From positions 16,408 to 80,407 of the forward strand of contig JANQGM010000012.1 in NCBI GenBank assembly GCA_028277345.1: a DNA stretch of 64,000 bases, written 5' to 3'. This document shows positions 1 to 64,000 of this stretch, in pieces. Position numbers and translations under genes: made by a program. This DNA comes from Candidatus Bipolaricaulota bacterium (lineage in GTDB: Bacteria; Bipolaricaulota; Bipolaricaulia; UBA7950; UBA9294). Within the stretch, counting starts at the first letter, position 1; each line of letters opens with the position of its first letter. The notes beneath the pieces were generated by a model. It saw only the letters and a program-made list of their open reading frames with translations. It had not been told where the DNA came from and searched no databases.

Positions 1-602
1 TCGAAATGGAGAATTTCTAGCTCGGACAGCGCTTCGCGGATCTCAATCTGGCCATTGGCGACGATCCGTGCGGGGCGCGTGTACTCCTCGATGACGTCAA
101 TGGGGGAAAAGACGGCGCGGTACTCGAAGGGCGGGACCCTCGTTTCGGGCAATCCTCCGACGTAGATGGCGACGGATTCCGTACGGTCGAGAGCCGCGCT
201 CTCGTATCCGATGAGTAGGTTGCTCATTCCGGGCGCCACACCGCAGTCGATGATGGCCGTCATGCCGTTTTGTTTGGCAAGGTCATCCAAGGCAAAGGGA
301 TCCTCAGGAAAGAAGGCGATATCCACGACGTTCTTCTTGGCCTCAAGAATCGCGCGAAGCGTTCGGAATCCAAGAAATCCCGGAACGGCGCTGATGACGA
401 GGTCGGCGTCTCGAACGGCGCGGGCAACCGTGCTGGAGACGGAAAAATCGAGCCGCTCGCCAGGGATGCCGTGCGATGATTCCAACCGTTGGATTCGCTG
501 GGTATCGCGATCGGCGACTCGCACCTCAAATTGCGAATCCTTAGCCAGATCGATCGCCATGGCGCTTCCGACCCGGCCTGCTCCCAATACAATCGTCCTC
601 AT
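1..602 (-). CDS. Saccharopine dehydrogenase-like NAD(P)-binding oxidoreductase (truncated by window edge)
   Basis: Hand translation of the minus strand from ATG at 602: MRTIVLGAGRVGSAMAIDLAKDSQFEVRVADRDTQRIQRL... Rossmann GAGRVG motif. Open to position 1, so absent from the ORF track. Confidence 0.8.
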   Translation of the reverse strand, partial: MRTIVLGAGRVGSAMAIDLAKDSQFEVRVADRDTQRIQRLESSHGIPGERLDFSVSSTVARAVRDADLVISAVPGFLGFRTLRAILEAKKNVVDIAFFPEDPFALDDLAKQNGMTAIIDCGVAPGMSNLLIGYESAALDRTESVAIYVGGLPETRVPPFEYRAVFSPIDVIEEYTRPARIVANGQIEIREALSELEILHF

Positions 603-645
603 TCCGCCTCCTTGGTCGCCTCCATTGTACCGCGCGAGCGGTCTG

Positions 646-1278
646 TCATTCGACGATGGCGACCGCACGCACGGGCGATCCCTCAAGTCCACGAATGCGA
701 AGCGGGAATGCGGCCAGCCGGACGTTGGCGCCACGATCGATCGAACGCTTCAACTCGCTCAGATTGGCCAATCCCTCCAGGATCGGAATGCCTGCACTCA
801 AGAGCTTACGATGAACGAGGAAATCTCCTGTTGTGCAGTCGACGCTGGGCGAGTCGAAGCCAACGAGGGCAACGCGCCCGGCGACAAGACGGTCGGCCAG
901 AGCCTCGGTGAGCACGGGGAATCCGGCATAGTACTCGCGCGTTCCCGCGCGTTGCTCCCATCCGGTGGAGAAAAGCACGGCCTTGCCGGCGACGGCGTCC
1001 GTTCCATCAAGCAGCGCCGCGTCCAATGTTGAACCAGAGGTACAAATGAGCGTGATTTCAGGGAAGCGAAGAGGCGTGTCGGCAATATCGCACCCCTGAG
1101 GATCAAAGTGAAGGGGTGCGTCAAAATGGGTGCCGCAATGGGGATCGAATACGGACAGTCGGGAAACCGTCATCCCTGGGACGTCGTACTCCAGCCGGTC
1201 GATGGCGATGCCAGATTCGTCTCCGGGATAGGCGAGCGCTCCGTCAGCAAGCCGTTGGGATAGGTCAATGAGTTGCAT
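646..1278 (-). CDS. Cyclase / kynurenine formamidase-like metal-dependent hydrolase
   Basis: ORF 646..1332, likely start MQLIDLSQ. Contains the cyclase-family segment DPHCGTHFDAPLHF. Confidence 0.85.
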   Translation of the reverse strand: MQLIDLSQRLADGALAYPGDESGIAIDRLEYDVPGMTVSRLSVFDPHCGTHFDAPLHFDPQGCDIADTPLRFPEITLICTSGSTLDAALLDGTDAVAGKAVLFSTGWEQRAGTREYYAGFPVLTEALADRLVAGRVALVGFDSPSVDCTTGDFLVHRKLLSAGIPILEGLANLSELKRSIDRGANVRLAAFPLRIRGLEGSPVRAVAIVE

Positions 1279-1384
1279 GATACCTCCACTCTGTCGATGC
1301 CTAACACTACGCAAGCCGGCGAGCTTTCGCATGGACCGATCGAAGCGGCTCGATTGGGGCGATACACTCTACGTAGGAGGTCCC

Positions 1385-3253
1385 ATGAATCTGCGCGAAG
1401 TATCTTCATTCTTGACGAGCGAAGTGTCGGGTCTGCGTGCGAAAAACGCTGTGGCAGCAATTGCCCGGCACCACCGAATTCAAGCCTCTCCCGGCTACGA
1501 TGATGCGGTTCAGTTCATCGTAAAGGAGCTCGACTCCGCAGGGATTTCTTCGACCGTCTCCTCGTACATTGCGGACGGGAAAACGAAAACCTTCGGGTGG
1601 GTTTCGCCTCCCGGCTGGCGTATCGAATCGGGACGACTCATGCAGCTTTCTCCAACAGAGCGTGCGCTGGCTGACTTCGACCCTGTCCAGGTTTCTATCT
1701 TGGGACAATCAGGAGCGGGAGAGGGTGAGGGCGAGCTCATCCATGTGGAGACGCTGGAGTCTGAAGACGATCTCTCGGACATCGACTTGAGCGGCAAGTT
1801 CTTGCTCACCACGAGCCGTCCGGCGTCGACGTTGAGGTGGTTGGAAGGGAAGGGGCTGGCCGGCCTCATTGTCTACCCGGATAGCCGGCGAGCGGCCGCC
1901 TCCTATGAGTTGGTCCAATACGCGGGACTCTTCCCAGCAGCGAAGCAGCTGGATTGGGTACCGATGGGGTTCTCCATCTCGCGACGAACGGCCGACGGAT
2001 TGCTGAAGGACCTCGCGAAAGGCCCGATTCGCGTTCGGGGGTATGTCGATGCCGAGTTTCTCGATCATCCCATGCAGGTCCTGGAAGCCCGCATCCCTGG
2101 AGCCGTGGCTTGTGCCCCCGAAGTCCTTCTGGTGGCGCACCTCTGCCATCCCGCACCCTCCGCGAATGACAATGCATCAGGTAGCGGCCTGCTCGTGGAG
2201 ATTGCTCGGGTTCTGCAGGCTCTTTCAGCTCGGGGCGATCTCGCCAACAGCATCCGCTTGATCTGGGTCCCCGAATTCAATGGCGCGATCCCCTGGGCTG
2301 CCGCCAACGCCGAGTCGTTGGAACGCGTCGCCTTCTGCATCAATTTGGATATGGTGGGGCAGTCCCCAGAATTGATCGGCGAGCCCTTGCGCGTTTTCCG
2401 GGTTCCCAATTCGCATCCTTCATTCCTCAACGCCTGCTTTGAACCCCTGCTCAGTCAAATCGCGTCTGATCCGGGATCGTTGGCCGATCAAGGGTCGCGG
2501 CGTGTTCTGCATTGGATCTTGGACACCCCAAGTGGCGGAAGCGATCACCTGGTCTTCCAAGCGCCGCCCATTGGCGTGCCGTCCGTGATGTTCGGGCATG
2601 ACGATCCGTATTGGCATACGAATCTCGATACCTTGGAGAAGGTGGATCCTACGCGGTTGAAGTGCGTCGGCATTCTCACCGCGTGCTTGGCCTGCCTTCC
2701 TTCATGGAGCGGTGCCGAGGCGAGCGCGCTGGTGGAGTGGGTCTCCTCCTTCGCACATCGCGCGCTGGCTGAGGCGAGCCGACTGGCTCGGTCGGCGGAC
2801 GACGTGACCGGAGTTCGTTTGCTCGATACGGCACTGAGCGTCGAGCAGGCACGCGTGCGCTCGCTTGCTGAGTTCATGCCCGATGACTGGGATGCTTCGA
2901 ACCTGCTTGAATCGTTATCGACAACCCACCGGATCTTTCGACATCGTCTCTCTGGGGAGGGGTCGAGCGAGCCTCCAAATCGCGATGCCCGCCCGGTACG
3001 GATCATGGAGGGGCCGGTTCGCTACTCGCTGATGCAAGAGATCCTGAAAGAGGACCGAGATTTCCTGGCAGAGACGCTCTTTTCGCATCATGGCGCCCCC
3101 CCGCAGGTGCTGGCCAATCTTGCCGATGGCACGCGGACGATCGATGAGATTTCCGCCCATCTGTCGCTCGATTTCAAAACGGTGTACGATAGCGAAACGA
3201 TTCACCGGGCAGTCCGGATTCTCAAGCATGCGGGGTACCTTCGTGACGTCTGA
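1385..3253 (+). CDS. M28/DUF4910-type aminopeptidase with C-terminal winged-helix-like tail
   Basis: ATG 1385 preceded by taggaggtccc. Motifs HLCHPAPSANDNASGSG, FCINLDMVG and GGSDHLVF resemble M28/DUF4910 metallopeptidases. Confidence 0.8.
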   Translation: MNLREVSSFLTSEVSGLRAKNAVAAIARHHRIQASPGYDDAVQFIVKELDSAGISSTVSSYIADGKTKTFGWVSPPGWRIESGRLMQLSPTERALADFDPVQVSILGQSGAGEGEGELIHVETLESEDDLSDIDLSGKFLLTTSRPASTLRWLEGKGLAGLIVYPDSRRAAASYELVQYAGLFPAAKQLDWVPMGFSISRRTADGLLKDLAKGPIRVRGYVDAEFLDHPMQVLEARIPGAVACAPEVLLVAHLCHPAPSANDNASGSGLLVEIARVLQALSARGDLANSIRLIWVPEFNGAIPWAAANAESLERVAFCINLDMVGQSPELIGEPLRVFRVPNSHPSFLNACFEPLLSQIASDPGSLADQGSRRVLHWILDTPSGGSDHLVFQAPPIGVPSVMFGHDDPYWHTNLDTLEKVDPTRLKCVGILTACLACLPSWSGAEASALVEWVSSFAHRALAEASRLARSADDVTGVRLLDTALSVEQARVRSLAEFMPDDWDASNLLESLSTTHRIFRHRLSGEGSSEPPNRDARPVRIMEGPVRYSLMQEILKEDRDFLAETLFSHHGAPPQVLANLADGTRTIDEISAHLSLDFKTVYDSETIHRAVRILKHAGYLRDV

Positions 3254-3312
3254 TCGCCCGCGCCGCTGAAGAACGTTCGCCCGAACGATCGTGTACGATC
3301 TCGACCGATTCG

Positions 3313-4551
3313 ATGCCGGATCAGGGGGATTCCGTGACTCACATTCAACCTGTTGCCCGTCTGCTCATTGTCCTTCGGCGCTATGATCGCCGGTTCTGGA
3401 CTCTGCTGCTTATCCAGCTGATCGTGGCCGCCGGTTTCGGCGCTGCCATGCCCTATGTCAGCCTGTACTTGCACACCCAGCTCGGCGCTCCAATGACGAC
3501 GGTCGGCATGATTATGTTGGTATCGGCACTGGTGGCATCGGGGGGGCGTATCCTCGGAGGAGAAATCGCCGATCGCCTTGGCCGGCGTCCCCTCATTCTG
3601 ATCGGAATGAATCTGCGCGTTGTGGTCTTCGCCGTCATGGCGTTGGGCATCTGGTGGCGGTGGCCGGTGTGGGCGATTGGATTCGTTTTTCTATCCATCC
3701 GTCTGGTGGGAGGCGCGGTTCGTCCAGGCCTGATGGCCATGGTCGCGGATGTCGTTTCATCCGAACGCCGCGTTGAGGCCTTCGCCCTGTTTCGGATCGG
3801 GTCGAAGGCGGGATGGGCCATCGGGACGGCTATCGGCGGGTTCCTGGTGTCGATTTCCTATGCCTCGCTGTTCGTGCTGACGATGGGGGTCAGTCTGATT
3901 GGCATGCTACTTGTGGCGGGGTTTGTGTGCGAGTCGATCCGTACGACGGAAACGGAGCGCTTTGCGCTCCGGCGCGTCCTCGATGTCGGACGTGACCTGA
4001 GGTTCCTCGTTTTTTGCGGTTGGAGCGTTCTCCTGTTTGTCGTCATGGGGCAGTTTGCCAGCACGCTGGCCGTGTTCTCGACGCAGTCGATTGGAATCGC
4101 CGAGGCTGAACTAGGGTGGCTGTTTATGATCAACGGCATCGGCGTGGTCGCCTTCCAGTGGCCGGCGGCACGGCTTGCCGGACGCGTGGGAATCCGAAAA
4201 GGATTGGTGCTGGGCTGTTTAGGATATGCCATCGGCTATTTCTCCGTGGGTTTGGCGCCGGGGTTCGGATGGCTCATCGGCGCGATGATCCTCATCACGC
4301 TTGGCGAGGTGATGTTCTCACCGACGTCCATGGCCGCTGTGGCCAACATGGCGCCGTTAGACCGCGTCGGCCGCTACATGGGGTTCTTCGGACTCACCGA
4401 GGCCCTCGGCTGGTCGCTGGGGCCGTTCCTTGGAGGCGTTCTGTTTGACCGACTCGCTGGCTCGCCTCTGTTGCTGTGGAGCATGATCTCGGCGATTGGA
4501 CTCGTCGCTGCGTTCGGGTTCTACATGACGCAACCCAAAGAAACCGCCTAG
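3313..4551 (+). CDS. MFS transporter
   Basis: About 12 hydrophobic segments; MFS-like loop GGEIADRLGRRPLILIG. Confidence 0.85.
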   Translation: MPDQGDSVTHIQPVARLLIVLRRYDRRFWTLLLIQLIVAAGFGAAMPYVSLYLHTQLGAPMTTVGMIMLVSALVASGGRILGGEIADRLGRRPLILIGMNLRVVVFAVMALGIWWRWPVWAIGFVFLSIRLVGGAVRPGLMAMVADVVSSERRVEAFALFRIGSKAGWAIGTAIGGFLVSISYASLFVLTMGVSLIGMLLVAGFVCESIRTTETERFALRRVLDVGRDLRFLVFCGWSVLLFVVMGQFASTLAVFSTQSIGIAEAELGWLFMINGIGVVAFQWPAARLAGRVGIRKGLVLGCLGYAIGYFSVGLAPGFGWLIGAMILITLGEVMFSPTSMAAVANMAPLDRVGRYMGFFGLTEALGWSLGPFLGGVLFDRLAGSPLLLWSMISAIGLVAAFGFYMTQPKETA

Positions 4552-5249
4552 CCGACGGGGACCTGGAGAAACCGCCGAACGATACGGTCTGCGGTGTCGT
4601 TGGGCGGGGGCACGTGCCGAAGCGCGCGAAGCAAATGCCTGGACGGTTTTCTTCCCATCAGCAGCGCGGCGCGGATGAAGAACTTGGCCTTGCGGGATGA
4701 AATCTCGGGATGCGCCTGAATTCCCCAGACGGGAGCCGTCCCATAGCGCAGAACGTGGGTATCGCAGTGCTCGGTTCGCCCCAGCTTGATCCAGGGCGAT
4801 GGGGGATTGCAGACCTCATCGAAGTGGTAGACGAAGGTCGTCCAGGGCGATGTGAGGTCCTCGAACAACGCGTCCTTGCCCGTCATCTGTATCTGTGCCC
4901 AGCCCACTTCAGGCGGTGCTGATTTCACCAAATACTCCGGCCCGGAGAGTGCATAGACGAGCATCTGGTGTCCGAAGCAAGAGCCGAGGATGGGACGTCT
5001 TCGCTCTAGTGCCTCTTGAATGAGACGGACCTCGGCATCATACCAGGGCTTGGGCTCGAGAATGGAGGTCTCGGAGCCCGTGAGCAGCAGGTGGGTGACG
5101 GTCTCAAGATCGGGAACGCGCCGCCCGGAAGGAACGTTCACGACTGTGGTTCGAATACCGCGCAGATGCGATTTCCAGTGCCACGACGGTTTGAAAAGAT
5201 GGCGGTGTACGGCGTTGTCGAGAATCAGTACATGGGGTGCCGAGTTCAT
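4548..5249 (-). CDS. Class I glutamine amidotransferase-like protein
   Basis: GSCFGHQML nucleophile elbow and GIQAHPEIS His-Glu motif. Confidence 0.85.
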   Translation of the reverse strand: MNSAPHVLILDNAVHRHLFKPSWHWKSHLRGIRTTVVNVPSGRRVPDLETVTHLLLTGSETSILEPKPWYDAEVRLIQEALERRRPILGSCFGHQMLVYALSGPEYLVKSAPPEVGWAQIQMTGKDALFEDLTSPWTTFVYHFDEVCNPPSPWIKLGRTEHCDTHVLRYGTAPVWGIQAHPEISSRKAKFFIRAALLMGRKPSRHLLRALRHVPPPNDTADRIVRRFLQVPVG

Positions 5250-5300
5250 ACGGAAGTATAGCCGTTGCCGTGCGTTTGCAGGAGCCTGAGCGGCTGTCGG

Positions 5301-5675
5301 TCAGTCGGGAAGGCGGGGTTTCCTTCGGGAGGTCTTCTTTTGACCTCTTTTGATCTTTTCGTTCCGGATTTTCGCACGGACGCGGTTGGGAACGCGCGTC
5401 CGGATGCGCTTCTTTTTCGGACGATGAAGCCTCTCAAGTCGCGTTCGTAGCTCGCGGAGCGCCAGCTGCTTGTTCCGCAATTGGCTGCGTTCGCGTTGGC
5501 AGGTCACGGTGATTCCGGACGGAAGATGACGCAATCGAACGGCCGTATCTCGTGTATTGACATGCTGTCCGCCTGGACCGCTGGAGCGGAAGGTATCCAT
5601 CTCGCATTGAGCGAGGAGCGCGTCATCGGATTCCGGAATGCGGGGCGCATCGGTGACCATAGCATCATCATACAC
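5301..5675 (-). CDS. Peptide chain release factor-like (RF-1 domain, GGQ) protein
   Basis: [25 protein letters not shown] plus a basic C-terminal tail; short, single-domain. Confidence 0.85.
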
Positions 5676-5699
5676 GCCGGGAGATGCGGAGCGGTGATC

Positions 5700-5717
5700 A
5701 TGTGATTCATATCACAT
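5700..5717. promoter_or_regulatory. CRP/FNR-family-like operator palindrome
   Basis: ATGTGATTCATATCACAT: perfect 7-4-7 inverted repeat, equal to TGTGA-N6-TCACA. Confidence 0.6.
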
Positions 5718-5750
5718 TGGGGTCGAGCTTTGATTCGGTTTCGCGCGAAA

Positions 5751-5766
5751 CGTGATGAACATCACA
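5751..5766. promoter_or_regulatory. Second CRP/FNR-family-like operator
   Basis: CGTGATGAACATCACA: CGTGA-N6-TCACA, centre 50 bp from the first palindrome. Confidence 0.55.
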
Positions 5767-5881
5767 TTCGGAGGCATGCGCGAGAGAATAACCCTCTGCG
5801 TAGCGTCTTCGTACAACGTGGCCACTCCCTCCCATCGAGCGCGTTGACTGAGTAAACTACGCACACAAGAGAGGTGTTGGC

Positions 5882-8860
5882 ATGTCACTGAGCCTTCAGC
5901 TATTCGGCGCTCCGGTCCTCCTCGACAGAGGGCAACCGGTTGCGCTGGGGCGCCGCAAGGCCATGGCATTGCTGGCGTATCTTGTCGTCACGGGGCGACC
6001 ACACCATCGAGAGTCATTGGCGGCACTGCTCTGGCCGGAATCGAACGGGGCCGCTGCTTATTCAGCACTTCGCAACGTCTTGTGGATTCTCCGTCAAACC
6101 TCGCTGGAAGCGCACATCGAGAGCGACCGGAGCACCGTTCAAATCAATCCGAGTGTGGGCCTTGAGGTCGATGTGCTTCGATTCCGCCAGGGATTGGAGG
6201 CCTGCCCTTCGGGAACGCACGACCGGGCGATCGTCTGCGAGGTCTGCGAGCCGGGGTTGCGTGTGGCAGCGGACCTTTGGGTGGGTCCCTTCATGGACGG
6301 GTTCTCTGTAGCCAACTCGGGTGTGTTCGAGGATTGGCAGCTTGCTGAAGGCGAAGCCCTTCGGCGGGAGCATGTCGAGACGCTTGATCGACTCTACGAT
6401 GCAGAGATGATCGCGAAGCGATGGTCGGCGGCCGCGAACCTCGCCCGCCGACGGCTTCAAGCGGATCCCCTGAATGAACTCGGATTCAGAGCATTGATGC
6501 GCGCGCTGAGCGCTGAAGGGAAGCGTTCGGAAGCGCTGCGCGTCTACAACGAGTGCTCGCGAATCCTTCACGAAGAAATGGGATTGGAGCCTGAGCGCGA
6601 GACTCGCGAACTGGCTGATCGCGTTCGAGCATCGCGTCAGAACAGGTCCGCCGTCTCCGAGAATCGAGCCTTTCGCTTGCCGCCCAGCCCTCATCCGTTC
6701 GTCGGGAGGGGGGATCTTGCCGACCGCTTGTCGGCGCGACTGCTGGAACGGGCTTCCCCCGTGACCACACTCGTCGGACTGGGGGGTGCGGGAAAGACGA
6801 GCTTAGCCCTCCATGTGGGGCGATGCATGAAAAGCGAATTCTCGCACGGCATCGTGTTTGTGGCGTTGGATTCGGCTCGAGGCCCTCATCGGGTTTGCTC
6901 CGCAGTGGCTCAGACGCTGGGGATCTCACTGGTCCGAGAGCGTGGCTCGGAATTGATCCAGCAATTGGCAGATTACTTGCAGGAACGCGAGTTGCTTCTC
7001 ATCCTTGATGGCGCGGAACATGTCCTTCGTCAAGTCGCCAAGCTGTGTGCGGGATTGCGTCACATCGCGGGACTGCGTGTTCTTGTTACCTCCCGAATCT
7101 CGCTGGATATCGAAGGAGAAACTGTCCTTCCGTTGCATGGGTTGGATACGCCGTCGGCAGCGACGCCGCCGGAGAAGCTGGCCGGTTACCCGTCCATCCG
7201 CCTACTTCAGCTCTCCGCAGAACGCGGTGGCGAGTGGTCGCCTCCCTCTCCGCAGGAGTTTGCAGCGATGGGGCGGCTGGCGCGCCTCTTGGAAGGGTCG
7301 CCATTGGGATTGGAAATGGCGGCCGGATGGCGCTCGGTTCTCTCGTGGGAGGAGATTGTGGAACGGGTTTCAGGAAATCTCGAATTTCTCGTCGCGACGC
7401 GACACGATGTGCCCGCCAAGCACCGCACCTTCGCGGCCGTTTTCGAGCAAGCCTGGGATTTGCTGCCCGATGAAGCGCGGGAGGCACTGCGCGCGCTATC
7501 GGTGTTTCGAAACGGATTCACGATTCTAGCGGCGGAAGCCGTTACCAGGTGCCATCCAGGAATCCTCGCCTTGCTTGTGAATCGCTGCTTGGTGCGCCGG
7601 ATCGCATCGGATCGCTATGACATGCATGAACTGCTGCGCCAATTCGCATCCGCGAAGCTTGGGGCGAGCGGGCGCGTAGCGGAAATGATTCGGAAGCGAC
7701 ATGCCGAGTTCTATGCCGACGGCATGGAACTGTGGTTTTCGAAGCTGAAGGGGCGCACGCAATTCTCAACGTTGGCGGCCATCGAGGTTGAGATCGACAA
7801 CATCCGGGCGGCATTTCAGTATGCTGCTGAAACGGGTTTGGCGGAGGCGTTGGAACGATCGTGCGAGGGCCTCTTCTTCTATTACGACATGCGCACGCTG
7901 TTCGAAGAAGCGGAAACGGTTTTTCTGCAAGCCGTCGAAGCTTATCGGGCGCAATCGAGCGATAGATCGAGCATCGAGGCCTTTTTGGAGATTGCGGCTG
8001 GCTGGTGTGTCGCCAACCAGCGGCCCGATGTCGCGGAAGTGCGCCTTTCGAAGGGACTTGAGCTGCTCGGAGAAGGCGCGCCAAAGGATCGGCTCCATGC
8101 CATGGCGAACGTGATCTGTGCCTATGCCAATGTCGGGCGCGACCAAGAAGCCCTTGCGGCTCGAATCTCGGAAAGCGTTCGCTTCTACCGCGAGTGTGGC
8201 GACCTTTGGGGAGAGGGACTCGCGTTGGGTGCATGGGCGGTCCAGTTGAGCAAGCTTGGAGATGGGGATGCCGCCGAAAAGCTCGCCTACCGGAGTTTGC
8301 ATGCGCATCGTGAGATTGGCGATGCTTGGGGTGAGGGCTTGGCATTGATGTTCCTCGCCCGCCTCGCGGAGCGAAGAGGCGAGCTGGAATTGGCCTTGGC
8401 CCGGTACGAGGAAAGCCAACGTTTGTCCGAACCCATTGCAAGCGACATCGTGGGGGTCATTGATTCCATCACGAGTCAAGCCCGCGTGTCATTGGCGTTA
8501 GGAAACGCGGAGCAAGCAGATGTTTTGGCGACGCGCGCACTTGAACTCAGCCGAGGGGTCGGCAATCGTTTGTTTACGGGCGGGGCCTTGGTTGAGTTGG
8601 CACAAGCGCATCGTGCGCTGGGTAAGACAGAGTCCGCCAAAAGGTTGTTAGAAGAAGCGTTTCAGATGCTAAGCTACCGGCTGTGGAGGCGATATCAGGC
8701 AACATGTGCGCGACGCCTGGCGGACCTTGCCATCAGCGAGGCCGACATCGGACGCGCGGAGCAATGGCTTCGAGAAGCCTGCGCTCTCGATCCACAGCAC
8801 CCGGATCTCTCTGAGATCCGGGAGAGAGTGACGAGCGTGAAGAGGAGGGGGCGCGTCTAA
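5882..8860 (+). CDS. AfsR/SARP-like regulator: winged helix, BTAD, NTPase, TPR-like repeats
   Basis: N-terminal LQLFGAPVLLDRGQPVALGRRKAMALLAYL; BTAD-like NELGFRALMRALSAEGKRSEALRVYNECSRILHEEMGLEPERETREL; P-loop GLGGAGKTSLA; C-terminal TPR-like repeats. Confidence 0.9.
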   Translation: MSLSLQLFGAPVLLDRGQPVALGRRKAMALLAYLVVTGRPHHRESLAALLWPESNGAAAYSALRNVLWILRQTSLEAHIESDRSTVQINPSVGLEVDVLRFRQGLEACPSGTHDRAIVCEVCEPGLRVAADLWVGPFMDGFSVANSGVFEDWQLAEGEALRREHVETLDRLYDAEMIAKRWSAAANLARRRLQADPLNELGFRALMRALSAEGKRSEALRVYNECSRILHEEMGLEPERETRELADRVRASRQNRSAVSENRAFRLPPSPHPFVGRGDLADRLSARLLERASPVTTLVGLGGAGKTSLALHVGRCMKSEFSHGIVFVALDSARGPHRVCSAVAQTLGISLVRERGSELIQQLADYLQERELLLILDGAEHVLRQVAKLCAGLRHIAGLRVLVTSRISLDIEGETVLPLHGLDTPSAATPPEKLAGYPSIRLLQLSAERGGEWSPPSPQEFAAMGRLARLLEGSPLGLEMAAGWRSVLSWEEIVERVSGNLEFLVATRHDVPAKHRTFAAVFEQAWDLLPDEAREALRALSVFRNGFTILAAEAVTRCHPGILALLVNRCLVRRIASDRYDMHELLRQFASAKLGASGRVAEMIRKRHAEFYADGMELWFSKLKGRTQFSTLAAIEVEIDNIRAAFQYAAETGLAEALERSCEGLFFYYDMRTLFEEAETVFLQAVEAYRAQSSDRSSIEAFLEIAAGWCVANQRPDVAEVRLSKGLELLGEGAPKDRLHAMANVICAYANVGRDQEALAARISESVRFYRECGDLWGEGLALGAWAVQLSKLGDGDAAEKLAYRSLHAHREIGDAWGEGLALMFLARLAERRGELELALARYEESQRLSEPIASDIVGVIDSITSQARVSLALGNAEQADVLATRALELSRGVGNRLFTGGALVELAQAHRALGKTESAKRLLEEAFQMLSYRLWRRYQATCARRLADLAISEADIGRAEQWLREACALDPQHPDLSEIRERVTSVKRRGRV

Positions 8861-8895
8861 TGGAACGGACCAAGCCGGATAGTGAGGGTGAATGG

Positions 8896-9825
8896 ATGAT
8901 GAGGCCGCCTGCCAACGCCTCGTTGGTCATCCTTGCCGCTGGGATGGGCAGCCGCTATGGAGGTCTGAAGCAAATTGAACCCGTCGGTCCAAACGGTGAA
9001 TGGCTCATCGAGTACTCCGTCTACGACGCCTTGGCTGTCGGATTCCAACGGATCGTATTCGTGGTGCAGCGAGATCAGAAAAGGGCGTTCCAGGATCTTT
9101 TCAAGGAGAAGTTGAGTGATCGATGCCGCGTGGAGTTCGCCGAACAGCTGATAGCGGACGTCCCCTTGAGTCCCGCGATCGATCGCGTGGGGCGAACCAA
9201 GCCGTGGGGGACCGGACATGCCGTCCTCGCCGCACGACGGTGCGTGACCGGGGCCTTCGCTGTGATCAACGCCGATGACTTCTATGGTCGCGGCTCCTAT
9301 GCCGCCTTGACCCGTTTCCTGACGGCAACGGCGGATGGCAGTCCGGCGTGCGCCCTCGTCGGCTTCGACTTGCTCCAAACCCTCTCCGCGACCGGTCCAG
9401 TATCCAGGGGAGTCTGCGATGTTTCGGACGACGGAACCTTGATCAGGATTGTCGAGCGAACGAACGTTCATCGCTCGAACGAAGGCCTCGTTTACACCGA
9501 CCTTCAAGGCGCCTCTCACCCGCTTGCGGTCGATGCCATCGCGTCGATGAACATGTGGGCCTTTCCGATGGGGTTCATGCAACAGTTGGGGGACCAGTTC
9601 GTCCGATTTCTGAGTTCGGCGGATGCGGATCATGAGCAGAATGAGTTTTACCTTCCTGGGGCCGTTGATGCGTTGCGCGAAAGCGAGCGTGTCAGCGTGC
9701 GCGTTCTGCCGACCTCAGAGCGTTGGATGGGGGTAACCCATCGGGAAGATCTCGCATCCGTGCGGCGTGGAGTGCAGGACCTCGTCCAGCGTGGCGTTTA
9801 TCCGAAAGATCTATGGCGCGACTGA
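8896..9825 (+). CDS. Sugar nucleotidyltransferase-like protein
   Basis: SLVILAAGMGSRYGGLKQIEPVGPNGEWLIEYSVYDA (GxGTR-like NTP-transferase signature). Confidence 0.85.
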   Translation: MMRPPANASLVILAAGMGSRYGGLKQIEPVGPNGEWLIEYSVYDALAVGFQRIVFVVQRDQKRAFQDLFKEKLSDRCRVEFAEQLIADVPLSPAIDRVGRTKPWGTGHAVLAARRCVTGAFAVINADDFYGRGSYAALTRFLTATADGSPACALVGFDLLQTLSATGPVSRGVCDVSDDGTLIRIVERTNVHRSNEGLVYTDLQGASHPLAVDAIASMNMWAFPMGFMQQLGDQFVRFLSSADADHEQNEFYLPGAVDALRESERVSVRVLPTSERWMGVTHREDLASVRRGVQDLVQRGVYPKDLWRD

Positions 9826-10913
9826 CTCCCTCGACACACGCGCAGGCTCGCCTTGCTGCCGAATCATTCAACGTCAGTATGCCCATTGTCGATGTGGAAG
9901 CGCATCAGGACGGCCTTATCCACGAAACCTACCTTGTGACTGCGGGAAACGGCGAGCGCTTCGTATTGCAACGCGTGAACGGGCAGGTCTTTCCGCATCC
10001 CCAGCAGGTGGCGGAGAACACGGACCGCATTCTTCGATTTCTCGATAGGGGAGGTGTCGGTGTTGGTGCCTCGAGGCCGAGGCGTGTGCCGGAGTTGGTG
10101 CGAACGCCAAGGGGCGAATCCTTTTACAACGATGGAGTGAGGTGCTGGCGGTTATTTCGGTACATTGAGAACACCTATACCGTTCAATCTTGCCCGACAG
10201 CGATGCAGGGGCAGCAAATCGGAGAAGCCTTCGGATTCTTCTTGGATGGGGTGGCGGGATTTCCGGGGCAGCACCTCCACACCGTCCTTTCGGGGTATCG
10301 TGACACCAAGGGGTATTTCGACGGCTTCCGTGCCGCCTGCCGCCAAGATCCCCATGGCCGAAGCTCCCGCGTATCGGAGGAAATCTCCATCGTCGAGAAA
10401 CACACGGACGCGCTTCTCTGGCTACAAGCGGCCGGTCAGCATGGAAAGATCCCGAAGCGCATCATTCACGGAGATACGAAGTTAAACAACGTTTTGCTCG
10501 ACAAGACGACGCACGCGTGGGTCTGTGTCATCGATTTGGATACGGTCATGGAAGGAACGCTTCTTCAGGACCTTGGAGACTGCATCCGCGAAGCCCTTTC
10601 GGGCTGGAGCCAGGAGCACGATCGCTTGACAGAGCGCGATTTGGTCCTCTTCCGTGCCATTGTCCTTGGATTTCGAACGCCTCAGCGGCTTGAACTGACA
10701 CCGTTGGAAGAACGATCGCTTCCTGCAGCGACCCTATCGATGGCGCTCGAGCTTGGGATGCGGTTCTTAACGGACTTCATCCTTGGGGATCGATACTTCA
10801 GGGCCGAGTCTCCTGACGACAATCTGCACCGAGCGCGGCGGCAACTCCGGCTCGCCTGTCGGCTGGCGCGAAGCGCGCGCGCGATGGCCGAGGCGATCCA
10901 TAGCGGTGCATAG
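9813..10913 (+). CDS. APH-fold kinase resembling N-acetylhexosamine 1-kinase (NahK)
   Basis: ATG 9813 overlaps the upstream gene. Motifs GLIHETYLVTAGNGERFVLQRVNGQVFPHPQQVAENTDRI, IIHGDTKLNNVLLD and CVIDLDTV. Confidence 0.75.
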   Translation: MARLTPSTHAQARLAAESFNVSMPIVDVEAHQDGLIHETYLVTAGNGERFVLQRVNGQVFPHPQQVAENTDRILRFLDRGGVGVGASRPRRVPELVRTPRGESFYNDGVRCWRLFRYIENTYTVQSCPTAMQGQQIGEAFGFFLDGVAGFPGQHLHTVLSGYRDTKGYFDGFRAACRQDPHGRSSRVSEEISIVEKHTDALLWLQAAGQHGKIPKRIIHGDTKLNNVLLDKTTHAWVCVIDLDTVMEGTLLQDLGDCIREALSGWSQEHDRLTERDLVLFRAIVLGFRTPQRLELTPLEERSLPAATLSMALELGMRFLTDFILGDRYFRAESPDDNLHRARRQLRLACRLARSARAMAEAIHSGA

Positions 10914-10966
10914 GAGCGCGATGCGCGTCGAGTTGTGAACGTCGGTCCCTCGAACGGCGATGCATG

Positions 10967-10987
10967 GGAGGATACACTGTATCCTCC
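10967..10987. promoter_or_regulatory. 21-bp perfect palindrome upstream of the MFS gene (operator candidate)
   Basis: GGAGGATACA-C-TGTATCCTCC, ending 14 bp before ATG 11002. Confidence 0.45.
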
Positions 10988-11001
10988 TTCAAGGGGGTTG
11001 G

Positions 11002-12177
11002 ATGCGCTCACTGTTTCGCCAGAACAAGCAGCTTCTGATCTTTCTACTCGTCGCCAACTTGCTGCATACGTTTGGGCACTCCGTTTGGCGTGCGATGTTC
11101 AACAACTTCGCGGTCGAGCGAATCGGCGTTGGCGCCGATGCCATTGGGTGGATTCAATCCGTGCGAGAACTGCCCGGGCTGTTGGCCTTCGCAGTCGCCT
11201 TCCTGGCTCTTCTCTTCAAAGAAATGCGGATTATGGCGGTCAGCCTCATTCTGCTTGGCGTGGGGATCGTCTTCACGGGGCAATCGTCATCGGTTCCCGT
11301 TCTCTTGATGGCGACCTTAGTGATGAGTCTGGGATTTCACTACTTCAACCCTGGAAACAACGGACTGATTCTGATGAGTTTTGCGCATCGCGATACGCCG
11401 CGCATCATGGGGCAGCTCAAGAGTATCGGCGCCCTAGCGGCGGTATTGGCGACAGGAACCGTCTACTTCTTTGTCGGCTACCTCGGCTATGAGATGATGT
11501 TCGGCGTTGTGGGCGCTCTGGTGAGCGTGGGCGGTGTCATTCTCTTTATCCTGGGAAAGGGAGGGCACAATCTGCCGACCCACCGCAAGGTCAAACTCCG
11601 CAAACGCTATTGGTTGTTCTACACGCTGACGTTCCTCATGGGCAGCCGGAGGCACATCTTCACAACCTTTGCTCCCTTCTTGCTGGTGAAGGCGTACGGT
11701 GTTGACGTTCGTCTGATGTCGCTCCTCCTGCTGGTCAACAGCCTCGTCAATGTCTATGTCCTTCAAAAGGTCGGGAAATTGGTGGCGCGTTTTGGAGAAC
11801 GGGCCCTGTTGACGGTTGCGTTCGCGGCATTGATTCCGATCTTCTTGGGCTATGCCTATGTCGGCTTTCTTCCTTTGCTGTACGTCTTTTTCATCGTCGA
11901 CAACGTGCTGTTCGGGTTTAACTTGGCCATGCCGACCTACCTACAGAAGATTGCCGTCTCGCCGGAAGAGCTGACGGCCAATATGTCGCTTCAGGAGACC
12001 ATCAATCATATCTCCGCCGTTATCATTCCCGTTGCCGGAGGATACATCTGGATTCGCTTCGGTTCGCAAGCCCCCTTCCTGGTCGGGGTAGGCATTGCCG
12101 TGCTGTCCCTTGCCTTGACTCAGTTGATGGGACGGCATCATTCGAGCGACGGCGCCCACGCCCAAGGGATAGGGTGA
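11002..12177 (+). CDS. MFS transporter
   Basis: ATG 11002 after aagggggttgg; multiple TM segments. The ORF-track start at 10960 is probably too far upstream. Confidence 0.85.
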   Translation: MRSLFRQNKQLLIFLLVANLLHTFGHSVWRAMFNNFAVERIGVGADAIGWIQSVRELPGLLAFAVAFLALLFKEMRIMAVSLILLGVGIVFTGQSSSVPVLLMATLVMSLGFHYFNPGNNGLILMSFAHRDTPRIMGQLKSIGALAAVLATGTVYFFVGYLGYEMMFGVVGALVSVGGVILFILGKGGHNLPTHRKVKLRKRYWLFYTLTFLMGSRRHIFTTFAPFLLVKAYGVDVRLMSLLLLVNSLVNVYVLQKVGKLVARFGERALLTVAFAALIPIFLGYAYVGFLPLLYVFFIVDNVLFGFNLAMPTYLQKIAVSPEELTANMSLQETINHISAVIIPVAGGYIWIRFGSQAPFLVGVGIAVLSLALTQLMGRHHSSDGAHAQGIG

Positions 12178-12194
12178 ATCGCCGGTACGTTGGT

Positions 12195-12200
12195 TATAAT
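12195..12200 (+). promoter_or_regulatory. Candidate -10 box (TATAAT) for the CofE-like gene
   Basis: TATAAT located 34 bp before ATG 12234; no clear -35 seen. Confidence 0.4.
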
Positions 12201-12233
12201 GGCTTCTAGCAGCCGAAGAGAGGGGTAACACGT

Positions 12234-13205
12234 ATGCCATCAGTCCCATCTGAGATTCGATTTCTACCTGTGAGCGTGGCGGAGGCCATTCGGCCTGAGC
12301 ACGTTGCGGATGAGCAGAGCGGCGCCTACATCGCGAAACTGATCGAAGCCGCGGGGGTGACGATCGAGGATCAGGATGTCATCGCGATTAGCTCGAAAGT
12401 CGCGTCATTCTTGGATGGGGGATTGGTGCGATTGGCTGATGTCGTTCCGTCACGAAAGGCGAAGATCCTTGGGTGGCTTTTCCATCGCGACCCGAAGAAG
12501 GTTCAGCTGGTCCTTGAAGAGGGGAAAGTGTTTGTCGTGGTTCCCATGCGAAGGATCATTCGCATCCCGGCCGTTCGGAAAATGATGGAGCGGCGAACGA
12601 CCGATCCGGAAACGATGGTGAAGGGGTACGAAGTGAACAACGCCTTTACCTTTATCGTTAAGAAGCACGCCGTGTATCTGGATGAGGCGGGCATCGACCA
12701 TACCAACTCCCCGGAGGAGTTCGTCACCTTGCTTCCCGAGGATCCCTGCCGGCTGTCAGGTGAAATTCGCGAGGGCGTTCAGGAGCATTTCGGCGTCAGC
12801 GTCGCCGTCATCCTCACGGATACGGCGACCAGCGTGGGAAGGGTGGGCTCGCAGGATGTGGCGATCGGATACTCGGGCATCGATCCCGTGACGCGCGAGA
12901 CGTTCGTCCCTGACCTCTTCGGGATCCCTCGGGCAGGCGGCATTGACTTGGTTATCGATTCCATTTCCGGCATGGCCGGACTTGTCATGGGACAGACGAT
13001 CGAGAAAACGCCCATCGTCGTTGTGCGCGGGCTGTCCTATCAGCCCGAGCGCGCGGATGAGCTGCCTGGTATGGAAGCCGTTTCGTGGCCTGCTGGCACG
13101 GAGTGGAAGTTCGCACTGCTGACCATCTTCTCAACCATGAAGTTGTGGTTCGGCAATCTGATTGCCTTTCAGCGCAAGACGAAGCGCTCTAGAGTTCGCT
13201 CATAA
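12234..13205 (+). CDS. Divergent F420-0:gamma-glutamyl ligase (CofE)-like protein
   Basis: DVIAISSKVAS, DEAGIDHTNSPEEFVTLLPEDPCRLSGEIREGVQEHFGVSVAVILTDTATSVGRVGSQDVAIGYSGIDPV align with CofE motifs as I remember them, but the GRPWR-like segment is altered. Confidence 0.75.
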   Translation: MPSVPSEIRFLPVSVAEAIRPEHVADEQSGAYIAKLIEAAGVTIEDQDVIAISSKVASFLDGGLVRLADVVPSRKAKILGWLFHRDPKKVQLVLEEGKVFVVVPMRRIIRIPAVRKMMERRTTDPETMVKGYEVNNAFTFIVKKHAVYLDEAGIDHTNSPEEFVTLLPEDPCRLSGEIREGVQEHFGVSVAVILTDTATSVGRVGSQDVAIGYSGIDPVTRETFVPDLFGIPRAGGIDLVIDSISGMAGLVMGQTIEKTPIVVVRGLSYQPERADELPGMEAVSWPAGTEWKFALLTIFSTMKLWFGNLIAFQRKTKRSRVRS

Positions 13206-14637
13206 GCAACGAGTCTTCGGGCGACCCGTAGATTTGGGAGAACGATTCAGGCTCGCGCCAGACTTCGAGTTCGCCGTTTTTGCGAACAGCCAGCTTCCCC
13301 GGGCGGAGGAACCCACAACTGTTTGACGCGAAGTGATCGGCGCTGTAGGCGCCAGTGTGGAACACGGCGAATCGCTCTCCACGTCGTGGAATTCGATTGA
13401 GCTGAACCTTGGCCTTGCTGATCATGTCTCCCGAGAAGCAGAGTCTGCCGGCGAGAAAGGCATCGATAGGACGGTCATCGGAGCGCCTGGGAAGAACGGC
13501 GGTAGGAAACATGTCCGGCGAGATGAGATTGGTTCCATGATTGTTGATTCCCATATCGAGCGAGACCACGAAATGGCCAAGGACGTCCTTATGACCGGCC
13601 ACACGCGTCAGCGTGACGGCGGTTGTCGCCATGAGTCCTCGTCCGGGTTCCAGAATCAGCAACGGCTCTCCGAGATCTCGCAGACGCTGTGCGCACGACC
13701 GGCCATCGGGGAAGGTATGCTTCAACAGGTGCTCCACCATCTGTGCCTGGGGCACGTCAGACCAATAAGCTTTCCCGCTCCATTCGGCCGTCCCGTCCGC
13801 ATATCCCATGGGATGATCGTTCCATGTCACGGATGGAAGCTGGGGATCCTCCAGCGTGCGGCGTAGCCTCGCTTGAAAGGCTTCCCACGCGTCACGCGAG
13901 AAGAAGGCCACGGGGAAGCCGCCCCCGATATCCAACAAATCGGACTGAAGTCCCATCGCCTGAGCGCTTTCCAACAGACGAAGCAGATAATCGAGGAGGC
14001 GTTCGTATCCGATGGGATTGGCAATTTGCGTGCCGATGTGCGCGGAGACGCCTCGATAGCGTAGCCAGGGATGGCCGAGCAGCTCGCGATGAAGTCGGGG
14101 CGCTTCGTCGATATGAAAACCGAATTTCGTCCAATCGGCTGCCGTGGTCTGATCGGCAGACGTCAATCCGGCCAGCGGCATTCCTCGAAAACGTAGCAGG
14201 ACATTGGCCCGGACCTCCAACCGTTCGCAGAGCTGCGCCAGCTCGATCAGCTCATCCTGGTTATCGACGGCCAGCGTACAACCGGCTTGGACCGCCCTAC
14301 GAAGGTAGTCCGTGGACTTGGCATTTCCGTTGCAGATGATGTGATCGGAGGGAATGCCCTCCTCCAATCCAAGGCGCATTTCGTGTTCTGAAGCGGCGTC
14401 AAGCCCCAGTCCCAGTTGGCTGGCTGCGCGCACAGCGCCACGGCAGGGATTGGATTTGGCCGCAAAGGCGACGAGTCCATGCGAGTAGTGCGCGCACAGC
14501 GCGGACTGAAAGGCACGCGCGTTCGCCTCCATTTCCTCCAGGAAAAAGACGTGAAGTGGGAGACCGAGTTGCTCGATCGCCTGCTCAATGGCCGGCCTGT
14601 GGTTGGCTAACTGTGTTTCGAGTTGTTGTGTCGTCAT
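13189..14637 (-). CDS. PLP-dependent group IV decarboxylase-like (diaminopimelate/ornithine decarboxylase fold)
   Basis: VAFAAKSNPCRGAVRAASQLGLGLDAASEHEMRLGL PLP-lysine region; LDIGGGFPV. Confidence 0.85.
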   Translation of the reverse strand: MTTQQLETQLANHRPAIEQAIEQLGLPLHVFFLEEMEANARAFQSALCAHYSHGLVAFAAKSNPCRGAVRAASQLGLGLDAASEHEMRLGLEEGIPSDHIICNGNAKSTDYLRRAVQAGCTLAVDNQDELIELAQLCERLEVRANVLLRFRGMPLAGLTSADQTTAADWTKFGFHIDEAPRLHRELLGHPWLRYRGVSAHIGTQIANPIGYERLLDYLLRLLESAQAMGLQSDLLDIGGGFPVAFFSRDAWEAFQARLRRTLEDPQLPSVTWNDHPMGYADGTAEWSGKAYWSDVPQAQMVEHLLKHTFPDGRSCAQRLRDLGEPLLILEPGRGLMATTAVTLTRVAGHKDVLGHFVVSLDMGINNHGTNLISPDMFPTAVLPRRSDDRPIDAFLAGRLCFSGDMISKAKVQLNRIPRRGERFAVFHTGAYSADHFASNSCGFLRPGKLAVRKNGELEVWREPESFSQIYGSPEDSLLMSEL

Positions 14638-14965
14638 CGATAGGTCCTGTTCCATTGATGGTAAACAACTTGTTGCGGAATGCCAGGAGGTTGGCTGGGA
14701 GGGAGGGCAGGACAGCTGTCTGTGATACGAACAACGTTCTGCGCTCGCGGCGCGCGAACGGGAAAATGAAGGAACTGACGACAGCCAGAGGTTTTTCGCT
14801 CGAACATTGAGCGTAGCGACCGAGCACGGGGTGTTCGTTCATGCATCATCAGCATGGTTTGAGGCGCCGCTCGCTGTCCAGATGTCCAAGACGGGATCTT
14901 CTCGATTGGGACCTTGGCAGGCCTGCATGCGCATGGTATGGTGACGGAGAGAAGGAGGTGTGCCA

Positions 14966-15067
14966 ATGCCGATTACAATCACGATTACGTCTGGAATGCT
15001 TCTTGCCTTCTTCTGGGCATTTTGGATCTTCGCATTTGCTGGCTGGTGGTGCGGGGGATCCTGCTAG
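14966..15067 (+). CDS. 33-aa hydrophobic small membrane protein (hypothetical)
   Basis: RBS gaaggaggtgtgcca then ATG; MPITITITSGMLLAFFWAFWIFAFAGWWCGGSC*, translated by hand. Below the ORF-track length cutoff. Confidence 0.6.
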   Translation: MPITITITSGMLLAFFWAFWIFAFAGWWCGGSC

Positions 15068-15113
15068 AGGCAACGAGCAACCGGGTGATACAAACGTGAC
15101 ACGGATCACATGG

Positions 15114-16202
15114 ATGGGGAGGGTCGTACTGTGGACCCTTCTCGTGATGTGGGCCGTGTCTTCGTTTGTGCAGGCGGATCCACGTGACCAGTTCGCGCAG
15201 GAAACGGGGCTTGATCGCGACTTGATCAACCTCGTCAAGGTCGATGTCAATGGCACCGAACTGACCGTTGTCTTCGTCTACATCACCGAGCGCACGTTTA
15301 GCAGTAAAATCTCGGCCCAGCTGGCGGCAACGCTTCGCCCCTACGTGGGAATGAATGCGTTCTATGTCAACCCGAGCATCGACGACGTTGTTTCATCCTT
15401 TCCGTTCGACCCGCTGCTTCTGAGTGCTCGACAAGGCGGCGCATCGATTGTCCCGCCATGGGAGGCCTGGGATGAGATCACACCAGGATTCGTGACGGGG
15501 CGGTTCGAGGTGAATCCCTCGGGACCCTCTCAAGGATCGGGAAGCGAAGGCGTCGTGATTTTCGGCGATCTGCTCGATCCCGATCTGTCGTTTGATTTGG
15601 TGTACTCGGGGCAACCCGCGACATTTGACATCGGCACAGTTCAGCAAGCGCAAGGCGCCATCGGCTCGACGAGTGGTTCGCCGACCGCGGCCGCGCCATC
15701 GCACGATCCGATCAATGTGGCGCCCGTGGAAACGCTGGATTCTCTCCAGGATCTATTGCTGCATGAGGAGTTCTCCGCGGATGCGCTGGCAGCCGCCTTT
15801 GAGTTGGCCCCGCCTCTCGTTCGCACGCTTGTCATCACGCCGCGTGGCCATGAGCTGCGATTGTTCCTCGTTCGTCTAGAGCCGTCGATTCGGACGGGCC
15901 GGTTGGGTGAAGACCTCGTCGCCTCCCTCGATGAGGTGATCGGAACGGGAGCCGTCATGGTGTGGGCGGTTTCGCCGACAGGCGCTGAATTCACGCCGTG
16001 GAACTTCTACATCCGCCAGGGCGGAACCAACTTCGTCTTCTTCAGCCAGGCGTCCTTCGTTGAACTCACCGAAGGATTCCTGCGTGTCGAGCGTGTCGAA
16101 CTCAATGAAGTCGCCGCAGGCGTCATTCGCTTGCCGCGCTCTGTCAATGCCAACGAAGCTTTCTCCGTTTTCTATGGAACGCAGGGAGCGGATTTCCCGT
16201 AA
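15114..16202 (+). CDS. Exported protein of unknown function
   Basis: Start at MGRVVLWTLLVMWAVSSFVQADP (signal peptide-like), or GTG at 15096; continuous ORF to 16202. Confidence 0.75.
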   Translation: MGRVVLWTLLVMWAVSSFVQADPRDQFAQETGLDRDLINLVKVDVNGTELTVVFVYITERTFSSKISAQLAATLRPYVGMNAFYVNPSIDDVVSSFPFDPLLLSARQGGASIVPPWEAWDEITPGFVTGRFEVNPSGPSQGSGSEGVVIFGDLLDPDLSFDLVYSGQPATFDIGTVQQAQGAIGSTSGSPTAAAPSHDPINVAPVETLDSLQDLLLHEEFSADALAAAFELAPPLVRTLVITPRGHELRLFLVRLEPSIRTGRLGEDLVASLDEVIGTGAVMVWAVSPTGAEFTPWNFYIRQGGTNFVFFSQASFVELTEGFLRVERVELNEVAAGVIRLPRSVNANEAFSVFYGTQGADFP

Positions 16203-16258
16203 TTGATTCTGAGTTTGACAACCGGGGTGCCAAGCGCGACGATTCATGCGGTGAATTC

Positions 16259-16819
16259 ATGACTCTCATTCTTGCTTCGAAATCTCCGCGTCGGCGTGAG
16301 CTGCTCTCTCGCCTCACGTCCGAGTTCGAGGTCATTCCCAGTCACGCCGAAGAATCGTCGATCGGCTCGCCTCTGGATCAAGTTCTCGACTCCGCCCGCG
16401 CGAAGGCGCATGCCGTCGCCCGCCAGCATGAGGGGTTGATCCTCGGCGCGGATACGCTGGTTGTTCTCGAGGACTGTGTGATGGGCAAGCCACGGTCACG
16501 AAGCGATGCCGAAGCGATGCTGCGCGCGCTGGCCGGACGGACGCATCGGGTCTTGTCCGGGATGTGCCTCGTGGAAACGTCAACGGGCGTCGAACGTCTC
16601 GAATGCGTTGAGACGCACGTCGCGATGAGAGCGTTGACGGAGCGAGATATCGAGTGGTATCTGGATAGCGGCGAATACGAGGACAAGGCTGGAGGGTACG
16701 CCATCCAGGGTAAGGCCGCCGTCTTCATCGAACGCATTGTGGGCGAGTACACGAACGTGATGGGCCTCCCACTGTGCGAGCTGGGCCGGTTATTGCGGGA
16801 ATTCAACGTCAGGTTCTAG
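16259..16819 (+). CDS. maf: Maf-like nucleotide pyrophosphatase
   Basis: MTLILASKSPRRRELLSRL N-terminus; GADTLVVLEDCVMGKP; YAIQGKAAVFIERIVGEYTNVMGLPL. Confidence 0.95.
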   Translation: MTLILASKSPRRRELLSRLTSEFEVIPSHAEESSIGSPLDQVLDSARAKAHAVARQHEGLILGADTLVVLEDCVMGKPRSRSDAEAMLRALAGRTHRVLSGMCLVETSTGVERLECVETHVAMRALTERDIEWYLDSGEYEDKAGGYAIQGKAAVFIERIVGEYTNVMGLPLCELGRLLREFNVRF

Positions 16820-16856
16820 TCTTCCTCCCGGAAGGCGCAGGCATCAAGGAGGCAAC

Positions 16857-17717
16857 GTGTCCGACAAGAAGAAGCTGAGTATCCACACGATTCAAAAGAT
16901 GAAGGCCAATGGCGAGAAGATCGCTTGGATGACGGCGTACGATTATCCAACGGCGGAGTTCGCTGAAGCGGCCGGCATGGAGATGCTGCTGGTCGGCGAC
17001 TCCCTGGGCATGTGCGTGTACGGGTACAAAGGAACCGTGCCCGTGACCATGGATCAGTGCATTGTGCATTGCGAAGCCGTTCGCCGGGGCGCGCCCAACA
17101 CCTTTGTCATGGGCGACATGCCGTTTATGAGCTATCAGGTGAGCGATGAAGAAGCCGCGCGCAATGCCGGGCGGTTTTTGAAGGAAGCCGATGTCGATGC
17201 CATCAAACTCGAAGGCGGCCAGCGCGTCGTCTCGCGCATTCGCGCCATTCTTGACGCTGGCATCGTGGTGTGCGGCCACATTGGACTGACCCCGCAAAGC
17301 TCCGGTCAGCTGGGCGGACACAAGGCCCAGGGGCGTACGATCGCTTCTGCGCGCGCCTTGCTTGAGGATGCGCTGGCGATCGAAGAGGCGGGTGCACAGA
17401 TGCTCTTGCTGGAAGCCGTGCCCCCCGAAGTCGCGGCATTCGTGGTCGAAAAGCTCTCGATTCCCGTCTTCGGGATCGGCGCCGGCCCCCATACGGACGG
17501 TCAACTGATCATCGTGTCCGACGTCATCGGTCAGTTCCAAGCCTTTACCCCCAAGTTCGTCAAGAAATACGCCAACGTCGCGCAGGTGATCACCGATGCG
17601 ATGAAGGCTTACGTGTCCGAGGTCAAGGGCGGCGTTTTCCCGGCGGACGAACATTGCTATCACATGCTGAAGGATGAAGTCGGCAAGTTCCCTGAACTCA
17701 AGGCGGACTTCGAGTAG
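16857..17717 (+). CDS. panB: 3-methyl-2-oxobutanoate hydroxymethyltransferase
   Basis: MTAYDYPTAEFAEAAGMEMLLVGDSLGM, GHIGLTPQSSGQLGG, IPVFGIGAGPHTDGQ; GTG start. Confidence 0.95.
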   Translation: MSDKKKLSIHTIQKMKANGEKIAWMTAYDYPTAEFAEAAGMEMLLVGDSLGMCVYGYKGTVPVTMDQCIVHCEAVRRGAPNTFVMGDMPFMSYQVSDEEAARNAGRFLKEADVDAIKLEGGQRVVSRIRAILDAGIVVCGHIGLTPQSSGQLGGHKAQGRTIASARALLEDALAIEEAGAQMLLLEAVPPEVAAFVVEKLSIPVFGIGAGPHTDGQLIIVSDVIGQFQAFTPKFVKKYANVAQVITDAMKAYVSEVKGGVFPADEHCYHMLKDEVGKFPELKADFE

Positions 17718-17742
17718 TCCGGAGTTTCTCCCAGGAGGCAAG

Positions 17743-19014
17743 ATGAGTGATCTGAGACAGCGGCTGGCGATCTCTGAGGAACATCTGCAGGAGATCAATC
17801 GGTTCCTAGTGGATCCGAACTCCGAGGTCATCAACGATTTTCTTCGGATCGTCGAGAAGCATGGAGGTCCGGAAGAGATCAACCGCAAAGCCAAGGCGGC
17901 GCGCGCGTTGCCCAGCCTTCTCGCGCGCTTGAAAGAGGCCGATTCTCCCTATCTGGAAGATATCGAATGGCTGATCGCGCAGCGAGATGCGGGCGCGTTC
18001 GTCTCGATCGGCGACTATCGCCGTTCGATTCTCGGCGACGTAGCGGATTCGATGGTCTTCGATGATGCCCACGCCGTGACGCTTGAAATCAGCGCCTTGC
18101 AGTTCTTCTCCTGGTTGATCGCCGAAGCGAAGCAGGCGATCGAGCGTCGTGAACTCATGCCGGGACGCTACATCCGGGTGCGAAACATGGCGGAGCAAGT
18201 GGCCGATCATGGCGATACACTGGCCGTTGCCGCCGCTATGCAGGTCGTCGGCGCCAGTTACGTCGAGACGCTCGATACGAAGGGAACGGATGGATCGAAC
18301 ATCCATCTTGGCGGACCTGCGACGATCACGGGGTATTTCGGCGGTGTCGGCCAGCCGAATGCGCATCCTCTGAAATGGGTGGATGAATTCCTCGGTTACT
18401 ACACGTCGTATGGTGTGAGGCAGGTGCTAAATATCAATCCAGGAACCGTCTTCCTGGGCTATCTGCTTCATAAACTGGGGATTGACATTGAGTTTAAGAT
18501 CTCGGTATTCATGGGCAACGATAATCCCTATGCCGCGCTTTGGACGCTGCTTGGCGCCAAGCTGTTCTCTCGCGAGGATGGAACGACCTCGTTGATCGGT
18601 TTTAACTGGGCGAACTCCGTGAACAACGAGACGATCGAGAAGGGGGCAGCGATTCGAGGGGCGTTTGGCTTCGAGGATGTGGTGCGTTTCGAACACCACA
18701 TCACCGAGACGCACAAGTCCATCGTCATTCAGCCCTATGATCGGACGGAGGAGCTGGTTGAGCTCGCCGATCACGTCGCCAACATCTCGGCCAAGCATGA
18801 GGGCGGGAAACCGGACATCGACGGCGGACGTGAGCATCCCTCCGATATCCTCGACTACTTTTTGCCGAAGTCCGAGATCGAGGCGCAGGGTCTGATGTCG
18901 GCCATGCAGCGAAACTATCTCGACAAACACGACGCCTTGAACGTAACGGCGGCGGAGTTGACGAAGGCGGGCCTGACCTTCCATGCCGCTCAACATCTTC
19001 ATGGAGCCGGCTAG
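17743..19014 (+). CDS. Conserved-looking protein of unknown function (423 aa)
   Basis: ATG 17743 after ccaggaggcaag. Long ordered ORF (TKGTDGSNIHLGGPATITGYFGGVGQPNAHPLKWVDEFLGYYTSYGVRQVLNINPGTVFLGYLLHKLG); family not recognised. Confidence 0.8.
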   Translation: MSDLRQRLAISEEHLQEINRFLVDPNSEVINDFLRIVEKHGGPEEINRKAKAARALPSLLARLKEADSPYLEDIEWLIAQRDAGAFVSIGDYRRSILGDVADSMVFDDAHAVTLEISALQFFSWLIAEAKQAIERRELMPGRYIRVRNMAEQVADHGDTLAVAAAMQVVGASYVETLDTKGTDGSNIHLGGPATITGYFGGVGQPNAHPLKWVDEFLGYYTSYGVRQVLNINPGTVFLGYLLHKLGIDIEFKISVFMGNDNPYAALWTLLGAKLFSREDGTTSLIGFNWANSVNNETIEKGAAIRGAFGFEDVVRFEHHITETHKSIVIQPYDRTEELVELADHVANISAKHEGGKPDIDGGREHPSDILDYFLPKSEIEAQGLMSAMQRNYLDKHDALNVTAAELTKAGLTFHAAQHLHGAG

Positions 19015-19030
19015 GCCAGTTAAGCACCCA

Positions 19031-19085
19031 AGGCCCCAAGCTTGCCGCGTTTCGACGCGATCGGTATGCTTGGGGCCCATTTTCT
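19031..19085 (+). terminator. Rho-independent terminator
   Basis: GGCCCCAAGC...GCTTGGGGCC perfect 10-bp stem followed by CATTTTCT. Confidence 0.8.
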
Positions 19086-19100
19086 CTCAATGAGGTGGCT

Positions 19101-20477
19101 ATGACTGACTATGCATCGCTGAAGCATCAAATCGATGAGGGTGGGATTGCGTTCGTCGATTTCCGGATTGCCGATTTTGCCGGACGATTTCGGCACCTGA
19201 CCATTCCTTCCGCCCGATTCACGCCGCAACTGATCGCAGAAGGTTTGGGGTTTGATGGGTCCAATTACGGCTACCGCGCAGTCGCCGGGAGCGATATGGT
19301 GCTTATCCCCGATTTGGCGTCCGCCTATGTCGAAGAACGTGGCGGTGAGAAGGTTCTGTCGGTCATTGCCGATATCCATGACGCTGAGACGCGCCAGCCT
19401 GCAACCATCGACCCTCGAGGGATCGCCTCGTCTGCCATCGACTATGCGCGAACGGCGGGGATTGCGGATGATGTCCGAGTCAGCCCGGAGTTCGAGTTCT
19501 ACGTGTTCGACGATGTGTTCTATGACACGGAAAACGGAACCAGCTGCATTGAGATCCAGCCGGCTGAAGCGTGCGACCACCGCCGGGGCATCGGCAATAC
19601 GCCGCAATCCGCCTATCATGCGCCCTTGCATCAAGACCGGCTGTTCGATTTTCGCTGTGATGTTGCGCGGCAAATCGAGCAAGCCGGAATCCCTGTGAAA
19701 TATCATCATCACGAGGTCGGCGCCTTCGGACAGCAGGAGATCGAGCTGGGATTCGATTCTCTCGTTCGCATGGCGGATGCGACGTTTATCGTCAAATCGC
19801 TCGTTCACAACACGGCCGTCGAACGGGGCTTGACGGCCACGTTCTTGCCGAAACCGATGCACGGAGAAGCGGGCAACGGCATGCACCTTCATCAGTACAT
19901 GGTGAAGAATGGGGAGAACGTGTTCGCGGCGGATGATGGATTATCCGAACTGGCGTTGTGCTATGTCGGCGGATTGCTCAAGCACGGCCGTAGCTTGATG
20001 GCTTGGACGAACCCGTCGACCAACTCCTTCCGGCGCCTTGTTCCCGGCTTCGAAGCGCCCGTTCATCTTGTTTTCGGATCGGCGAATCGAACGGCCGCGG
20101 TGCGGGTCCCCGCCTATGCTCGAGGCGATAAGCGGCGAATCGAATTGCGGACCATGGATGCGACGTGCAATCCCTATCTGGCGTACGCGGCGATCGTGAT
20201 GGCGGGCATCGATGGGATTGAGCGTGGCCTGAACGCGAAAGACCTAGGATTCGGTCCCTTTGAGACCGACCTCTACGAGAAGAATCATGGCGAAGCGGCG
20301 CCACGCAGCCTTGGCGAAGCGCTGGATTGTCTTGAGGAAGATCACGCCTACTTGAGGCGAGGAGACGTTTTCTCCGAAGAGGAGATCGAGCATTGGATTC
20401 GAACCAAACGGGCAGATGTCGAGGCACTGGCGCAACGCCCCCATCCCCATGAGTACGTCATGTACTACGACCTCTAA
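19101..20477 (+). CDS. glnA: Glutamine synthetase family protein
   Basis: FVDFRIADFAGRFRHLTIP, EFEFYVFD, NGMHLHQYM, RLVPGFEAPVHLVFGSANRTAAVRVP. Confidence 0.9.
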   Translation: MTDYASLKHQIDEGGIAFVDFRIADFAGRFRHLTIPSARFTPQLIAEGLGFDGSNYGYRAVAGSDMVLIPDLASAYVEERGGEKVLSVIADIHDAETRQPATIDPRGIASSAIDYARTAGIADDVRVSPEFEFYVFDDVFYDTENGTSCIEIQPAEACDHRRGIGNTPQSAYHAPLHQDRLFDFRCDVARQIEQAGIPVKYHHHEVGAFGQQEIELGFDSLVRMADATFIVKSLVHNTAVERGLTATFLPKPMHGEAGNGMHLHQYMVKNGENVFAADDGLSELALCYVGGLLKHGRSLMAWTNPSTNSFRRLVPGFEAPVHLVFGSANRTAAVRVPAYARGDKRRIELRTMDATCNPYLAYAAIVMAGIDGIERGLNAKDLGFGPFETDLYEKNHGEAAPRSLGEALDCLEEDHAYLRRGDVFSEEEIEHWIRTKRADVEALAQRPHPHEYVMYYDL

Positions 20478-20482
20478 AAACA

Positions 20483-20526
20483 TTGAGGCACGCGAAGACC
20501 ATCACCGGGGTCTTGGCGTGCCTCAA
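20483..20526 (-). terminator. Hairpin terminator, likely serving the convergent genes
   Basis: TTGAGGCACGC-g-AAGAC...GTCTT-g-GCGTGCCTCAA. The AAAAA run at its left gives a U-tract on the minus strand. Confidence 0.7.
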
Positions 20527-20529
20527 AAT

Positions 20530-20703
20530 CTACTTCTTCTTCTCTTCACGGTCGAGGTACTGAAGGATGGCTTCAACAACAAGATAGTTGATCGATCGAT
20601 CGACTTTTTCTGCTAGACGATCCAATCGCTCGATGGGTTTCTTATCCAGCTTGCTCTTGGGAATGTAGATCGACAACGTCGTCACTTCGCTTTTGCGCAC
20701 CAC
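20530..20703 (-). CDS. Small ribbon-helix-helix (CopG/Arc-like) regulator
   Basis: Minus-strand SD GAGGAGGTGATTGTA then GTG; ...TTLSIYIPKSKLDKKPIERLDRLAEKVDRSINYLVVEAILQYLDREEKKK. Confidence 0.7.
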   Translation of the reverse strand: MVRKSEVTTLSIYIPKSKLDKKPIERLDRLAEKVDRSINYLVVEAILQYLDREEKKK

Positions 20704-20800
20704 TACAATCACCTCCTCTTTTTCATCGAGGTCTTTTGCTTTGTGTTTTAGCCTACACCAAATAATGGAGAATGTGCAACTCTATGACAAACACAAAGAA

Positions 20801-20827
20801 AAAAGAGCCTCGCGAGGAGGCTCTTTT
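20801..20827 (-). terminator. Rho-independent terminator for the 20862..21581 gene
   Basis: AAAAGAGCCTC-GCGAG-GAGGCTCTTTT; minus-strand U-tract TTTTTTCTTTG. Confidence 0.75.
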
Positions 20828-20861
20828 CGAATCCATGAATCTTCTGGATTAGCACATGAAA

Positions 20862-21581
20862 CTAGCGCAGAACGAACCGGAAGGTATAGTATGCGATCTC
20901 CCGGCCTTCGCACGCTTCGGGCTTTTCTGTCCGGCATTCTTTGGGCATGCTGGATTCGCCGGGGCATCCGTCTTCGTTGCGATACTCCATCTTCGGATGC
21001 TGGCAACCCTTGCCGGCGGCTCGTTCAACGGCCAAAACTAGCGTAAAGGTGCCTTCGGATAAAATGCCTCTCGTCAGCGAGGGTCCCTCCTCGTCCGTCC
21101 AAACGATTTCCGATACCGGAATGACGGCATCGAACAGATCGCCTGCCGGAGCAATCGAGATGGTCCTGCCTGGGGCGAAGAACTCATACCCTGCCTCATT
21201 GACTACGTTCACCGTATTGCCATTGGGCAACTGGAGCGAACAGCGATCCCAAAGGATGTTGATGACATCATCCGAGACGTTGTGAATCCAAAACGGAATC
21301 TTGCTTTCCAGCTCGTCCTCGACAAAGGCGCCATGGAAGGCAATGCGGATGGTGTCGTCGTAGAAGACGGCCTTCTCCGAATAGATCGGATCCAGCATTT
21401 CCAAAGATTGGCGCAGAATGACGTGCGTTTCCGGCATTGGCTCTTCCTCGACGACGACCGGCGTGGGGGTTTCGGCCACGGGCTCCGGCGCGTCAGAGGC
21501 CAAAAACAGCCCGAATAACAGCAGCGCACCCATTATGCCTGCAATAACGGCAATCTTTCCCAAATCGTTCACTACACTCAC
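20862..21581 (-). CDS. Membrane-anchored protein of unknown function
   Basis: Single N-terminal TM (IAVIAGIMGALLLFGLFLAS), Pro/Glu-rich linker, then an extracytoplasmic domain. Confidence 0.7.
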   Translation of the reverse strand: MSVVNDLGKIAVIAGIMGALLLFGLFLASDAPEPVAETPTPVVVEEEPMPETHVILRQSLEMLDPIYSEKAVFYDDTIRIAFHGAFVEDELESKIPFWIHNVSDDVINILWDRCSLQLPNGNTVNVVNEAGYEFFAPGRTISIAPAGDLFDAVIPVSEIVWTDEEGPSLTRGILSEGTFTLVLAVERAAGKGCQHPKMEYRNEDGCPGESSMPKECRTEKPEACEGREIAYYTFRFVLR

Positions 21582-21715
21582 CCCTCCTGGTCAGTACTCC
21601 CTGAACTCGTGACATGCTACCCCGGAAACACCCAGAAGGTGGGAGGAACCTGACCGGTACAAGAGGGAACTGTGTCTGCTGATAAATCGGCATGCGGATG
21701 GCGAAAATGAAGTGA

Positions 21716-21787
21716 GCTAGCGAAAGGAGTCGAACCTCCGACCGATGGTTTACGAAACCACTGCTCTACCACTGAGCTACTCTAGTG
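21716..21787 (-). tRNA. tRNA-Thr (anticodon CGT), imperfect acceptor stem (possible tRNA pseudogene)
   Basis: ACTAGAGTAGCTCAGTGGTAGAGCAGTGGTTTCGTAAACCATCGGTCGGAGGTTCGACTCCTTTCGCTAGC; anticodon loop TTCGTAA; A1-C72 and A6-G67 mismatches. Confidence 0.7.
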
Positions 21788-21935
21788 GTAGGGTGAGCTT
21801 CAGAAGCCTGAAAGCGATAAAAAAGACGGCCTTACCAGAGTGAGTCCAAGTGACGGTGAAAATGTCCCCCAAATCCGAAGACTATCCGGTCATAAGCAAC
21901 GTGACGCTCGATAACTTTGAGCATTTATCCAATCC

Positions 21936-22127
21936 ATGCTGGATTCAGGGCTCTCAAGAGGTTGGTCGCGCTGCCAAGCTATGATCAATTGCGCCTACTG
22001 TCTCCCGCGTTATCGAGAACCTGAAACTATCTTCTTTCCGTGCCGAGAAATCGGAGAGCTTCTGGACTGCTCACGACAGCAAATCAGCGTATGCAGGCAA
22101 AGAGCAGTGGCAGAGGGAAATTGGTAA
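21936..22127 (+). pseudogene. Possible remnant of an HTH-containing accessory gene
   Basis: 63-aa ORF ending ...FFPCREIGELLDCSRQQISVCRQRAVAEGNW*, HTH-like, followed by a stop and apparent decay. Confidence 0.35.
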
Positions 22128-22229
22128 AAGTGAAGTCGCGCTTGTATACACAGAAGTTAGACGCAGAGTTCCAATTGAGATAGCACTCTTAGCCGCTCTT
22201 GAGATGCAACGAACGGCTGAGCCCCACCA

Positions 22230-23568
22230 TCAGAATTGAACGCTATTGCCCTTGATGTCGTAGTTCAGTGTTGTAGCTGGAGCGTCCTTTTTCCCGGCTG
22301 GCTGTGGATCATCCCATTGATTCGACTTCGCATACACTGTGCCCGATCCAGTTTTGGGTCCTAAGACGCGCAAGTTATGGTCCGTGTTGTCCCTGATAAT
22401 GTTATCACCCAAAGATCCCAGTGGACCTCCACCAAGGTCAACTAAGTCTGTGCCACTGATGGTTATGCCATACTTGTTCAGCCGGAACTCGTTGTTGTGG
22501 ATCTTGAAGCCCTCGGGAGGCCACAAAGTTCCAGCTTGAATCCACAGTGCGCTGTCTGCTGAACCGATGAAGCTATTCGAGAAGATCTCACTTAGGCCAC
22601 TCTGATAGAGCGCTATTGTGCCAGATGAGTTGTTGCTGTCAAGTATCGTGTGCTCCGCTGTGCCTCTGATTTCAAGGGAACAGTTCTCTCGGATCGTGTT
22701 TGATCTAAGAGTCAAGCGTTGACAGTCTGTGAACGTGCTATGGGCCTTCAGTTCACAGCTAGAAACGAAGAGAGAACCAAGAACTGTCGCATGGATTGCG
22801 TACACGTGTGAGTTCCGAAGCTCAACATCTCCTTGCGTTGATATCTCCAAGCCCACAGCACTGGTCATGACGTTCTCAAGCACAGCTCCCGCACCTTGCA
22901 GTCTCAAGTGCTGACGGAACCACACGTTTGATGCTCGGCAGTCTGTACCCAACTCCACACGGCATTCGATTGTGGTAGCGCTCTTGCTAGGCGTATTGCC
23001 TTGGAGGGTCGTGCTGGCTGGAATCTCCAGTGTCTGTGCTCCGCTTCCATACGCCCCGGGTGCAAGGTGAACAGTGCATGTCCCAGAGTTGAACTCGAGC
23101 GCTGAGATAGCCTTTGGCAGATCCCTGAACGGATTTGCGAAAGAACCATCTCCACCTACGTCATCTCCGTTGCGTGAGTCGACAAAGATGTCGCGATAGG
23201 TTGTAGAAGGAAAGACGTCGACAAGCATCTCTAGATGATCAGTGAGTCCGTCGTTGTCTGTGACGGTAAGGCGAACCCAGTAACGATCGGAAGATGTATA
23301 GGTATGCAAGACTGCGCATCCTGAGGCGGTGCTTCCGTCTCCGAATTCCCATAAGGTAGTCAGCGATCTCCCCATCAGGATCATAGGCTGTTCGCGCGTC
23401 AAACTCCACGGTCAGTGGCAGTGTTCCTGCTGGGTAGCCCCAAGAGAATGCTGCTAGGGGAGGGGACTCGGAAATCGAACACCCTGCGAGTAATGAGATC
23501 GCAACACAAAGCGCAGTATCTCGAAACCGCTTCCACCAACGTGTACGCGACTGGAAAAGAATCGTCAA
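22230..23568 (-). pseudogene. Frameshifted lipoprotein: lipobox, PKD domain, right-handed beta-helix
   Basis: Upstream frame has LLAGC lipobox and VEFDARTAYDPDGEIADY (PKD start). The next frame continues LWEFGDGSTASG...HTYTSSDRYWVRLTVTDNDG plus beta-helix repeats. Frame switch near 23349-23356. Confidence 0.7.
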
Positions 23569-23798
23569 CTCACCTCCGTGTGAACGCCTGTGACCGAGAT
23601 TTATCCTGGCATCTTCGAACCAAGCTCCCAGGCAATCTATCACATGCTGTCGCCCTTGTGAAATGCTCCTAGAATATGTTGCTAGCATAATACGGTCCTT
23701 GACTCCGACCTGATAGATATCGCAGATTGGTTATGCGGTCATATGACCTTGAGCAGTGCAATAAGACATATCCTACTCTTGAAGAACAGGGCGATCTG

Positions 23799-23870
23799 AG
23801 CCAGCGAGAGGAGTCGAACCTCCGACCGATGGTTTACGAAACCATTGCTCTACCACTGAGCTACGCTGGC
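23799..23870 (-). tRNA. tRNA-Thr (anticodon CGT)
   Basis: GCCAGCGTAGCTCAGTGGTAGAGCAATGGTTTCGTAAACCATCGGTCGGAGGTTCGACTCCTCTCGCTGGC; perfect 7-bp acceptor stem. Confidence 0.9.
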
Positions 23871-23922
23871 AGTACAATCAGGGATTATATCATGCGTAGA
23901 AACGCCTTCAACTGGAGGAGAC

Positions 23923-25515
23923 ATGGACGGATTGTCGATTGCCGCTTCGCTCGCGGAGATCGTTCCGCGGATCGCTGAGGGCATCATCCGTACGATCTAT
24001 CAGCCGGATCGCATGCGCTTCGTGCTGCGTCTCTTCTCGGGGCAGGACGTTCGTCTCGTGATTGACCTTCAGGAGGCAACCCTTCGAATCGCCGAGCACG
24101 CGGAACCCAATCCCGAGACGCCCTCGACCTTCGTGATGTTGCTTCGCAAGCACCTTCGCGGTGGGCGCATCCTTCATGCGCATCAATCAGGGTGGGATCG
24201 GATCATCACGCTGGAAATCCATCGGCGAGAGGGAAGCCATCTGCACGTTTATGCGCTGATCGCAGAGCTGGTCGGGATGCGTGGCAATCTCCATCTGTTG
24301 AAAGAGGGCCGCTTGATCAGGTCCCTGCGTTCGGATCACCGAAATCAGCCCGGAGGACCGTTCCACCCCCTCCTCGGACAGGACAAAGTCGATCCGAGTG
24401 ACGTGACGCCCGATCAGCTGGAACGCTGGTTTTCTGTGGAGGACGTAGAAAGGGCTCTTGCTTCCAAGGTCGAAGGGATCGGACGTGAGACGGCGGCGGA
24501 CCTTGCGGCCTCTGCAACCAGCGATGACCTGCCGCTTGAGATCAGCCTTCGGCTGAAGGCGTGGATGCCGTATGTCAAGGCCCCGTGCCCACATGTGTCC
24601 GAAGATGGTTCTCGCGCCACCTTCTATCCGCTGCCGCTTCCAGCAACGCCTGCGGAGTCTTTCCAGGCGGCCTTGGAGACGGTCGTTCGTGAAGCGGGTG
24701 TAGCTGACGTGACTGCGGGAGATCCGATCCTTCAGCGACTCAAGCGCGGCATCAAGAAACGAAAACGAACCATCGTCAAGCTTGAGGACTGGCTCTCAGC
24801 GTCCGATGAGGCGGATCGAATGCAGGACGAGGCGAACTTGCTCATGATTCATCAAGCTGAACTGGTTCGAGGCGCCGCATCGGCAGTCTTGGTGGATCCC
24901 GAAACCGAACAAAAGGTTTCGATTCGCTTGGATCCCTCGTTGTCTCCCATCGAGAATGCCCAAGCCTTGTATCAGCGTGCGAAGCGCATTCGGCGCGGAC
25001 ATCCGCATGTGCATGCGCGCCTCCGAAAGATCCAGGGGGAGCTGTCGCTGCTCCGCAAGGCGGCCGACGTTTACCGTGCTACCGGCGAGCTCGACGCTGG
25101 TGTCCAGGCTCTGATCGACGTGCGCCAGAAGCAACGTCCACCCGCCAAGAAGGCCGTTCCCTTCAGACAGGTCGAGTTGGAGGGCTATCAGATTTGGGTG
25201 GGCAAGAGTGCACGACAGAACGACGCCCTTCTCAAGGCGGCCTCAGCGAACGATCTGTGGATGCATGCAAAGGACTACGCGGGCTCGCACGTCGTGATCC
25301 GAGCGCGCGGATCGGAATCGCTTCCGGATGCCGTCATTCAAGAGGCGGCGAGGCTGGCCGCTCGCTACTCCAAAGCCGAGGGTGAGCGGCGGGTCGAGGT
25401 CACGATGACACGTGTCAAGAATGTTCGTAAGCCCAAGGGTGCACCGGCGGGGCTGGTAAACGTACGAGACACGGATACACTGACCGTCGAACTTGAGGAG
25501 AAGGAATCTAGATGA
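23923..25515 (+). CDS. rqcH: NFACT family / Rqc2 homolog RqcH
   Basis: NFACT-N-like N-terminus (RFVLRLFSGQDVRLVIDLQEATLRI) and NFACT-R segment (YQIWVGKSARQNDALLKAASANDLWMHAKDYAGSHVVIRARG). Confidence 0.9.
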   Translation: MDGLSIAASLAEIVPRIAEGIIRTIYQPDRMRFVLRLFSGQDVRLVIDLQEATLRIAEHAEPNPETPSTFVMLLRKHLRGGRILHAHQSGWDRIITLEIHRREGSHLHVYALIAELVGMRGNLHLLKEGRLIRSLRSDHRNQPGGPFHPLLGQDKVDPSDVTPDQLERWFSVEDVERALASKVEGIGRETAADLAASATSDDLPLEISLRLKAWMPYVKAPCPHVSEDGSRATFYPLPLPATPAESFQAALETVVREAGVADVTAGDPILQRLKRGIKKRKRTIVKLEDWLSASDEADRMQDEANLLMIHQAELVRGAASAVLVDPETEQKVSIRLDPSLSPIENAQALYQRAKRIRRGHPHVHARLRKIQGELSLLRKAADVYRATGELDAGVQALIDVRQKQRPPAKKAVPFRQVELEGYQIWVGKSARQNDALLKAASANDLWMHAKDYAGSHVVIRARGSESLPDAVIQEAARLAARYSKAEGERRVEVTMTRVKNVRKPKGAPAGLVNVRDTDTLTVELEEKESR

Positions 25516-26204
25516 ATATCGATCCGATTCTACGTGTGATACTCTCGATCGCCGCTGTCATTCCGGCGATCGTGTTTCATGAAGTTGCTCACGGATACAC
25601 AGCCTTCCGGCTAGGTGATCCCACGGCGCGCAATCTTGGACGACTTACGCTGAATCCGATTGCTCATGTGGATCCCATTGGCACCATCCTAGTACCGCTT
25701 GTGTTGGTTATCTTGGGCTCTGCAGTATTCGGTTGGGCGAAACCGGTTCCCGTGAATCCGCGCTACTTCCGAAACCCATTCCGAGGGATGCTTTTCGTCG
25801 CAATATCCGGACCACTGACCAATATCGCAATGGGCTTGTCCGCGATCGCAATCGGTCGCGTGGCAATTTCGATATTGCCTTATGTTCAAGTCCTAACCTC
25901 AACATCGTTTTTTGGTATCTTGGCACGAGCAGTTTTTTACTTCCTCGGGGTTTTGGCCATTATCAACATGTTCTTAGCGGTTCTAAACATGATTCCTATA
26001 CCGCCTCTGGATGGCTCGCGCGTTTTGACTTATTTCCTTCCGACGGAGGGAAAACGGATGATGCTTTCGCTAGAACGGTATGGATTTATCATCATCGCGG
26101 CGATGCTCTACCTCAGAGTCTTTAGCGGGTTGTTCTCTGTGGTTCTCGGAGTTATTGAGAAACTGCTTGGGCAGCAATGGATTCTGTTGATGAATCAACT
26201 CTAG
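25512..26204 (+). CDS. Site-2 protease family (M50) membrane metallopeptidase
   Basis: HEVAH zinc motif (VFHEVAHGYTAFRLGD); NMIPIPPLDGSRV. Confidence 0.92.
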   Translation: MNIDPILRVILSIAAVIPAIVFHEVAHGYTAFRLGDPTARNLGRLTLNPIAHVDPIGTILVPLVLVILGSAVFGWAKPVPVNPRYFRNPFRGMLFVAISGPLTNIAMGLSAIAIGRVAISILPYVQVLTSTSFFGILARAVFYFLGVLAIINMFLAVLNMIPIPPLDGSRVLTYFLPTEGKRMMLSLERYGFIIIAAMLYLRVFSGLFSVVLGVIEKLLGQQWILLMNQL

Positions 26205-26214
26205 GGGAGCGGCA

Positions 26215-26243
26215 TTGCCGTTACCATCTGCGTTTCGTATAAT
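26215..26243 (+). promoter_or_regulatory. Sigma-70-like promoter for tig
   Basis: TTGCCG (26215-26220), 17-bp spacer, TATAAT (26238-26243). Confidence 0.7.
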
Positions 26244-26280
26244 CCGGCCATCTTCAGAATCCTGGGAGTTTCCGAACCGA

Positions 26281-27557
26281 TGAGCATTAAAGCCGACTAT
26301 CAAATCACCGAGCGACAGGAGATCGAGGCCACCATTCGTGTGACCGTGCCAGTCGAAGGTGTCATCCAGCAGATTGACGCCGTCTATCGTGAGTATGCCA
26401 AGGAGGTCCGGGTCCCCGGATTCCGCAAGGGACATGTCCCGAAGAGCTTTCTGGACAGCCGTTTCGGGCGAGAGGTCTTTCTTCAAGAAGCGTTGGATGC
26501 ATTGCAACGAAAGCACTTTCCCGTTGCCGTCACGGAATTGGAGTTGCGCCCCGTATCGACGCCGTCGCTTGAGATTGTGGAGTCGGGCGAGGACTCCCCC
26601 CTCGTTTTCACGGCCAGCTTTGCGGTGCTTCCGATCGTCAGCATCGACAGCACCGAAGGGTTAAAGGCGACAATCCCACCCCTGAAGCCGGTGAGCGAGG
26701 AGGACGTCAACTCGGCATTGGAAGAGGTTCAGCAACAATTCGGCGTTCTCGGTGAAAGGGAGGGTGAAGAGATTGCCGATGGCGATCTCGTGCGCGTGAA
26801 GGAAGGCGAACAGGAATGGGATACCCGAGCGATGCAGGATAATCCCATCACCCAGCATCTTGTGGGAGCTGCAGTGGGCTCCACTGTGGAGATCGACGCC
26901 GAATTGCCGGACGGCAAACCGCTCCAGACGTCCCTGGAGATTGTTGGACTGCGGCAAGTGATCCTTCCGGATGTCGATGATGATTTGGCGAAAGATGCGG
27001 GGTACGACGATCTCGCGACGCTGAAGAAGGATATTGAAGAGAAGATCAGCAAACGGCGAAAGGACCTGCGGGAACAGTGGCTGCATTCCGCGTTGCTGGA
27101 CGATCTTCTCGGGAAGACCGAGATCCCGCTTCCGGACGCATTCATCGATGATCTTGTCTCGGACGAGATCAGCCGAATGAAGGAATCCTTGGAACGGCCG
27201 GAATCCAATCGTACCTTTGCCGAGTACCTTGAACAGCGCGAACTCTCCGAGGACGAGCTCAGGGATGAGATCAAGACATCGGTGGAAGGCCGCGTTCGCC
27301 GAGAGTTGTTGATGCGGCAATTGGCCGACGATCTTGAGATCGCCATTGACGATGATGAGCTGGGACGTTTGGCTGAAGAAGAGGCCGCCTCGTATGATGA
27401 AGACCCGGTGCGCTTTACCGCGCGCCTGAAAGCGGAGGATCGCTGGGAAGACTACCGGATCGGCAAGGTCAACGAGCGGATTTTCGCGACGCTGGAAAAA
27501 ACGGCTGTGATCACCGAACAAGAGCCACAAGAGTCAAACGAGGAGGCGGACGAATGA
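26281..27557 (+). CDS. tig: Trigger factor
   Basis: VPVEGVIQQIDAVYREYAKEVRVPGFRKGHVPKSFLDSRFGREV, FKBP-like middle domain, acidic C-terminus. Confidence 0.93.
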
Positions 27558-28138
27558 CCCAGATCCCTTTTGTCATCGACCATACGGGACATACTGAACG
27601 ATCGTATGATATCTACTCACGCCTCTTGGAGGACCGTATCATCTTTTTACGGGATGCCATTGACGATGAAGTGGCGAACGTGGTGATCGCGCAGATTCTT
27701 TTCCTGGCGGCCAAGGATCCGTCGAAAGACATTCGCCTCTACATCAATTCTCCTGGGGGAATCATTACGGCTGGGCTGGCGATCTATGACACGATGCGCT
27801 TCGTGAAGTGCGATGTTGCCACCATCTGCATCGGCCAAGCGGCCAGTATGGCGGCCGTGTTATTGACAGCGGGTGCGGAAGGTAAGCGATCGGCGCTTCC
27901 CAATTCCCGGATCTTGTTGCATCAAGCCTCGGGAGGCGCGCAGGGCCAAGCTGCGGATGTGCGGATTCAAACCGAAGAGCTGTATCGGCTGCAGGATTTG
28001 CTCGTGAAGATCATCTCGCAACACACGGGCAAGCAGAAGCGAACGGTTCAAAAGGACATCGATCGCGACAAGTACATGTCCGCGGACGAAGCGATCGAGT
28101 ATGGCTTGATCGACTCGATCATTCCGCCGCGAGGCTAG
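27554..28138 (+). CDS. clpP: ATP-dependent Clp protease proteolytic subunit
   Basis: SRLLEDRIIFLRDAIDDEVANVVIAQILFL, SPGG, GQAASMAAVLL (Ser), ILLHQASGGAQGQ (His). Confidence 0.95.
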   Translation: MTQIPFVIDHTGHTERSYDIYSRLLEDRIIFLRDAIDDEVANVVIAQILFLAAKDPSKDIRLYINSPGGIITAGLAIYDTMRFVKCDVATICIGQAASMAAVLLTAGAEGKRSALPNSRILLHQASGGAQGQAADVRIQTEELYRLQDLLVKIISQHTGKQKRTVQKDIDRDKYMSADEAIEYGLIDSIIPPRG

Positions 28139-28139
28139 A

Positions 28140-28991
28140 ATGAGCTCGGCGGGAAGCTGGCGATCGATCCCCAAGATCGACGTTCACGCGCACATCGTTC
28201 TGCATCAGCGTGATGACACGGATCTCGTTCTCCATGAGCCGAAGGCGCAACTACGGCTCATGGAGAAGCACAACGTCCGTTGTGCCTGCATCCTACCCAT
28301 CAACTATCCGGAGTACTTTCCGTTGCGTCCCGAACGAGCCCTCGATTGGCTGCGCGCCAACAACGAGATCCAAGCCGACATCATGCGTACTGCGCCGGAG
28401 CGGTTGCTCGCATTCGCCGATTGCCGCATCGATGGCGCCTATGCCCTCAGGGAACGGGTGCACAGTGAGCTTCGCCGTGCGATCGAGGAGCTTGGTTTAC
28501 GCGGGCTGAAAATCCATCCCTCCAATCTCAAGACACCGGCGGACGACGGTCGGCTTCGCCAGTGGCTGGATGCGGTCGACGCGCAGCGCGTGCCCGTTGT
28601 TTTTCATTCCAACCCCTCAGGCAGCGACCCTCAGTTCGACGAGTCGGCGCCGCGCACGATCTATCGAGCCATCTACGGTCGCAGCACGGTGTTTACGGTG
28701 GCTCACATGGGCGGGGCAGCCTTTCTGGAAACCTTGGGTGGAGACGGATACGTCGGGACATCGTACGGATTGCTGCTGATCGCCGATCTTCACGGAGTCG
28801 ACTTCTGCGAACGGCTCTTGCGGCGAATCGGCATCGACCGTGTCCTGTTTGGCACCGATGTCCCCATCTTCAGCTACGAGGACTACGAGCGCGTCTTCGA
28901 TGCCATGGGTCTGACACGCGAAGAGATGGAAAAGATCGCCTACCGCAACGCCGAGCGCATGCTGGCCGGACGTCCGCCCCTCGATTCATAG
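28140..28991 (+). CDS. Amidohydrolase family protein (TIM-barrel)
   Basis: KIDVHAHIVLH, GLKIHPSN, VLFGTDVPIFSYEDY. Confidence 0.85.
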   Translation: MSSAGSWRSIPKIDVHAHIVLHQRDDTDLVLHEPKAQLRLMEKHNVRCACILPINYPEYFPLRPERALDWLRANNEIQADIMRTAPERLLAFADCRIDGAYALRERVHSELRRAIEELGLRGLKIHPSNLKTPADDGRLRQWLDAVDAQRVPVVFHSNPSGSDPQFDESAPRTIYRAIYGRSTVFTVAHMGGAAFLETLGGDGYVGTSYGLLLIADLHGVDFCERLLRRIGIDRVLFGTDVPIFSYEDYERVFDAMGLTREEMEKIAYRNAERMLAGRPPLDS

Positions 28992-29037
28992 GGTCGGAGT
29001 TCGTCGTCCTGCCGCCGCGCATCGCGTAGAGTGAACC

Positions 29038-30117
29038 ATGCGAACCGGGACCTCAGACCTTCCTCTTCATCACGGACGCGCGCCTCGATGGCTCTTCTCG
29101 CGGATGACTCAATTGGCGGGGTCGATTACGGAGTTGATGATTCTCGAACACGGAGTTCCTGGGCTGTTCGACCGTTTATCCAACCCCTATTGGTTCCAAT
29201 CCTTGGGGTGCGTGCTTGGGTTTGATTGGCATTCCAGTGGTGTCACGACAACGACATGCGGCGCGATCAAGGAAGGCATCAAGGGACGCGAACGGGAGCT
29301 CGGCCTCTTTGTTGCCGGGGGCAAGGGGGCGGCATCCCGAAAAACGCCGGCCGAGATTGCGGCATGGGGCGAGCGTGAGGGAACGGATTCGGCTCGACTG
29401 ACCGATGCCAGCCGCACGGCGGCCAAGGTCGACAGTTCGGCCGTTCAAGACGGCTACCAGATTTATCATCATGTGTTTCTGTTCGACCGAGATAACCAAT
29501 GGGTGGTCATTCAGCAGGGCATGAACGAGAGCAACGGCTATGCGCGGCGGTACCATTGGCAATCTTCTGCGGTGACGGATTTCGTCAATGAGCCTCACAC
29601 GGCCATCTGTTGCGATCGTCGCCAGCTGACGCTCAACCTGGTGGCCGCATCGAGCGAATCGACGCGGCATGCCAGCCACGAGCTGACGCAGTCGAAGCCA
29701 ATCGCTCTCATTCAGGAGCTGTACAAGCTCAAGTCGCTCAAGCTTCCACGACGACACGAGATCCTCATGTCGGACATCTCGCCGCGCCGGATGGAGCGGA
29801 TCTTTCTCAAGACCTATGAGGCGCATCCGGAAAGCTTCGTGGAGCTACTATGCTTGCCGGGCGTGGGCGCAAAGACGCTTCGCGCGTTATCGCTCATCGC
29901 GGAGTTGGCCTATGGTGAAGCGCCCAGTTACGAGGATCCGGCGCGCTACGGATTTGCGCATGGTGGCAAGGACGGAATTCCCTTTCCCGTCGATCGTTCG
30001 CTGTACGACCAGACGATCGATCTGATGTCGCGTGCGATCCGAAAGGCCAAGTTGGGACAATCGGATGAGCTCAAGGCACTGCGCCGAATGGAGCGGGCGT
30101 TCAATCACCCTTCGTAG
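29038..30117 (+). CDS. DUF763 domain protein
   Basis: MRTGTSDLPLHHGRAPRWLFSRMTQLAGSITELMILEHG and PYWFQSLGCVLGFDWHSSGVTTTTCGAIKEG are characteristic of DUF763; HhH-like LLCLPGVGAKTLRALSLIAEL. Confidence 0.85.
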   Translation: MRTGTSDLPLHHGRAPRWLFSRMTQLAGSITELMILEHGVPGLFDRLSNPYWFQSLGCVLGFDWHSSGVTTTTCGAIKEGIKGRERELGLFVAGGKGAASRKTPAEIAAWGEREGTDSARLTDASRTAAKVDSSAVQDGYQIYHHVFLFDRDNQWVVIQQGMNESNGYARRYHWQSSAVTDFVNEPHTAICCDRRQLTLNLVAASSESTRHASHELTQSKPIALIQELYKLKSLKLPRRHEILMSDISPRRMERIFLKTYEAHPESFVELLCLPGVGAKTLRALSLIAELAYGEAPSYEDPARYGFAHGGKDGIPFPVDRSLYDQTIDLMSRAIRKAKLGQSDELKALRRMERAFNHPS

Positions 30118-30234
30118 CACGCGAGACGGACATCATCGGCTCTCAACCGCCGCAGGCCGCGATCTTGACGCATTGTGGAGCGACGATGTTGCGAAGCCAC
30201 TCGTTCCTACGGAGGCGTAGCCGACGTAGGCAGT

Positions 30235-31620
30235 CTACTTATGAACCCGCTTCATGAAGTCCTCGATCTCCGGCATGCCGCCTTGGAAGACAAGGTACCC
30301 ATCGTGGGGCTCCCGCTCGGTAATCTCTCCGCAAATGGGGGTGAGCATCAGGGATTTAACCTTCTCCAGGTCATCGGTTTGCCCCAGCGCCCATCCCAGC
30401 TTGATATAGGCGACCTCCGGAAGCATGTTCTCGGTTGGAATGATGCCCTTGGCCATCAGATCGCGCCCCGTATCGTAGACGAACATGTGCACGTATCCCC
30501 ATAGCGTTTGCACGGTCATGTAGATGGCGACGCCCGCCGCCGTCGCGCGCTCGATGGCCGGATAGACGGGCTTGTTGACGTGTCCGAGTCCGGTTCCCGC
30601 GATGACGATGCCCTTGTAGCCCACATCGACGATGGCATCGATGATGTCCGGATGCATGTTCGGGTAGTAGTAAAGCAGTGTGACACGATCCTCGAATGTG
30701 GGAAGAATAGCGACCTCGCGATCGGTTCGCCGTGGATTGTAGTCCGAGCGCAACGGGACGACGCCCTCCCGGGTGACGGTTGCCAGCGGCGTATCGCCGA
30801 TGGTGCGGAAGGTGGAACGATACGACGAGTGCATTTTTCGGACGCGCGTCCCCCGATGCAGGAGTCCGTACTCATCGGAGGTCGGTCCGAACATGCAGAC
30901 CATGACCTCGGCGATATCCGAGGTCGCTGCCGTGGTCGTTGCGTGAATGAGATTTAGCGCGGCATCGGACGACGGACGATCGGACGAGCGCTGCGAGCCG
31001 ACCATGACGATGGGAACGGGCGAGTTTTGGACCATGAACGCGAGCGCGCTGGCCGTGTGGTGCATGGTGTCGGTCCCATGTCCGACGACGATGCCATCGA
31101 TGCCGTTTTCAATCTCCTGGCCGATGGCGCGGGCCAAGGTCTTGTATTCGTGGGGGCCCATGTTCTCCGAGAAGACGCCGAAGAGTTTCTCGGTGGACAG
31201 GTTGCAGATATCGGCCAGTTCGGGAACCGCGCCGTAGAGCTCGCCCGGAGAGAAGGCGGGAATGACCGCGCCTGTGCGATAATCGAGACGCGAGGCGATC
31301 GTTCCTCCAGTGCCCAACAGCTTCACATAGGGCTTGTCGGGAGAAACGGGAAACTCCTTTTCCGGGATCTTGTAATGCGCTTCCTTCGATCCCTTTATCG
31401 CGACGGCGGTAATCGTACGAACGTCAATGCCGACGTTGTAGCCGGTCGAAAGCTTCAAGACGAGATGTCGAGAATCGTCAAACTCCGATCGAGGGAGAAT
31501 GATGCCCCGGAATTCGCCGCGCGTCGTCGTCAGGATGACGTCGTCCCATACTCCGAATGAAAACGCTTCCAGCGTCTCCAGGGATTCGCCGCGATAGCCT
31601 TTGGTGCGTTCGTCGCTCAT
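30235..31620 (-). CDS. gatD: Glu-tRNA(Gln) amidotransferase subunit D (asparaginase-like)
   Basis: KLLGTGGTIASRLDYRTGAV, VVGHGTDTMHHTASAL, N-terminal GatD-type beta-domain; start overlaps the gatE stop. Confidence 0.9.
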   Translation of the reverse strand: MSDERTKGYRGESLETLEAFSFGVWDDVILTTTRGEFRGIILPRSEFDDSRHLVLKLSTGYNVGIDVRTITAVAIKGSKEAHYKIPEKEFPVSPDKPYVKLLGTGGTIASRLDYRTGAVIPAFSPGELYGAVPELADICNLSTEKLFGVFSENMGPHEYKTLARAIGQEIENGIDGIVVGHGTDTMHHTASALAFMVQNSPVPIVMVGSQRSSDRPSSDAALNLIHATTTAATSDIAEVMVCMFGPTSDEYGLLHRGTRVRKMHSSYRSTFRTIGDTPLATVTREGVVPLRSDYNPRRTDREVAILPTFEDRVTLLYYYPNMHPDIIDAIVDVGYKGIVIAGTGLGHVNKPVYPAIERATAAGVAIYMTVQTLWGYVHMFVYDTGRDLMAKGIIPTENMLPEVAYIKLGWALGQTDDLEKVKSLMLTPICGEITEREPHDGYLVFQGGMPEIEDFMKRVHK

Positions 31621-33566
31621 GCGCGCTCCATTTCGTCGATCCAGTTGCTCAGGGATGACAGGCGAAGGTTGCCGAGGGCGTGCTTCCGCAGTTGTCCCAT
31701 GATCCAATTGCGCATCGCGTATGGCGATCGTTGACGCTTTCGCGGAGAAAACTGCTCGGCGAGCCCGGGAATTTGCTTGCGAAGAGCCTCTCCCGTGATT
31801 GCCGAGTACCCCACCTCGCGCAACAGGGCGTCCAACGTCGGCGACGTTGAGTTGTAGCCGCGCGCGATGAGAACGGGAAGGATATCCCGGTCGAGTCCGC
31901 GTTTCCGAACGTCGTCAGCTAGGGCGACCAGCCAAGTGAGATCTCCCGGACGATCGCCGCAGACGGATCGCAGGGTATGTCCGAGCAGCGCGCCGGCGTA
32001 CGCCGGATCCCACCCGTTGACAATCAAGCTACGAAGGGTGGGAAGCAGATTTCGCTTGAGGATGAAGGCATGACAATCCTCAGGAATATCCCAATCAGCG
32101 AGCGCTTGGCACATGGCTTCCACCGGTTCAGGCAGTCCCGCTCGGATCGTCTCGATGTCCTGTTCGTCAATGGGAATGGGGGCGGAATCGGTGTCCGGAT
32201 ACATGCGGTCGGGGCCGGGAAGGACGCGTTCAAAGAGCGTGGTTCCATCGGCCAGCGCTTTGCGTGTTTCATTGGGTACCCCAGCGAAAGCCAGTTGGCA
32301 GCGTTCGATGACGGTGTCGATGGCCGTTTCCATGTCCGCGGAGGGACCCCACAGCAGGATCTGGGCGTCACGATCGCTTGCTCCCAATGTCTTACGGATT
32401 GAATCCCATGGAAGCTGAGTCGATGCCTCTTCCGAATGGGCGAGATTCGGTTTTTCGATGCAGGCGACGACCTTGAGGCGGTCCGACAGTTCGTCGGCGA
32501 AACAACGTCCGGGGTTGGTGAAATGGGCAAGAAGGCCGCTGAATCCGGGCAGATTCAATGCCATGGCCGCTTCGGGCTCGACTCCCACGGGAAGTAGGTG
32601 TGCGTGGTCTTTAGGGCGGCTGGCGTGCGCCTGCGCTGACCAGTCCTGGATTTCAGTCTCCGTGAAGCGCGATCGCAACGTCTCGCGGATGGCCAACAGC
32701 GCTTTCTGTCGGAAGGCTTCATTGTGCGTGAGGTCGGGAATCCAACGGATGTGCTGAACGCCCTTGATCTCAACGCGCGTGCCGCCATCGATGCTGACAT
32801 TGACGTCTTCGCGGCCCGCTCCAATCCCGACATTCACCTTTCCGGTGCTGCGCGCCAAGAAGCGGATGTAATGCGCGGCCTCTCGGGCTTCATCGGGGGT
32901 TAGCAGGTCAGGGTAGGTGACGGTTTCCACGAGCGGCATCCCCAGTCGATCCGTGGAGTAGATGCGCTCGTGCCCGATGTCCGAGACTTCTCGGCACGAA
33001 TCCTCTTCGATGCTCAGCTGTAAGATGCGCACGGGTTTCGTTTTCAGAGGAATGCTTCCGTGGATGCCGACGATGGCCGTCCGCTGGAAGCCGGTGGGAA
33101 TACTGCCATCCAGATATTGCTTTCGTGTGATATGCAGTTCGCCGACAACTTGGGTTCCGAGTAGAAGCGCGATTTCGATGGCGATATTGAGGGCCTCCCG
33201 GTTCATGGGAAAGGGAGGGGTATCATCGATGTCGTACGTACACGCTGTTTCTCCGAGGATTCGGTAGATGATGTTCTTTCGCGTTTTGAACTCCATCAAC
33301 GCTGTGCCATCGTACTCGCCGAGTTCGCTGAGCGTTGGCCGCATATGGCGGACGAGTTGCGCGTCGTAGGACTCACCGTCCTGATAGCGACCGGCAGGGC
33401 AGCGGCAGAAAAGCTTGCGCGCCGTCTTCAGTTGCTGGTGAACTTCCAGACCGCAACGGAATCCCAAATCGCGATACAGCGATGGCTCAGCCACTTTGCG
33501 AGAGACGTAGCCGACGCGTGCTAGGGTCTCCAGGTAAACGCTCCCCGGATTGTCGGAATCACTCAT
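31617..33566 (-). CDS. gatE: Glu-tRNA(Gln) amidotransferase subunit E (archaeal type)
   Basis: GFRCGLEVHQQLKTARKLFCRCPAG, YDIDDTPPFPMNREALNIAIEIALLLG, GSIPTGFQRTAIVG, and full length ~649 aa fit GatE. Confidence 0.9.
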   Translation of the reverse strand: MSDSDNPGSVYLETLARVGYVSRKVAEPSLYRDLGFRCGLEVHQQLKTARKLFCRCPAGRYQDGESYDAQLVRHMRPTLSELGEYDGTALMEFKTRKNIIYRILGETACTYDIDDTPPFPMNREALNIAIEIALLLGTQVVGELHITRKQYLDGSIPTGFQRTAIVGIHGSIPLKTKPVRILQLSIEEDSCREVSDIGHERIYSTDRLGMPLVETVTYPDLLTPDEAREAAHYIRFLARSTGKVNVGIGAGREDVNVSIDGGTRVEIKGVQHIRWIPDLTHNEAFRQKALLAIRETLRSRFTETEIQDWSAQAHASRPKDHAHLLPVGVEPEAAMALNLPGFSGLLAHFTNPGRCFADELSDRLKVVACIEKPNLAHSEEASTQLPWDSIRKTLGASDRDAQILLWGPSADMETAIDTVIERCQLAFAGVPNETRKALADGTTLFERVLPGPDRMYPDTDSAPIPIDEQDIETIRAGLPEPVEAMCQALADWDIPEDCHAFILKRNLLPTLRSLIVNGWDPAYAGALLGHTLRSVCGDRPGDLTWLVALADDVRKRGLDRDILPVLIARGYNSTSPTLDALLREVGYSAITGEALRKQIPGLAEQFSPRKRQRSPYAMRNWIMGQLRKHALGNLRLSSLSNWIDEMERA

Positions 33567-33788
33567 TCATCAGCCTCATCCCCTGAGCCGGCGGCTCATT
33601 ATGGTGCGGAAAGGGTAGTTGACAGCTTCGTGCAGGGCAAGGTCTCGAAGCCTACGATGGGGCGCCGGAGTGTAATCCTCGTAACTCTCGGATGGGCTGA
33701 TCCACAGTATACTATGGCGACTGCGGGTACGATCCAATCGGGTGTCGCAGTCGTGATGGGGGTATTCCGAACGGGAGGTAGGGGTCGG

Positions 33789-34586
33789 ATGAATACGACA
33801 TTCTTAACGTGGTTAGCTGTTGCTGCTGTTGTGGGTGGAGCCTTGCTGCTCTTTCTGGGGGTTCCGGGCGGGCAATCGCCGCAGCCTTTGGTCTTGGAAG
33901 ATGTGCCGGCCGATTCAGTCATTCAAGTCGAAGACGACTATTGGGAGCCCGTGACCGCCACTGCCCCGCGCATGCAGGGAACCTACGCATCGCCTGTTTC
34001 AGTTCCTGTCACGACATCGTCGTCATCGCCGTGCAGTGCCTGCGGGATTTCGCATACGATGACCATAACATCGACGGCTACGGCTTCGCTGACGGCGGTT
34101 CGTCCGCCTGCGGCGGCGCCGTGTTCAGCCTGCGGATCGAGTCACGCGATTGCCCCGGCATTGCCGTGCCGTGCGTTGACGTCCCCATGCTCCCGCGGAT
34201 ACGACCATTCGTGCACGCAACGTCCTGCGAGCGCATGTGCGCCTGGTCCTTGCTCCGGCCTGCCCGCCGGATGTGGAAATCCGTGCGGAAGCACGTGCCC
34301 GCTTGATAAGCCGGGGATCAACCGGAACATGGATCTGTGCGTGGACGAGTGTACGTTCCTTCAACTTCATACGACGATCCCCTACCCCATCTGCCAGGAT
34401 ATCTGTTTCGAATGGACGACCAGCAAAGGGTCGTTCCTCGATCCGACAGCCGCGAATCCCATCTACTATGCGCCGACGACGCACTTTGACGATGGCGAGG
34501 ATGTGTGGGTCGTGGTGAAGATCACGGATGGCAAGGGCAAACAGTACGTCGATCAGCTCAAGCTGCATATTGTGAACGTTCGCTAG
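33789..34586 (+). CDS. Cysteine-rich membrane-anchored protein with PKD-like C-terminus
   Basis: N-terminal TM MNTTFLTWLAVAAVVGGALLLFLGV; repeated PCSACGxSH; C-terminal Ig/PKD-like segment. Confidence 0.7.
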   Translation: MNTTFLTWLAVAAVVGGALLLFLGVPGGQSPQPLVLEDVPADSVIQVEDDYWEPVTATAPRMQGTYASPVSVPVTTSSSSPCSACGISHTMTITSTATASLTAVRPPAAAPCSACGSSHAIAPALPCRALTSPCSRGYDHSCTQRPASACAPGPCSGLPAGCGNPCGSTCPLDKPGINRNMDLCVDECTFLQLHTTIPYPICQDICFEWTTSKGSFLDPTAANPIYYAPTTHFDDGEDVWVVVKITDGKGKQYVDQLKLHIVNVR

Positions 34587-34602
34587 TCGACCCCATGAAC
34601 GT

Positions 34603-34630
34603 GAAGAGGGGGCACACCTGCGCCCCCTCT
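34603..34630 (+). terminator. Candidate hairpin terminator
   Basis: GAGGGGGC-ACACCTGC-GCCCCCTC, followed by a pyrimidine-rich run. Confidence 0.5.
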
Positions 34631-34654
34631 CCTCCCTCTCTGGAAAGGACCTTC

Positions 34655-35296
34655 GTGCCCCAACTGGCCGCGCTATTCGATATGGACGGCACGCTTTACG
34701 ATTCCGGAATCGATTTCGCTGCATTGCGCCAGGAACTGGGCTTTCCGCACAACGGGGTTCCCATCTTGAAGCAGTTGGAATCGTCGCCCCCTGAGCAGCG
34801 CGAGCGCGGGATCGAGTTCCTACATCGAGTCGAAGCTGAGGGCGCGGCATCCGGAACCCTAATTCCCGGCGCGGAACCGCTGATTCACTGGCTCCAGGAA
34901 CGTGGGGTTCGCTGCGCCCTGGTGACCAACAATTCGCGAGCCAGCGCCGATGCCGTGCTCGCGAAGCTGGATTTCTCGTTTGATGTGGTTCTTACGCGCG
35001 AGAACGGGCGTGCCAAGCCCGATCCTGGTTTATTTCTGTCGGCCATGGAGCACACGGGCGTTCGTCCCGAGCATGCTGTCGCCATTGGTGACACGCACTT
35101 GGATGCCTTGGCCGCTCATCGCGCGGGAATCTCCGAAATTCTTTTGGTCGCGCTACGCGATGCGTTTCGCAAGCTGATTCCGACACACGTCAGGTACAAA
35201 GAGGGCCGCGACCTCGCCGACGTCCATCGTATGATCCGCGACTGGCATCGTATCGCGGGCGCCGCGACCGAAGCACAAGATCCGCTAGGTCATTGA
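34655..35296 (+). CDS. HAD-superfamily hydrolase (phosphoglycolate phosphatase-like)
   Basis: LFDMDGTLYDSGIDF; NNSRASAD; KPDPGLF; IGDTHLD. GTG start after ggaaaggacc. Confidence 0.87.
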   Translation: MPQLAALFDMDGTLYDSGIDFAALRQELGFPHNGVPILKQLESSPPEQRERGIEFLHRVEAEGAASGTLIPGAEPLIHWLQERGVRCALVTNNSRASADAVLAKLDFSFDVVLTRENGRAKPDPGLFLSAMEHTGVRPEHAVAIGDTHLDALAAHRAGISEILLVALRDAFRKLIPTHVRYKEGRDLADVHRMIRDWHRIAGAATEAQDPLGH

Positions 35297-36697
35297 CCAG
35301 ATCGTTCCTTGCGCCGAATCCTTCAGTGTGACTCCCATCTCGGCCAGCTGATCCCGGATCTGATCGGCAAGCGCGAAGTCTTTCTTGTCTCTCAACTGCT
35401 TCCTCAGATTGATGAGTAAGTCCACCAGATCGTTCTCCAAGCCGGCATGGGTTGCCTCCGATTCGGCGAACAGGCCGAGCGGCGCACCCAGTTCCCGGAT
35501 GAGGGTGACGGCATCTCGCAGTGCGAGGCGATCGTCAGGGGTTGCGTCTTGACGGAAGCGGTTGATGGATGAGACCAATTCCTGAAGGACGCCGATGGCG
35601 GCCACGGTGTTAAGATCGTCATCCATGGCTTCGATGTATCGGGATCGGTAAGTCCGAAGCGTTTCGACAAATGCCATACCGGCGGCTCCGGGGCTTCCGG
35701 CTGCGTTGCGCAGCTCGGCATCCACGTCCGAAAGCAGCGTTCGGATACGGTCAACCGCCGTTCGTGCCGCTTGAAGCCCCTCTTCGGAGTAGTCGAGCGG
35801 TTTGCGATAGTGCCGCGACAGGTAGAAATAGCGAACGGTTTCGGCATCGTGCCGTTCGAGGACGTTCTTTGCGTAGTCGAAATTCCCCAACGACTTGGAC
35901 ATCTTTTCGCCGCCGATGGAGAGCATTCCGTTGTGGAGCCAGAAACGGAAGAAGGGCTCATGCTTCGCGGACTCGGCTTGTGCGATCTCGTTCTCATGGT
36001 GCGGAAAGACGAGATCGTTTCCACCAGCATGGATATCGCGTCGATCACCGAGGTACCGGTTGGACAGCGCCACGCACTCGGTATGCCAGCCCGGCCGTCC
36101 GGGGCCCCATGGCGAATCCCAGTTGGGTTCTCCGGGCTTGGCCGCTTTCCAGAGTGTGAAGTCGAGCGGGTTCTCCTTTTGTGCGGAGGCGGCGATACGC
36201 GCGCCGGCTTCTTGATCTTCAAGGCGCCGGCCGGACAGCTTTCCGTATCCTTCGAAGGAGTCTACGCGGAAGTAGACATCGCCGTCCCGCTCATAGGCAT
36301 GTCCCTGATCGATGAGCGATGAGACCAGTTCGATCATGTCCTCAATATGCTCAGTGGCTTTGGGCGAATGCGTCGGCGAGAGTACTCCCAAGCCCTTCAG
36401 AAGGTCGAAGTAGGCGTCCGTATAGGTGCGGGCGATTGTCTCGACGGTCTCGCCCGTCTCAAGCGACCGGTTGATCAGCTTGTCATCCACGTCGGTGACG
36501 TTTTGGATGTGCGTGACCTTCCACCCCTTGGTCGTCTCAAGATAGCGGCGTAGGGTGTCGAAAACGATGATCGGCCGGACATTGCCGATGTGGATGTGAT
36601 CATAGACAGTGGGGCCACAGACGTACATCCCCACGGTCTGGCCATCTTGCGGTTGGAATGTCTCGTCACGCTTTGTGAGGGTGTTGTAGAGTTTCAT
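35285..36697 (-). CDS. cysS: Cysteinyl-tRNA synthetase
   Basis: MYVCGPTVYDHIHIGNVRP (HIGN), GRPGWHTECVALS, KMSKSLGN. Confidence 0.96.
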   Translation of the reverse strand: MKLYNTLTKRDETFQPQDGQTVGMYVCGPTVYDHIHIGNVRPIIVFDTLRRYLETTKGWKVTHIQNVTDVDDKLINRSLETGETVETIARTYTDAYFDLLKGLGVLSPTHSPKATEHIEDMIELVSSLIDQGHAYERDGDVYFRVDSFEGYGKLSGRRLEDQEAGARIAASAQKENPLDFTLWKAAKPGEPNWDSPWGPGRPGWHTECVALSNRYLGDRRDIHAGGNDLVFPHHENEIAQAESAKHEPFFRFWLHNGMLSIGGEKMSKSLGNFDYAKNVLERHDAETVRYFYLSRHYRKPLDYSEEGLQAARTAVDRIRTLLSDVDAELRNAAGSPGAAGMAFVETLRTYRSRYIEAMDDDLNTVAAIGVLQELVSSINRFRQDATPDDRLALRDAVTLIRELGAPLGLFAESEATHAGLENDLVDLLINLRKQLRDKKDFALADQIRDQLAEMGVTLKDSAQGTIWSMT

Positions 36698-36781
36698 CAG
36701 CCCCACCTCCTGTTCGCCGATTATAGAAGAGGCACCCCGGGGTTACTACCGAAACTAGGGATGGGCGGCTAGACTGTATGC

Positions 36782-37243
36782 ATGACGGCCATCGATTCGC
36801 TTCTCACGATCGCCATTGCCGCCGCGCCCGTGTTCGAGTTGCGAGGCGCCATTCCGTTTGCACTCGCGCGCGGTGCGTCCCCGGCGCTGGCCTTGTGTTT
36901 CTCCTTGCTGGGAAATCTTCTCGTCGTCCCCCTCTTGCTATGGGGACTGGCCTCGATCGAATGCCTGTTGATGCGATGGCCCTTCGCCGAGCGGTTGATG
37001 ACGCAAGTCTTTGCGCGAAGTCGACGCAAGGGGCGTTGGATCGAACGTTGGGGGATGGTGGGCTTATTGCTGTTGGTCGCCATTCCGCTTCCGGGGACAG
37101 GGGCCTGGACCGGGTCGATCGCCGCCTTTCTGCTGGGAATACCGAGTCGAAGGGCCCTGCCATGGATCGCTCTTGGTGTGCTCGTTGCGGGAGTCGTTGT
37201 CACGCTTGCGAGCCTGGGCGTGATTGCCGCCTTTGGTCACTGA
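36782..37243 (+). CDS. Small multidrug export family protein (COG2426-like)
   Basis: APVFELRGAIPFALARGASP; multi-TM, ~153 aa; PLPGTGAWTGSIAAFLLG. Confidence 0.8.
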   Translation: MTAIDSLLTIAIAAAPVFELRGAIPFALARGASPALALCFSLLGNLLVVPLLLWGLASIECLLMRWPFAERLMTQVFARSRRKGRWIERWGMVGLLLLVAIPLPGTGAWTGSIAAFLLGIPSRRALPWIALGVLVAGVVVTLASLGVIAAFGH

Positions 37244-37267
37244 GCGGACGGCTGCGTGCTCAGCCAG

Positions 37268-38338
37268 CTAGCGCCGAAGCGGTTTCACGACGTACCTCGC
37301 CATGAGCGGGAACAGAACGATCGCGAGGCCCAGAAAGGCTGCCGTGGTCAGCCAATAGCGAATATCCGACATGTCCATCACTCCGGTGACGGATCGCATG
37401 ACGTTGGCCATGTGTGTCAGGGGTAACCCGGCGCTGATGGTGCGGAGGAAGCCGGGCATGAATTCGATGGGGAAGTAAATGCCGGCGAGGAACATCATGA
37501 TCATGGCCAACACGTTGGCGAGATTGCCCGCGCTCGACGGCCGCCGGACCAACAACGCGATCACGGTTCCCAGCCCCATTGTCCCCAGGGTGGAACAGAC
37601 GACGAACAGGATGTATCGAACCCAATCGACCGTGAAGTTCAAACGGAATATCAACATACCGACTCCGAGCGTGATGAACGTCGAGATGAGCCCGACGACG
37701 AGGCGAACAATGGCGATCGCTATGAGAAGGGCGGTTGGACGCATCGGCGTTACGATCAATCGGTCGAGGATCTTGCGCTCCTTCATCTGGGTGAGATGTC
37801 CGGAGACGGCGAACAAACCCGACGACAGAATGGTGAAGGCGAGGATGCCCGGCAACACGAGATTGAACCAGCCGGTCGATTCGATCTCGCCGGCATGAAT
37901 GCGATGAACCGTGATTGCGGGCTGCGCCCCCTGGGCACGCATATCGAACTCGGCAGCGATGCCGCCCGCGATCTGCTGAAAAGCGACGTTCTCTTGCAGG
38001 CGGCCGGGATCGTAGAGAAAGCGCAGATCGTCTCCCGTCCAGATTAGCCCGAAATCGACGCGATGGTCGGAAATGGCGGCTTCGAGCTCCTCTCGGTCTG
38101 GGAAGGAGATCGTGTTTCCCACTCCCGCTTCGCTCAGCACGGAAAGGAGGAGTTCTTCGTTGTGAGCGGACTCCAACACGAACCCCACCTCCGCTCGTTC
38201 GGCATCTCCCATGCCGCTGAACAGGAACCCGAAAAGGAGGATGAAGACGACCGGAAACAGCAGCGTGAAGAACAACATCAGCTTGTCGCGCGTGAAGTTG
38301 CGAACCTCGGCCAGCAACAGGGCGGCGAAACTTCTCAT
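37268..38338 (-). CDS. ABC-2 type transporter permease
   Basis: MRSFAALLLAEVRNFTRDKLMLFFTLLFPVVFILLFG; six TM; ABC-2 layout. Confidence 0.85.
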   Translation of the reverse strand: MRSFAALLLAEVRNFTRDKLMLFFTLLFPVVFILLFGFLFSGMGDAERAEVGFVLESAHNEELLLSVLSEAGVGNTISFPDREELEAAISDHRVDFGLIWTGDDLRFLYDPGRLQENVAFQQIAGGIAAEFDMRAQGAQPAITVHRIHAGEIESTGWFNLVLPGILAFTILSSGLFAVSGHLTQMKERKILDRLIVTPMRPTALLIAIAIVRLVVGLISTFITLGVGMLIFRLNFTVDWVRYILFVVCSTLGTMGLGTVIALLVRRPSSAGNLANVLAMIMMFLAGIYFPIEFMPGFLRTISAGLPLTHMANVMRSVTGVMDMSDIRYWLTTAAFLGLAIVLFPLMARYVVKPLRR

Positions 38339-39570
38339 GATCCCACATCCCATCGAAGCCGTCGCACGGCCACTGCCGAACAGACGAGGATCCAAAGGAG
38401 GGGGACCAACACCGGCCACGGCCACGGCATGAGCGTCCCCGCCTGGATGCCCACGCTCTGACGCAGCGCCTCCAACACATAGGTGACGGGATTTGCATAC
38501 ACCAGGATCATGAGGAAGATCGGCAGGCCGACGATCGGAAAGAACATGCCCGAAAGAAACATCATCGGCATGTTGAGGATGTTGGCGATGGCCATGCCGC
38601 CGTTGGCGGAGCGGGCGAAGGAGGTGATGAGAAAGCCAAAGGCCAGAAACGTGGCCGAGGCCAGGATCAACAGCAAGACGGTGTGCCAGGACGAGAACTG
38701 GAGCGTCGCGCCGAAGGCGAGCCTCCCCAGTAAGAGTACCAGTGCGAATTGAATCGCGCAGAAGATCACGTGTCCGACGCCGAACCCCAGCAGGTACTGC
38801 CGCACGGACAGCGGTGTCACCCAGTACTGTCTTAGCACCTTCCCCTCCCGATTGTAGAGGATGGTGCCCGGAACGCCGAACAAGCCGGTGGTGAAGAATC
38901 CCATCAGCACGATGCTGGGCAGGACATAGTTGACGTACGGCACCTCGGAGTCCGCCTGCTCCTGCTGCGTCCACTCGGTGACCACGTCGATGGAGGCCGC
39001 TTCGTCGTACAGTCCCATTTGGGCGAGCAAGTTCCGATCCAAACCGGCCAGGATTTGCTCGATGATGGCGGCGGCGGTCTCCGACGCGACGCTGGTTTGG
39101 CTCATGTAAAGCTGCAGTCCGGCTTCGACGGAGGGTTGAGGAGATTGGCCGCCCGCTTGTAGAGACTGCAGGACGTTTCGGTCAAATCCGGGCGGGATGA
39201 CGAGCACGGCGGCTCGGTTTCCTCGGCGAAGCTGCTCGATCTCCTTTTCCTGAAAGGCGTCAAGGGCGTCGGTCGAGGCCGGTGTACGTAGCGAAAACAG
39301 GGGGCGCTCGCCCGGAGTTTCAGAGAGCGTGAGGCTGGAGAAGAGTTCGCGGACGATGGCGGAAGGCGAGAAGGCGGCGTCCGAGGACGCGGCTTCGCGA
39401 TCGATCAACGCGATGGTGAAATGGATCTCCGGATCCTGTCCCAGCCTTCCGAAGATAAGGGTGAGGATGGTGAGTAAGAAGAGCGGAAAGACCAGGAACC
39501 AAAACAAGGTGTCTTTCTCCCGAATCCCGGCGATGACGTGTGCCCGAGCGAGTGCAAAGATACCCTTCAT
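38335..39570 (-). CDS. ABC-2 type transporter permease
   Basis: MKGIFALARAHVIAGIREKDTLFWFLVFPLFLLTILTLIFG; overlaps both neighbours in the operon. Confidence 0.85.
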   Translation of the reverse strand: MKGIFALARAHVIAGIREKDTLFWFLVFPLFLLTILTLIFGRLGQDPEIHFTIALIDREAASSDAAFSPSAIVRELFSSLTLSETPGERPLFSLRTPASTDALDAFQEKEIEQLRRGNRAAVLVIPPGFDRNVLQSLQAGGQSPQPSVEAGLQLYMSQTSVASETAAAIIEQILAGLDRNLLAQMGLYDEAASIDVVTEWTQQEQADSEVPYVNYVLPSIVLMGFFTTGLFGVPGTILYNREGKVLRQYWVTPLSVRQYLLGFGVGHVIFCAIQFALVLLLGRLAFGATLQFSSWHTVLLLILASATFLAFGFLITSFARSANGGMAIANILNMPMMFLSGMFFPIVGLPIFLMILVYANPVTYVLEALRQSVGIQAGTLMPWPWPVLVPLLWILVCSAVAVRRLRWDVGS

Positions 39571-40490
39571 TCTCGCAACGTCCTTCCCGTCATGGAGAGA
39601 AAGACATCCTCGAGATTCGGCTGGCGAACGCGCAAGTCGCGAAGCGGCACCGCCGTCTCCTCCGACCACTGCAGCAGCTGGGCCATTGTCTTCGGAAGCA
39701 TCGAGGTTTCCATGGTGACGCGCTCTCCCTCCAGGCGAACCTGCTCGCAGCAGGCGTCAAGGACGCGAACGGCATCATTCGGAGGGTCGTCCCAGCGGAA
39801 CTCGATCAAGGTTTCGTGGCCCAGGGATGCGGTCAAATCGTGCGGAGAACCGGAGGCAATGATCTTTCCGTGGTCCATGATGCAAATGGCGTCTGAGAGC
39901 TCCTCGGCTTCTTCCATGTAATGGGTTGTGAGAATGAGGGTCTTCCCGTCCGCCTTGAGGCGCTCGATGACATCCCACAGGTTCCGTCGCGCCTGAGGAT
40001 CGAGGCCGGTGGTGGGTTCATCCAAGAAGATGAGATCGGGATCGTTGACCAGGGCGACTCCCACAGCCATCCGCTGTTTCTGTCCGCCTGAAAGGTTGCG
40101 GACTTGCGCTCCCGCCTTCTCTGTCAGTGCGACGAGGTCCAGTACTTCGGAAATGGGCCGGCTGGACGAGAAGAACGAGGCGAACAACTGGATAATCTCC
40201 TTGACCTTCAGATGGGGCTCGAAGCCGCCGTCCTGCAGCAGGACGCCCATGCGCTGCTTGGCGGCCCTTGAGACACGGGACATGACGTCGCCGAACAGAA
40301 CGAGTTCGCCGCTGTCGGGCACGCGAATGCCCTCCAGAATCTCCAGGGTGGTTGTCTTGCCTGCGCCGTTTGGACCGAGCATCGTGAACACTTCGCCGGT
40401 TTGAACATCGAATGATACGCCGTCGACGGCATGCACGTCGCCATAGTGTTTTTTGAGATCCAATACCTTCAGCGTGTAGTCCGCTTGCAT
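39567..40490 (-). CDS. ABC transporter ATP-binding protein
   Basis: Walker A GPNGAGKTTT, signature LSGGQKQRM, Walker B LIFLDEPTTGLDPQAR. Confidence 0.95.
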   Translation of the reverse strand: MQADYTLKVLDLKKHYGDVHAVDGVSFDVQTGEVFTMLGPNGAGKTTTLEILEGIRVPDSGELVLFGDVMSRVSRAAKQRMGVLLQDGGFEPHLKVKEIIQLFASFFSSSRPISEVLDLVALTEKAGAQVRNLSGGQKQRMAVGVALVNDPDLIFLDEPTTGLDPQARRNLWDVIERLKADGKTLILTTHYMEEAEELSDAICIMDHGKIIASGSPHDLTASLGHETLIEFRWDDPPNDAVRVLDACCEQVRLEGERVTMETSMLPKTMAQLLQWSEETAVPLRDLRVRQPNLEDVFLSMTGRTLRE

Positions 40491-41347
40491 CAGGTTCCCT
40501 CCGAAGCTTCTGTCGTGTGGTGAGGCTCAAGCTTACCGCAGAATGCGACGGGCGGACAGGCGGCATTGGGATGAAGTGCCGCGATCGAAGAGGCGGTCCA
40601 TGTTGGCTCGATTCCGGTTGACTCGATCTCGGCTTCGTTGGAGATGCCCGAAAGCACGAGCAACGTGTCGATTCCAACGCGACGCCCTCCCAGAATATCG
40701 GTCTCCAGCCGATCTCCGATCATTAGCGCCTTGCCTTGCCGTCCTCCGGCAGCCTGTCGTGCGAGATCATAGGGATCGCGCTCTGGTTTGCCGATAACGT
40801 GCTGAGGGGCGTGCCCCATCCCTCGAAAGGCGCCCACGATGGCGCCTGCTCCCGGCTTGAGACCTCCTGGAGTCGGGTAGGTGCCGTCTTCATTGGTGGC
40901 AAGCAACTGTGCGCCCGAGTTCAGTGCTTCAAGGCCTGCGGCGAGCTTTTCGTAGGTCAGCGAACGATCCATGCCGGCGACGACCCACTCGGCATGTGGC
41001 GCGGTTTCGGCAATGCGATGGTCGGCGGAGCGAAGCTCACAGGTGAGTCCGTCTTCTCCAATCGGCCAAACGCGAACGCTGCCATACCGGGTTCGCAGGA
41101 ACTCGGCGGCGGCAAAGGACGAGCAGACGATGTCCTGCTTCGCGAACTGGAATCCGAGGCTGCAAAGTCGATTTGCGTGCTGCTCCCGGGAGCGCGTGGA
41201 ATTGTTGGTCACGACGATGGCTCTCCCAAGTTGCTGAAGCTGCCGAACGGCCTCGGCGGCCCCTTCAATAGGCTGGGTGTCGTGGACCAACACCCCGTCA
41301 ACATCGAGCAAAAAGAGATCGTAGCGTTGGATATCCCAGGCAGTCAT
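40490..41347 (-). CDS. HAD-IIA family hydrolase (NagD-like)
   Basis: LFLLDVDGVLVHDTQPIEGA, VVTNNSTRS, KPERDPYD, MIGDRLETDI. Confidence 0.9.
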   Translation of the reverse strand: MTAWDIQRYDLFLLDVDGVLVHDTQPIEGAAEAVRQLQQLGRAIVVTNNSTRSREQHANRLCSLGFQFAKQDIVCSSFAAAEFLRTRYGSVRVWPIGEDGLTCELRSADHRIAETAPHAEWVVAGMDRSLTYEKLAAGLEALNSGAQLLATNEDGTYPTPGGLKPGAGAIVGAFRGMGHAPQHVIGKPERDPYDLARQAAGGRQGKALMIGDRLETDILGGRRVGIDTLLVLSGISNEAEIESTGIEPTWTASSIAALHPNAACPPVAFCGKLEPHHTTEASEGT

Positions 41348-41386
41348 ATCACAGCTACCGTACCTCAATTCTCGAGTCCGTGCATC

Positions 41387-42928
41387 CTAGCGAGGCCATG
41401 CCAGCAACGCATAGACCACGAAGAAACCGAGAAGAATGATGAGGGGGCTCTCCTCCAGCTGGAAGATCCGTTGCGGAAGTGTGAACGAGCGCTTTCGAAT
41501 CGCGAGATAGAGTCCGCTGCCCAATCCGATGGCGAGGCCAGCCTCCACCATGTGGGCGAGGCTGAAGGCGTGCATGCTGATTCGGAACGAGGAGAGAAGA
41601 ATCTCCAAGGGCAGGAATAGCAGGATGCCTAACCCTAGCCAGGTATAGGCGGCCGTTCGCCAGGGACAGGTTTGCCCGTCCGACCGTGACCACAGGAGCG
41701 GGAAGAACCGTGCGAAAGCCGTGACGGTTCCAATCGAAATCAGAAAGATGATGAACCTCAATGCAAAGGAGTGAAGGCCGTCCTCAAGCACCGCCTTGGC
41801 GTCGAATCCCGCGAGAGGAGGGAGTCCGATGATGCCGAGAACGGCGACCCACAGGGCGGCGCGAACCGGCCAGGGAATCTTGCGCCGATGCTCGACCAAG
41901 ACTGAGAAGTCGGAACTGCCGACGCGCGCCGCGGCCTCTCCGACGGTTAGGAAGAGCAGGGATTTGAACAAGCCGTGCGCGACCGCATAGCTGAGGGCGC
42001 CCAGCCGGGCCACCGTCGAGCCGGCCCCGAAGCCGATGAGGATGTAGCCGATCTGGGAAAGGGTGGAGAAGGCGAGCAGCTTCTTGACGTCGTAGGTTTG
42101 CAGGGCATACAGGATGCCTAGCAGGCTGGTGAAGCTTCCCAGAACGATCAGGGGCAGTTGAAGCGGAAAGACATCGGCCAGGCGAAACAACTCAACGACT
42201 CCCATCTTGATGACGAGGCCGGACAGCATGGCGGAGACCGCCGGCATGGCGCGCGCATGCGCGGATGGGAGCCAAAGCGAAAACGTGAATACGCCCGCCT
42301 TGACTGCGATCCCGGCCACCAGCAGCGCACCGGCGAGCACTGTCCACGGTTGACCGGCCGCGTTTTGCACGTTCACACGCAGGAGATCGAGATCCAGACA
42401 ACCGCAATGGGCATAGACGACGGCGACGCCGAGAAGGAAAATGCTCATCCCGAAGGAAGAGAGGATGAGATACCGCAAGCTGGCCCAGATTTGGCGCGGC
42501 CGGCGTTCGTATCCCACCAGCAAGAAGCTAACCAGGGTGGTCAACTCGATGAGCAGGTAGGCGTTGAACAGGTCCTTGGTGAAGACCAGGGCGTAGCACG
42601 CGCCGATAAGCAGATGAAGAAGCATATGGAAATAACGGCGCAGGTGGGCTCGCCAGATGTAGAGATTGACGGCGACGCTCAGCGCCCACGCCAGCGCGGC
42701 GAACGTCAGTCCGATGCGGTCCCCGAAGAAATTGATTCCGATGCCGATTGGGGCGCCGCCGACGGATAGGGTCACCGGGGTCCCGTCGACGAGTTGAAGG
42801 GAGAGGAAGGTCAGGCAGACGGCGTCGAACAGGTGGGCGAGAATGGAGAAGGTCTTCTGCCCCTTCGGGAAGGTTACGGTGAGCAGTCCCACGGCAAAAC
42901 GGACGAGCGGAAGAAAGATCAGCGGCAT
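41387..42928 (-). CDS. Mrp-type antiporter subunit D-like proton-conducting membrane protein
   Basis: ELTTLVSFLLVGYERRPRQIWASLRYLILSSFGMSIFLLGVAVVYAHCG and LLAFSTLSQIGYILIGFG are proton_antipo_M-like. Confidence 0.88.
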   Translation of the reverse strand: MPLIFLPLVRFAVGLLTVTFPKGQKTFSILAHLFDAVCLTFLSLQLVDGTPVTLSVGGAPIGIGINFFGDRIGLTFAALAWALSVAVNLYIWRAHLRRYFHMLLHLLIGACYALVFTKDLFNAYLLIELTTLVSFLLVGYERRPRQIWASLRYLILSSFGMSIFLLGVAVVYAHCGCLDLDLLRVNVQNAAGQPWTVLAGALLVAGIAVKAGVFTFSLWLPSAHARAMPAVSAMLSGLVIKMGVVELFRLADVFPLQLPLIVLGSFTSLLGILYALQTYDVKKLLAFSTLSQIGYILIGFGAGSTVARLGALSYAVAHGLFKSLLFLTVGEAAARVGSSDFSVLVEHRRKIPWPVRAALWVAVLGIIGLPPLAGFDAKAVLEDGLHSFALRFIIFLISIGTVTAFARFFPLLWSRSDGQTCPWRTAAYTWLGLGILLFLPLEILLSSFRISMHAFSLAHMVEAGLAIGLGSGLYLAIRKRSFTLPQRIFQLEESPLIILLGFFVVYALLAWPR

Positions 42929-43287
42929 GGCATCTCCTCTTCCTCGTCCTTTTCCTTCTCGACTTCCTGCTCGATGCGAATGGAATCGGTCGTGTGGTAT
43001 CGCTCGACGAGGATCATCACGAAGACGAGGGCCAGCGCGAGGATGGCGAAATTGACGACGATGGCAGACAGCACGAGCGCCTGCGGCAATGGGTCGGCCA
43101 ACGGCGCCTGCAAACCGGGCACTTCAATGGGGGACACCGCGCCCGGCCGATCGCCGAGCGAGACGAGAAACAGAATGGCGGAAGAGTTCACCAACCCCAG
43201 CGCCAGCAGTTTGATCACGAGATCGCGGCGAAGGACCAGCCCCAAGACGCCCATGCCGAAAAGGATCCATGCGATCACCGCAGCCAT
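42919..43287 (-). CDS. Mrp-type antiporter subunit C (NuoK-like)
   Basis: MAAVIAWILFGMGVLGLVLRRDLVIKLLALGLVNSSAILFLVSLG; ALVLSAIVVNFAILALALVFVMILVERYHT. Confidence 0.88.
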   Translation of the reverse strand: MAAVIAWILFGMGVLGLVLRRDLVIKLLALGLVNSSAILFLVSLGDRPGAVSPIEVPGLQAPLADPLPQALVLSAIVVNFAILALALVFVMILVERYHTTDSIRIEQEVEKEKDEEEEMPCR

Positions 43288-43991
43288 CAGAGTTCCCCCC
43301 GGTGTTGGGCAAACGAGACGATGGCGATCCAAGCGCCGATCAGCACCTTCGACGCGATCAAGAGGTTGTAGATCAGAATGGAGCCCCCGCTGAGCAGATG
43401 GCCCGGCGTTCCCCGGGGCAGCAGGTCGGTCAACGGCGTGCGTCCCAGAAGGACAGGGAATAGAACATAGGCGATCAACAGCAGGAGTACACCCTTTTCC
43501 ACCCGCCCCAATCGTTTGGGCGAGAGCCGCTGCTCGGCTTCTTTCATACCCAATGCGATTCCAACGTAGAGCAGGCCGCTGGCCGCGATCACCCCGGATG
43601 CAAAGCCGCCGCCGGGAGAGAGGTGGCCGAACAGGACGAAAAACAAGCTCAACAGAAAGGCGAGCGGACTGAGCAGGCTGACAGCCGTTCGAACGACCTC
43701 GGACTCCATGAGCCTGGGCAGCCGGACGGCTTTGGAGCGCGCCAAGTAGTGCTGAATTCCAAGAATGGCGACGGAGAAGACAAGGACTTCAAGCAGCGTA
43801 TCCAACAGCCGGTAATTGAGGTAAATCCCGGTGACGCGGTTGATGGCGCCGGTTTCTTCTACGGGACGTGCGAGATAGAGGGGCGTCTCAAGCGGCTGCG
43901 GGCGATCCGAGAAATAAGTCCAAGCGATCGTTCCAATGAATCCGACCACGATGAGCGCGGCGATGAGAGTGAGGCGGCGGGACTGTCTCAT
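43287..43991 (-). CDS. Mrp-type antiporter subunit B (MnhB domain)
   Basis: TGIYLNYRLLDTLLEVLVFSVAILGI; LFVLFGHLSPGGGFASGVIAASGLLYVGIALG. Confidence 0.88.
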   Translation of the reverse strand: MRQSRRLTLIAALIVVGFIGTIAWTYFSDRPQPLETPLYLARPVEETGAINRVTGIYLNYRLLDTLLEVLVFSVAILGIQHYLARSKAVRLPRLMESEVVRTAVSLLSPLAFLLSLFFVLFGHLSPGGGFASGVIAASGLLYVGIALGMKEAEQRLSPKRLGRVEKGVLLLLIAYVLFPVLLGRTPLTDLLPRGTPGHLLSGGSILIYNLLIASKVLIGAWIAIVSFAQHRGEL

Positions 43992-44797
43992 ACGACGTAC
44001 CTCCGAATCATCGCATCCAAGCGTCCCGAGCTTCGTAGCCGCTGGAGATAGTTCGCGTAGTCGCGGGCGATCTCCTGGCGATTCTCGGAGACGAGGAAGC
44101 CGTAGGCGAACGTTCCGTCCCTTCGTGTCAGCCCCTCCAGGTCAATGCCTCGGCGCGAGAGGGCGAGGACACGGGCCAAGTCGAGCGAATGAACGACGGA
44201 GGGAAGCATCTGATGACGCCCATGGTCGGCGAGATCCACGAAATATCCCTCGTAATCCGGATGCGCAGGATGGGCCGTCTCCTCGTTTTCGTCGGAAACT
44301 TCGGCGGCGGAATAGCTGAAGAGGCCGGTCTCCAAGTGGGGCGGAGTGGCGCGAACACCGGTTGGCGGTGCGCTTGAAATCAATCCTCCAGCGCCCAGAT
44401 CGGCTTCCCCATGCGAGAGCAACCAGTGAATGCGGCGCATGGGGACGAATCGCACGGTCAGATCGAGGCCGATTTCGCGGGCGAAGCCGGCCAGGATCTC
44501 ATATTCCAAGCCCGTGATTCGATCTCCTTCCCTCGCCATCAGCCCTGGGACTTCATCGGCCACGACGATCAACCGTCCCGTCCTGCGAATGGCCAGGACG
44601 TAGATGGCGGTGACCAGGGCGGCGCCGATGGTGGCTTCGGTAATGGCGACATCGGGCGCGTGCATGAGCAGATAGGCGGCGGCCAGCAGGAAGCTGAAGA
44701 GGCCCATGCCGATGAGCGCTGAAAGTCGCCTCGATTGGAGAAGAGCAATGCCCGCGACAATGGGAAGGAATCCGAGGAGAATCCACTGAGCCGTCAT
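43988..44797 (-). CDS. Fusion: MbhD/DUF4040-like membrane subunit plus SBP_bac_3-like solute-binding domain
   Basis: N-terminal LLMHAPDVAITEATIGAALVTAIYVLAIRRTG (DUF4040-like). C-terminal VPGLMAREGDRITGLEYEILAGFAREIGLDLTVRFVPMRRIHWLLSHGEADLGAGGLISS...YANYLQRLRSSGRLDAMIRRY (SBP_bac_3-like). Confidence 0.82.
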   Translation of the reverse strand: MTAQWILLGFLPIVAGIALLQSRRLSALIGMGLFSFLLAAAYLLMHAPDVAITEATIGAALVTAIYVLAIRRTGRLIVVADEVPGLMAREGDRITGLEYEILAGFAREIGLDLTVRFVPMRRIHWLLSHGEADLGAGGLISSAPPTGVRATPPHLETGLFSYSAAEVSDENEETAHPAHPDYEGYFVDLADHGRHQMLPSVVHSLDLARVLALSRRGIDLEGLTRRDGTFAYGFLVSENRQEIARDYANYLQRLRSSGRLDAMIRRYVV

Positions 44798-45087
44798 TCG
44801 GTATCCCCTTCCCGATGGTGTTGGACGAACGCGCTTCGCGCGATACTGTGTGTGACAATGGGATTGGTCACCAACAGGACAAGCATCAGTAGGATCAAGG
44901 TGATGTCGTGACGATCCCATCCCGATCGAAGGACGAGGCCCAGCAGGATGAGGACCAAGCCGGCGTTATCCGACACGCCGCTTGCTTGAAGCCGGGAATA
45001 GATGTCGTGGAATCGAAGCATGCCCAGTGAGCCGATGAAGACGAATCCCAGCCCGAGCGCCATCAGAAGGGTCGATGTGAGGGTCAT
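44794..45087 (-). CDS. Mrp-type antiporter subunit G
   Basis: GLGFVFIGSLGMLRFHDIYSRLQASGVSDNAGLVLILLGLVL; TNPIVTHSIARSAF. Confidence 0.92.
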   Translation of the reverse strand: MTLTSTLLMALGLGFVFIGSLGMLRFHDIYSRLQASGVSDNAGLVLILLGLVLRSGWDRHDITLILLMLVLLVTNPIVTHSIARSAFVQHHREGDTE

Positions 45088-45338
45088 CGATGCCCACCTC
45101 CCCGCTCCAAGAAGCGCGAGAGAATGACGACGCCTAGGAAACTCAAGGCGGCGTACCCGACGGCGACATCCAGAAAGGCGGTTTCTGCGCCGGCGATGGC
45201 GACCAGGCACAGCAGTACCACGATTCGATTGGACGCGGAATTGTACGCCAGCAGCCGATCCCAGGATGTCGGACCGCGCCAGAGCAGCGGTAACAGGGGC
45301 GCCAGCGAGAGGAGAAGCGCGATTTCAATGATCGCCAT
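45084..45338 (-). CDS. Mrp-type antiporter subunit F
   Basis: GPTSWDRLLAYNSASNRIVVLLCLVAI; AVGYAALSFLGVVILSRFLERG. Confidence 0.88.
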   Translation of the reverse strand: MAIIEIALLLSLAPLLPLLWRGPTSWDRLLAYNSASNRIVVLLCLVAIAGAETAFLDVAVGYAALSFLGVVILSRFLERGGGHR

Positions 45339-45819
45339 GTGCGTCCTCCTCAAACAGCCTTTGCAAACGGGCTTCTAGGGATTCCTTGATCTCGCGCCAA
45401 TCCGATTTTCCCGTTTCATCTTGGAGCCAGTGGATGTATAGCAAATCCTCCTCGACAAGCAACGAAATGGTCGATGGCGTGAGGGTGATCGAATTGAGCA
45501 GGATGAAGCGTCCGGTGGGATCCTCAAGGCGAAGCGGCAGTGCCATCAGCTGTCCTCGCCCTCCGCTTCGCAGGATCATTCTGCTGGTAGATAGGGTGGA
45601 ACGGAGGAAGCGCCATGCCAACGTCAGCGCAAAAAGCAGGAAACGAAGGGGATGACGGGCCAGGGGAAGAAACGAAGTGGAAGAAGCCGGCATGGCCACA
45701 CGCCAGAATTCGACGGCCAGACACGCGCAGATGCCGCCTGCGAGCAGATAGGAGGGCGCCAATGAGCGGGTCAGGGCAATCCACACCAACCACAGCAATC
45801 CAGCCCCAAGTATCAGCAC
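45325..45819 (-). CDS. Mrp-type antiporter subunit E
   Basis: LLNSITLTPSTISLLVEEDLLYIHWL is typical of MnhE; N-terminal TM region. Confidence 0.9.
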   Translation of the reverse strand: MLILGAGLLWLVWIALTRSLAPSYLLAGGICACLAVEFWRVAMPASSTSFLPLARHPLRFLLFALTLAWRFLRSTLSTSRMILRSGGRGQLMALPLRLEDPTGRFILLNSITLTPSTISLLVEEDLLYIHWLQDETGKSDWREIKESLEARLQRLFEEDAHGDH

Positions 45820-45871
45820 GATTGATCGACTCCCTCTCTATTGGCCATGGGTCTTATGCTCGTCTCAGCGG

Positions 45872-46834
45872 CTATTCTTCGATCGATACGCGAAGATCAT
45901 CGTAATAGGCATTGCAGGTTTCTGTCAGGCTCTCCTCGCCAATGAGGATTACCCACTGCGAACTGTCATCAAAAGGAGCATCGAGTGGACCGTCCATCCA
46001 GGGGTCGTCATCGATCAGAAACTCGTACGAGTCTCGGCCGAACCGGAAGGTGTACGTGTGCCAGCGGTAGACCTCAGGCTCGTAGCCAATGGGATGTCCG
46101 ACGTCTGTTCCCAGTGACGATGGGACCTGGATGTAGGAACCATCCTTGACGTTTGTAAAGAGGTAGTAGGGCAGGGCGCCGACCAGGGAATCGATCTCGG
46201 CGCGTGCCGGAGCGAACAAGAAGGTATGAAAGTCTTGATTTCGCAACGTCATGATGCGGCAAGAGAAGACGGCTTCTTGTCCGACACGCAACGGGGGTAG
46301 CTCGATGGCGCGATACCTGCGATGCCAGCGGCTGGCCGCGCTGCGAATGTAGAGCGCATTGCCGGAGGAGCCGTGAATGAAGTCGATCTGAGCGTCGTTC
46401 GCGGAGGCCCATGTGGGGTCGAGGACCCAGCGCGCCAATGAGGCGTCGGCATCCGAGAAGTCCTCTTCCAAGAGGACTGTGCCTGAGCGTGCGTAAACGA
46501 CGAGCGGCTGGGCGTAGCGATCGGTTTCGCCGTTGGCATCTTCGACAACGAGCTCAATGGAGTAGGTGCCCGGAAAGGCGAGCGATGTATTCACTTGCTG
46601 GCCGGCCAACGTCTGGCCGTCGCTCAGTTGCCAACGATACGACACCAGCGATCCGCTACCCACAGAGGTTGACGCGTCGAGGGTAAACGTCTCGTTGGCA
46701 TAGATAATGGTGGGATTGACGGTGAAATCGGCTTGAGGGCCGGGCTGAAAGAACTCGCATCCCACAAGACAGATGGCCAAGAACGCTCCCAGCGCGAGCC
46801 AACGTCCTATCCGGTTCAGCCGGTGTCTAGCCAA
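45872..46834 (-). CDS. PKD-domain lipoprotein
   Basis: Lipobox-like ICLVGC; PKD ADFTVNPTIIYANETFTLDASTS...YSIELVVEDANGE; C-terminal jellyroll-like domain. Confidence 0.75.
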   Translation of the reverse strand: MARHRLNRIGRWLALGAFLAICLVGCEFFQPGPQADFTVNPTIIYANETFTLDASTSVGSGSLVSYRWQLSDGQTLAGQQVNTSLAFPGTYSIELVVEDANGETDRYAQPLVVYARSGTVLLEEDFSDADASLARWVLDPTWASANDAQIDFIHGSSGNALYIRSAASRWHRRYRAIELPPLRVGQEAVFSCRIMTLRNQDFHTFLFAPARAEIDSLVGALPYYLFTNVKDGSYIQVPSSLGTDVGHPIGYEPEVYRWHTYTFRFGRDSYEFLIDDDPWMDGPLDAPFDDSSQWVILIGEESLTETCNAYYDDLRVSIEE

Positions 46835-47915
46835 CGGAGATCAACTCCTTCTTGGGAAAGGCGGTGATGACCTCGCATCCCTCATCGGTAATGATGACAT
46901 CGTCTTCGATGCGAACGCCGCCGTAGCCGGTGAAATAGATGCCCGGCTCGATGGTTACGACCATCCCCGTCTCAAGCGTATCCTGGCTCAACGGAGATAG
47001 GCCCGGAGGTTCGTGGACTTCAAGGCCGATTCCATGCCCCAACCCGTGTCCGAATTGCGGACCAAAGCCCGCTTCGGAAATGAAGTCTCGAGCAATCGCA
47101 TCCGCCTCGATCCCCGTCATCCCAGCGCGGACGGCGTCGATGGCGCGGCAATTGGCCTGGAGTACGGTCTCATAAATCTCTCTGGCGCGAGCATCGGGAT
47201 CCCCCACGACGAAGGTCCGAGTGATGTCAGAGCGGTACCCATTGACGTTCGCTCCGAAATCAAAAAGCAAGAGGTGACCGGGCTCAAGACGAGCCGGATG
47301 ATGGACAGGGCTGTAATGGTTGAGAGCGGTATTGGCGCCCGTCGAGCAGTTGACGCTAAACGCAAGCCCCTCTGTATCGGCTTGACGGATCAGCCACTCC
47401 AGTTGGAGAGCGACTTCGGCTTCGTTCATCCCCACGCGAATCCAGGATATCAGCTCATTCAAGGCGGCATCGGCGATCTGAGCGGCCGTGCGCAGGTGGG
47501 CCAGTTCTCCGGGCGTTTTCGTTTTCCGGAGTTGAGCGACCGGATCCCGCACGGGAGTCAAATCGAGGGCGCCCAGCTTGGAGAGTTCTTCCAGCCAGTA
47601 GACGCTGGCGCGAGCGGATGCGAACGTTACAGTCTTCAAGTTTCGGTTGACCAGCGCTTCATGCAGACCCTTGACATTCCAACCTCGACCCTCTTCGATC
47701 GCCAGCTGATCCGTTTCCTGGTTGGCTTGCTCCGTGTAGCGGGAATCCGTAAGGAGCACGGCCTGATTACCCGAAAGAATGAGAGAACCCTCTCCTGTGA
47801 ATCCCGTTAAGTAGCGAAGCGTGACGGGATCCGAATCTTCCAGATTCACCGCGATGAAGGCGTCGGTGGACAATGAATCCAAGAGGCGTTGTCGGCGGTC
47901 TGCGAAATCGGTCAT
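46827..47915 (-). CDS. Xaa-Pro aminopeptidase (M24)
   Basis: FDFGANVNGYRSDITRTFVVG, GHGLGHGIGLEVHEPP, VVTIEPGIYF. Confidence 0.95.
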   Translation of the reverse strand: MTDFADRRQRLLDSLSTDAFIAVNLEDSDPVTLRYLTGFTGEGSLILSGNQAVLLTDSRYTEQANQETDQLAIEEGRGWNVKGLHEALVNRNLKTVTFASARASVYWLEELSKLGALDLTPVRDPVAQLRKTKTPGELAHLRTAAQIADAALNELISWIRVGMNEAEVALQLEWLIRQADTEGLAFSVNCSTGANTALNHYSPVHHPARLEPGHLLLFDFGANVNGYRSDITRTFVVGDPDARAREIYETVLQANCRAIDAVRAGMTGIEADAIARDFISEAGFGPQFGHGLGHGIGLEVHEPPGLSPLSQDTLETGMVVTIEPGIYFTGYGGVRIEDDVIITDEGCEVITAFPKKELISVG

Positions 47916-48004
47916 GGTTCCCCTTTCGGCGTCATGAAGATCATTCGACGATGAATCTCGGGTTTCAATACCTCACAGAATGAGCCTAAACCAGTCAAAG
48001 GCGC

Positions 48005-48033
48005 TTGTCAACGCGAAAAACGACAGCTATACT
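48005..48033 (+). promoter_or_regulatory. Sigma-70-like promoter for pheS
   Basis: TTGTCA (48005-48010), 17-bp spacer, TATACT (48028-48033); ATG at 48043. Confidence 0.7.
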
Positions 48034-48042
48034 CCCCGGACT

Positions 48043-49053
48043 ATGACTGGACTTTCGCAACTTCAGCAGCAGATTGAACAGATCGAACGCGATCTGGAAG
48101 CGCGTTGGCCCCAGCTGACGGATTCGGCTTCATTGGAAGCCTTTCGTGTTGAGTTTCTGGGGCGCAAGGGTCGTATCCCTTTGCTCTTCAAGAAAATGGG
48201 AAGCGTTGATGCTGAGCTGCGGGGTCAAGCCGGGCAGTTGATCAATGCGCTCAAGGTGCGCGTGACGGAGGACTTCGAAACGCGCATCGCGGAGCAGCAA
48301 GCGGCGGCGCGGCGGCAGCAGTTGTCTACGGATGCTGTTGATCTATCGTTGCCGGGAACGCGGCGATCGAGGGGGCATCTACACCCGATGACCATCGTTC
48401 AGCGAGAGATCGAGGCCATCTTCATGAAGATGGGTTTTGATGTGGCGACGGGACCCGAAATCGAAACCGAGTACTACAATTTCGAAGCGCTAAACATTCC
48501 CGCCGATCATCCGGCACGCGGGGATTGGGATACCTTCTATATCGACGAGAAGAGGCTGCTACGACCGCATACTTCCCCGGTCCAGGTCCGGGTGATGGAA
48601 ACCTCGGAGCCGCCGATTCGCATTATCTGTCCGGGACGTTGCTACCGGCGCGACACGCAAGATGCCACGCACTCTCCTGTGTTCCACCAAGTCGAGTTGC
48701 TTTGGATCGAAGAAGGACTCTCCCTGGCCCATCTCAAATACGTGCTCGAGCTCTTCACAGAAGAGTTCTTTGGCGAAGGCTATGAGATGCTGTTCTCAGG
48801 AGACTTCTTCCCATTCACCGAGCCGTCGGTTCAGGTCCATATCAAGGCCCCCGGCGCGGAGAACTGGATGGAGATTATGGGAGCGGGCATGGTGGATCCT
48901 GCCGTACTGACCGGCGTTGGGTACGATGCCGAGAAGTATACGGGGTTTGCGTTTGGACTTGGCATCGAGCGAATGGCGATGTTGCGCTATGGCATCGACG
49001 ATATCCGTCATTTCCTGATCAACGATCTTCGCTTCATCAAGCAGTTCAGCTAG
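48043..49053 (+). CDS. pheS: Phenylalanyl-tRNA synthetase alpha subunit
   Basis: MGFDVATGPEIETEYYNFEALNIPADHPARG; HTSPVQVR; CYRRDTQDATHSPVFHQVE; FAFGLGIERMAMLRYGIDDIR. Confidence 0.96.
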   Translation: MTGLSQLQQQIEQIERDLEARWPQLTDSASLEAFRVEFLGRKGRIPLLFKKMGSVDAELRGQAGQLINALKVRVTEDFETRIAEQQAAARRQQLSTDAVDLSLPGTRRSRGHLHPMTIVQREIEAIFMKMGFDVATGPEIETEYYNFEALNIPADHPARGDWDTFYIDEKRLLRPHTSPVQVRVMETSEPPIRIICPGRCYRRDTQDATHSPVFHQVELLWIEEGLSLAHLKYVLELFTEEFFGEGYEMLFSGDFFPFTEPSVQVHIKAPGAENWMEIMGAGMVDPAVLTGVGYDAEKYTGFAFGLGIERMAMLRYGIDDIRHFLINDLRFIKQFS

Positions 49054-49085
49054 CGTACGCAAACCCTCCGCCCCATGCGTGCGGT

Positions 49086-50327
49086 TTATGCATCGATCGA
49101 TCGGAAGAGCAAACAGGCGTTTTGTCCTCCGAATCCGAATGAATTCGAAAGGGCAATCTGGATGGCTTGCTCGGTTCTTACGGCCGTGTAATCTAGATCA
49201 CATTCAGGATCCGGAGTTTCGAGGTTCAATGTCGCCGGAATCGCGCCATGGTGCATGGAGAGAACGGTGGCAATGGCTTCGACGCCTCCCGCCGCACCTA
49301 GCAGGTGCCCAACCTGTGACTTGGTCGAACTGATCTTAATCTGCTCCGCTCGCTCTCCCAGTGCAAGACGAATGGCCCGAGTTTCTACGCGGTCATTCGG
49401 CGCAGTCGATGTTCCGTGAGCATTGACGTAATCCACCTGTTCGGCGGCGACGTCCGCCGAGCGCATGGCCATGGACATGGCTTGGGCTGCGCCGGCGCCT
49501 GTCTCAACAGGCGAGGTGATGTGCGCGGCATCCGCCGACATGCCAAACCCGTCGATGGCGGCATAGATTCGCGCTCCCCGCGCCATTGCATGGTCGTACG
49601 ATTCGAGTAAAAACAATCCCGCGCCTTCGCCCATCACGAAGCCGTCTCGGTTGAGGTCGAACGGACGGGATGCCCTCGTGGGCTCCTCATTTTGCTTGGA
49701 AAGCGCGCCCATTCGCGCAAACCCTGCATAGGTAATCGTCAGCATGACGGATTCCGCGCCACCCGCGAGCGCGCAGTCGAGATCTCCCGACTGGATGAGT
49801 TTCGCCGCCATGCCGATGGCGTGCGTCCCGCTGGCACAGGCGGATACAATGCCGAAATTCGATCCCTTGAGCCCATGTTCGATGGAGATCTCTCCGCAAA
49901 TGGCGTTCGGCATCAAGCGTGTCACGAAAAACGGGCTGACCTTTCGCGGTCCGCGTTCGAACATCTTGGTGAGGTTTTCAACGAAGGTTTCCATGCCCCC
50001 GATGCCGGTGCCGGCAACCACACCGAATCGCTCCAAGTCGCATGCGGCTAAGTCAATATCTCCATCCTGAAGTGCGAGTTTCGCGGCGGCGAGAGCAAAC
50101 TGGCTCGATCGGTCTAACCGTCGGGCTTTCTTGGGTTCGATGTAGTCGATGGGGTCGAAATCATCAACAAGTGCACCAATCTTGACGTCGATCCCCTCAA
50201 GGTTGACCACATCCTCGACATTTCGAATGCCTGAACGCCCGGAATCCAATGCCTCCCAGAATGCCTTCCGACCACTGCCAATCGGAGTAATGGGACCTAC
50301 ACCCGTCACGACCACTCGATTACCCAT
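49086..50327 (-). CDS. fabF: 3-oxoacyl-ACP synthase II
   Basis: VVVTGVGPITPIGSGRKAFWEAL; ACASGTHAIGMA active-site Cys; VNAHGTSTAPND; STKSQVGHLLGAAGG. Confidence 0.96.
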   Translation of the reverse strand: MGNRVVVTGVGPITPIGSGRKAFWEALDSGRSGIRNVEDVVNLEGIDVKIGALVDDFDPIDYIEPKKARRLDRSSQFALAAAKLALQDGDIDLAACDLERFGVVAGTGIGGMETFVENLTKMFERGPRKVSPFFVTRLMPNAICGEISIEHGLKGSNFGIVSACASGTHAIGMAAKLIQSGDLDCALAGGAESVMLTITYAGFARMGALSKQNEEPTRASRPFDLNRDGFVMGEGAGLFLLESYDHAMARGARIYAAIDGFGMSADAAHITSPVETGAGAAQAMSMAMRSADVAAEQVDYVNAHGTSTAPNDRVETRAIRLALGERAEQIKISSTKSQVGHLLGAAGGVEAIATVLSMHHGAIPATLNLETPDPECDLDYTAVRTEQAIQIALSNSFGFGGQNACLLFRSIDA

Positions 50328-50694
50328 GGCTCTCCTTTACGGAACAGAGGAGTTGAAGGAAGCTGATCTCCTCGGCGTCCTGTTCTGCCGTTGGTTGGCT
50401 CTCCAATGCGGTCAACTGCTTCCGCGCGTCATCAATGTCGATGTCCTCCAGTCGAACGGGGCGTTCGATGAGAAGGGTGGCGACATTATCGGCGACTTCA
50501 ACTGTGCCGCTCTTGCACACAAAACGATGTTCATTTCCTGAAGATTGAATGCGGATTAAACCGGCGGCGAGCACGGAGACAAGAGGCGCATGATCGCTCA
50601 GCACTGCGAATTCACCGTAGGGACTTCTCGCGATGACTCGCTCGGCGGCGCCATCGTACCAGGTTTGATCAGCGGAACGAACGATACACTGCAT
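50320..50694 (-). CDS. atpC: ATP synthase F1 epsilon subunit
   Basis: Epsilon N-domain pattern: RVIARSPYGEFAVLSDHAPLVSVLAAGLIRI...SGTVEVADNVATLLIE. Confidence 0.85.
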   Translation of the reverse strand: MQCIVRSADQTWYDGAAERVIARSPYGEFAVLSDHAPLVSVLAAGLIRIQSSGNEHRFVCKSGTVEVADNVATLLIERPVRLEDIDIDDARKQLTALESQPTAEQDAEEISFLQLLCSVKESHG

Positions 50695-50742
50695 GATTCC
50701 CCCCCATGAGCAGCAGGTTCGGAGTTTCGATGATGTGACGTT

Positions 50743-51414
50743 TTACTCGATGCTCTCCAAAATCTCTACTGTCCGGCTGGCTCCGATACGAGAGGCTCCC
50801 GCTTCGATCATCGCTTGCGCTGTGGCAGCATCGCGAATTCCACCCGCCGCCTTGACTCCCATTTCATCGCCGACCGTTTTCCGAAGCAGGGCAACGTCCT
50901 CCAACGTGGCTCCACCCGAGGCGAATCCCGTCGAGGTCTTGACGAAATGGGCTCCCGCCGCCTTGGCAAGCGTGGCGCCGGCAACCTTCTCGTCTTCGGT
51001 GAGCAGGGCCATCTCGAGAATGACCTTGACATGAACGTCGGTCGGCGCTTTTTCGGCTTCCGCGCAGACGGCGCGGATATCCTCGGAGACCCGCTCAAAG
51101 TCGCCCTCTTTCAACGCCGCGACGTTGATGACCATATCCAACTCGTCAGCGCCTGCGGCAATTGCCTTCTGGGCTTCGTAGGCTTTTGTTTCCTTGGTCG
51201 ACATGCCATGCGGAAATCCGACAACGATACAGAGCAGTACATCCGAATCCGCGAGATAGGACTTGGCGAGGGTCGCGTGGCATGGATTGACGCAAACTGA
51301 GGCGACATCGTACCGAATGGCTTCCTCGCAAAGCTTCTTGACCCCCTGTTTGGATGCTGTGGGACCGAGAATCGTATGATCGATCGTCTTGGCTAGTTCC
51401 TTTTTTGTCAACAT
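50743..51414 (-). CDS. deoC: Deoxyribose-phosphate aldolase
   Basis: KTIDHTILGPTA; VCVNPCHA; VVGFPHG; VKVILEMALLT; FVKTSTGFASGGAT; GVKAAGGIRD. Confidence 0.95.
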   Translation of the reverse strand: MLTKKELAKTIDHTILGPTASKQGVKKLCEEAIRYDVASVCVNPCHATLAKSYLADSDVLLCIVVGFPHGMSTKETKAYEAQKAIAAGADELDMVINVAALKEGDFERVSEDIRAVCAEAEKAPTDVHVKVILEMALLTEDEKVAGATLAKAAGAHFVKTSTGFASGGATLEDVALLRKTVGDEMGVKAAGGIRDAATAQAMIEAGASRIGASRTVEILESIE

Positions 51415-51425
51415 GTCAATCTCCT

Positions 51426-52301
51426 CTAGTTGTCCGGTGTCGCGCTCAGCTCGGATCGCCTCGTTCCCTTCTTGAAGAGAAGAAAGCTACGTTCGCCTTG
51501 GTGAATGTTTCCGATCCCGAGATACCCTTCTATTAGCAAGTCTTGCATAAGTTGCCTCGTCTGCAACCTCCATTGTATCGCAGCCTCGTGATCAACGGCT
51601 TGAATATGGCCTAGGGTTTCCGGAATTTCCACCAAGAGATGATTCGATGGCGTTTCGGACATGATGTGAACCAATCCGCGAACACCGGAGGGAAGAACCG
51701 TCGTTTTCGTGATAACGGCCATCTCGTGCAGGCCAAGTCGCTGATGGGGAAGGCCTTGTTCCTTGTCAATACAGGCGATGACGCGGGGAGCATCCAGCCA
51801 CCACTCGATTCGAAGCCGGTCTGTCGCCATGCCGGGTGCGCGCGGATCATGCGAGCTTCCTAGGGCATTCGCGCGATACTGGGTGGCGATGCCTCCGAGC
51901 TTATTTAGGGCATGATGAAGCTCAACGCTGTTGAGAGGATCGACATCCCAATAAACCAGATCGGCTCTCTCGCGCTGTAGACAGCGGCGTTCCGAGAGTC
52001 GAAGCGCCATGCCAAGGCGGCGATTGCGATGGGAGTGCGCGACGCCCCAACTGATCGTCCGGCGAGCCGGATAGTCGTCCATCTCTGCGATGAGATCGAC
52101 CAGATAGCCGACGAGGGTGGGATGCATAGCCGATGATTCCCCCTCGTGGATGCCAAGAAGCAGGCCGCCGGATTGACGAACATCCAACAGATGAGGAAGC
52201 TGCCAAGTGGAATGCGTGGTTGTTCCACCCAACTGCTGTTGTAAGACGACAATGGAGCGCAGCTCGTCGATCGTGTGTAGCGGCTTAACCTCGATAGTCA
52301 T
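51426..52301 (-). CDS. GNAT-like acetyltransferase domain protein
   Basis: Start MTIEVKPLHTIDEL; GVAHSHRNRRLGMALRLSER resembles the GNAT acetyl-CoA site. Confidence 0.65.
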   Translation of the reverse strand: MTIEVKPLHTIDELRSIVVLQQQLGGTTTHSTWQLPHLLDVRQSGGLLLGIHEGESSAMHPTLVGYLVDLIAEMDDYPARRTISWGVAHSHRNRRLGMALRLSERRCLQRERADLVYWDVDPLNSVELHHALNKLGGIATQYRANALGSSHDPRAPGMATDRLRIEWWLDAPRVIACIDKEQGLPHQRLGLHEMAVITKTTVLPSGVRGLVHIMSETPSNHLLVEIPETLGHIQAVDHEAAIQWRLQTRQLMQDLLIEGYLGIGNIHQGERSFLLFKKGTRRSELSATPDN

Positions 52302-55032
52302 CGGCCCGATCTTCGTTTCGCGCGCGCTTATCTGAATACATGCGGCGATCCACTTCTTCGAGGATCTCTTCCATCGTCTTGTCTTCTCGAGGATGGCGGG
52401 CATAGATGCCGATACTCAATCCCAGCTTATCCGCTTCCGTTCCTTCGAGAACAGTGCCGATCTCCTGTCGCAGCCGTGTCGCCACCAACTCGGAGTCGCC
52501 GTGACCGTTCGTTTCGGGCATGAGAATGAGAAATTCATCACCTCCGTATCGGATGACCCGATCCGCATCACGGACGCCGGCCTCCAACATACGGGCCACG
52601 CGTTGCAAAACCTCATCTCCCATGAGATGTCCCAGTTGATTGTTCACGGCCCTGAATCCATCGACATCGATCATCATCAAGGATAGCGGATGGTTGTATC
52701 GATCGCTTCGGTTGAGTTCGGATGCGATGATGGAGTTGAAATAGTGCCGATTGAAAAGCCCCGTGAGCGGGTCTCGGATGGCTTGCTCGCGGAGGTCGTC
52801 TTGGGCCGAGATGTTCGTCAGAGCGATGGCGAGTTGATTGGCCACGACTTCGATGAGTCGCCGATCCTCCTCATCGAAAAACGACGGCTGCGGGCTCTCG
52901 ATATTGATTACGCCGAGCAACTGGTCGCTCAACAAAATGGGAACGGCGAGTTCGGAGTTCGTGTCGGAGAAGACCTCGAAATAGCGATCATCGTCCGAGA
53001 CATTGCGTACAATGGCGGATTGCTTGGATCTGGCCACCCATCCGATCACGCCACTGTCGAAGCCCATGGTCGACCCCCGTTTCACGCGGGATTCGGGATA
53101 GGCGCCAGCCACCCCTTCGACGAGGAGCTGTCCATCGTCTTGGACCATCAGAATGGAGCTGAGTTGGAAATCGAACTGTTCGATCAGGAAATCAAGCGTA
53201 CTGGTCACGGCTTGTGATTTGTTCGAGGCGACAGCGAGGTGTTGTCCAAACGCGAAGATCCGGTTGAGGGCATCTCGTCGCCGTGTTGCCGATAATGCTG
53301 TGGAGAGATGGCTGGTGACGGTCGAAAGGATCTCGAGGTCCTGTGTGTCAAACGCCGCGAGGCGTTGCGATGCCGCATAGAAGACGCCGATTGGCGACTT
53401 TCGTCCCGCAATGGGCAAGGCGAGATAGGAGCGCAGGGATTCGCGTGTGCCGTTATACAAGGGGTCTTCGGTCGTATCCCTGATGAGCTTGGGTTCGTTG
53501 TGCTGCAAGACCCAGCGATTGATGCCAGGTCCCTCAGCGAGTACGCGAGCCCCCGGTTCCGGGATTTCGGCGAGTGGGATGTCGGCGACAGCGGCCGATG
53601 CTTCATGAACGAACCGGATGCCATCGACCAGCCAGATTCCGCATGCGTCGTACCCCATCGCGTCTTGTACATGCTTCGAGGCAATTTGACACAGGGCGCG
53701 TTCGCTACTCACGTTGGCGAGCTCGGCTCCAAAGGCGGCAAGCCCATGGAGGCGATCCGCCTGCTTTCGCATCTGCTTCATCTTAAACACGCGTTCCACG
53801 GCAAATGCGGCGAAATTGGCCAGAAAGGCGACGGGCTCGATGGACGAAACCGTGGGAACGGATTGATCGATCGGATCATCGACCGAGATGCTTCCGATGA
53901 TGCCCTCACCGCCGCGTAGCGGGATGAACAGAAAGTCGTCCGGGTGCCACCCTTCGACAGCGAGCGTGCCCGAAATCCCGTGTTCGTTGGACCATGGCGT
54001 ATCCTCATGAGGGATGTAATAGGCGGGCCCCAATTGGTATCGACCGGAATAGATGGCCTTGCGTTGCTCGATCGGGACGGGGGGTTGAGACAGGACGGCG
54101 TCGCACTCTTCATCCGTCAAGCCGGAGGTGAGCGTTTTGTAGACGGCGCCTTCGAACGGCGTGGGGACGGAAAGGTCGTAAAGCGTGAGCAGCGCTCTTC
54201 GGAAGCCGCTGTACTCGACAATGGTGTCCAGCACAAGCTGCAGAATGGCGTCGATTTCCTGCTCGGCGAGAATGACTTCAGTCAATTCGAGAACGACGCG
54301 ATGGAGTTGCATGATTCTTGTTTCTTGGGTAATGTCGCGAATCGTACCTTCAATGTCCGACCCGTGGCCGGTTTGCAGCAAGCGAGAACGCACCTCGCCG
54401 ATGAAGATCTGACCGTCCGCGCCGATGAAACGGTACACATTGGGAGGGGCATCAATGGCGCGTTTCGGTAGATTCTGGAGCGCCTCATGGAACTGTTCCC
54501 GGTCCTCGGGCACGAAGAGTTCTTCAAGAGGGATGCTCCGAATCTGATCGAGCGAATAGCCCATTCGATCGAGTAGGTACTCATTGACATACGTGAGCGA
54601 TCCGTTTTCGATCTTGAACACGCCGACGGGCGCTGACTCAAGCAAGTCCCTGTAGTGCTGAAGCTGATGACGCAGGGTGAATTGCGCGCAAGCGAGGTCA
54701 ATGGCGGCTCGTAGGTGGCTTCCGTCTACGTCAGCGGCGATGGGCCAGATCATTCGCTGCGGATCGAGGGCATCCGGAATCTGCGTGAAGAGGTCGCTCC
54801 GAAGGAGAACGGGAAGGTGTCCTTCAACCTCGTGAAGTCGAGGGGTGGAAATGTCATCAGACGACTCGGGAAACAAAATCGCGGCCATGAACTCGGCGAG
54901 TTGGAGGTCGGCGAGTTCCGATTCCATCGCCTGCTGAACGTCGTAGCCCTCGGTCATCAGTCTGGACAGGAATGTGGAATCCGGCTCGCTATTCGTGATG
55001 AGGAGAAGTCGTTCAGGCGAGTGATCGCTCAT
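52285..55032 (-). CDS. Multisensor diguanylate cyclase (receiver-like, PAS, GAF repeats, GGDEF)
   Basis: RDADRVIRYGGDEFLILMPETN (GGDEF with upstream RxxD); PAS ESAPVGVFKIENGSLTYVNEYLLDRMGYSLDQI; several GAF-like regions. Confidence 0.92.
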   Translation of the reverse strand: MSDHSPERLLLITNSEPDSTFLSRLMTEGYDVQQAMESELADLQLAEFMAAILFPESSDDISTPRLHEVEGHLPVLLRSDLFTQIPDALDPQRMIWPIAADVDGSHLRAAIDLACAQFTLRHQLQHYRDLLESAPVGVFKIENGSLTYVNEYLLDRMGYSLDQIRSIPLEELFVPEDREQFHEALQNLPKRAIDAPPNVYRFIGADGQIFIGEVRSRLLQTGHGSDIEGTIRDITQETRIMQLHRVVLELTEVILAEQEIDAILQLVLDTIVEYSGFRRALLTLYDLSVPTPFEGAVYKTLTSGLTDEECDAVLSQPPVPIEQRKAIYSGRYQLGPAYYIPHEDTPWSNEHGISGTLAVEGWHPDDFLFIPLRGGEGIIGSISVDDPIDQSVPTVSSIEPVAFLANFAAFAVERVFKMKQMRKQADRLHGLAAFGAELANVSSERALCQIASKHVQDAMGYDACGIWLVDGIRFVHEASAAVADIPLAEIPEPGARVLAEGPGINRWVLQHNEPKLIRDTTEDPLYNGTRESLRSYLALPIAGRKSPIGVFYAASQRLAAFDTQDLEILSTVTSHLSTALSATRRRDALNRIFAFGQHLAVASNKSQAVTSTLDFLIEQFDFQLSSILMVQDDGQLLVEGVAGAYPESRVKRGSTMGFDSGVIGWVARSKQSAIVRNVSDDDRYFEVFSDTNSELAVPILLSDQLLGVINIESPQPSFFDEEDRRLIEVVANQLAIALTNISAQDDLREQAIRDPLTGLFNRHYFNSIIASELNRSDRYNHPLSLMMIDVDGFRAVNNQLGHLMGDEVLQRVARMLEAGVRDADRVIRYGGDEFLILMPETNGHGDSELVATRLRQEIGTVLEGTEADKLGLSIGIYARHPREDKTMEEILEEVDRRMYSDKRARNEDRADDYRG

Positions 55033-55033
55033 G

Positions 55034-55951
55034 CTACTCCGACGGCTGCGTCAATCGTTCGATTTGTTCCATGTCGTTTGTCCAGTTTGCCCTGACCTTC
55101 ACAATGGTTTCCAAGAACACGCGGCTTCCCAGAAGCGTCTCGATGTCCGTTCGAGCCAGCGAGCCGATTTTCTTGATCATCGTGCCGCGTTTCCCAATCA
55201 GAATGCCCTTTTGTGATTCGCGCTCGACGATGATCTCAGCCTTAATCTCCACAATACCATCATCCCGTTCATTGAACCACTTCAGGCGAACGGCTGTGGA
55301 GTATGGGACTTCTTGGTGGGTGAGTCGAAAGACCTTTTCGCGAATGAGTTCGGCGATGAGGAATCCCTCGGATTGGTCCGATTTCTGTTCGGCGGGAAAG
55401 AGGGGGGTACCGGGGGAAAGGTATCGGATGATCGATGCCACGCTATCCTCGATTCCGATGTCACGCGTTGCGGAAATGGGAATCAACTCCGCGAACAATC
55501 CGGTCCGCTCGTAGGCGAGCAGCGTTTCTTCCAGCGCATTGCCCTTGGCAAGATCGATCTTGTTGACCAAAAGAAGCACGGGAACATCGAGTTCCTTCCA
55601 TTCCGCGAAGACCTCCGAGTCATGGGCGGCGATTTCACCCCAGGGCTCGATGACGTAGAGGAGAACATCCATCCCTCGAAGGCCGCGGCGTGCTTCGCGA
55701 AGGATGTGACGCGAAAGCGAATCACCGGGTTTGTGAAGTCCAGGGGTATCGACGAATACGATCTGTGCCTCGTCGGTTGTCAAGACGCAACGAATTCTGT
55801 TTCGGGTGGTTTGCGGCTTGTTGGAGGTAATGAGGAGTTTCTGCCCCATGGCGGCATTGAGGAACGTTGATTTGCCAACGTTGGTTTGACCGAGAACGGC
55901 GACAAAGCCGGTACGCACCTGAAGAGGACCTTGGATTTCGTGTTGTGCCAT
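55034..55951 (-). CDS. era: GTPase Era
   Basis: GQTNVGKSTFLNAAMGQKLLITSNKPQTTRNRI, DTPGLHKP, NKIDL, C-terminal KH domain GILIGKRGTMIKKIG. Confidence 0.96.
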   Translation of the reverse strand: MAQHEIQGPLQVRTGFVAVLGQTNVGKSTFLNAAMGQKLLITSNKPQTTRNRIRCVLTTDEAQIVFVDTPGLHKPGDSLSRHILREARRGLRGMDVLLYVIEPWGEIAAHDSEVFAEWKELDVPVLLLVNKIDLAKGNALEETLLAYERTGLFAELIPISATRDIGIEDSVASIIRYLSPGTPLFPAEQKSDQSEGFLIAELIREKVFRLTHQEVPYSTAVRLKWFNERDDGIVEIKAEIIVERESQKGILIGKRGTMIKKIGSLARTDIETLLGSRVFLETIVKVRANWTNDMEQIERLTQPSE

Positions 55952-56022
55952 AGTGTGAGGGATCGGTGCCGCGCCTCCCGAATCTCTTATTGATCGTGCA
56001 TTGTGTTCACGAACGCCCACAA

Positions 56023-56028
56023 CTATAC
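56023..56028 (+). promoter_or_regulatory. Candidate -10 box (TATACT) for the 56047 gene
   Basis: TTGTGT, 17 bp, TATACT, then aaggg SD before ATG 56047. Confidence 0.5.
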
Positions 56029-56046
56029 TCGAAATGAAGGGTTTTC

Positions 56047-57183
56047 ATGGACACACTACTCACGAACATCGGTCAGCTTGTAACACCCATTCGTCAGCCA
56101 CTCCGGCGTGTTGATGGAGGGGCCGCGCTACGCGTCATCCGTAACACGACGTTGGCAATCCACAATGGACGCATTCAAGGGATCGGCGTAGAGCGTGGCT
56201 CGGGCGATGTCACGGTGATTGACGCACGTGGCGGCGTCGTCATGCCGGGATTGATCGATCCGGTTTGGGTGCTGACGGAGTCCCCGGATTGGGAACGGCA
56301 AGACGAGAGTGCCCAGGCTCCCGATGAACTTTATCTGTCGTGGAATCAGCGGCTTCTTGAGCGCGGGATGCGAATGGGTGTCACGACGTTGGAGCTGAAG
56401 TGTCCAGTTAGTCGTTCGCATGATCGCTTGTCAGCACTGAGTCATCTGGGCCGCCGGCTGAGGCCGCGAACCATCGGTGCGGTTCTTGCATCGATCCACG
56501 GCGACGGGAGAACGTCCGAGGAAAACCTCTCTTCATTAGTCTCTGAGGTGATCCCCGGAGTGAGACAGCGAAAGATCTCAACCTTCCTTGATCTGCTTTG
56601 GACGGCCCGTGCCGGATTCGCGGCAGAGGCGCGCACCGTTCTTCGGGCGGCCAGAGGCGCGGGCCTTCGAACGCAAGTCAGTCTTCATGATGGCGGGGCA
56701 GAGGACGAGTTCCTGAACATGGTCGGAGAGATGGAGATCGCGTCCATCAGTTGCGCCTCGTTCCTGTCGCCGCGCGCGGTGACGGTGTTGATCGAGAACG
56801 ACATTACCCCTGTTTATTTGCCGAACGTGATGGAGGGATCGTCAGTGTGTGGGATCGACGTTCGAGCGCTCGTCGACAGCGGCGTGCCACTCGCCATCGG
56901 CTCGGGGTTCGGTTTGAACGGGTCGACGACAAGCTCGATGTGGATGGCGATGGGGAGTGCGATGGCTCGGATGGGTCTATCCCTCGATGACGTCATCGAG
57001 GCGAGCACGCTGAACAACGCCTATGCCCTCGATATCTCCGAGGATGCGGGAAGCCTCGAACCCGGCAAATGGGCTGATTTGATGGTCTTGGATCTGGAAG
57101 ACTATCGTGAGATGGGACACTGCTTAGGGGTCTTGGCTCCGACGATCGTCATGATCAATGGGAACCTCGTTTCCTCATCGTGA
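56047..57183 (+). CDS. Amidohydrolase family protein (imidazolonepropionase-like)
   Basis: VIDARGGVVMPGLIDPVWVL; LAIGSGFGLNGSTTSSMWMAM; LEPGKWADLMVLDLEDY. Confidence 0.8.
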   Translation: MDTLLTNIGQLVTPIRQPLRRVDGGAALRVIRNTTLAIHNGRIQGIGVERGSGDVTVIDARGGVVMPGLIDPVWVLTESPDWERQDESAQAPDELYLSWNQRLLERGMRMGVTTLELKCPVSRSHDRLSALSHLGRRLRPRTIGAVLASIHGDGRTSEENLSSLVSEVIPGVRQRKISTFLDLLWTARAGFAAEARTVLRAARGAGLRTQVSLHDGGAEDEFLNMVGEMEIASISCASFLSPRAVTVLIENDITPVYLPNVMEGSSVCGIDVRALVDSGVPLAIGSGFGLNGSTTSSMWMAMGSAMARMGLSLDDVIEASTLNNAYALDISEDAGSLEPGKWADLMVLDLEDYREMGHCLGVLAPTIVMINGNLVSSS

Positions 57184-58037
57184 GCCTTCATATCGAAGCG
57201 TATGCCAAGCTCAATCTGTGGCTGGCCGTTCTCGCAAGGCGTGAGGATGGCTACCACACCATCCAGTCGCTTGTGCAGACGATCGATCTCGCCGATCACA
57301 TTGAGGTGAAGCCTGCTTCCCACCTTCGCGTGACATGCGACGTTCCCATGGAGGGACCGAACCTCGTTGACGTCGCGCTCCGCCGGCTCTTGCGTGAAAA
57401 ACGCTCGGCGCGTGGATTCTCGGTCCGCATCACCAAACGGATTCCCTTGGGAAGCGGTTTGGGCGGCGGGTCGTCCGATGCCGCGGCGGTGATGGCGGTC
57501 GTCAATCGGCTGGTTCCGCCACGTCTTCCGATCTCCGATCTCAGCGAGTTGGGCGCAGAGCTGGGCGCGGACATTCCCTTGTTTCTTACCGGAGGGCGGC
57601 AAGTGCTTGGCGAAACGGGGCGAGTGATTGCTGGTCATCCTCCGTCAGACGACGTTTACGTTCTCGTTGTTCCTCCCATCCATTGCTCGACAGCCGACAT
57701 CTATTGTGCTTGGGATGAAACTTGCCCGAAACAGGCGATCGAAAAGAAAGTACCTTCCTCCGAACGTCGGCTGGGAGAGAACGATCTCATGGGGCCGGCG
57801 ATCTCATTGGTTCCTGAGTTGGCGAAGATTTCGGAGGTTGTTGCCGGGCTTGATGGTGAGTATTCCGGGATGTCGGGAAGCGGCTCGGCATTCTTCGCTG
57901 CGTTTAGCGATTATCGCCGCGCTAGGCGAACGGCAGTCGCTTTAGGGAGAAAGATGCCGGATTGCCAAGTATATTATTGCCATTCAACGAGAGACGGTTT
58001 CAGTGACGAGGGGACGCTTTATGAAGATTGCGATTGA
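57180..58037 (+). CDS. ispE: 4-diphosphocytidyl-2-C-methyl-D-erythritol kinase
   Basis: AYAKLNLWLAVLARREDGYHTIQSL; IPLGSGLGGGSSDAAAVM; GMSGSGSAFFAAF. Confidence 0.95.
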   Translation: MSLHIEAYAKLNLWLAVLARREDGYHTIQSLVQTIDLADHIEVKPASHLRVTCDVPMEGPNLVDVALRRLLREKRSARGFSVRITKRIPLGSGLGGGSSDAAAVMAVVNRLVPPRLPISDLSELGAELGADIPLFLTGGRQVLGETGRVIAGHPPSDDVYVLVVPPIHCSTADIYCAWDETCPKQAIEKKVPSSERRLGENDLMGPAISLVPELAKISEVVAGLDGEYSGMSGSGSAFFAAFSDYRRARRTAVALGRKMPDCQVYYCHSTRDGFSDEGTLYEDCD

Positions 58038-58659
58038 CGGCTCCGCCGCTTCCGGGAAAACAACGCTTGGGCGTGCCTTGGCCGAGCAGTTTCATCTTCG
58101 ATTCGTGGAGACGGGAAAGATGTATCGTGCGGTTGCGCTGGCGTTCGATCGCGGCATCGAGCTTTCTCAGATTGACATTCAGGTCACGCAGGGTGAGCGA
58201 TTCCTTCTCAACGGCGTGGATGTCACAGATGTTTTGCACACGCGCGATCTTGATGAGAAGTCATCGAAGGTGGCGACGCGGTCTGAGGTCCGAGAGCGCT
58301 TGGTCGAGTTGCAACGGAACATTGCGGATCGTGGCGATGTTGTGATGGAGGGAAGGGACATTGGCACTGTCGTTCTCCCTGACGCCGACATCAAAATCTA
58401 CCTTGAGGCATCAACCGGCGAGCGCGCGAGACGGCGTATCGATCAACGCGGAGAAGGAGATCTTCGGAAAATCGAGCAAGAACTTATCTCCAGGGATAAA
58501 CGCGACTCCGAACGTGCCATCGCCCCCTTGAAACCGGCTGCCGATGCAACTATAATCAAAACCGACCAAAAGCCTCTTAAAGAGGTCATTTCCGAGGCAT
58601 CTAACTTAGTGAGGGATCGGTTGGAAGACGTTGCTTGGGCAGCTGAGAATCGGGATTAA
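58021..58659 (+). CDS. cmk: Cytidylate kinase
   Basis: [65 protein letters not shown]. Confidence 0.95.
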   Translation: [212 protein letters not shown]

Positions 58660-59263
58660 GAATGGGCTGTATGCCATCATCGCAGTGTTATGCTTCGTTG
58701 CGCTCAAGGTGTTCTTTCGCGTTCAAGTTCGCGGACGGCACCATATTCACGAAAGCGGCGAGTACATTGCTATTGCGAGACACCGCAGTTACTGGGACAT
58801 TCCCGTCCTAGCGATTGCCGTCGGCATTTTCACGCGCGTGCATTTCATTGCGCGCAAAGGCCTCATGCGTGGGAATCCCATTGTCCAGCCGGTTATTCGT
58901 ACGTTTGCAACCATCATTGATCGAGACAACTTCAGCCGAGGTGATTTCCGAAAGATGCTAGAGGCGATGCGGCGCGAACGCATCATCGGGCTATTCCCCG
59001 AAGGCACGACGAAGAAGCAGGTTGACGCCAAAACGGGAGCCGTTCATTTTGCAAAGCTAACGGGCAAGCAATTCCTGCCCGTGAATATCACGAGTCGTGG
59101 GCCCTATCCACCGGAATATCCATTCCGATTCCCCAGGTTGACGGTGTCGATCGGGGAGCCGTTTTCCGTCGACGACATTTGTGTTGACGACGAAACGCGT
59201 TCAAGGACGGAACGCTATCAGCTCATGAGCGAGCAGGTGATGCTGCGAGTTGATAACGCCTGA
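58631..59263 (+). CDS. plsC: 1-acyl-sn-glycerol-3-phosphate acyltransferase
   Basis: IARHRSYWDIPVLAI (HxxxxD-like), GLFPEGTTKK. Confidence 0.88.
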   Translation: MLGQLRIGIKNGLYAIIAVLCFVALKVFFRVQVRGRHHIHESGEYIAIARHRSYWDIPVLAIAVGIFTRVHFIARKGLMRGNPIVQPVIRTFATIIDRDNFSRGDFRKMLEAMRRERIIGLFPEGTTKKQVDAKTGAVHFAKLTGKQFLPVNITSRGPYPPEYPFRFPRLTVSIGEPFSVDDICVDDETRSRTERYQLMSEQVMLRVDNA

Positions 59264-59355
59264 GGAATGGAGGAGGATAAGGGGTGCAACAAACAAGAGA
59301 ATGCGGGCTCAGGGAGCGATCTCTGAGGAAGCGCGATGGTAGGTGTCAGTAGAGT

Positions 59356-61125
59356 ATGGAACAGCGTATAAAGATGGAAGACGCTTTCACTGAGAGCGAC
59401 GTCAAGATGTACAGCCGCGGAGACGTGATCTCCGGGACTGTCGTTCAAGTCAATGAGACGGAGATCCTCGTCGATATCGGCTACAAGTCGGAAGGAATCC
59501 TTCCGGCTGCCGAGCTTTCTCCCTTCCGCACAGATGGGAAGGTTGAGGAAGGCGAAGAGATCGAGGTGCTCGTTACGTACATTGACGAGGAAAAAGGGAC
59601 CGTTTACGCGTCTGAGAAGCAAGCGGAGTACGAGAAGCGAATCGATACGTTGGAAGAGGCGTATCGGAATGGCGAGGTCATCGAGGGTGAAATCACCGGC
59701 GAAGTCAAGAGTGCCGGCTACCACGTCAATCTCGACGGCATTCGCGCCTTCTTGCCTGGGTCCCACCTTGGGGACGACCTCCCCAGTTCGATCGAAGAAC
59801 TTCGCGGTCAGCGCATTCAGTTCAAGATCCTTGAATTGTCTCGCCGCGATAAGAACCTTGTCGTTTCGCACAAGGTTTTCATGAAAGAAAAAGAAAAAGA
59901 GAAGCGAATGGCCCTCTTCCAGTCTCTTGAGAAGGATCAAGAGATTGAGGGAACGATTCGCAGCGTCGTTGACTTCGGACTCTTCGTCGATATCGGAGGT
60001 TTCGAAGGCCTCGTTCACCGATCCGAGATCGCGTGGAAAGATCTGCCTGTGCCTCCGCCGGAATACAAGGTGGGTGACAAGGTCAACGTCAAGGTCATCG
60101 ACTTCGATACCGAGAAGGGCAAGGTCTCTCTCTCCATCAAGCGGCTTCGATCGAATCCGTGGGAAGGCATCACCGATCGGTTCACTGCGGGAACGCAGGT
60201 GACGGGGACTGTCGTCAGTGTGACGGACTTCGGTGCCTTCGTTGAGCTTGAGCAGGATGTCGAGGGACTCGTTCACGTATCGGAGCTTTCGTGGGGACAT
60301 CCCGAGAATCCGAAGGATGTCGTCTCCGAAGGCGACGAAGTGACGGTCGTTGTCCTGAGCGTTGATGAGGGAGCGCATCGTATCAGCCTGTCCCTCCGCC
60401 GAACGCAGAGCGATCCGTGGGAGTCCGTCGAGTCCAAGTATCCGCGAGGTCAAATCGTCGCGGGTTCTGTGACCAAGCTGACTGATTTCGGCGCCTTTGT
60501 GAAGCTCGAGGACGGAATTGAGGGGCTCGTGCATGTTTCCGAGATCGATTGGGGACACGTGAACCATCCTCGCGACATGCTCGCAGAAGGCGATGCCGTG
60601 GATGTCAAGGTGCTCAGCGTCGATCCTGCGGAACGGCGAATCTCCTTGAGCATTCGTGAGTTGAAGGACAATCCTTGGCAGAAGTTCGTTGAGAAGTTCG
60701 CCATCGATGAAGTCGTTGACGGTGTGATCACCGAGATCAAGGACTTCGGCGCGTTCATGAAGATCACGGATGAGGTCGATGGACTGATCCATGTTTCCGA
60801 GATCAGCGAGGAACGGATTGCCACGCCGGCCGATGTCTTAACCGTCGGTCAGGAGATCCAAGCGCGGATCATCGGTATCAACGAGGATAAACGTCAGGTT
60901 CGATTGACCATGCGCAGCTTGTTCGGCCCGCCGGAGATTCCGGCAGCCGCATTCGAAGAACGCGAGCGCGAACGAGCCAGTTCCGGCCGTGGTGGCGGCA
61001 AGGGACGACGCAAGGACCGCGGCGGCAAGCGCGAGCGCGTCGATCGTCGATTCCTCGATGATGGCGGCCATGAATCTCTCAGCATGAGAGACCTGCTTGG
61101 CGAAGCGAACATCGACGACGAATAA
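59356..61125 (+). CDS. rpsA: 30S ribosomal protein S1-like (multiple S1 domains, basic C-terminal tail)
   Basis: Repeated S1 signatures DFGAFVELEQDVEGLVHVSELSWGH etc.; classic position after cmk-plsC. Confidence 0.93.
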   Translation: MEQRIKMEDAFTESDVKMYSRGDVISGTVVQVNETEILVDIGYKSEGILPAAELSPFRTDGKVEEGEEIEVLVTYIDEEKGTVYASEKQAEYEKRIDTLEEAYRNGEVIEGEITGEVKSAGYHVNLDGIRAFLPGSHLGDDLPSSIEELRGQRIQFKILELSRRDKNLVVSHKVFMKEKEKEKRMALFQSLEKDQEIEGTIRSVVDFGLFVDIGGFEGLVHRSEIAWKDLPVPPPEYKVGDKVNVKVIDFDTEKGKVSLSIKRLRSNPWEGITDRFTAGTQVTGTVVSVTDFGAFVELEQDVEGLVHVSELSWGHPENPKDVVSEGDEVTVVVLSVDEGAHRISLSLRRTQSDPWESVESKYPRGQIVAGSVTKLTDFGAFVKLEDGIEGLVHVSEIDWGHVNHPRDMLAEGDAVDVKVLSVDPAERRISLSIRELKDNPWQKFVEKFAIDEVVDGVITEIKDFGAFMKITDEVDGLIHVSEISEERIATPADVLTVGQEIQARIIGINEDKRQVRLTMRSLFGPPEIPAAAFEERERERASSGRGGGKGRRKDRGGKRERVDRRFLDDGGHESLSMRDLLGEANIDDE

Positions 61126-61161
61126 CCATTCAAGTAGATAGACCGCAAGGAGGAAGCACGG

Positions 61162-61473
61162 ATGAATAAGGGCGAATTCATCGATCGGCTGGCCGATAAG
61201 ACCAGCATGACGAAGAAGGAAGCGCGCCAGATGCTGGATTCGGTTCTCGATTTGATTCAGGACACCCTGTTGCAGGGAGACGAGGTCAAATTGGTCGGAT
61301 TCGGCAAATTCGCCGTTCGCGCGCGCAAGGCGAGCAGCCGCATCAACCCGCAGACCAAGCGTCCGATCGAAGTTGAGGCAAAGGTTGTTCCGCTTTTCCG
61401 ACCTGGCAAAGAACTCAAGCGCCAGGTTGAGAAGAAACTTAAGGTGACGTCGAAAGGTGTTGCCAAGGTTTAA
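61162..61473 (+). CDS. HU family DNA-binding protein
   Basis: MNKGEFIDRLADKTSMTKKEARQMLDSVLDLIQDTLLQGDEVKLVGFGKFAVRARKASSRINPQTKRPIEV. Confidence 0.95.
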   Translation: MNKGEFIDRLADKTSMTKKEARQMLDSVLDLIQDTLLQGDEVKLVGFGKFAVRARKASSRINPQTKRPIEVEAKVVPLFRPGKELKRQVEKKLKVTSKGVAKV

Positions 61474-61503
61474 TACGCTACGTTCCAACTCTATCACGAA
61501 ACG

Positions 61504-61536
61504 GCCGGCCTCGATGCTGAGGTCGGCTGTTTCTCT
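61504..61536 (+). terminator. Rho-independent terminator after the HU gene
   Basis: GCCGGCCTC-GATGCT-GAGGTCGGC followed by TGTTTCTCTT. Confidence 0.7.
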
Positions 61537-61544
61537 TCGATAGG

Positions 61545-62159
61545 TTAGGTTCGAATTCGGGTGCGCTCCGCAAGGATGATGGACGCGAGTTCATCGATGG
61601 CGCGATCCAACGCATCGTTAATGACAAGGTAATCGAACCGTGGAAGCTCCTTCATCTCTTCGCGTGCAACATGAAGGCGGCGCTGGATTTTCGCATCATC
61701 CTCGGTATTGCGTTTTCTTAGCCGGATCTCCAGCTCAGTGAGTGACGAGGGCGTCAAGAAGATGTAGACGACGCGAATCCCCGGCAAGTCAAGTTCCTGG
61801 AGCGTTCGCGCACCCTTGACCTCAATATTGAGGATGACATCGTTTCCATGCTTGATGAAGGCTTCGATCTGCGAGCGCGACGTTCCGTAGTGATCGTCAA
61901 GATACGTGACATGCTCAAGAAAATCGCCGGCCTCGATTCGCCGTGAGAACTCCTCTTTGGAGACGAACATGTAGTCTTCTCCGGGCGTCTCACACGACCG
62001 CGGCGGCCTTGACGTATAGGAAATGGAGTAGACCAAGTTCGGCAGCCGCTCCATGACGCGGTCGATCACCGAGTTCTTGCCTGCGCCAGAAGGGCCGGTG
62101 ACGACGAAGGCCAAACCGCTTCCCACCCCTCTGCGGGCCTCCAGGATGCTATTCGACAT
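61545..62159 (-). CDS. gmk: Guanylate kinase
   Basis: VVTGPSGAGKNSVIDRVM; SISYTSRPPRSCETPGEDYMFVSKEEF; overlaps the yicC-like gene as is common. Confidence 0.95.
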   Translation of the reverse strand: MSNSILEARRGVGSGLAFVVTGPSGAGKNSVIDRVMERLPNLVYSISYTSRPPRSCETPGEDYMFVSKEEFSRRIEAGDFLEHVTYLDDHYGTSRSQIEAFIKHGNDVILNIEVKGARTLQELDLPGIRVVYIFLTPSSLTELEIRLRKRNTEDDAKIQRRLHVAREEMKELPRFDYLVINDALDRAIDELASIILAERTRIRT

Positions 62160-63012
62160 TTTGCAGTTGCTCCTTGAACTGTTCGATTCCCAGCTTCATA
62201 TCGACGACCAGAGAACTTGTCAGGGTGTCTCGCGCTTTGGAGCCCAGTGTATTGACCTCTCTCAACATCTCTTGGCTGAGGAAATCAAGCTCCTTGCCGA
62301 TGGGAGAACTTCCGTTGAGAACTTGAGCCGTACGGCAAAGATGGGTCTCCAATCGAACGATCTCTTCTTGGACATCGAATCGATCCGTGAGAAGGGCTAC
62401 CTCGGATTCCATACGGGCAGGATCGAGGTTCATCTGCAATGCATCGAGACGCTCTTCCAGCCGGGTTCGGATCTCGGCGAGCACCTCGGGAAGCCGTTCC
62501 TTTACGCGATCCAAGGTGGATTGAGTTCGATCAACGATGTTTTGCAACTCGCACTTGAGTTGGTCTCCCTCACGCGCGCGGTCGACCAGTGTGGCTTGAA
62601 TCGCCTCACGAAGCGCGGCTTCGAGCACGGGCCACAGCTCCTCGTCCTCAGCATGCAGGGGCTGTAATCCGCCGGCGCGGCTCAAGTCTTGGAGCGTTGT
62701 GGGCTCCGAGATGCCCAGCTGGGTTCTCAAAGCTTCGAGTTCGCGAAAGACGTTCTGCGCCACGGCCGTGTCGAGTGGATTGTCCTTTCCTCCGGACCCG
62801 AGATGACTGATGCCAATCCAAAGGCTGACTTCTCCCCGGCTAAACGCCTTCTTCAGGCGAGTTTCGATTCGTGAAAGCAGCTGTGGGTGATCGTTAAACG
62901 AGCGGATTCGAGTGGACAGAAAGCGATGATTTAGCGTGCGAATGCTCACTTCAACGTGCCAATCGTTTCCCTCGGATACGCCGACACCGAACCCTGTCAT
63001 GCTCTTAACCAT
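62149..63012 (-). CDS. YicC/YloC family endoribonuclease
   Basis: MVKSMTGFGVGVSEGNDWHVEVSIRTLNHRFLSTRIR; C-terminal KELDFLSQEMLREVNTLGSKA. Confidence 0.94.
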   Translation of the reverse strand: MVKSMTGFGVGVSEGNDWHVEVSIRTLNHRFLSTRIRSFNDHPQLLSRIETRLKKAFSRGEVSLWIGISHLGSGGKDNPLDTAVAQNVFRELEALRTQLGISEPTTLQDLSRAGGLQPLHAEDEELWPVLEAALREAIQATLVDRAREGDQLKCELQNIVDRTQSTLDRVKERLPEVLAEIRTRLEERLDALQMNLDPARMESEVALLTDRFDVQEEIVRLETHLCRTAQVLNGSSPIGKELDFLSQEMLREVNTLGSKARDTLTSSLVVDMKLGIEQFKEQLQNVE

Positions 63013-63844
63013 GTTTCTCCTTTGTCATTGTCGCGGCGGCATATCCCACGACAGAGGTCATATCACCGGTCGTCGACCCGGATGTTGCGTATTGGATAAT
63101 CTCCGTTTGAGCAAGGCCGAGGTGGATGGCCAACGCCATGAGTAGGCCGATGGCGCCCGTGCCGCAGATACTGAGGCGTTTCTCACGCCACAGGCGATCG
63201 AATCCATCAAGATCGAGTGCTGTGATACGTTCCAATGCCTCGGAATCCACCCTTGCGGCATGGCGTGCTGTTTCATAGTGCGTAAAGTCTGAACTTGCGA
63301 TCAGGAGGGCATTTTGATTGCCAAGCATCTCACCGACTGTCCTGGCGGCTGATTCGAGGTGCTTTGGCGTGGCAGGCTTCGTACTAATGGGGAGGATCGG
63401 AACCTCGCAACCCCAAAGGTACTGAATGAAGGGAAGCTGCACCTCCATCGAGTGTTCGCGCGCAAAGGCCGCTCCATCGATGGGAAAGCCGACATGGGCG
63501 AGTTTCGTCCGCAGGGGAACATCGATGGGTGAACGTCCCAATGGGGTCTTCCAGCCGTCGCGTGGAGGCAAGGTGAACCTCTCACCAGCCCCTGAATGAT
63601 TGGCGCCGAGAAGGATCACGACATCTGGCGTTCCGCAAGGTGCGATCGAGGCGAATCCAGCCGCCGCGGTGGCGCCTGAATACATGTACCCTGCATGGGG
63701 TACAATCAGCCCCACTGGTTGCTCAAGCGGCTGCAACTGAGTCGAGCTGTTCGCGAACCACCCATCCATAAGCTCTCTGATCTGTTCCGGGTCCTCTGGG
63801 TAGAAGGCCCCAGAGACGATGGGAGTACGCACGTGTCCTTCCAT
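63005..63844 (-). CDS. amrB: AmmeMemoRadiSam system protein B (MEMO1 family)
   Basis: VRTPIVSGAFYPEDPEQIRELMD; VPHAGYMYSGATAAAGF; LIASSDFTHYE; EHSMEVQLPFIQYL. Confidence 0.92.
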   Translation of the reverse strand: MEGHVRTPIVSGAFYPEDPEQIRELMDGWFANSSTQLQPLEQPVGLIVPHAGYMYSGATAAAGFASIAPCGTPDVVILLGANHSGAGERFTLPPRDGWKTPLGRSPIDVPLRTKLAHVGFPIDGAAFAREHSMEVQLPFIQYLWGCEVPILPISTKPATPKHLESAARTVGEMLGNQNALLIASSDFTHYETARHAARVDSEALERITALDLDGFDRLWREKRLSICGTGAIGLLMALAIHLGLAQTEIIQYATSGSTTGDMTSVVGYAAATMTKEKHG

Positions 63845-63887
63845 GAACGCATTGTATCTCCCCAAACCTTATCCCACCAAGCGTTTC

Positions 63888-63916
63888 TTGACGCTCCCAG
63901 CAAGTTTTTGTAAGAT
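63888..63916 (+). promoter_or_regulatory. Sigma-70-like promoter for tRNA-Gln
   Basis: TTGACG (63888-63893), 17-bp spacer, TAAGAT (63911-63916). Confidence 0.7.
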
Positions 63917-63929
63917 CCTTCCCGAACCT

Positions 63930-64000
63930 TGGGAGATCGTCTAATGGTAGGACAGCGGGTTCTGGTCCCGTAAGTGAGGGTTCGAATCCTTCTCTCCCAA
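63930..64000 (+). tRNA. tRNA-Gln (anticodon CTG)
   Basis: TGGGAGATCGTCTAATGGTAGGACAGCGGGTTCTGGTCCCGTAAGTGAGGGTTCGAATCCTTCTCTCCCAA; acceptor TGGGAGA/TCTCCCA; loop TTCTGGT. Confidence 0.93.

Follow-up and report, generated by a model that had tools for sequence, protein, structure and literature searches.

Archaeal-type GatDE genes form a widespread bacterial clade nearly always accompanied by glutaminyl-tRNA synthetase

Background

The GatDE amidotransferase is described as now found only in archaea, a distribution linked to the absence of GlnRS there, and the fit of GatDE to archaeal tRNA(Gln) has been invoked to explain why archaea never adopted GlnRS (2022 review, PMC9499178). The same review gives the discriminator base as A73 in archaeal and G73 in bacterial tRNA(Gln) (PMC9499178). 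GatDE has also been listed as an archaeal signature protein (2022 review, PMC8762117), and tRNA(Asn) is reportedly never a substrate of the archaeal enzyme (PMC7541841). A 2014 survey knew of no bacterium encoding both routes to Gln-tRNA(Gln) (PMC4206432).

Here we analyze a stretch of 64,000 nucleotides, referred to at its full length as the window, from a Bipolaricaulota MAG (2.76 Mb, 40 contigs, 89.6% complete). The window contains the following two genes.

31617..33566, minus strand: gatE, Glu-tRNA(Gln) amidotransferase subunit E, 649 aa, with kinase/transamidase core, AspRS-like insert, helical and tail regions
30235..31620, minus strand: gatD, 461 aa from the ATG at 31620, asparaginase-like ammonia generator with a GatD_N domain and a bacterial C-terminal extension

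Results and Discussion

The two genes and their products

A preliminary description of the locus, made from the sequence alone, had called both genes full length and translationally coupled. Both points hold: the gatD ATG overlaps the gatE stop TGA at the junction ...GCGCGC-ATGA-GCGACG, and the start listed for the open reading frame, at 31707, is an upstream TTG in the same frame as the ATG at 31620. In profile searches GatE scored 389.9 bits against TIGR00134, above the cut-off of 319.55, and 448.2 bits against NF003107, slightly under the cut-off of 456 yet with an end-to-end alignment, while its score against the gatB profile TIGR00133 was 113.5 bits, far under the cut-off of 314.8. GatD scored 509.5 bits against TIGR02153 (cut-off 324) and 510.6 bits against NF003217 (cut-off 310), and contains the domains PF18195 (GatD_N, 48.5 bits), PF00710 and PF17763. 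Its top matches in the PDB are GatD chains (404 bits), the best asparaginase reaching only 146 bits.

A profile of bacterial GatE (43 sequences) covers residues 3–616 of the 619 residues of M. thermautotrophicus GatE. The first PDB matches of an AlphaFold model of the window GatE are the GatE chains of 2d6f and 1zq1, with GatB next, at modest TM-scores (0.53/0.64). Helices reach the C-terminus of the model, which has a mean pLDDT of 78 and low confidence in several stretches of the catalytic core. The full GatE architecture, including the C-terminal tail region, appears to be present, a reading based mainly on sequence given the modest TM-score.

The GatD motifs GGTIAS, HGTDT and VRKMH (39 bacterial sequences for these asparaginase motifs) and the GatE motifs GLEVH, CxC (C54/C56) and EED (E187/E188) are invariant or nearly so in the bacterial clade. 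We take the residues of these motifs to be catalytic, following established knowledge of asparaginases and of GatB/GatE, and their conservation suggests that the chemistry of bacterial GatDE is most likely intact.

Phylogeny and distribution among bacteria

Comparison with asparaginase and GatB outgroups had been set in advance as a test of the identification, and GatD does not group with asparaginases, nor GatE with GatB. In the GatE tree the bacterial sequences form a clade (support 98/98) that is separate from three archaeal GatE (100/99), and the GatB outgroup is split off at 100/100; a larger quick tree gave support of 81 for the bacterial clade. Bacterial GatD also form one clade (SH-aLRT 100), with a single asparaginase on a long branch as outgroup. 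Profiles, catalytic residues and trees together make it nearly certain that the window proteins are members of the GatD and GatE families and not asparaginases or GatB. The bacterial GatE and the three sampled archaeal GatE, namely two chains of solved structure and the N-terminal portion of a Natrinema sequence with a frameshift, are placed as sister clades, which may reflect inter-domain transfer or deep retention. Within the bacterial part of the GatE tree, Cloacimonadota and Clostridiaceae each form one clade and Bacteroidota nearly one, and the window GatE nests inside the Bipolaricaulota clade.

A single GatE query found 378 related loci in GTDB species genomes, a count in which archaeal and distant copies are underrepresented because the query was bacterial. 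The best 80 of the 378 are all bacterial by title and come from more than 12 phyla; the groups among them are Bipolaricaulota, Atribacteria, Aminicenantes, Zixibacteria, GN15, Acidobacteria, Cloacimonadota, Planctomycetes, Calditrichaeota, Lentisphaerae, KSB1, Bacteroidota, Edwardsbacteria, Deltaproteobacteria/Myxococcota and Clostridiaceae. Cultured carriers include Clostridium sp. CF012, Oceanirhabdus (a complete chromosome) and Perlabentimonas. GatDE is therefore a distinct bacterial clade and not a peculiarity of the window genome. The earlier identification of archaeal-type GatD/GatE in a bacterial chromosome is thus confirmed by profiles, motifs and trees, and was incomplete in that it overlooked the wider bacterial clade.

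In nearly every locus examined (~80) gatD comes next after gatE, in the same orientation, and this adjacency, with the ATGA overlap, shows that the two subunits are encoded together and co-conserved. Identity to the window proteins over many phyla is 71–89% for GatD and 52–68% for GatE; conservation of this strength indicates that selection maintains GatDE as an enzyme of two subunits. The ~80 loci showed no partner genes conserved from phylum to phylum. An origin of gatDE in mobile elements was rejected: phages and plasmids yielded no GatE match over most of the query, and the matches there were GatB-like, with the exception of a frameshifted gene carried by a Natrinema megaplasmid.

Genomic setting

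The genes around gatDE are bacterial (trigger factor, ClpP, HAD, CysS), as the preliminary description had stated. A DUF763 protein (PF05559, 430 bits; window 29038-30117, plus strand) adjoins gatD, and its proximity to gatDE is retained in several of the phylum's MAGs (L010, L016, L017, L020). In the window's genus, gatE and the HAD gene are separated by the gene for a conserved protein of 260–380 aa with no Pfam match (window 33630-34586, plus strand). About 10 kb from gatDE there is a glutamine synthetase match (PF00120, 339 bits; window 19407-20465, plus strand). In one related genus (G124), glnS lies next to gatE, the two being transcribed divergently and separated by 281 bases (L184:81-4117).

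Co-occurrence with GlnRS and GatB

The window genome encodes GlnRS in full (705.8 bits to TIGR00440, cut-off 425.8), so that direct synthesis of Gln-tRNA(Gln) is possible, together with one bacterial-type GluRS, an AsnRS and a bacterial AspRS. It also has an archaeal-type asparagine synthetase A (PRK06462 family; L009:1477-2409, minus strand). Of the genes singled out earlier for a genome-wide search, glnS is present and gatA and gatB are absent: no GatB was found in this 89.6% complete genome, where GatE is the sole GatB-family protein, and no GatA, the sole amidase being of the PRK08137 type (223.5 bits against a cut-off of 481). At that completeness the search for GatA and GatB thus gave no sign of a GatCAB (GatA, GatB and GatC). 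GatDE is therefore not the sole Gln-tRNA route in this genome and would be an extra one.

Across 50 GatDE-bearing bacterial genomes, GlnRS scored above the cut-off in 45, appeared as fragments in four more and was missing from one MAG, by a profile whose cut-off was passed by only 4 of 14 well-known control genomes. The proposal of a non-standard Gln-tRNA route that substitutes for GlnRS or GatCAB is consequently unsupported in that form, with GlnRS full in the window genome and full or fragmentary in 49 of 50 other carriers. GatB was absent from 42 of the 50 and present together with GatE in eight.

Within the window's phylum (100 genomes), GatE is confined to the window's family (15 genomes). 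GatB occurs in 0 of 15 GatE-positive compared with 49 of 85 GatE-negative genomes (p ~2e-5, uncorrected for relatedness). GlnRS was found in 13 of the 15 GatE-positive genomes, the remaining two being incomplete, and its association with GatE within the phylum has p = 0.024, again uncorrected for relatedness. Several genera of the family encode GlnRS but lack both GatE and GatB. In the GlnRS tree (read without rows L194 and L211, which have very long branches and are probably in the wrong reading frame) the genera without either amidotransferase interleave with GatDE carriers and have the same GlnRS lineage, which indicates that GatDE is dispensable. GatDE was probably lost several times within the family, or gained repeatedly. 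In Clostridiaceae, GatE is present in 6 of 215 genomes, five of those without GatB.

The window genome has two glutamine synthetase matches, one of them within the window, and the synthetase family was present in 49 of 49 genomes tested. Glutamine supply is therefore not the reason for GatDE, and a role in providing free glutamine where glutamine synthetase is missing is ruled out.

The tRNA(Gln) genes

A possible substrate is encoded at the end of the contig, where it was detected by both Rfam and ARAGORN, the Rfam match spanning contig positions 80337-80407.

63930..64000, plus strand: tRNA-Gln(CUG), with U1-A72, A73 and a tRNA-Glu-like D-stem

Both tRNA-Gln genes of the window genome (the second at L116:1501-1572) have discriminator A73 and U1-A72. 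In tRNA-Gln(CUG), A73 extends across the window's family, in GatE-positive and GatE-negative genera alike, and G73 is found in the other families of the phylum that were sampled. We rejected A73 as a marker of GatDE carriers, as it represents at most one change, also seen in GatE-negative genera, and affords no test. The A73 pattern fits past adaptation to GatDE and does not show it.

The tRNA-Glu-like D-stem (GTCT...GGAC) is found in tRNA-Gln(CUG) over much of the phylum (L128:1500-1571, at the window end, and its relatives L142-L161), and tRNA-Gln(UUG) differs (GCCA...AGGC). Of the phylum's 100 genomes, 32 have the Glu-like D-arm pattern, and most of these lack GatDE; within the family the pattern is present in 6 of 15 GatE-positive against 3 of ~18 GatE-negative genomes (p ~0.24, computed with 17). 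The D-arm is not associated with GatDE, and the notion that GatDE is needed because GluRS mischarges a Glu-like tRNA-Gln(CUG) is unsupported as a GatDE-specific trait.

Possible roles of bacterial GatDE

These results lead us to propose that bacterial GatDE is an active Glu-tRNA(Gln) amidotransferase that supplements GlnRS as a second or repair route, a reading to which we assign a probability of roughly 0.55 and for which we infer substrate, activity and repair role. With GlnRS and glutamine synthetase both present, such a role on Glu-tRNA(Gln) is the simplest one. Most Gln-tRNA(Gln) would be made directly by GlnRS. GluRS, or GlnRS itself, would at times place Glu on tRNA(Gln); GatE would use ATP to phosphorylate the side chain of this Glu, GatD would release ammonia from Gln or Asn and hand it to GatE, and GatE would form Gln-tRNA(Gln), thereby preventing Glu at Gln codons. 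Several points count against the proposal: archaeal GatDE is fitted to archaeal tRNA(Gln), from which bacterial tRNA(Gln) differs, the co-occurrence of GatDE and GlnRS is confounded by phylogeny, and the Glu-like D-arm of tRNA-Gln(CUG), a candidate cause of mischarging, shows no association with GatDE.

We can only tentatively suggest that GlnRS and GatDE amount to two complete, parallel Gln-tRNA(Gln) routes in one bacterial cell, with tRNA(Gln) identity (for example the change from G73 to A73) shaped by GatDE. If true, this would contradict the view of GatDE as an archaeal signature that excludes GlnRS.

It is rather improbable that GatDE provides the main route, with a non-discriminating GluRS and a GlnRS that is secondary or specialised for one isoacceptor. 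The A73 of both tRNA-Gln genes, as reported for archaeal tRNA(Gln) (PMC9499178), and the tRNA-Glu-like D-stem of tRNA-Gln(CUG) would suit such an arrangement, but many genomes of the same family lack GatDE, keep the same GlnRS lineage and have A73 too, and the Glu-like D-arm likewise appears in genomes without GatDE.

Less probable still is a change of substrate, in which bacterial GatDE amidates Asp-tRNA(Asn) or another misacylated tRNA and replaces a lost GatCAB. This notion is consistent with the scarcity of GatB among carriers and with the fact that GatE and GatB never occur together in the phylum. However, GatB and GatE are found side by side in the eight carriers noted above, AsnRS and asparagine synthetase A give the window genome other routes to Asn and Asn-tRNA, and the reported restriction of archaeal GatDE (PMC7541841) speaks against service to tRNA(Asn).

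A role outside translation, for example as a tRNA-gated asparaginase/glutaminase or in the amidation of peptides or metabolites, has slightly poorer prospects. Redundancy with GlnRS and the membership of GatD in the asparaginase superfamily would be in keeping with it, but essentially every locus retains GatD along with both the catalytic core and the tail region of GatE, and the loci have no partner genes conserved across phyla.

Finally, an assembly chimera or archaeal contamination, suggested by the 40 contigs of the MAG and looked for as a threat to the identification, has a negligible probability and is refuted by the cultured carriers, including the complete Oceanirhabdus chromosome, by the position of the window GatE inside the Bipolaricaulota clade, and by the gene order cysS, HAD, one family, gatE, gatD common to independent MAGs (L010-L012), to which L010 adds DUF763 and tig.

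Comparison with known systems

The statement that GatDE occurs only in archaea, in cells without GlnRS, does not describe the bacterial carriers with GlnRS; it is a claim about occurrence and not a defining property of GatDE. A widespread bacterial clade nearly always found with GlnRS contradicts the archaea-only statement (PMC9499178), and bacteria with both GatDE and GlnRS are candidates against the survey's statement that no known bacterium encodes both routes (PMC4206432). We found no description of bacterial GatDE in the open-access papers searched; databases probably label the genes gatD and gatE already, and the clade and its link with GlnRS seem unrecognised in the literature searched. 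The clade is relevant to how old tRNA-dependent glutamine synthesis is and how it has been transferred, and the cultured carriers make its role testable.

The bacterial pair resembles the archaeal enzymes of Methanothermobacter thermautotrophicus (2D6F) and Pyrococcus abyssi (1ZQ1) in its two subunits, domains and catalytic motifs and in full-length alignment including the GatE tail region, with identities of about 47–50% (GatD) and 36–39% (GatE). It differs from archaeal GatDE in the fixed gatE-gatD order of the bacterial clade, in an extra N-terminal extension of ~30 residues in GatE and a conserved C-terminal extension GYLVxQGGxPEvexF in GatD relative to the archaeal chains, and in its coexistence with GlnRS, which is reportedly absent from archaea. 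With bacterial GatCAB it has in common the GatB_N catalytic domain and the chemistry of GatE and GatB, whereas ammonia comes from an asparaginase-like GatD here and from an amidase there. The nearest bacterial parallel is that of Bdellovibrio and Deinococcus, which have GlnRS, AsnRS and GatCAB and thus also retain a tRNA amidotransferase beside direct synthetases (PMC4206432). There the reason is tRNA-dependent Asn synthesis where asparagine synthetase is lacking (PMC4206432), whereas the window enzyme is of the Gln-specific type and its genome has both glutamine synthetase and an AsnA-type enzyme.
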